Virus record (IMG/VR): IMGVR_UViG_3300021599_001043
Coordinates: 1-23,242 of that record
Length of the DNA stretch: 23,242 nt
Source of the DNA: a virus
Strand: one strand, 5' to 3'
Made by a program: the position numbers and the translations under genes. This document shows positions 1 through 23,242 of the stretch, piece by piece; the stretch's first letter is position 1; the number at the start of each line of letters is the position of its first letter. The notes below the pieces were generated by a model. The model was not told the origin of the DNA, made no database searches, and saw nothing but the letters and a program-made list of their open reading frames with translations.

Positions 1-2996
1 GCTATTGAAGGAGTTTTATCTGGGAAAGGAAGAGGTGTTTTATTTGTGTCTGTTTTTAAATAAACAGAAGACTCTCTTTGGAAGTTGTTAACGTTTTTAT
101 CATCTCCAACACTTTGTACACCTGGGATAAGATATTGAGCAATGTCAAGAGGCCTTTGTTTTATTCCCAAGTTTCCAGATAAGTCACTTTGAGCATTATC
201 TATAATATCACTATAGTCATAACTGGCTATAGAATTGAAAGACCATCCATAGTTACGTCTAGTGATACCATTTATATATATTGTTAAATAAGATTGATAG
301 ACAGCAAATAAAGCAGAGGAATTATAAGTTGATGTCATTCTAGCCACTTCATCAGCACTTGCTAATGCATCTTCCTGTGCTTCTTTTGTAAGAAGTTTGT
401 ACATAGCATTCTTTAACACTTGTACAAAATGAGCCTTTCCAGCTCCAAACATCACATTTTCAAGCTTAAGAACATTTCCTAAGAAAGGTGTACCAAAAGA
501 AGTTTCTGGAGAATTAAATACATGTCTGTATTTTGAATCATCTGTATCAAATGCTTTTAAGTTAGTAGGAGTACAAAGGTCTAATCCATATGATGCTATT
601 TCAGTGATTGTATAATTTACACCTTCTACAGCCCCAGAGCTTGTTGAAATAGGTTTTATTATTGAATCAAAAGTTATATTTACACCAGCACCAGCAGGAA
701 GAGTTCTATTTATTAAAACATACTTACCTCTAATTATTGTTGAGTCTACACAACATGTATCTAAAGGTGTTGTATCACAATAGTCACAAACATTTGTAAT
801 TGAAGGTGAAACTGGATCACAACCAAAACCGTTTGGATAGGCCACTTTAAATGTAATTGAAGAAGCACCTAAATTAGTTAATTTATATTTTTTATAAGTG
901 TTAGATGTTATACACACCTTACCTTCAACTACAATTGGTGTTCCTAATGCACAAATAGTTATAGTTTCTCCAAACTTTACAAAAACAGTTTTCAGAGAAC
1001 CATCTGTACAACTTACGTACTCCACCTTACTACCGTTCAGTAAAATATTATCATATCCCTCTAAATTAAAACTTCTACAATAACCTTCTAAACTTGTATA
1101 TTGATTGTCTAAATTGACAAAAGAATTTGACTTATTTAATAAAAAAGGATCTTGACGAAGATCGTTATAAGGATAGTTAGGGAAATAGTATTCATTCCCT
1201 TCTCTTTCATACTTTCCTATGTTTCTAAGAATACCTTTTGCTACAATAGAACTGTTTGTAGATCTGTCTCCACGAACAATTTTAAATCCTACAATACTAT
1301 CTTTCTGTTCATCTGTAAGAGATGATGTGTTGATTAACGTTTTTATCTGTGTAGGATTTATTCTAACACCTATTGGAAAAACAGCTTCTTCTCCCATTAC
1401 CATATTTCCAGGACCACTGAATATTCTTGATTCAAATATTGGACTTACAAGAACATCTGGAAACTTGTGATGTCTAATCTTTTGTCCTGAAAGAGGTCCC
1501 CAAACATCTGTGTTACAAGGATATTCTTCTATAGATTCCCAATATGCAAATTCTCCATATTGGTAAGGTCCTTTATAATTTGAAGAAGGAGAATATCCTG
1601 GAGAAAATCCAAGATTGCTTGCTGTATTATAAATCTTCCAATAAGGACTATACCCAATTCCTGTTATAGGATCTATTCGATCAGGTTCTCCTATAAAATC
1701 GTTGTTTGTGTCTGGAACATCAAATAAGTCTGTTCCAAATGCAGCTCTTCCAGGAATGTGGAAACCATCTGTTTGTTTACCATTCTTAAGAAGAAAAACA
1801 ATCTCAAAGGCGTACACCTCATCTCTTAAATATCCTCTTAAGTTTGTGGCATTGAGTTCATCAGAATAGTCTTCTGTTGCTGGGATTCTGTATGTTTCCC
1901 ATTGAAGTTGAATCTGATTAGCTATTCCTTGATAGTTGATTCTATCAATAGAGGTGAGATTGTCCCAAACAAGAACATCTTGTACAGCTGTTAAATCTTG
2001 AGCTATTTCGTAATAAGGAAACTTCTCAAATATGTCATTGATTGTCAACCTAATCTGTGTAACATTCTGACCAGTGTACGTAATCACCTTTGTAGCCTCA
2101 TCTATAAAATACGTACCTACAAGTTCTACAGATGTAATAGCATTCACTGTTTTTATTACAGCCAGATTGAAATACTGGAATGTTCCATTCACATCTATAT
2201 TGGAAATCTCTAAATCAATTGATTTTCCTACAGGATAGTTAAAGTCTGCTGTAGTAATTTGAGGATTAGCAATTGGTGTAGGATTGGTGACAGAATAGTA
2301 TGAAGTGTAAGCATCACCTTCTGCAGAAGAATACTGTATGGCAAATTGATATGTACCAGCTGTTAAATTACCACCACTATTTACATCCACCACTCTTAAA
2401 TTGGGAATGTTGAAATTTGGTTGTATATTCAATCTATTACAATCAAGTTCATTTGTATATACAGGATCACATAAACTTGAAGATGACAGTAATTTATAAG
2501 GTATGTTTTCAATATCTAAATATCTTCTAGGATTGAAACCATCTGTCCAATAAATTTCTGTTGTACAATTTGTAATCTTGTGAACAGCTTTGTGAATAGG
2601 GTAGTCTACATTAAAATTTAAACACTTACCATTCACTAATGTTTTATAGACACAATCGTTTGTGTCCATATACCCTATCTCAGAATCTCCTGTTACAGGG
2701 TTAGCTAAGAAGAATATATGTTTGTTTTTCTCATAGATGGAATGTTCTCCTATAAGCTGATATCCTTCTGGAAAAGACAAACAAAACTCATTACCCTGTT
2801 CATTTTGGTAATAAACAGAGTTTGAGTCAAAGTTTTCTACAGCAGCATTTAGTGCATACGTTAATGAACCTTTAGCAACCTGACTAATGGCTTGATCCAT
2901 GTTCAAGCCTGTAGCAGCATTGCTATGGTTTATGTTTATAGCATCTGTACTAGGACTAACTAGATCTTTTATCTTCTTAATTATATCTTCGGCCAT
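1..2996 (-). CDS. Tail stabilization / muzzle-type protein, crAss-like (partial, C-terminus beyond window)
   Basis: An open frame begins with ATG at 2996 (MAEDIIKKIK...) and stays open to base 1, giving about 998 codons with no stop, so the gene is cut by the window edge. The N-terminal ~170 residues carry the pattern I associate with crAss-like 'stabilization' proteins (P22 gp10/T7 gp12-like tail nozzle, the muzzle in crAss virions): LTYALNAAVEN, QNEQGN, FPEGYQLIGEHSIYE, IFFLANP, IYWTDGFNPRRYLDI. The rest is beta-rich. A Cys-dense patch (CDYC then CC, around residues 733-748) could bind metal or be a lineage trait. It follows the 306-aa ring protein by 7 bases and ends the visible operon, as expected for distal tail components. 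The role in closing the tail tube is inferred from family resemblance and position. Confidence 0.75.
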   Translation of the reverse strand, partial: MAEDIIKKIKDLVSPSTDAININHSNAATGLNMDQAISQVAKGSLTYALNAAVENFDSNSVYYQNEQGNEFCLSFPEGYQLIGEHSIYEKNKHIFFLANPVTGDSEIGYMDTNDCVYKTLVNGKCLNFNVDYPIHKAVHKITNCTTEIYWTDGFNPRRYLDIENIPYKLLSSSSLCDPVYTNELDCNRLNIQPNFNIPNLRVVDVNSGGNLTAGTYQFAIQYSSAEGDAYTSYYSVTNPTPIANPQITTADFNYPVGKSIDLEISNIDVNGTFQYFNLAVIKTVNAITSVELVGTYFIDEATKVITYTGQNVTQIRLTINDIFEKFPYYEIAQDLTAVQDVLVWDNLTSIDRINYQGIANQIQLQWETYRIPATEDYSDELNATNLRGYLRDEVYAFEIVFLLKNGKQTDGFHIPGRAAFGTDLFDVPDTNNDFIGEPDRIDPITGIGYSPYWKIYNTASNLGFSPGYSPSSNYKGPYQYGEFAYWESIEEYPCNTDVWGPLSGQKIRHHKFPDVLVSPIFESRIFSGPGNMVMGEEAVFPIGVRINPTQIKTLINTSSLTDEQKDSIVGFKIVRGDRSTNSSIVAKGILRNIGKYEREGNEYYFPNYPYNDLRQDPFLLNKSNSFVNLDNQYTSLEGYCRSFNLEGYDNILLNGSKVEYVSCTDGSLKTVFVKFGETITICALGTPIVVEGKVCITSNTYKKYKLTNLGASSITFKVAYPNGFGCDPVSPSITNVCDYCDTTPLDTCCVDSTIIRGKYVLINRTLPAGAGVNITFDSIIKPISTSSGAVEGVNYTITEIASYGLDLCTPTNLKAFDTDDSKYRHVFNSPETSFGTPFLGNVLKLENVMFGAGKAHFVQVLKNAMYKLLTKEAQEDALASADEVARMTSTYNSSALFAVYQSYLTIYINGITRRNYGWSFNSIASYDYSDIIDNAQSDLSGNLGIKQRPLDIAQYLIPGVQSVGDDKNVNNFQRESSVYLKTDTNKTPLPFPDKTPSI

Positions 2997-3003
2997 TTTT
3001 TAA

Positions 3004-3924
3004 TTAGTTATTTCTGCGCCATCCATACCTACTTATTCTATTAGGAAGTTCGTACATGTTAAATCTGTTCAAATCATTCACTATTCTTCTCTGTTTAGCA
3101 TATACATCTTGTTTCTTAATCTCAATATCAGCCATTATGAACGCTTCTTCAGAAAGCTGTTTGTAATAGGCAAGTTTTTGTTGAAGCTGATTAAACGTCT
3201 CATCATTTGTTTGGTTGGTGAGAGTTTCAAACACCTTATATTTAATAAATGCTTCAACATACTCCCTGATACGATAGTTGTCAGGAATCAATTGATTTCC
3301 ACCCTCATCATATTCTGTAGCATAGAACACTAGATGAACAAGTCCGTTTCTGAAATTAGTGACAAACTTGTTATCTCTAATATCAAAACTATCTGCTGAA
3401 GATGAGCCAAAATTTGCACAATCCAAAGCACAATCCCCTCTTACAGAAATATTTCCTGGTTTAAGGAGATATTGCTTTTTATATTCTATGTTCGTCTGAT
3501 TATTTGTCTTGTAGACAGCTTGTATAATCTCAGGCATACATGTACAATTGTCTGGAGGACAATTACTATTACAAGGAACACCATCAGAAATAACAGGGCT
3601 CACTTGAATAGTTGTTTGTGAAGAAGCCTGAGAATAAAATGAATTAGCGGTTTGATAGGGGTATCCACTAACAGTGGTGCAAAGCCAAGCTTCCCTTACA
3701 GCAAAAAAGTTGTCTGGGAGTCTAGCTTGGAAATCTTCTATATGCAACACTTCTTCAGAGATGACATATGTAGCCCTTCCTAGTTTTCTTAAACATTTAT
3801 CAAGATAGGTGGGAAACATTAAATCGTCTATAGCTCCTGTATCAAAATAGCTTTTAAGCTCTTCCTTTACTGTGGAATAGACGATTTCAGGTGATGTAAA
3901 ATTGTACTTGTAATAGTATGACAT
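3004..3924 (-). CDS. Tail ring / tail-tubular-like structural protein
   Basis: This 306-aa protein starts MSYYYKYNFTSPEIVYSTVKEE. The first ~100 residues contain helices and the segment LPDNFFAVREAWLCT, resembling T7 gp11/P22 gp4-type adaptor proteins that stack below the portal. A Cys cluster around residues 140-150 (CNSNCPPDNCTC) is unusual for this role. The C-terminal ~80 residues are strongly helical and charged, as in ring proteins whose long helices pack around the tail channel. It lies between the IHF-like gene and the muzzle-type gene. In crAss-like phages this block encodes the short podovirus tail, so a tail ring component is the best reading. No enzymatic motif is seen. Family-level confidence is moderate, and which ring it forms cannot be told. 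Confidence 0.6.
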   Translation of the reverse strand: MSYYYKYNFTSPEIVYSTVKEELKSYFDTGAIDDLMFPTYLDKCLRKLGRATYVISEEVLHIEDFQARLPDNFFAVREAWLCTTVSGYPYQTANSFYSQASSQTTIQVSPVISDGVPCNSNCPPDNCTCMPEIIQAVYKTNNQTNIEYKKQYLLKPGNISVRGDCALDCANFGSSSADSFDIRDNKFVTNFRNGLVHLVFYATEYDEGGNQLIPDNYRIREYVEAFIKYKVFETLTNQTNDETFNQLQQKLAYYKQLSEEAFIMADIEIKKQDVYAKQRRIVNDLNRFNMYELPNRISRYGWRRNN

Positions 3925-3928
3925 CTAA

Positions 3929-4405
3929 TTAATTTTTCCATGTGTGATAAATGTGTTGGTATTTATCGTTCACTTTTATGTAGTGGGAAAGAAGTCTAGA
4001 AGTTAGTCTTGAAGGTTTGAAGTACCAAAGATCAACAAATTTGAACCTTGCACTATCTTTAAACCACATCCATCCAAAAAAATATCCTTCAGTGTGATAG
4101 TTAAAGTTGTAGATGATTTTACCCTTCTCTTTTGTCTTTTTCCAATCTACAGGTAAGTTAACAAACTCCTTACCATCTACGCCTTTTATCTTTCTTCTCT
4201 TTTTCTTGTTTATAGAGAACTCACCAAAACCAAAAGGAAGCTTAGCTTTTTCTCCTGTCTCAAGAATATACTCTTTGTAAGACTCTATGTAAATGTGAAT
4301 AATGTTTCTCCACTCGTTAAAAGAAAGGTTTATCGAGGGGTGTTTCTTGCAAAACTGATTGTAGCTTTCTTTGCTTCCTGTTCTAAAATCTACTTTAGTT
4401 CTCAT
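3929..4405 (-). CDS. HU/IHF-like protein of the crAss-like tail block
   Basis: This 158-aa basic protein has a helix-rich N-terminus (LSFNEWRNIIHIYIESYKEYILETGEKAKLP split over residues ~28-57). It is followed by GFGEF (59-63) and a lysine/arginine stretch, the layout of the HU/IHF family where GFG precedes the DNA-binding beta arm. The C-terminal half is Trp/Tyr/Phe-rich (FGWMWFKDSARF, LWYFKPSRLTSRLLSHY) and goes well beyond normal HU length (~90 aa). Proteins of this kind are annotated as IHF subunits in crAss-like genomes and sit next to tail-tube genes, so a structural ring role is as likely as DNA packaging. Its ATG overlaps the stop of the 242-aa ring gene as ATGA, suggesting coupled translation. 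A second, shorter HU-like gene is at 21750-22106. Confidence 0.65.
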   Translation of the reverse strand: MRTKVDFRTGSKESYNQFCKKHPSINLSFNEWRNIIHIYIESYKEYILETGEKAKLPFGFGEFSINKKKRRKIKGVDGKEFVNLPVDWKKTKEKGKIIYNFNYHTEGYFFGWMWFKDSARFKFVDLWYFKPSRLTSRLLSHYIKVNDKYQHIYHTWKN

Positions 4406-5130
4406 CTTCCAGCTGGAGCATTTTGTGCCTGACCATCTATACCATCATCTGTCATATCAGTTTTAATTCTGAAGTATGTAGCAAGTAGTTTTGTTGATGT
4501 GAGTTCTAACACTTGCTTTTCTAGATAGCCTGGTAATGCAAATTCTTTATCTAATGGGTTTTTACACAACTCTTCAATAGAAGATTCTGGTGTTCCACAG
4601 TCGCACTCAGGGTACATAATCTCATTTGGAACATCTTCTTCAAATAATGCAGCTATTCTAATTGCTTGAAGAAGAGGATTACTTATATACAGATATCCAT
4701 TAACTATCCAATAGTATTCTTCCTTCTTAATAATAGGAAGTTTTAGGAGGTTTATATATCTGTTAATTGTAATCTCTTTTAACTTCTTACCCTTACCACC
4801 CATAGCGTTTATAGAATAAACACCCTGAATTACATATTGGTAGTTTCCTTCAGAGATACGAGGAAGTTTATATTTACTTCTTGCCACTGTGCAAGGATCA
4901 GCATATTCACAACATTCAGAAATAGGAACTTCCACCATCTCTAAACAAGGAATGGTGGTGAAAATTGTTGATGTAGCCCAAAGTTTTCTAAGATTAGTTT
5001 CTCTCTTGATTAACATAAGAGCATTATTCTTAATCTCAGAAGCAATCACTCTATCTGTAATAAGACTGTCAGTTGACAACATCTTATGCATAGAACGAAC
5101 ATCAGATACTAATTTTCTTAAAGTTGCCAT
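4402..5130 (-). CDS. Ring / tail-tubular-like structural protein
   Basis: This 242-aa protein starts MATLRKLVSDVRSMHKMLST. The N-terminal ~75 residues form a predicted helical bundle with the signature LITDRVIASEIKNNALMLIKR and then IPCLEMVEV. I recognise this pattern from crAss-like virion proteins associated with the portal-tail junction. A central beta region (YVIQGVYSINAMGG, YYWIVNGYLYIS) is followed by a Cys-rich loop (YPECDCGTPE) and a helical C-terminus. The gene is 5 bases from the metallophosphoesterase and overlaps the IHF-like gene by 4 bases. I infer a tail ring/adaptor role from family resemblance and position; no catalytic residues are visible. Confidence 0.65.
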   Translation of the reverse strand: MATLRKLVSDVRSMHKMLSTDSLITDRVIASEIKNNALMLIKRETNLRKLWATSTIFTTIPCLEMVEVPISECCEYADPCTVARSKYKLPRISEGNYQYVIQGVYSINAMGGKGKKLKEITINRYINLLKLPIIKKEEYYWIVNGYLYISNPLLQAIRIAALFEEDVPNEIMYPECDCGTPESSIEELCKNPLDKEFALPGYLEKQVLELTSTKLLATYFRIKTDMTDDGIDGQAQNAPAGR

Positions 5131-5135
5131 TTTAT

Positions 5136-6374
5136 TTATATTCTTGATTCAAATTCTCCAATCTTCCCTTTCTCAGGATGGTAAATTAAAACAAGTCCTG
5201 CTCTAATATTATTTACATAATTGTTATCAGCATGCCATCTATCTGTTCCTGAGAGAGAAGGCATCTGTTGAATCCTTACACCTTTCACTTCTTTTGCCAT
5301 ATAGTGGTGCTTATCACCTGTGTGCACTTCTCTATACTTAGCAATACCAAATTGTACTGAATCTTCACCTGTAGCAAACAATAGAGGAAGATCCTCTATC
5401 TTGCAATTACCATGATGATATCCAATAAATGTATTCCCTAAAACAACACTCTTCACTGTAGAATGATGTCTTTGGAATGTAACATTGTTTGTATTATAAA
5501 AGAACACCTCCAAAGCATGAGCTAAGTAGAATGACTTAGTTCTATCATGGTTTCCTTGTACAAGAACCACTTCCACATCTTCTGCTATTACACTCAAGTA
5601 AGTGATTGCTTCTACAAGCAAATCAAATCCTTCTTCATACTCATTATCATAACTCACTAGAACATCTTGAGGTGTTCCATTAGTGGTTTGATTTTGATAG
5701 TTGTCTGTATGGAAAAAGTCATTAGAAATTGGAAATACCACTGTTCCAATCTCATAACAAGACAATACCTTGGTTGTCAGATCTCTAAGGACAGACATGA
5801 ACTGTTCTTTCTTTGTAGAAATTGATTCCCCTTCTAGATTTTTCTTAGCTAAATGAAAGTCAGCTATAGAAATCTCTACATCAACCTTGTCTTTTTTAGG
5901 ACCATCTATATCAAGGACATGAGCAACTTCAACCTTTTTAGGAGTGTAGTCTTCTAGAAACCTTGCAAAATCCTCAGCTGTGTAGTCACTTGGTTTCCTG
6001 AGAGTGGCAAATACAGAAGATGTAAATTGACCATTCCCTTTCAGCTTAGACCAGTAGTTAGATATCTTATAACGTAAGGTGTCAATCTTATGTAATTCAG
6101 CAAGTTCTACATCTGATTTTGGTTCAAAATCACAGTTTATTGTGCTTTTCAATGTACCCTTTTCATTATTCACCTCTAGTACACGTTCCTCAAGAGCCCC
6201 AATATAAGCTGCTGTTTCAGCATCATTTGTTACAACTTCCTTCTGTTTTAATTCTCTAATCAGTTCTTCAACCTCTTGTTCTGTAATATTCAGCTTTTTT
6301 GCATAAAAGTTTTTACTTTTTTTCCAGCTTAACATTTGTTCAAGCTGAAGTAACAGATGGTTGTTTTCCTGCAT
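5136..6374 (-). CDS. Metallophosphoesterase with N-terminal helical (HTH-like) extension
   Basis: This 412-aa protein has a calcineurin-like metallophosphoesterase core from about residue 165. Visible metal-ligand motifs are ADFHLAK (D172, H174), ISNDFFHTDN (N218-D219 with H222 and D224, a variant of GDxxD), VQGNHDRT (N275, H276, D277), GYHHGN (H320-H321) and VHTGDKHH (H351, H356-H357, the GHxH-like end). The set is complete enough to predict an active two-metal phosphoesterase/nuclease. Residues 1-50 look like a small helix-turn-helix (KKLNITEQEVEELIRELK). A metallophosphoesterase in the structural block is a recurrent crAss-like trait; its substrate is not known to me. It is the first gene of its transcription unit, 20-odd bases after a predicted promoter and downstream of a strong terminator. 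Confidence 0.85.
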   Translation of the reverse strand: MQENNHLLLQLEQMLSWKKSKNFYAKKLNITEQEVEELIRELKQKEVVTNDAETAAYIGALEERVLEVNNEKGTLKSTINCDFEPKSDVELAELHKIDTLRYKISNYWSKLKGNGQFTSSVFATLRKPSDYTAEDFARFLEDYTPKKVEVAHVLDIDGPKKDKVDVEISIADFHLAKKNLEGESISTKKEQFMSVLRDLTTKVLSCYEIGTVVFPISNDFFHTDNYQNQTTNGTPQDVLVSYDNEYEEGFDLLVEAITYLSVIAEDVEVVLVQGNHDRTKSFYLAHALEVFFYNTNNVTFQRHHSTVKSVVLGNTFIGYHHGNCKIEDLPLLFATGEDSVQFGIAKYREVHTGDKHHYMAKEVKGVRIQQMPSLSGTDRWHADNNYVNNIRAGLVLIYHPEKGKIGEFESRI

Positions 6375-6400
6375 ATAGGAACATTTTGGTTAAATTGGCC

Positions 6401-6432
6401 TAAAGGTAATAATTTATTTCAGATTTACCAAA
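6401..6432 (-). promoter_or_regulatory. Bacteroidota-type promoter for the metallophosphoesterase-tail unit
   Basis: On the minus strand TTTG (6432-6429) is followed after 20 bases by TACCTTTA (6408-6401). This is one base from the known Bacteroidota housekeeping pattern TTTG / TAnnTTTG. The predicted start of transcription falls near 6394, giving a ~20-base leader before the ATG at 6374. It lies directly after a terminator for the upstream unit, which supports an independent start here. Confidence 0.5.
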
Positions 6433-6484
6433 TTATTTTAACTAAGAAGATTATATACAATAATCAATTTAGTTAGAAATTAAA

Positions 6485-6516
6485 CAAAAAACCCCCAATA
6501 TAGAAATATTAGGGGA
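6485..6516 (-). terminator. Rho-independent terminator after the fibre cassette
   Basis: Read on the minus strand, CCCC-T-AATAT pairs with ATATTGGGG around a TTCT loop (one bulged T) and is followed by TTTTTT. It lies ~40 bases past the stop of the 224-aa gene. A weaker hairpin (CCTGT/ACAGG, within 6521-6546) lies between that stop and the terminator. Confidence 0.85.
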
Positions 6517-6554
6517 AAAGTTCCTGTAAAACCAACAAAACAGGGATTTTTAAT

Positions 6555-7229
6555 TTATGAAATATCTGTACATATATTATAACCTTCTATAATATATGTA
6601 TTTGTACCAACAGTAATAGTTTGAGGAGAGGTTGTGATTAAAATACCATTAACTGTTACTGTTCCTGAAACTTTTCCACTTAAATAAGATAAGTTTTCAA
6701 AAGTAGCACCTCCAAATTCAGAAACGTCATCTGCATAAAGTGTTACACTATATGAATATGATTGACAAGATGTTGTACAATTTGTTGATGTACATCTATC
6801 AACTTGAAAAGCAAAAACCAAATCATCAGGGTTCTGTCCAGAAAGCCTTTCTATAATAACACCAAAATAGCCATTTGAGTTCGTAGGTAGAATCCTAACA
6901 ACACTAGGAGATTGTGTAGTGGTAGTAGTAGTAGTAGTTGGTTCACAGTTTGAAACCACTGTACAAAACTGGTTCAATAGTCCAGGATTGTTCAATATAA
7001 CATTCAAAATTGCTGTTGCAAGATTAGTTGGACAAAGTTTATCATCTATTTTCTGTAAAACTGTAGTTAGAGAATCACACGTATTCACTCCTGTACAAGG
7101 GAGATTTCCTCCATTGTAAAAAGTGTTATCTGTATTTGTTTTATATACATAACAGGGGTCTACTCCACAATGTTTAGGATAGACAGTTGTACCTCCGTTA
7201 TAACAAGGAGTTCCAGGATGACAAGACAT
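6555..7229 (-). CDS. Cys-rich, Thr-linker structural protein (fibre/decoration candidate)
   Basis: This 224-aa protein has three visible parts. An N-terminal Cys-rich segment (residues 1-95, about ten Cys) contains DPCYVYKTNTDN and CDSLTTVLQKIDDKLC. Next is an eight-threonine run (98-105), then a beta-rich C-terminal domain (106-224) with Cys pairs (CTSTNCTTSC). The layout of anchor, flexible Thr linker and beta domain fits a virion surface protein or receptor-binding tip, but no named family is recognised. The N-terminus resembles that of the neighbouring collar fibre (Cys, Tyr, then DSL..V...I..L), hinting at a shared virion-attachment module. It is 18 bases downstream of the collar-fibre gene and last before a strong terminator. 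The Thr run is encoded by a GTA-like triplet repeat (plus strand ~6915-6942). Confidence 0.6.
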   Translation of the reverse strand: MSCHPGTPCYNGGTTVYPKHCGVDPCYVYKTNTDNTFYNGGNLPCTGVNTCDSLTTVLQKIDDKLCPTNLATAILNVILNNPGLLNQFCTVVSNCEPTTTTTTTTQSPSVVRILPTNSNGYFGVIIERLSGQNPDDLVFAFQVDRCTSTNCTTSCQSYSYSVTLYADDVSEFGGATFENLSYLSGKVSGTVTVNGILITTSPQTITVGTNTYIIEGYNICTDIS

Positions 7230-7247
7230 TTATTTAGATTTAGTTTG

Positions 7248-8387
7248 TTAAGGAATGTACATAATGTAGTAACAAGCAAGAACAGGAGGCTTATTGTCAT
7301 GAGCATCTCCACTTCCTGCAGTAGCATTTGTAGTGGCTACAGTAATTCCTGTAGAATCAGAACTAGTTAACCCTACTGTTGGAGGAGTAGATCCTTTTAA
7401 AGCATATCCTAGATTACCAGCATCTGACCACACCTGTTGTATAGAATTACTTGCAGACAGTGTATCATCAAGTTCTGGAAGAGAAACTGTAAAATGATCA
7501 TGACCAGGATCTGTTACTGCTGAAGTTGCTGTGTGTGTATGTGAAGCAAGTTGTGCTGTAGTTAATGTTATAGAGTTACTTCCAGCTGTTCCGTATAAAG
7601 CATAATTTGGATTAAATCCTCCAGGAGTTACCACTGGATCTAAAGGACCTCCACCAGGAACACCTTGTATAGCACCTACAGCAATTCTTCCACGTTTATC
7701 AGGAGTGGCAACTGAACCAACCACCTGTCCATTACATATATAAATTTTGTCCCATCCAAGAGCAGCAATACCTACACCACTACCATCAAAATTACTAAGA
7801 GGTCCATAGTATTCTACCACTGTATAAGGAACCATCTTCTGATACTGTTGTGTAATAGCACTTGATGTACTGTCAATATAGGCTTGAATTAAAGAGTTTA
7901 GCTCAGAAAGCTTTACATAATTTGTATCTACATCCAGAGCAAGAGCTGCTAAATCCACCTCTAAATCACAAACTTTTGAAATGACAGCTTGAAGAATGGC
8001 ATGTGTTCCAGAAGTTGATGTAACACCTGAAAGACACTCTACATCATAATTAGCTTCTATTGTAGCTACATCAGCAACAACAGCATCCACTTGTTCTTGA
8101 AGATCACAAGCAGCTTTTATGAGGGCTGTAATTAAATCTACAACAGTGATGTCTCCACAATCTGGAAGATATTGTTGTACTAGTTCACAAATGATTCCAG
8201 AAGGTATGTCAATCTTAATACCTGTTCCATCAAGAGTTGATGTTAAAAACTCAATCAATGCTTGTTCTACATAAGAAAGACTATCTCCCTTTTGTATCCC
8301 AAGAACAGGAACATCAATTCCTGTATATTTAACACATTGATCAGAAACGATTTCTGCACACCCATTAAAGCAATTTGAGCAACCCAT
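7248..8387 (-). CDS. Tail fibre with phage tail-collar domain
   Basis: In this 379-aa protein the C-terminal part (from ~205) matches the phage tail-collar/microcystin-dependent-protein pattern: GWDKIYICNGQ, TPDKRGRIAVGA, YALYGTAGSNSITLT, AQLASHTHT (H283, H285), DPGHDHF (H296, H298) and the end DNKPPVLACYYIMYI. HxH motifs in such domains bind metal in the T4 short fibre gp12, so a trimeric metal-holding tip is plausible. Residues 1-180 form a distinct N-terminal region: a Cys-rich start (MGCSNCFNGC), then YTGIDVPVLGIQKGDSLSYV and a helical, possibly coiled-coil stem (100-175). That region likely anchors to the virion. Role: host attachment, inferred. It is the second-to-last gene of the fibre cassette. 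Confidence 0.8.
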   Translation of the reverse strand: MGCSNCFNGCAEIVSDQCVKYTGIDVPVLGIQKGDSLSYVEQALIEFLTSTLDGTGIKIDIPSGIICELVQQYLPDCGDITVVDLITALIKAACDLQEQVDAVVADVATIEANYDVECLSGVTSTSGTHAILQAVISKVCDLEVDLAALALDVDTNYVKLSELNSLIQAYIDSTSSAITQQYQKMVPYTVVEYYGPLSNFDGSGVGIAALGWDKIYICNGQVVGSVATPDKRGRIAVGAIQGVPGGGPLDPVVTPGGFNPNYALYGTAGSNSITLTTAQLASHTHTATSAVTDPGHDHFTVSLPELDDTLSASNSIQQVWSDAGNLGYALKGSTPPTVGLTSSDSTGITVATTNATAGSGDAHDNKPPVLACYYIMYIP

Positions 8388-8395
8388 TTTATATT

Positions 8396-8662
8396 TTATT
8401 TATGTATTAATAATTTAACTCTGCTAGCAATTTGTTCAACTGTGTACCTGCTAGCATAATCAGGATTACAAAGTTTGTATTGTAAAATTCTCTTGTAGTT
8501 TAACAGATCAAGTGTTAGTTCTGATTCTATTTTTCTGTTTAATATAAAAACAGTGTTATTATACAAATCCTTAGCAAGCTCTGTCAACTTACAATCTATA
8601 TCTGTAAGAAGGACAGGAATGCTAGAACAGTTTACACAGTCTGTAAGTCTTGGTAATAGCAT
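8396..8662 (-). CDS. Conserved hypothetical, 88 aa (MLLPRLTDCVNC...)
   Basis: The protein is mostly helical, with TDCVNC near the N-terminus, DIDCKLTELAKDLYNNTVF in the middle and YTVEQIASRVKLLIH at the end. I chose the ATG at 8662. A longer frame exists from a GTG at 8710, but it would overlap the upstream 50-aa zinc ribbon by 89 bases instead of 41, and the residues it adds (MQHVILLLNKEQKDLK) are the less conserved-looking part. It forms a tight trio with the 187-aa protein and the zinc ribbon, just before the collar fibre. Function unknown; an assembly helper or minor virion part for the fibre complex is possible. Confidence 0.65.
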   Translation of the reverse strand: MLLPRLTDCVNCSSIPVLLTDIDCKLTELAKDLYNNTVFILNRKIESELTLDLLNYKRILQYKLCNPDYASRYTVEQIASRVKLLIHK

Positions 8663-8774
8663 TTTTAAATCTTTTTGTTCCTTGTTGAGCAATAGAATGA
8701 CATGCTGCACAAAGTCCGTTAATTAATTGACATCCACAGCCAAATTTAGCTCCACATTGTTTACACTGTGCCAT
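8622..8774 (-). CDS. Small zinc-ribbon protein, 50 aa
   Basis: The start ATG is at 8774, one base after the stop of the 187-aa gene; the stop is TAG. The N-terminal half has paired metal ligands, C4xxC7, C13xC15 and C22xxC25-H26, a compact zinc-ribbon arrangement. The C-terminal half is basic (TKRFKNAITKTYRLCK). Its last 41 bases overlap the next gene (ATG at 8662), so the C-terminal residues are constrained by two frames. The protein is very likely real because it opens exactly at the preceding stop and its Cys spacing is too regular for chance. Role unknown; small zinc ribbons can mediate protein or nucleic-acid binding. Confidence 0.75.
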   Translation of the reverse strand: MAQCKQCGAKFGCGCQLINGLCAACHSIAQQGTKRFKNAITKTYRLCKLF

Positions 8775-8775
8775 A

Positions 8776-9339
8776 TTAGTAAAAGTTGGTTACATAGTTT
8801 GTGCCAGAACACTGACATCCATTCTTCATAAAATTATTTAACATCTTGTGTGCTTGATTATACAATCTGTTAGCCTCAGCCACAGCACAATTATTTGCTG
8901 CTGCAATAGCTCCTTGTATAAAGAAATAAATGCTGTTCAAGTCCACTTTCTGTTGTGTTCTTATAGCCCTATCACACTCCATCATGTCCAACTTCATGAA
9001 AGCCTCATCAAACTTCTCTTGAAGCTTATCTGTTCTAATAATGGTTCTTTCAACATTATTCAAATAGGCAGGAGCAACAGAATATTTCAAATAATACACC
9101 CCATCAGGAAGTGGTAATAGAGGATCTCCTACATCTGTCAGTCCTAATGAAGTGGAAGTGAACAAGTTAAGTTCATTTGTTTCAAAAGGAAGAGCCACTT
9201 TACCAAAACCAGGGATTGTTATTTCAATTGTTGGAGAAGAAACGGGAGGGGAAACAGGATATGTGGATGCATCAGCAATACCTAGCACCTCTACATTATA
9301 AGTGGGTATAACTAGTATGTCTAATTTTAAGTCTGGCAT
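8776..9339 (-). CDS. Conserved structural-type protein, 187 aa
   Basis: The N-terminal ~95 residues are beta-rich and Pro-rich (PTYNVEVLGIADASTYPVSPP, then EITIPGFGKVALPF and PDGVYYLKYSVAPAYL), resembling a small beta-sandwich. The C-terminal ~90 residues are helical (KLQEKFDEAFMKLDMMECDRAI ... ANRLYNQAHKMLNNFM) and end with a Cys pair (CQC). The split into a beta domain plus helices suggests a virion part or a chaperone for fibre assembly. I recall similar proteins in other Bacteroidota phage contigs but know no function. Its start follows a 90-base gap with two competing hairpins (9354-9395). The zinc-ribbon gene follows directly. Confidence 0.65.
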   Translation of the reverse strand: MPDLKLDILVIPTYNVEVLGIADASTYPVSPPVSSPTIEITIPGFGKVALPFETNELNLFTSTSLGLTDVGDPLLPLPDGVYYLKYSVAPAYLNNVERTIIRTDKLQEKFDEAFMKLDMMECDRAIRTQQKVDLNSIYFFIQGAIAAANNCAVAEANRLYNQAHKMLNNFMKNGCQCSGTNYVTNFY

Positions 9340-9353
9340 GTTTTCTAAATAAA

Positions 9354-9395
9354 TATGCCAGAGGATTGAGTTTTAATCCTCTCACCTCTGGCATA
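9354..9395 (-). promoter_or_regulatory. Alternative-hairpin element ahead of the 187-aa gene
   Basis: TATGCCAGAGG (9354-9364) is a perfect 11-base inverted match to CCTCTGGCATA (9385-9395). Nested in it is AGAGGATT (9360-9367) with AATCCTCT (9375-9382). The two stems share bases and cannot form together. There is no strong T-run after it on the minus strand, so it is more likely an mRNA processing, stability or leader structure than a simple terminator. It sits between the stop of the 299-aa gene (9430) and the ATG at 9339. Confidence 0.55.
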
Positions 9396-9429
9396 GGTTA
9401 TATGATCAGGTTTTCTTTCTACCTCTCCA

Positions 9430-10329
9430 TTAAGGAATCAAAGTGGTTGTAGTAGAAGTTGTAGGCCATACAGTGGTAGTAGTGCTTGTAGTTGTAATAC
9501 AAGTGTTACCGCCTTCAGGAACACCTAATGCATCTTCAAGAATAGCTTGAAGAGCAGAAGAAGCAGCTTGAGGAACAGCAATGATCACTATGCTATCTTC
9601 TTTGATGTAGTCACCCCAGCTGTAAGCAGACTTGTCATACTCATTAAACTTAATGTAATAAGTGTCATAAGTAGTACCAGCACTCACCCAGCTTTCGAAG
9701 TTCTCATTGTAACCCACCATTCTGTAGAGGTGCTTCAGATAACCAGCTTGGTAAGAATAGTAGTTCTTTTCAAGTTGGATGATTTCATCAGAAGTACCTG
9801 TAGGATAGGAAGAACGTTGTGTAATAGTTGCTGTAGCAACGATGTTACAATTGTCAGCCACAATAAAGTCAGCAGTGGTAGCAGGACCAGAATAAACGAA
9901 AGTACGGAAGTACATTCTGTCATATTCAAAAGGAAATGCTGCTACATCACAAGGCTGGCCATAATGTGCACGAAGTGTTAAAGTGACAATATCACCACAC
10001 TTTACATTCCAACCACTAACATCAGTAACCTGTGTTGCAGCAGTAGGACATCCTGTTACAGTGTACCACTCAGTAACATTAGACTTACAAGCAGCACTTT
10101 CACCACATCCAGCAATTTTGTCTGAACGTTTAGAACCTTGCAAATAAGTGTTCACTCTACCTTGAGCAATGTAAAAATAAGGAGCACTTCCAGGAGTGAG
10201 CGTAGCTGCGTAATTGTTATCAAAGATACCAACTTGGCCAGCTGTGAGGTCTTGCGTAGAGCCAGAGCTAGGGAACGAAGATTGCCCTACTGGAACTACG
10301 AAGAGCGTAGTTAATGAAAAATCAGCCAT
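9430..10329 (-). CDS. Beta-rich virion protein with Thr-rich C-terminal tail
   Basis: This 299-aa protein begins MADFSLTTLFVVPVGQSSFP. It is rich in beta-strand-type sequence, Tyr and aromatic residues (YYIKFNEYDKSAYSWGDYIK), with scattered Cys (CGESAACKSN, TGCPTAATQ, CGDIV). The last ~23 residues are mainly Thr/Ser with Trp-Pro (TTTTVWPTTSTTTTLIP). No enzyme motif is visible. Position after the ring-type gene and before the fibre cassette suggests a decoration, head-fibre or tail-surface protein likely present in many copies. The Thr-rich end could be a flexible, possibly glycosylated surface tail. It starts after a short AT-rich gap (TATAAAACAAAATG), with no Shine-Dalgarno, as is usual in Bacteroidota. 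Confidence 0.6.
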   Translation of the reverse strand: MADFSLTTLFVVPVGQSSFPSSGSTQDLTAGQVGIFDNNYAATLTPGSAPYFYIAQGRVNTYLQGSKRSDKIAGCGESAACKSNVTEWYTVTGCPTAATQVTDVSGWNVKCGDIVTLTLRAHYGQPCDVAAFPFEYDRMYFRTFVYSGPATTADFIVADNCNIVATATITQRSSYPTGTSDEIIQLEKNYYSYQAGYLKHLYRMVGYNENFESWVSAGTTYDTYYIKFNEYDKSAYSWGDYIKEDSIVIIAVPQAASSALQAILEDALGVPEGGNTCITTTSTTTTVWPTTSTTTTLIP

Positions 10330-10358
10330 TTTGTTTTATATTTAAATTGTGAAAAAAC

Positions 10359-11090
10359 CTATTCGTTTGTTTGAATTCTAACTTGTGAACTTTGTACAGC
10401 AGATTGATTCTCAGTGTACATTGCGAGGTTTTGAACTGTTAAATCTAAAAGCTCATCCTCTAAATATGTCTCAAGTTCGCAGTTTTGATCTACAGAAGGT
10501 GTTCCATCAAACTTTATATATCCTGTTTTATCGATGTAAACAGGATATCTCATGTAAGCAAGATAGAGTTTAGTTGGTGTGAAAGTACCATCTGTAAACA
10601 CACTTATCTCATCAGAAGATACAAAGTTGAATGTTTCTTGGTATTCAAAAGAAGGTTTGTAATGGACATTGTTTAGAAGTAGAGATGTGTCTCCATGTTT
10701 GGATAGGTCTCTATTAATCCATATCTGTCTGTCCTTACATTTCCCCTTGTCTGCAAGTACATAACTATCAATATAGAACATATACTTAGGACTAAGAACA
10801 TTCAAACTTGCAAACCACTGATTTAGTTGAGGATTTTTGATTGCTAAGTCTAAAGGTTGGTTGTTATACCCAACAATTAAACTTTGCAAATCTTCATATC
10901 GCTTCTTAAAAGAATCAAGTCCTAGCCCACTCACTACACTAAATCCATCAACTTTTTGTTTGATGAGTTTAATCTGGGCCTCATTCAAAGCTAATATCTT
11001 ATCTTCTAATTGAATCTGTTGATGATCGTTAGTAGATAGTTTATTTAGTCTTTGGTCAATCTTATATAATAAACTATCTACAGGTATCAT
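10359..11090 (-). CDS. Ring / head-tail adaptor-type structural protein
   Basis: This 243-aa protein starts MIPVDSLLYKIDQRLNKLST, a long N-terminal helix pair (to ~60). A mixed region and beta segments follow (LSPKYMFYIDSYVLADKGKC, TKLYLAYMRYPVYIDKTGYI). The end is helical (LETYLEDELLDLTVQNLAMYTENQSAVQSSQ, from ~205), of a kind common in ring or adaptor subunits. I recognise the overall pattern as a crAss-like structural protein encoded soon after the MCP. The start overlaps the stop of the 322-aa gene as ATGA; the stop is TAG at 10359. It probably contributes to the connector under the portal; the exact ring is not assignable by eye. Confidence 0.6.
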   Translation of the reverse strand: MIPVDSLLYKIDQRLNKLSTNDHQQIQLEDKILALNEAQIKLIKQKVDGFSVVSGLGLDSFKKRYEDLQSLIVGYNNQPLDLAIKNPQLNQWFASLNVLSPKYMFYIDSYVLADKGKCKDRQIWINRDLSKHGDTSLLLNNVHYKPSFEYQETFNFVSSDEISVFTDGTFTPTKLYLAYMRYPVYIDKTGYIKFDGTPSVDQNCELETYLEDELLDLTVQNLAMYTENQSAVQSSQVRIQTNE

Positions 11091-12055
11091 ACAGATGCAA
11101 GTTTCTTAGTTTTTAATTTTTGTTCAAGAGTGATTAGTTCATCTTGGTTATCATCATCTGCCAAGAACTTCACTAAATCCTCTTCATCTTTTGCCACTTC
11201 AAATTCTCCTTCATAAACTTTACCATTAGGCTTCAATCTATATACAGAGTGTGTAAGTGCTTGTTTCACTAAATCCTTAATATGGAGCAAGTTTTCTTTC
11301 ATGTCAGCAAACCTACCAAATACTTCAATAGGATTGAGTCCTTGATATTTACCGTTCTTAAACTCAGTTTGCTTTAGAATATTATCTACTAAGTTGTAAA
11401 CCACTTCTTCTTTTGTATCATCTGATACAGGAAGTCCTAACAAACGAGCAACTTTTCTTTTTCTCTCAGGAGTCATACTGTCAAACTTAACAATAGCTTT
11501 ATTGATAAGTTGTTTCTTCTTGAAGAGAACAGCATTTTCAATCTCATCATCTGCTACATAAAACTGTGTGTCAGCAGGATATTCACCACGCTCCCATGCT
11601 TGATAGGAACTTGCAATAGTTGGGTGAACACGTAACCAAGAGAAAGCTAATTCTTGAAGAGGAATACTAAGATCAAAGAAGTTGTCACCATCTAGAAGTT
11701 TTACAGGTTGAACATGTAATGTATCATCTGTAGATGTAGAGAGTCCATAGTTCCAGAATTTAGAACGAGGACCAAGATCAATACCTCCAAGAAGATCTTC
11801 AAGTTTTTTTCTTAATTCAGTGACACGCTCAATCTCAAGTTCTCTTTCTGTAGAATCACCAATTCTACGAATGTAAGCTGCATGAGGATCAAGTCCTGTT
11901 CTGTAGGTTCCATCAAGCTCTTTGTAAGGATATTTAAAAACACCTGTACCAGGAATTCTTGTTAAACCTTTCAGTGCAAGACCACCTTGCATTGTCTGAA
12001 TTTGAGAGTTGTTATACTCTTTCTTAATAGTGGAAATTTTTCCAATCTTGCCCAT
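11087..12055 (-). CDS. Conserved crAss-like structural protein downstream of MCP (auxiliary capsid candidate)
   Basis: This 322-aa protein starts MGKIGKISTIKKEYNNSQIQ. A basic, extended N-terminus (to ~75, with GTGVFKYPYKELDGTYRTGL) leads to a helical, charged body (LRKKLEDLLGGIDLGP, FKKKQLINKAIVKFDSMTPERKRKVARLLGLP) and an acidic end followed by KLKTKKLASV. The segment MTPERKRKVARLLGLP...EEVVYNLVDNIL looks like a small helical domain. Nothing catalytic is seen. Genes at this place in crAss-like phages encode capsid-associated proteins, so auxiliary capsid or connector is inferred. It is separated from the MCP by a hairpin-rich gap that may set its expression relative to the capsid protein. 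Confidence 0.55.
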   Translation of the reverse strand: MGKIGKISTIKKEYNNSQIQTMQGGLALKGLTRIPGTGVFKYPYKELDGTYRTGLDPHAAYIRRIGDSTERELEIERVTELRKKLEDLLGGIDLGPRSKFWNYGLSTSTDDTLHVQPVKLLDGDNFFDLSIPLQELAFSWLRVHPTIASSYQAWERGEYPADTQFYVADDEIENAVLFKKKQLINKAIVKFDSMTPERKRKVARLLGLPVSDDTKEEVVYNLVDNILKQTEFKNGKYQGLNPIEVFGRFADMKENLLHIKDLVKQALTHSVYRLKPNGKVYEGEFEVAKDEEDLVKFLADDDNQDELITLEQKLKTKKLASV

Positions 12056-12111
12056 GATGTAGTTTATTTATTTGGTTTAATAGCAGAGAAGTGATCACCG
12101 AAGATCTAAGC

Positions 12112-12131
12112 TATTGGGAAACACCCCAATA
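12112..12131 (-). promoter_or_regulatory. Short RNA hairpin in the leader of the 322-aa gene
   Basis: TATTGGG (12112-12118) pairs with CCCAATA (12125-12131) around a six-base loop. It is one of three hairpins between the MCP and the next gene. A perfect 8-base palindrome, GTGATCAC, lies at 12091-12098, closer to the start codon. Confidence 0.45.
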
Positions 12132-12148
12132 CTCTCCTCTGTAGTTTT

Positions 12149-12191
12149 GAGAAAAGCCCCCTCACACTGAAGTGAGGGGCATTCTTTTCTC
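12149..12191 (-). terminator. Long hairpin after the MCP: partial terminator or mRNA stabiliser
   Basis: GAGAAAAG (12149-12156) pairs with CTTTTCTC (12184-12191), and inside it CCCCTCAC (12158-12165) pairs with GTGAGGGG (12172-12179) around ACTGAA. Small internal mismatches separate the two 8-bp stems. On the minus strand the GC stem is followed by CTTTTCTC, a modest T-run, so termination may be partial. A leaky stop here would give more capsid mRNA than downstream mRNA. Confidence 0.65.
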
Positions 12192-12205
12192 GGTAGGTTA
12201 TGAAG

Positions 12206-12240
12206 ACTAGGAAGCTGTTCTTACGGGAAGCAGTCCTAGT
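12206..12240 (-). promoter_or_regulatory. Hairpin immediately after the MCP stop codon
   Basis: ACTAGGA (12206-12212) pairs with TCCTAGT (12234-12240), with further pairing inside (CTG/CAG and TTC/GAA with small bulges). It begins eight bases past the MCP stop, suggesting a 3'-end protecting structure for the capsid mRNA. Confidence 0.45.
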
Positions 12241-12247
12241 ACGGTCA

Positions 12248-13801
12248 TTAGAATTGTGGGATTTCTTCAATCAGCACTGTGCGAGACAGATCTTCAATGA
12301 ATACATCACAACGGTCTTTCATCCAGATTTCATACCCAGGGAATTTGTTAGCAGAGCTCATACCTTGAGACTTAGCAAAACCTAAGTGGTGACGAGTTCC
12401 ATCAATATATCCCCAAGTCATAGAAGGAGCACCCTTCATACGCACCTCACGGATGTTGTTAACCAAAGAACCATCGCTCATAGGACTAACATCAAATACC
12501 ATGAATACAGGTGTAGATTTCTTGTTCTGACCAAATTCTAGATTAGATTGAGGAAGATCAAGTTCTTTCAGGTGAATCAGTTCAACACGACCAGTCTCAC
12601 GAGTAACCATTGCATCGAATGCAAAGTTGTAAGTGATGTGCTGTCCTTCTCCTTGCAAGTAACGATTTCCGCTATCAGCCATGAAGGTAAGACCACTGTT
12701 AAGAGCGTCTGTCTTCAGAGCTTGTTGGAATACATCAAATCCAGCTTCGTTAGTGTACATTTTAACTCTACGATCTTTAACATCCACCCTGCGGTAGAAC
12801 AGATCACCAAATACAGAACGAATCAAGTTTGCAGAGAATTCACCACGGTTGTATTGTACCAAGTTACCATTGTTACGCATTCTGTGATATACACCAGCAG
12901 AAGTACGCTTCAATTCTTGCTTAGAACCATTTGTTTTAACAGTACCAGGCTTGCTCCAAATCATACGCTTAACTTTCAACTCAAGCATAGACTTACGCAT
13001 CCAGAACTCAATGAATGGTTCCCATTTAACATCGTTACGAGTGAGAGGAAGCTGATTTCTACGCTGAGGAGCATACACCAGGATATCAAGAGGCTTACCA
13101 GAAGCATCTCTCATCATTTTGTCATCAGCCCACTCAGTGATTTTGTGTTCGAAACCATATGCAGAACCAAGAGATTCAAACATAGTGATACGCTCACCCA
13201 AACGAGGTAATCCTAACAAATCTTGGTCAAACTCACCAATTGCAGCATCAACTAATTCAAGTTCAATACCCACTTGGAGGAATGTAGAGCTTACGAAATC
13301 AACTGTAGGGTTGTCAGTCACCAGAGTGAAGCTATACAACCATCCCATGTTCCAAGGAACTGGATCTTTGATAACGTAAAAACGAGGACCATATTGACGA
13401 GAACCTACAGAAACGATAGCATTCTTAGAAAACTCGTTAGTGTCCAGAACAAGAGAAAACTCTTGACCATCAATACCAGGCTTCTGCAAAGATGCAGTGC
13501 TATCTGGAATATCAATGATTTTAGGGAATTTGTAAGGAACAGCTACTTGCCATTTCCAAGCATCACTATTATTATCAATGTAATAAGGTGTGCTTTTGTT
13601 AATCATGTCTAAGAAGTCATTGCTATATAAGCTAGACTGTGTGTACAAGCTGATGATTTTCTTATCATAATCAGCAGGTTCGGTGCTGTGGAAGCTTTCT
13701 AAGTGATTAGCATCTGTAAGCTTTCCTACAGCACGCTTATCCATAGAAGCAACACGAGCATACGTAAAACCAGTTAAACCTGGGATTGTTTGAATTGCCA
13801 T
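12248..13801 (-). CDS. Major capsid protein, crAss-like
   Basis: This 517-aa protein starts MAIQTIPGLTGFTYARVASM. Its length fits crAss-like capsid proteins (~490-520 aa, HK97-type fold known from structures). Position after an acidic scaffold-like protein and the TerL-portal pair also fits. The sequence is a mix of strands and helices with conserved-looking segments DKRAVGKLTDANHLES, LYSNDFLDMINKSTPYYI, QYGPRFYVIKDPVPW and MTWGYIDGTRHHLGF, and no enzyme motif. Codon use is richer in C-ending and CGT codons than in the neighbours, as expected for a very highly made protein. Its start overlaps the end of the scaffold-like gene by 28 bases. Hairpins follow the stop. Confidence 0.85.
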   Translation of the reverse strand: MAIQTIPGLTGFTYARVASMDKRAVGKLTDANHLESFHSTEPADYDKKIISLYTQSSLYSNDFLDMINKSTPYYIDNNSDAWKWQVAVPYKFPKIIDIPDSTASLQKPGIDGQEFSLVLDTNEFSKNAIVSVGSRQYGPRFYVIKDPVPWNMGWLYSFTLVTDNPTVDFVSSTFLQVGIELELVDAAIGEFDQDLLGLPRLGERITMFESLGSAYGFEHKITEWADDKMMRDASGKPLDILVYAPQRRNQLPLTRNDVKWEPFIEFWMRKSMLELKVKRMIWSKPGTVKTNGSKQELKRTSAGVYHRMRNNGNLVQYNRGEFSANLIRSVFGDLFYRRVDVKDRRVKMYTNEAGFDVFQQALKTDALNSGLTFMADSGNRYLQGEGQHITYNFAFDAMVTRETGRVELIHLKELDLPQSNLEFGQNKKSTPVFMVFDVSPMSDGSLVNNIREVRMKGAPSMTWGYIDGTRHHLGFAKSQGMSSANKFPGYEIWMKDRCDVFIEDLSRTVLIEEIPQF

Positions 13802-14976
13802 TTTGTTACTGTTTTTTGAATCGTAGACAGAGTAGGATCTTTTTCTAAGATCTTAAGAAGAAGACCAACCTTAACCTTTTTTTCATGATTTTCAGGTCTC
13901 TTCAACTCCAGGATAGATCTATCAAATTCTGTAATAGTCTCTCCAGAACTTGTTTTATATCTATCCACCAGTAAGAAATCTTGTAGTTCGTTTACTAGTT
14001 TGGGGTTTAAAGGAATACCGTCAAACTCTCTAGCTTTTAGCTTATCTTCAAGAATCGATTGTACATTACTTACATATTGATTCTTAATAGCTTGTTTTTG
14101 TTGTAATTCTTGTTGAGCTTTCTGTTCTACTTGTTGAAGTTTTGCAGCTTCTTTTTTCACAAGTACCTTGTGATGTTTAGTTGCTACAGTTTCAAGATCA
14201 CCATAGTTTTTGAGCCTATCAATCTCTGTATCAATGTCCTCTGGTTCAAAACCTTGGTCTGTAAGGGCTTGCTTTAACACTCTCACCTGATTATTTTCAT
14301 CACTCAGGTCCATTTCAGAAAAGCTTACAATATTATTATATGTACCGAAATACTCTTTTGGATCAACTCCTTTTACAAAGATTGCTTGGAAAGCCTGTTG
14401 GTAATCTTCACCAAACTGACCGATGAAGTTATTTACCATTTCTACAGCACCTTTCTGTTTCTCTTCTTGAAACCTTTCAAGAAATTGTTCAGGAGTGGCA
14501 ATAGAAACATCTTCTTCATCTTCTCCTTTTGTAAATACACCTAGTTTAAACAAGTCATTCGCTAATGCACCAAATTGTGTAACTTCAGATGTTTCTTCAG
14601 AATCTTCTTCAGAGGGTTTCTCCTCTTCTTTTTCAGGTTCTTTTTGAGCGGTTTCTGTTTTCACCTTTGCCTTAGGGGTTGGGGTGACAACTTCCTCTTC
14701 CTCTTCTTCATCTTCAGTGTCTGATAATAAAAATTTCTGAAGAGAAATACTAGCTTCTTCCTTTTCTTTATTATCAGAGCCAGCGTTTTCTTCAGACTTA
14801 GGAGCTTCCTGTTTTACAGGAGCTTCAGCTTTAATATCCTGAATATCATCAGGACTACTAGAAGCTGTTTCTGGAGACAACAAATCGTTCAGAAGTTCGG
14901 CATTACCTGCACCCATTTCTATAGTATTCTCAATACTAAAGTTCCCAAATGAAGGGTTTTCCAAATTTTCGGACAT
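13774..14976 (-). CDS. Acidic scaffold / capsid cargo-type protein
   Basis: This 400-aa protein starts MSENLENPSFGNFSIENTIE. Residues ~40-135 are disordered and very acidic with Lys/Glu/Pro repeats (DTEDEEEEEEVV around 86-97). Residues 160-265 are helical (EEKQKGAVEMVNNFIGQFGEDYQ, EPEDIDTEIDRLKNY). A coiled coil lies at about 270-300 (KKEAAKLQQVEQKAQQELQQ), followed by a basic C-terminus. This composition, directly upstream of and overlapping the MCP, is typical of phage scaffolding proteins, and crAss-like phages have such a gene between portal and MCP. It could instead be a packaged cargo protein. A candidate promoter (15006-15036) precedes it, which would let scaffold and capsid be made in excess. 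Confidence 0.65.
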   Translation of the reverse strand: MSENLENPSFGNFSIENTIEMGAGNAELLNDLLSPETASSSPDDIQDIKAEAPVKQEAPKSEENAGSDNKEKEEASISLQKFLLSDTEDEEEEEEVVTPTPKAKVKTETAQKEPEKEEEKPSEEDSEETSEVTQFGALANDLFKLGVFTKGEDEEDVSIATPEQFLERFQEEKQKGAVEMVNNFIGQFGEDYQQAFQAIFVKGVDPKEYFGTYNNIVSFSEMDLSDENNQVRVLKQALTDQGFEPEDIDTEIDRLKNYGDLETVATKHHKVLVKKEAAKLQQVEQKAQQELQQKQAIKNQYVSNVQSILEDKLKAREFDGIPLNPKLVNELQDFLLVDRYKTSSGETITEFDRSILELKRPENHEKKVKVGLLLKILEKDPTLSTIQKTVTKWQFKQSQV

Positions 14977-15005
14977 ATGTAGTTAATTTATATTGGTTTA
15001 TAATG

Positions 15006-15036
15006 TAAAAATAGGTTTGAATTAATTAATAACAAA
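15006..15036 (-). promoter_or_regulatory. Candidate Bacteroidota-type promoter for scaffold-MCP
   Basis: On the minus strand TTTG (15036-15033) is followed after 19 bases by TATTTTTA (15013-15006), one base from TAnnTTTG. It lies in a 132-base AT-rich gap before the scaffold-like gene and would start RNA near 15000. The pattern mirrors the promoter at 6401-6432, but AT-rich sequence makes chance matches likelier. A 6-bp hairpin (AATGCT/AGCATT) lies further upstream in the gap. Confidence 0.4.
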
Positions 15037-15108
15037 GAATAAACACTATTTATCAATGCTTTTTCGAAATAATATAGCATTAATATTTTTTACTCTAACA
15101 AAATCAAT

Positions 15109-15636
15109 TTACTCTTTGAACACCGTATACACTTTTGTTGTCACCACTCTAGCAAAATACACCTTACAAACAGCAATACCTAAAGGTTCACATTCTTTCT
15201 TTATTGCGTTCTTTATAGCAGTTAAAGTTTTCTTTTCCTTAATCTCATCCCATGTACAGTCTGTAAGATAGTCAGCAATTGTTCCGCGAGAAACATCTCT
15301 TACATTACCAGCAGCATCATTTGCATCTATTAAATACTTCTTGGGGTCAATAATATCAAACATTACAATAGGTTCTACGCTCACTTGTTTACCATCTATT
15401 GTTGTAATGTCTATAGGACTTAAAGGGAATGTATCTATTGTCTTTATACATGTGTGTATTTCATCTATAAGAGGAATTTTAAAGTTTAATCCTTCTTTAA
15501 GATTCTTTTTGTATTTTCCAAGTCTTAATAGGACGCCACTTTCATAACATCTTAATATAGAAATTGGGGAAAGATAATTATTCCACTTTTCTCCTACCCA
15601 TTCAATTGTGCTTATTAGAATATTACTGTCTAGCAT
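15109..15636 (-). CDS. SPFH / band-7 (stomatin-prohibitin-like) domain protein
   Basis: This 175-aa protein has the SPFH pattern: ESGVLLRLGKY (32-42), LKEGLNFKIPLIDEI (46-60), then beta strands with DGKQVSVEPIVMFDIIDPKKYL (81-102), followed by helices (NVRDVSRGTIADYLTDCTWDEI). SPFH proteins usually form large membrane-bound ring or cage assemblies. Here the domain is nearly the whole protein, with only a short N-terminal segment (residues 1-28, LISTIEWVGEKWNNYL) that might touch membrane and no clear transmembrane helix. It lies between portal and scaffold/MCP, where many tailed phages place the capsid maturation protease. It overlaps the 39-aa gene by 14 bases. Function in the phage unknown. 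Confidence 0.75.
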   Translation of the reverse strand: MLDSNILISTIEWVGEKWNNYLSPISILRCYESGVLLRLGKYKKNLKEGLNFKIPLIDEIHTCIKTIDTFPLSPIDITTIDGKQVSVEPIVMFDIIDPKKYLIDANDAAGNVRDVSRGTIADYLTDCTWDEIKEKKTLTAIKNAIKKECEPLGIAVCKVYFARVVTTKVYTVFKE

Positions 15637-15742
15637 TTGATTTACGTTTTTTTCTTAGATTTTTATACTTCAATTTACGAATAATACAGATTCCTTTCTT
15701 AAAATGGGCATCTATCAATATTGGATCAATTGGGATATACAT
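15623..15742 (-). CDS. Small basic protein, 39 aa, coupled to portal
   Basis: The sequence begins MYIPIDPILIDAHFKKGICI; its second half is very basic (RKLKYKNLRKKRKSNARQ). Its ATG shares the A with the portal stop (TAATG), the same junction used between TerS candidate/TerL and TerL/portal. It overlaps the SPFH gene by 14 bases at its other end. These tight joins at both ends argue that it is translated. The basic tail could bind nucleic acid or an acidic partner such as the scaffold, which is speculation. I recognise no family. Confidence 0.6.
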   Translation of the reverse strand: MYIPIDPILIDAHFKKGICIIRKLKYKNLRKKRKSNARQ

Positions 15743-18336
15743 TATTTAGATTTTTTACTAGCTCTATTTTTAGCATTTTCTTTAGCAATAGCTAAATCAT
15801 TTGCTTGATTCTCACGAGCCACTTGAAGTTTTTCTCTTTCAAGGGCCATTTTATCAGAAGCTTGTTTATTCTTTGAATTAATTTCTGCTAGCTTTAAACT
15901 ATAATCTTTTGCTGCCTTATTCTCTTCATTTGTAATTCTTGTCATCTCAAGAACATCTGGAACAGCGTTCTGATTGATGTCTTCAGATTCAACATTACCA
16001 AAACCTGTAGCCTGAATAATTGCAATTTTCTCCTTAGAAAGCCTGTCAAGTTCTTTTTGATAGTTATCGTTAGCTTGTTTTTCGTCTGCAAGTATTTTAG
16101 CTTGCTGAAGAGCTGCCATTTGTTGCTCTTGTTGAGCCTGTTGTTGTTGCTCTTGAAGCTGCATTTGTCTTTCTTGCATTTCTTGTTGTCTATCCTTAAG
16201 GTCTTTGAACACCTTCTTCATCTGACGAATAGACTTAGTGGAATAAAGTTCAATAATGTCATGCACTGTACCACCATTCTGAAGAATTGTCTGAGAAAGT
16301 TGTCTAACTTCCTGGAATATTTGGTTGTCTTCAGGTCTATTTGTTGGGAACACCTTCAAATCACGGAATCTAATGTCTGCACCATTCACCTGTACAAATG
16401 CAGACTCTCCTTCAGACGTAATATAAGATATTGTAGATTGAGGCTTTTGACTTTCTACATACAAAGCAGCATCTATAATTGCTTGGTAGAGCTGTCCCAT
16501 TACATACTCGTGAGCTATAAACAGAGGTTCTGTCTGAGCATACGATTGTTGAATAGCGGTGTTCGTACCTGTAGCAGATTCTGAAGCCATTACACTCCCA
16601 AGTCTCTGTCTAGTTATACCAATTAGTTCCCAACACTCATTCTTAAGCTGCATAGCTAGTTGATAACGAGATTGAATTTCTTGAGTACGTGTAAGGTCTA
16701 TATCTCTAAACTGATTAAATGATGAAGGAGATTTAAGGTTCTCAGGAGAATCATCAATAAACACTACACCTCTGTTACGAGCTTCCATTTCCCAAATATC
16801 AAGAGCATCTTGTGCGTCCCCATCTTTAGGAATGGGTACATGTCTGATTGATGTCAAATACACCTTACCTACCTCTTTCTCAAGAAGCTTGTAAAGCTGG
16901 TTCATACATACATTATATAACACCTGGAAAGGTTTCATCAAATCCACTAAAGAACGAGCCTCTGTATTCTTCACTTCAAAAGTCATTCCTATAAGTGGAC
17001 AATATGTAAGAAGTTTAAATGGTTTTATATGGTAGATGTCTGGACCAATCTTAATACCCTGATACCACTGATTTATCCATCCCCAATCTAAAGACTGTTG
17101 CATAGGATGTGTACCAGATTTGTAACTCTCATCTACAAGAACAGACTGTTCATTACCCACCTCATCTAAATAGATGAGTTTTCCGATCTTCTTTTTAGAG
17201 AGCCAATATGCTCTCACCACTACATATTTGTATCCAAATGATGACACATTAGAAGTGAGACCAAGGAAATCTTTAAGGCCATCATTATTTTCCTTCATCT
17301 CACTTTCAATAATCATTCTTGTCTGAAGAACAAGAGGATCGTACGTGTCATATGTAACAGAATCAATACCAGGCGTTACATTAGGATTACCCAGATTTGA
17401 TTCACGAACGTTAATCAACCCATAGTCCTGAAGAGAAGATCTTAAGTGATCTATCTCTTCCTTAGTGAGGTCTGGAACACTCTCAATAATCTCAGAAAGC
17501 TCCATAACATTCACAGTACCAGCAGCATATGCACCTTGTGCTCTACCAGTGGTGTCTGAAATATATTTTCTATCAGGAGTGGTGAGGAACCAAGTGTTCT
17601 TAGGGTTGGCCACCTCAATGTTAAATCCAAGTTTAGAGTTGTCTTCATATATGTGAAAAAACTCTCTTGATGAAATAAGAAGATCTCTAAAAGCATCTTC
17701 TCCTTTTTCTTTTAAATTAAACTCCATCTTTTGAGCTGTCAGAATATGGTTTGCCCACTTTTCAGCTACAGATGTATAGGAATCAAGTTGATCTTTCACT
17801 TGCTCCATAGTCATTTGTTCAACTTCCTCTTCTGTCACTTCTTCCACCTGCCCTTCCATCATGAGCTTTTCCATTATCTTATTCTTTGCTTGACTCATGA
17901 TGTATCCCTGAAGAAGCTCAGTTTTGTGCTGTAGTTCTTCAGATTTACTATCATCATCAAAAGCTTTCACTCTAAATGTATCAGGTCTTTTTGATACCTC
18001 ACCAACAAGATTGTTGATAGGAGTGGTGATAATAGAATAATGTTTTACATAAGCAGGAAGTTCTATGTTTGCTGTAAGCATGTCTGTAAAACTCTTTACT
18101 TGGGGCTCTTGATAGAAATCCTCCATTCTCAGAATACCCTTTACAAGATCATAGTTTTTAACAAACGTATCCCTGTTCTTTACATACTCAGCATAAGCCT
18201 TGTTTGCAAAGTAGTCCATTGTATTTTTTATCCAACTCTCATCCTGTTTTTCTTTTTCAGTTTTGAATTGATCGGGAAATATATTCAAATACGCATAGCG
18301 TATTGTTGCATCTTTTGTATACCTAATAATAGCCAT
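15742..18336 (-). CDS. Portal protein, crAss-like (long form)
   Basis: This 864-aa protein is much longer than typical portals (~450-600 aa) but usual for crAss-like phages (~750-870 aa). It follows TerL directly (TAATG overlap). The central part (~330-640) has the mixed helix/strand character of portal wing and stem, with conserved-looking segments VVVRAYWLSKKKIGKLIY, FKLLTYCPLIGMTFEVKN and ITRQRLGSVMASESATGTNT (the last resembling portal-core ends). Residues ~700-770 are Gln/Glu-rich coiled coil (RQQEMQERQMQLQEQQQQ), which fits a long C-terminal barrel. The extreme C-terminus is basic (AKENAKNRASKKSK). It forms the DNA entry/exit ring and the docking site for terminase and tail rings. Confidence 0.85.
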   Translation of the reverse strand: MAIIRYTKDATIRYAYLNIFPDQFKTEKEKQDESWIKNTMDYFANKAYAEYVKNRDTFVKNYDLVKGILRMEDFYQEPQVKSFTDMLTANIELPAYVKHYSIITTPINNLVGEVSKRPDTFRVKAFDDDSKSEELQHKTELLQGYIMSQAKNKIMEKLMMEGQVEEVTEEEVEQMTMEQVKDQLDSYTSVAEKWANHILTAQKMEFNLKEKGEDAFRDLLISSREFFHIYEDNSKLGFNIEVANPKNTWFLTTPDRKYISDTTGRAQGAYAAGTVNVMELSEIIESVPDLTKEEIDHLRSSLQDYGLINVRESNLGNPNVTPGIDSVTYDTYDPLVLQTRMIIESEMKENNDGLKDFLGLTSNVSSFGYKYVVVRAYWLSKKKIGKLIYLDEVGNEQSVLVDESYKSGTHPMQQSLDWGWINQWYQGIKIGPDIYHIKPFKLLTYCPLIGMTFEVKNTEARSLVDLMKPFQVLYNVCMNQLYKLLEKEVGKVYLTSIRHVPIPKDGDAQDALDIWEMEARNRGVVFIDDSPENLKSPSSFNQFRDIDLTRTQEIQSRYQLAMQLKNECWELIGITRQRLGSVMASESATGTNTAIQQSYAQTEPLFIAHEYVMGQLYQAIIDAALYVESQKPQSTISYITSEGESAFVQVNGADIRFRDLKVFPTNRPEDNQIFQEVRQLSQTILQNGGTVHDIIELYSTKSIRQMKKVFKDLKDRQQEMQERQMQLQEQQQQAQQEQQMAALQQAKILADEKQANDNYQKELDRLSKEKIAIIQATGFGNVESEDINQNAVPDVLEMTRITNEENKAAKDYSLKLAEINSKNKQASDKMALEREKLQVARENQANDLAIAKENAKNRASKKSK

Positions 18337-20348
18337 TACGAAAATAATTTATGTTTTCTTGATTCAAATATTCCTCTTGATGGAGTGAACAAAGCTTGTT
18401 TTGGTTTCTTTTTAAACATAGCTGCAATCCTATCATCACCAGAAGCTCCCACTTTTCCTAATATAGGGTCCATCTTCATAGCCTGAGCTATTGCTAATTC
18501 TGCTGCTACAATACGGTCAAAGTTACCCTGATCATTGTATTGTATTATCTCTTCCAAAAGAACAGGATCAAACATCTTGCTCACTCCTGTCACCTCTCTT
18601 GTAATATTTCCATTTTCATCTGTCTCTTTGTGTATCACCTCCTCCATATACTTCTTAAGACAATTATGAAGGTAGTCTATCACCTTTTGGGCAGAACGGT
18701 GTACACCATATTCACGTTTAACGGTGGTGTTTGGAACCACCTCCATAAGCCACTGTGGCTGCTTTTCCAAATAATGTGCATCTCCTTTAGATTTCATATA
18801 TTCAATAAACGATATATCATCATTTTCACAGAGGGTGCGAGCGTTATAATACTTAATAAGAAGTCTAGCCTGTTCTTCCCAGGTTTCTTTCTTATCAGGA
18901 CGTGCTACATAGCTTGCTACAAACATATCCTGATATTTCTCACCTGTAATATCATGCATTCGTTTATAAATATAAACTGCTCCTAAAGAAGAGCTATATG
19001 CTGATTTACCCTGTCTGTAAGGGTCAACTCCTGCTACATACAATCCATAAGGAGGATTCTGTACAGGAAATTCATATATTACAACAGGAGCGTCTTTTAA
19101 ATCACTTGGTTTTAGAGGGAAGTTTGTTATAGGCTGTTTGTCTGTAAACTCATGTGCAATCTTGTCTCCATCGTTAAAAAGAATAACAGGAATACCTGTT
19201 TTCTCCTGTTGCATCAACCTAAACTTCTGACGTTTAGCAGCATCAATATCAAATATGTTTGTATCCTCATTAAGGAAGATGTCATCCACCTCAATAGGAT
19301 AGTACATCTTTTCTTTAAGATAGGCTATTCTATCCCCTGCTTTCTTTAGTCTTTCTAGATTACCATTAGTGATTTCAAGAGCTTTTTCCTCATTACTCAC
19401 CAGCATTGGAATATCTTGGAGAGCAGGATTATTGAGGTAGTGCCCTAATGTGGAAGGTTCCTTAGCTTCCATCCTATATTTATAGGAAATGAAAAGTCCA
19501 TGTACACGCTTTTCATCCTTCTCATTATTATATGTAAGAAAGTTGAAATTGTCTACATCAAACATGAGGGATTTAGCATCCATGAATTTCTTCATATCAC
19601 CCCCAGTGCCCGTAAGAATTGGAGAACATCCCCAACCATACGGTGTTGTGAAACCTGGAACAGCAGCTTGGAAACCTCTAAGGAAGTTTCCTTTACCAAT
19701 CTCATCTATAATTAATTTACGAGGTTTTGTACCAGCAATAGCTTCCTCATTATTACCTTCATCTAAGTTACGAACAAGGATTTGTGAAAAGGGAATACGC
19801 TCTCCCCCCTTTGTTTTAATTCCAAGACTCACCTGATTCTTCCAATTATCCTCTATCCTTTGCCACCTCCAAGCTTCTGGAAGGAAGTTGAGTCCTTTAT
19901 CGATCTTATCTGTAATAAGCTTTATATCTGGAGCGTTCAATCCAGCAATAATGTTCTGGGAGTTTTCATCAAATGTAGCTCCCCATCCTATATAAGAACT
20001 CTCTATAACAGACTTAGCCAAACGTCTGATTCCTAATATCACCAATCCTTTCTTATCCCTTTGAGCCCTATCTATTTCATTTGTAATCACCCACTCATTG
20101 TCTCTAAGAAGGGGGTTTGCATATTTCTGGGAAATCCTACCACGTTCATCCATAACATCCACTTCTGTATTCCAGAAGTTGAGATGCCAATATAAAAATG
20201 GGTTGATGTAAACACCACCCATCATAGCTCCATTTAAACACAGTTCTTTATGGAAATTAAAGAATGGTTTGTATTCAGCAGAATCCTTATCAGGAATCCT
20301 TTTCTGATTAAGATACCAGTCTTTATAATCTATACTCTGTATTTCCAT
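18336..20348 (-). CDS. terL: Large terminase subunit (TerL)
   Basis: This 670-aa protein has an N-terminal ATPase with a deviant Walker A GIRRLAKS (106-113), Walker B KLIIDEIGKG (211-220; D215, E216) and coupling motif LTGTGGD (245-251). The C-terminal RNase H-like nuclease has acidic residues at VAGVDPYRQG (D442), LCENDD (E508, D510-511) and NFDRIVAAELA (D611). All elements of a working packaging motor are present: ATP-driven DNA translocation into the prohead and headful or end cutting. Length fits crAss-like TerL. Start and stop both form TAATG overlaps with the adjacent genes, so synthesis is probably coupled with the TerS candidate and portal. Confidence 0.95.
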   Translation of the reverse strand: MEIQSIDYKDWYLNQKRIPDKDSAEYKPFFNFHKELCLNGAMMGGVYINPFLYWHLNFWNTEVDVMDERGRISQKYANPLLRDNEWVITNEIDRAQRDKKGLVILGIRRLAKSVIESSYIGWGATFDENSQNIIAGLNAPDIKLITDKIDKGLNFLPEAWRWQRIEDNWKNQVSLGIKTKGGERIPFSQILVRNLDEGNNEEAIAGTKPRKLIIDEIGKGNFLRGFQAAVPGFTTPYGWGCSPILTGTGGDMKKFMDAKSLMFDVDNFNFLTYNNEKDEKRVHGLFISYKYRMEAKEPSTLGHYLNNPALQDIPMLVSNEEKALEITNGNLERLKKAGDRIAYLKEKMYYPIEVDDIFLNEDTNIFDIDAAKRQKFRLMQQEKTGIPVILFNDGDKIAHEFTDKQPITNFPLKPSDLKDAPVVIYEFPVQNPPYGLYVAGVDPYRQGKSAYSSSLGAVYIYKRMHDITGEKYQDMFVASYVARPDKKETWEEQARLLIKYYNARTLCENDDISFIEYMKSKGDAHYLEKQPQWLMEVVPNTTVKREYGVHRSAQKVIDYLHNCLKKYMEEVIHKETDENGNITREVTGVSKMFDPVLLEEIIQYNDQGNFDRIVAAELAIAQAMKMDPILGKVGASGDDRIAAMFKKKPKQALFTPSRGIFESRKHKLFS

Positions 20349-20680
20349 TATTTTCTGCTTTTAAGGAAGTCTTCAGCCATTGAGCTGAGTTCTCCTTTTC
20401 CTCTCACTTCCACTTTAGCCTCTTCTGCAGAACGCAGCTTGTCCACCACTTCAAGCAAAGCTAAGTAATTTTTCATGGTTTCTTGAATAAATTTTCCCTG
20501 AGCCTCTATAGAAGCAATCACCATAGGCATCATTCCTCCCTTAGCTGTGGGCTTCCATTCAATTCTATCTTTTAATTCGTGAAGAGGATTAGCATCTACA
20601 TAAGCTTTCCAAGATGTAAGCTGTTGCTCAGCCCAATCAAGTTCTGTATTAATATATGTAGTTTTTTTAATACTCGCCAT
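20348..20680 (-). CDS. Hypothetical protein, small-terminase candidate
   Basis: This 110-aa protein starts MASIKKTTYINTELDWAEQQ. It is largely helical: a helical segment at 12-45 (DWAEQQLTSWKAYVDAN...LKDRIEW), a Gly/Met loop (AKGGMMPMV) and a long C-terminal helix (IEAQGKFIQETMKNYLALLEVVDKLR) that could oligomerise, then a charged tail. The position directly upstream of terL with a TAATG overlap is where small terminase genes usually lie. No clear helix-turn-helix DNA-binding motif is seen, so the TerS assignment is by context only. Confidence 0.4.
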   Translation of the reverse strand: MASIKKTTYINTELDWAEQQLTSWKAYVDANPLHELKDRIEWKPTAKGGMMPMVIASIEAQGKFIQETMKNYLALLEVVDKLRSAEEAKVEVRGKGELSSMAEDFLKSRK

Positions 20681-20951
20681 TATCTTCTTCTTTTAAAATA
20701 GTGTCTAAGTTTTGAGCTTCCTTTATTATAGTATCAATTTCAGACTCATCTGTATGAGGAAAGTCCATATCAAGCTGAGACTTATACTTCGTTAGAGCAA
20801 ATAAAAGTTCTTTGTCTGATATTCCCCAGAAATCTCCATAATCAGCTAGTGCTGTGGACAAATGTCTACCCATATTATAATGTGGATAGGAAGAATGTAA
20901 TTGTTGTAGGAGCTTTAGCACCTGGTTGTAATGTCTTGGTTTCTTTATCAT
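20667..20951 (-). CDS. Hypothetical protein, 94 aa
   Basis: The protein starts MIKKPRHYNQVLKLLQQLHS. It looks all-helical, with PHYNMGRHLSTALADYGDFWGISDKELLFALTKY split across residues ~23-56 and an acidic end (TILKEEDNGEY). It overlaps the 110-aa gene by 14 bases. The compact, Tyr/Phe-containing helical fold and place in the operon suggest a minor virion or assembly factor, possibly acting with terminase. I recognise no family. Confidence 0.6.
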   Translation of the reverse strand: MIKKPRHYNQVLKLLQQLHSSYPHYNMGRHLSTALADYGDFWGISDKELLFALTKYKSQLDMDFPHTDESEIDTIIKEAQNLDTILKEEDNGEY

Positions 20952-20961
20952 TGTCTCTAAT

Positions 20962-21150
20962 TTACGCCACTACAAGTCCTGCACCCTTTGCTGTCATCTT
21001 AGCAATGGAATCTTTCACCACTGAATTAAGAATGATCTGAATATAACTATTGGCAATTCCTTGTGTTTCCTCGTTGATTCCAGGAGTGGCACATAAAGCT
21101 GCCAGTCTTTCCATAGCCATAAAGGCATCTTGTGTAGTTTGAAAGTTCAT
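20962..21150 (-). CDS. Hypothetical small helical protein, 62 aa
   Basis: The protein starts MNFQTTQDAFMAMERLAALC and is entirely helix-forming, with GINEETQGIANSYIQIILNSVVKD in the middle and a Gly/Ala/Val end (KGAGLVVA). Its ATG overlaps the preceding stop as ATGA, so translation is likely coupled to the 108-aa gene. No family recognised. Confidence 0.6.
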   Translation of the reverse strand: MNFQTTQDAFMAMERLAALCATPGINEETQGIANSYIQIILNSVVKDSIAKMTAKGAGLVVA

Positions 21151-21473
21151 ATTAGTTGGTTTAAATCGTCATCAGATAGTTTATATTTTGTTGTTGGAGA
21201 AGGAGGAGGGAGTTCTTCTTGTTCTTCTTCTTCATCTTCTACACTGTTTTTAAAGTTTTCTCTTATGTTGTTCATTGCATCTTCCTCAGTCATACCTTTA
21301 AAAACAGTGTAGTCTTTTGTAAATCGAATGTCTACAACATCTTGTTCCTCATCGTTTTTTCCACAAAAGTCTACATAGTCCACTCCACTTTCATACAAAT
21401 CAGTTAGTATTTCTATGAGAGAATGCAAATGCAATTTTCGTAAAATTACGTCTTTTCCTTTGTTTTCTTCCAT
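21147..21473 (-). CDS. Hypothetical acidic protein, 108 aa
   Basis: An N-terminal helix (RKLHLHSLIEILTDLYESGV) leads to a small beta/alpha part (VDYVDFCGKNDEEQDVVDIRFTKDYTVF in pieces, residues ~31-60). A Glu-rich low-complexity stretch (VEDEEEEQEELPPPSPTT, ~77-94) follows, then a short C-terminal helix (KLSDDDLNQLI). The C-terminal acidic linker plus short helix could be a docking tail for another virion protein. It overlaps its upstream neighbour by 28 bases and the next gene by 4. No family recognised. Confidence 0.6.
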   Translation of the reverse strand: MEENKGKDVILRKLHLHSLIEILTDLYESGVDYVDFCGKNDEEQDVVDIRFTKDYTVFKGMTEEDAMNNIRENFKNSVEDEEEEQEELPPPSPTTKYKLSDDDLNQLI

Positions 21474-21763
21474 TGTTTTTCTAATTCTTGTTGTTGTTCA
21501 TAAGACAGAGACGCTTCCCATTTCTTCAAAGGACATTCACAAGAGAGGCAGGCTGTCTTTGCTGATAATGTACATCCACAATTTGTACAATGAATATCTC
21601 TTCTCACTGTATTATATCCTTCTGTTTTAGCATTCTCAGAATAATGAGGACATTCTTTACAAACACCCATTCTTTTCTCCACCGTAGTGTCTATTACATT
21701 CTTTAGATAGGCAGGAGGTACAAGCTTGTTTCTCCAACCCTCATAAATTTTAGACAGTTGCAT
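21446..21763 (-). CDS. Zinc-binding protein, 105 aa
   Basis: Three Cys clusters are seen: CKECPH (C35, C38, H40), CTNCGC (C59, C62, C64) and CLSCEC (C72, C75, C77). They are followed by PLKKW and a charged C-terminal helix (EQQQELEKQWKKTKEK). The spacing fits one or two zinc ribbons. I recall similar small zinc proteins upstream of TerL in crAss-like genomes, without known function. It overlaps the HU-like gene by 14 bases, suggesting that regulator, HU-like and zinc proteins are made together. Confidence 0.7.
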   Translation of the reverse strand: MQLSKIYEGWRNKLVPPAYLKNVIDTTVEKRMGVCKECPHYSENAKTEGYNTVRRDIHCTNCGCTLSAKTACLSCECPLKKWEASLSYEQQQELEKQWKKTKEKT

Positions 21764-22106
21764 ATTCTATTTTTGGTTTTAATGCTTCAATGTTTATAAG
21801 AACATTTGTTAGCTTTGTCTGTGTAGAAGCTTTCTTTTGTTCAGAGAGTTGAGGATCTTGGAGAAGGTCTTCAAAATAAGCTTTCTGTGAAAGCATCTTT
21901 TCCATTCTCTTATTAGCCTTCTTCTGGTTGAACAAAAACTTCCCAAACCCCGTAATCTCCACACTCTTATTGTTCTTGAGGGCATCGTTAGCAGAACTAA
22001 ACTGATGACTAATCACTGTATCAATCACCTTCTCACTCACCATAAGCTTAACCCCCATCTTCCTGATGATGTAGTCTTTTACGGAAAGTGAAATCGGCTT
22101 ATCCAT
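21750..22106 (-). CDS. HU/IHF-like DNA-binding protein
   Basis: In this 118-aa protein residues ~24-65 match the HU/IHF core: VSEKVIDTVISHQFSSANDAL (helix pair) followed by VEITGFGKFLFNQKKANKR (49-67), where GFGKF begins the DNA-contacting saddle. The usual arm PRNP motif is replaced by KKANKR and a C-terminal helical extension (MEKMLSQKAYFEDLLQ...), so the DNA-binding mode may differ from bacterial HU. IHF-like proteins are a known crAss-like trait. It overlaps the upstream regulator-like gene by 8 bases. It may organise phage DNA, help packaging, or be a virion component. Confidence 0.75.
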   Translation of the reverse strand: MDKPISLSVKDYIIRKMGVKLMVSEKVIDTVISHQFSSANDALKNNKSVEITGFGKFLFNQKKANKRMEKMLSQKAYFEDLLQDPQLSEQKKASTQTKLTNVLINIEALKPKIEYATV

Positions 22107-22464
22107 GTGTTAGCTTTATTTCTAAGGAAATGTCTCTTGTAAAATCTAACACAATCACAGGATTCACCTTCACCTTTGTCCCATCCTTCACTAACACACC
22201 AACCTTCTTAAGCTTAGAAATAATATTATTAATTGTAGGACCTGTCGTACTATGAAGCTCACAAAACTCCTTCCTAATATTAGCATAGGAAATATTTCCC
22301 TTAACAGCTGTAAAAGCAATAAGCTGCAACTCTCTATGTGTCAACTTAAGACCATTAACAGCAGACAATATAGAATAATACCTCTCAGCTTTAGAAACAG
22401 CAGAATCCTCTACCTTCCTAAGCTTCTGTAATATAACAACCTTCTTGTTATCTGTTGGTTCCAT
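22099..22464 (-). CDS. Winged-helix-like protein, regulator candidate
   Basis: I chose ATG 22464; a TTG one codon upstream (22467) is an alternative. The protein has helical segments LTHRELQLIAFTAVKGNISY and RKEFCELHSTTGPTINNIISKLKKVGVLV (in pieces, ~43-95), the last resembling a recognition helix followed by a beta wing (VLVKDGTKVKVNPVIVLDF). It is the first gene of the long minus-strand operon. The promoter begins 16 bases upstream, so the mRNA leader would be only ~10 bases. It could control late transcription; its target is unknown. Confidence 0.6.
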   Translation of the reverse strand: MEPTDNKKVVILQKLRKVEDSAVSKAERYYSILSAVNGLKLTHRELQLIAFTAVKGNISYANIRKEFCELHSTTGPTINNIISKLKKVGVLVKDGTKVKVNPVIVLDFTRDISLEIKLTHG

Positions 22465-22479
22465 CAATTTAGTTTAATA

Positions 22480-22510
22480 CAAAGATAGACAATTAAAAAA
22501 CATTAACAAT
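22480..22510 (-). promoter_or_regulatory. Promoter of the long minus-strand operon
   Basis: On the minus strand ATTG (22510-22507) is followed after 19 bases by TATCTTTG (22487-22480), a perfect match to the Bacteroidota TAnnTTTG element with near-perfect upstream box and spacing. Predicted RNA start is ~22474, about 10 bases before the ATG at 22464. Confidence 0.65.
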
Positions 22511-22554
22511 GACCATCTTTTCTACAGAATGCTATATTATGCATCCATTTTCTT

Positions 22555-22570
22555 CCCCACCCTCCACCCC
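22555..22570 (-). promoter_or_regulatory. G-rich tract, possible G-quadruplex
   Basis: The minus strand reads GGGGTGGAGGGTGGGG, four G-runs separated by single bases, in an otherwise AT-rich genome. It is ~45 bases upstream of the operon promoter. Its core AGGGTGGG recurs twice on the plus strand at the window's right edge. Confidence 0.5.
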
Positions 22571-22635
22571 AAAGTTACAAAAGAATATTTGACATTTCCA
22601 AAAAAAATTTTTTTGTCAAGATATGACTTTACAAA

Positions 22636-22677
22636 AAGCCCCCCCTAGTAAAGCTATTTCTTTACCAAGCCCCCCTA
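22636..22677. repeat. C-run direct repeats flanking a hairpin
   Basis: AAG followed by seven C then TA (22636-22647) and AAG followed by six C then TA (22667-22677) bracket the hairpin GTAAAG (22648-22653) / CTTTAC (22660-22665) with a six-base loop. The unit looks like a paired protein-binding site or a copy of a small control element. Confidence 0.55.
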
Positions 22678-22711
22678 ATCTATTGTAAATCAAGAAATTA
22701 TTGTGTAGAAG

Positions 22712-22791
22712 GGAGGGGAGACTACTTCCAATAGCAACCCCTCCTGGCTGTTAGGCGGTTGGGGGCAGTCCCCATTTGATGTAACGCCTAA
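22712..22791 (+). promoter_or_regulatory. Structured leader of the plus-strand gene (two hairpins)
   Basis: GGAGGGG (22712-22718) pairs with CCCCTCC (22738-22744). Next, TTAGGCG (22751-22757) pairs with CGCCTAA (22785-22791), enclosing GGGG (22762-22765) paired to CCCC (22770-22773) around CAGT. The second hairpin ends 15 bases before the ATG at 22807. I could not find a convincing TTTG/TAnnTTTG promoter for this gene, so a phage RNA polymerase or a distant promoter may be used. Confidence 0.55.
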
Positions 22792-22806
22792 CTAAATTTA
22801 TCAAAA

Positions 22807-23154
22807 ATGGAAAAGATCACAGTTTTAAAGAGAGAAGTTAAGAAATTACCAGGTTTGTTTGCTTACGAAAGTGAGAATGAAGGCTGGAAAGGTAAAAAAT
22901 ATTACCGTTTCCGTTATGATGAGAAAGTTTTCGTGGTGCACGAAGATGATGATTTTATCAAGGATTGGGATGCTAACAAGGTTCAGGAAGTCAAGATCGG
23001 TATCAGTACTGAAGGTGCTACCTTCCTGAATCACGCTAATCGTGAAGATCTCATCGAGGAAGCTAAGTTCGAAGCAATGTTGACCGAAATCAAGATTGGT
23101 TCTGCGAAAGCTAAACCTGTTGAGAACGAAGCACAGCTTAATGCTTTAGGATAA
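22807..23154 (+). CDS. Unknown protein, 115 aa, likely highly expressed; opposite strand
   Basis: The protein starts MEKITVLKREVKKLPGLFAY. The N-terminal ~70 residues look like a small beta domain (KYYRFRYDEKVFVVHEDDDF, VQEVKIGISTEGATF). A helix (NREDLIEEAKFEAMLTEI) and a polar end follow. It is acidic overall, and no family is recognised. Codons are notably C-ending (ATC, ACC, TTC, CTG, CGT), unlike most minus-strand genes except the MCP, which suggests strong expression. It stands alone between a structured leader and a strong terminator, on the strand opposite to the structural module. It may be the first gene of the early module; an abundant early host-interaction or nucleic-acid-related protein is possible but unproven. 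Confidence 0.75.
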   Translation: MEKITVLKREVKKLPGLFAYESENEGWKGKKYYRFRYDEKVFVVHEDDDFIKDWDANKVQEVKIGISTEGATFLNHANREDLIEEAKFEAMLTEIKIGSAKAKPVENEAQLNALG

Positions 23155-23155
23155 T

Positions 23156-23180
23156 AAAAGGGGCTTTTGCCCCTTTTTTT
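23156..23180 (+). terminator. Rho-independent terminator of the plus-strand gene
   Basis: AAAAGGGGC (23156-23164) pairs with GCCCCTTTT (from 23169) around TTTT and ends in a seven-T run. It begins within two bases of the stop codon. It makes the 115-aa gene a single-gene transcription unit. Confidence 0.9.
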
Positions 23181-23186
23181 ATATAC

Positions 23187-23219
23187 AGGGTGGGCATAAA
23201 CAAAGTTTTATAGGGTGGG
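23187..23219 (+). repeat. Two AGGGTGGG repeats at the window edge
   Basis: AGGGTGGG occurs at 23187-23194 and 23212-23219, 25 bases apart, each preceded by an A/T-rich TATA-like stretch. The same octamer is on the minus strand at 22556-22563. The copies lie after the terminator and may belong to the control region of a next plus-strand gene outside the window. Confidence 0.45.
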
Positions 23220-23242
23220 AGATTTAAAAAATATATCTCTCA

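What the first reader, a model, noticed from the sequence alone, without database searches (positions are those of the whole stretch)
15109..15636. SPFH/band-7 protein encoded where a capsid protease is expected
Between portal and scaffold/MCP most HK97-type phages encode a prohead protease. Here the slot holds a 175-aa SPFH-domain protein, and no protease motif is visible in the whole window. SPFH proteins form large ring or cage assemblies, often on membranes. A phage-encoded, nearly bare SPFH domain could nucleate or template procapsid assembly at the membrane, protect assembly from host proteases such as FtsH (SPFH proteins regulate it in bacteria), or be a virion part.
Basis: partly seen in the sequence, partly recalled or inferred. 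Interest (0 to 1): 0.65.

Follow-up and report, generated by a model that had tools for sequence, protein, structure and literature searches.

The report
Swappable SPFH gene beside phage portal
A family of environmental crAss-like phages carries, in one fixed and swappable slot next to the portal gene, a stripped-down version of a membrane-scaffold (SPFH) protein that most members have and some do without, so it is an accessory gene, probably acting at the host membrane, and not a replacement for a capsid protease.

Summary
The SPFH gene is real: 175 aa, Band_7 E=5e-14, AlphaFold pLDDT 83, best structural matches stomatin, HflK and QmcA (61, 110). It has an N-terminal helix plus SPFH1-SPFH2 and stops where cellular SPFH coiled coils begin. 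The "protease slot" premise fails. The phage is crAss-like with a P22-type portal. Three prohead-protease-type families were absent from eight relatives including crAss001, with or without SPFH (114-116), and close deposited relatives have nothing between portal and scaffold. Across 101 relatives found by a conserved DNA element, the slot holds SPFH type B (80), type A as here, a two-gene HExxH cassette (4) or nothing (4). A 113.7-kb genome with terminal overlap and near-identical MCP lacks SPFH entirely. Slot types interchange on the portal tree (>=12 changes, 52). One close pair has 87-97% flanking DNA identity but unrelated slot genes. Occupants start on the portal stop codon (37 of 38, 80) and SPFH is under purifying selection. 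Best reading: a dispensable, conserved late accessory factor acting at the host membrane. Function is inferred. Other phage SPFH proteins have turned up in virion proteomes, so a virion role stays open.

The parts
15109..15636 (-). SPFH type A gene (175 aa): N-terminal amphipathic-type helix (res. 4-22), SPFH1 and SPFH2; no transmembrane segment, no coiled coil
15742..18336 (-). Portal protein (P22-like); its stop codon TAATG is the entry point of nearly every slot occupant examined
15623..15742 (-). 39-aa ORF not seen in the closest relatives, starting on the portal TAATG and overlapping the SPFH start by 14 nt; keeps the coupled arrangement
15070..15098 (-). Conserved element TTAGAGTAAAAAANNNTAATGCTATATTA closing the slot, one copy per locus, present also when the slot is empty
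15006..15036 (-). Bacteroidota-type promoter-like sequence TTTG-N19-TAnTTTTA ahead of the scaffold gene (probably a separate unit from the slot gene)
   Evidence: invariant columns; consensus from general knowledge
13774..14976 (-). Scaffold-like protein (400 aa, acidic N-terminal part), gene-77 position of crAssphage
12248..13801 (-). Crassvirus major capsid protein
18336..20348 (-). Terminase large subunit

Best explanation
The gene is the usual occupant of an accessory cassette slot between portal and scaffold in an environmental crAss-like lineage. Shown: it is an SPFH1-SPFH2 protein without the coiled coil that caps cellular SPFH cages; in relatives it begins on the portal stop codon, so it is probably made by translational coupling with the portal; it is under purifying selection, common (92 of 101 loci), dispensable, and interchangeable with an unrelated HExxH cassette. 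Inferred: its N-terminal helix lays it on the cytoplasmic face of the inner membrane late in infection, where its SPFH domain binds or co-assembles with host SPFH rings (HflK/C-FtsH or QmcA/stomatin type). Being cap-less, it would loosen or redirect membrane-protease quality control or envelope-stress handling in the phage's favour. It helps the infection but is not needed to build a capsid.
For: Domain and fold: (the model aligns to HflK 79-258 and QmcA 1-179, ending where their coiled coils begin). Fixed position. Coupling: (37 of 38 occupants overlap the portal stop by 1 nt). Dispensability: (113.7-kb genome with a 91-b terminal overlap and no SPFH). Cassette swap: >=12 changes; L042/L088 flanks 87-97.5% nt identical, slot unrelated. 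Mutual exclusion with the HExxH cassette. Purifying selection: (dN/dS 0.127 type A, 0.089 type B). Amphipathic N-terminus without a TM segment: (type B strong, p<=0.003; type A weaker, p 0.06-0.11 in most, 0.002 in L008). Six longer SPFH proteins in a Chitinophaga genome that carries a related provirus.
Against: No direct evidence of membrane binding or of contact with a host SPFH ring. Type A helix amphipathicity is marginal. SPFH proteins of other phages (Cellulophaga phi4:1, Eneladusvirus, Sajous1) were reported in virion preparations, which fits a virion part at least as well. Coupling to the portal fits an assembly or virion role too. Oligomeric state was not modelled.
Confidence: 0.42

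Rival explanations
1. It is a minor virion protein or ejected cargo: made in portal-like amounts, packaged near the portal vertex, and delivered to or used at the host membrane on entry.
For: SPFH proteins of Cellulophaga phage phi4:1_13 ('part of structural virion based on experimental MS/MS proteomics'), of Eneladusvirus and of Sajous1 (3 peptides) were found in virion preparations. Coupling to portal. In crAss001 the gene after the portal encodes a head fibre, and crassvirus virions carry cargo proteins (PMC10172136).
Against: At least the phi4:1/phi17:2 and Sajous1 examples are SPFH lipoproteins, and the phi17:2 and Lbo proteins show no blastp similarity to the slot protein beyond short chance stretches, so they may co-purify with membrane. 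Sajous1 counts are trace. Slot content swaps while the MCP stays 96-98% identical.
Confidence: 0.28
2. It is a capsid-assembly helper: a membrane-bound ring that templates the portal ring or procapsid, or shields assembly proteins from host proteases.
For: Position between portal and scaffold in all SPFH-carrying relatives; one-base overlap with portal; SPFH proteins form rings (PDB entries).
Against: Genomes with near-identical MCP and homologous scaffold lack it. Slot types mix on the portal tree, including near neighbours with non-homologous occupants. The nearest deposited relatives have no gene in the slot.
Confidence: 0.13
3. It is a competition or counter-defence cassette: it alters the host envelope late in infection to block superinfection or neutralise a membrane-anchored defence, as the alternative HExxH cassette may do.
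For: Swap with an unrelated two-gene cassette; the interval carries lysis and envelope genes in crAss001 and reverse-strand host-like genes in a Chitinophaga provirus.
Against: No PADLOC match for any slot protein; 92% prevalence is high for a defence-specific gene; no own promoter is evident inside the slot.
Confidence: 0.14
4. It replaces or substitutes for the prohead protease, for example by recruiting a host protease to cleave the scaffold.
For: The other slot cassette encodes an 84-aa protein with an HExxH motif, the zinc-protease signature; FtsH, partner of HflK/C, is also an HExxH protease (general knowledge).
Against: S78, S77 and ClpP-type proteases are absent with or without SPFH, and in crAss001. 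Empty-slot phages have the same kind of scaffold. The HExxH protein has no family match and a poor model, so its activity is unproven.
Confidence: 0.03

Closest known systems
HflK/HflC (E. coli FtsH modulators; PDB 7vhq, 7wi3, 9cz2)
   Same: SPFH1-SPFH2 fold; closest curated sequence model is HflK (49.8 bits type A, 81.1 bits type B)
   Different: No transmembrane helix, no coiled coil or C-terminal cap; less than a third of the HflK equivalog cut-off for type A
Stomatin and QmcA
   Same: Best structural matches (stomatin Z about 15-17, QmcA Z 14.4)
   Different: Those carry membrane hairpin or TM anchors and long coiled coils; the phage protein ends after SPFH2
Phage SPFH lipoproteins (phi17:2 gp169, phi4:1 gp165, Lbo-JY46; PHROG 200)
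   Same: Phage-encoded Band_7 proteins in related or other tailed phages; some reported in virion proteomes
   Different: About 260 aa with a lipoprotein-type signal, encoded far from the structural module; no meaningful blastp similarity to the slot protein
UniProt A0A6J7WFI0, 'HflK protein' of an uncultured Caudovirales phage
   Same: 173 aa, 72% identical, full-length match: the same kind of protein already deposited
   Different: Automatic name only; context and distribution not described in the papers searched here
crAss001 portal-to-scaffold interval (gp21-gp30)
   Same: Same genome position used for accessory genes
   Different: Holds head fibre, tailspike, holin/lysis and peptidoglycan genes, no SPFH

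Membership tests
SPFH/Band 7 superfamily | Profile match over curated cut-off | tested here: met
   PF01145 53.1 bits against 23.6
SPFH/Band 7 superfamily | SPFH1-SPFH2 fold | tested here: met
   Model pLDDT 82.7; stomatin SPFH Z 16-17 (rmsd 1.2-1.9, 104-111 aligned), HflK Z 14.9 (rmsd 8.2, 168 aligned)
SPFH/Band 7 superfamily | Membrane-associated ring or cage oligomer | not testable with these tools
   No multimer modelling; N-terminal helix only suggestive
HflK equivalog | NCBIfam TIGR01933 score over cut-off (159.4 bits) | tested here: not met
   49.8 bits
HflK equivalog | N-terminal TM helix and C-terminal coiled coil/cap | tested here: not met
   Maximum 19-residue hydropathy 1.1; protein ends after SPFH2
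Phage SPFH lipoprotein (PHROG 200) | Lipoprotein signal with lipobox | tested here: not met
   N-terminus MLDSNILISTIEW has no signal peptide or lipobox; phi17:2 and Lbo have VFMSC/VFVAC-type motifs (read by eye)
Prohead protease | S78, S77, ClpP-type or other protease family match | tested here: not met
   No match in the slot protein or in relatives
Crassvirales-like phage | Crass MCP, R1/R2 ring proteins, P22-like portal, IHF | tested here: met
   PF23898, PF24228, PF25702, PF16510, PF00216
Named Crassvirales families (Steig-, Intesti-, Suoli-, Crevaviridae) | Close TerL/MCP relationship | tested here: inconclusive
   Closest TerL is Lbo-JY46 (40%) and phi17:2 (34%), both outside named families; crAss001 21%
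Classic phage moron | Variable, dispensable insert between conserved genes | tested here: met
Classic phage moron | Own promoter and terminator | tested here: inconclusive
   Occupants start on the portal stop codon and the only promoter-like element aligned lies after the slot; transcription was not measured

The most novel reading that the evidence does not exclude
A coiled-coil-less SPFH protein is a phage-made 'cap-less subunit' that co-assembles into host SPFH cages and opens or disables them during late infection, a viral counter to bacterial membrane-protease microdomains, kept in a dedicated swap slot where some siblings use a mini HExxH protein instead.
Probability: 0.2. Interest if true: 0.78.

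Novelty: new variant of a known kind. Interest (0 to 1): 0.5.

Why it matters
SPFH proteins are found in nearly all cells, yet what phages do with their own copies is largely untested. Here nature has run the swap experiment: the same capsid genes occur with two SPFH types, with an unrelated HExxH cassette, or with nothing. That gives a clean comparison for what a phage SPFH contributes, and marks the portal-scaffold gap as a place to look for accessory genes in crAss-like phages.

Tried and rejected
Protease substitute: rejected because protease families are absent regardless of slot content and close deposited relatives have no gene there. Chance or annotation artefact: rejected. A role essential to assembly: rejected by the empty-slot genome with terminal overlap and by empty-slot loci. 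Hidden second SPFH copies: none; each long contig with SPFH has exactly one. HExxH cassette as a known protease: no Pfam, NCBIfam, PHROG, PADLOC or PDB match, and the AlphaFold model is poor. 'Peptidase' annotated after the portal in crAss-like cr50_1: no peptidase family match. Literature on SPFH in crAss-like phages: no held paper. Faecal 'Bacteriophage sp.' SPFH hits (L093, L094) were fetched but are unannotated and were not analysed further. Rfam and tRNA scans of the window: nothing.

Full report
What is there. The window is the structural block of a crAss-like phage on the minus strand: TerL, portal, SPFH, scaffold-like protein, crassvirus MCP, further virion proteins, ring proteins R2 and R1, and an IHF-like protein. 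The ORF at 15109-15636 is a Band_7/SPFH protein (PF01145 E=5e-14; HflK in the PDB E=1e-6; HflK equivalog model 49.8 bits, well under its cut-off). AlphaFold2 on a 33-sequence alignment gives pLDDT 82.7 with a helix at residues 4-22 followed by SPFH1 and SPFH2. Foldseek and VIA-align match stomatin, prohibitin, HflK and QmcA. The phage protein aligns to QmcA 1-179 and HflK 79-258 and then stops, so it lacks the coiled coil and cap of cellular cages. There is no transmembrane segment. The N-terminal helix is clearly amphipathic in type B and weakly so in type A.

The protease premise. The window lacks a protease match, but so do relatives. S78, S77 and ClpP-type families gave nothing in six contigs of 111-118 kb (four of them with terminal overlaps), crAss001 or Cellulophaga phage phi17:2. 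The portal is of the P22 type. P22 has no prohead protease (general knowledge). In phi17:2 and Leptolyngbya phage Lbo-JY46, the closest deposited relatives by TerL (34% and 40%), the portal is followed directly by the scaffold gene. In crAss001 the same interval holds head fibre, tailspike, lysis and peptidoglycan genes. The cryo-EM paper on crAss001 (PMC10172136) does not use the words protease or scaffold.

The slot. A search with the MCP returned 80 contigs with at least 96% MCP identity. A search with a 29-base element that lies just downstream of the slot returned 101 loci that could be read here, partly the same contigs. Of the 101, 80 hold SPFH type B (176 aa, about 25% identical to the window protein), 12 hold type A, 4 hold a two-gene cassette, 4 are empty and 1 is truncated. 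The 58-row portal tree set has 36 B, 8 A, 9 two-gene, 4 empty and 1 with a lone 73-aa ORF. The two-gene cassette encodes an acidic ORF of about 80 aa and an 84-aa protein with an invariant HExxH; neither matches any family, and the model of the 84-aa protein is poor.

Dispensable and swapped. Contig G002 (L041) is 113,680 b with a 91-b terminal overlap, which suggests a complete genome. Its slot is empty and it has no SPFH anywhere. Every long contig with SPFH has exactly one. On the portal tree the slot types need 12 changes, against 20.5 on average for shuffled labels. The neighbours L042 (HExxH cassette) and L088 (SPFH B) share 92.6% of TerL, 87% of portal, 92% of scaffold and 97.5% of MCP nucleotides, yet their slots are unrelated, with homology resuming at the conserved element. 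In a search of 24 contigs, the HExxH protein was found in all five with that cassette and in none with SPFH or an empty slot. Swaps are therefore cassette exchanges bounded by the portal stop and the element.

Expression. In 37 of 38 loci with SPFH, HExxH or 73-aa occupants the first slot ORF overlaps the portal stop by one base (TAATG or the like), which suggests coupled translation. In the window a 39-aa ORF intervenes and overlaps the SPFH start. After the element lies an invariant TTTG-N19-TAnTTTTA, which resembles the Bacteroidota promoter known from the literature (general knowledge). The scaffold and MCP would then start a new unit and SPFH would belong with TerL and portal. This was not measured.

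Constraint and kinship. Median dN/dS is 0.127 for type A and 0.089 for type B, close to the scaffold and somewhat above portal. Types A and B match each other (E=1e-22) far better than either matches SPFH proteins of a Chitinophaga genome (best E about 1e-7). They share length and an N-terminal helix, so they are probably one phage family that diverged. Caveat: the automatic ORF picked for L203 is not its SPFH frame, so that comparison covers five of the six Chitinophaga proteins.

Other phage SPFH proteins. phi17:2 and Lbo-JY46 encode a different, 260-aa SPFH with a lipoprotein-type signal, outside the structural module. The phi4:1_13 record says its SPFH is 'part of structural virion based on experimental MS/MS proteomics'. 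Eneladusvirus (PMC7760394) and Sajous1 (PMC10892097, 3 peptides) are further reports. These proteins are not demonstrable orthologues of the slot protein, and lipoproteins may co-purify with membranes, but they keep a virion role open. Of ten other crass-type records searched (crAss001, crAss002, phi14:2, Fpv3, ProJPt-Bp1, cr50_1, cr130_1, DAC15, cr118_1, cr109_1), none had a Band_7 match over the cut-off.

Mechanism. I commit to a late accessory factor at the host inner membrane that engages host SPFH/FtsH-type complexes. Shown: fold, missing cap, coupled arrangement, conservation, dispensability, swapping. Inferred: membrane binding, partner and effect. The main rival is a minor virion or cargo protein. 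An assembly role is less likely and a protease substitute is unlikely.

Novelty. Phage SPFH proteins are known, and a 72% identical protein is already deposited as 'HflK protein'. What appears undescribed in the searched literature is the bare, coiled-coil-less form as the usual occupant of a swappable portal-scaffold slot in an environmental crAss-like lineage.

Limits. IMG/VR contigs may be fragments; the element survey requires an exact match and so favours close relatives; counts are of contigs, not species; no multimer, proteomic or genetic data were available.

Noticed in passing
window 15070-15098 (-): 29-base element TTAGAGTAAAAAANNNTAATGCTATATTA, zero expected by chance, one copy per locus, conserved even with an empty slot; lies upstream of a Bacteroidota-type promoter-like sequence before the scaffold gene. 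Role unknown (late-gene regulator site?).
   Followed up: partly
L030:6296-6547, L042:6302-6553 and others: 84-aa protein with invariant LHEHFHLKHPDWSE (HExxH) plus an ~80-aa acidic partner as an alternative slot cassette; no family match.
   Followed up: partly
L198 (Chitinophaga sp. YR573, NZ_FOJF01000001.1, about 3,696,789-3,714,622): Crass-like structural genes (portal 51%, MCP 61%) inside a 4.8-Mb bacterial contig, i.e. an integrated relative; its portal-scaffold gap carries reverse-strand genes including an 872-aa secreted metalloprotease-like protein.
   Followed up: partly
window 12248-13801 and loci L013-L091: MCP is 96-98% identical across contigs from many metagenome samples while portal is about 80-90% and scaffold about 60-80% identical: unusually slow MCP evolution.
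   Followed up: partly
KC821609.1:128187-128966; PP438436.1:3866-4648: phi17:2 and Lbo-JY46 encode orthologous (62%) SPFH lipoproteins; in phi17:2 close to an OmpA-domain protein. The phi4:1 copy is noted as virion-associated by MS/MS.
   Followed up: partly
L197 (JACIXZ010000023.1): A 13-kb crass-like contig (MCP 89%) binned in a Tissierellales MAG; probably misbinned, or a host surprise.
   Followed up: no
L016:5628-6047: Recombination endonuclease VII-type gene (Pfam E 8e-26) inserted between portal and SPFH; a possible mobile endonuclease that could drive cassette exchange.
   Followed up: no
window 6555-7229 and 9430-10329 (-): Two structural-block proteins with long threonine runs, plausible flexible linkers.
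   Followed up: no
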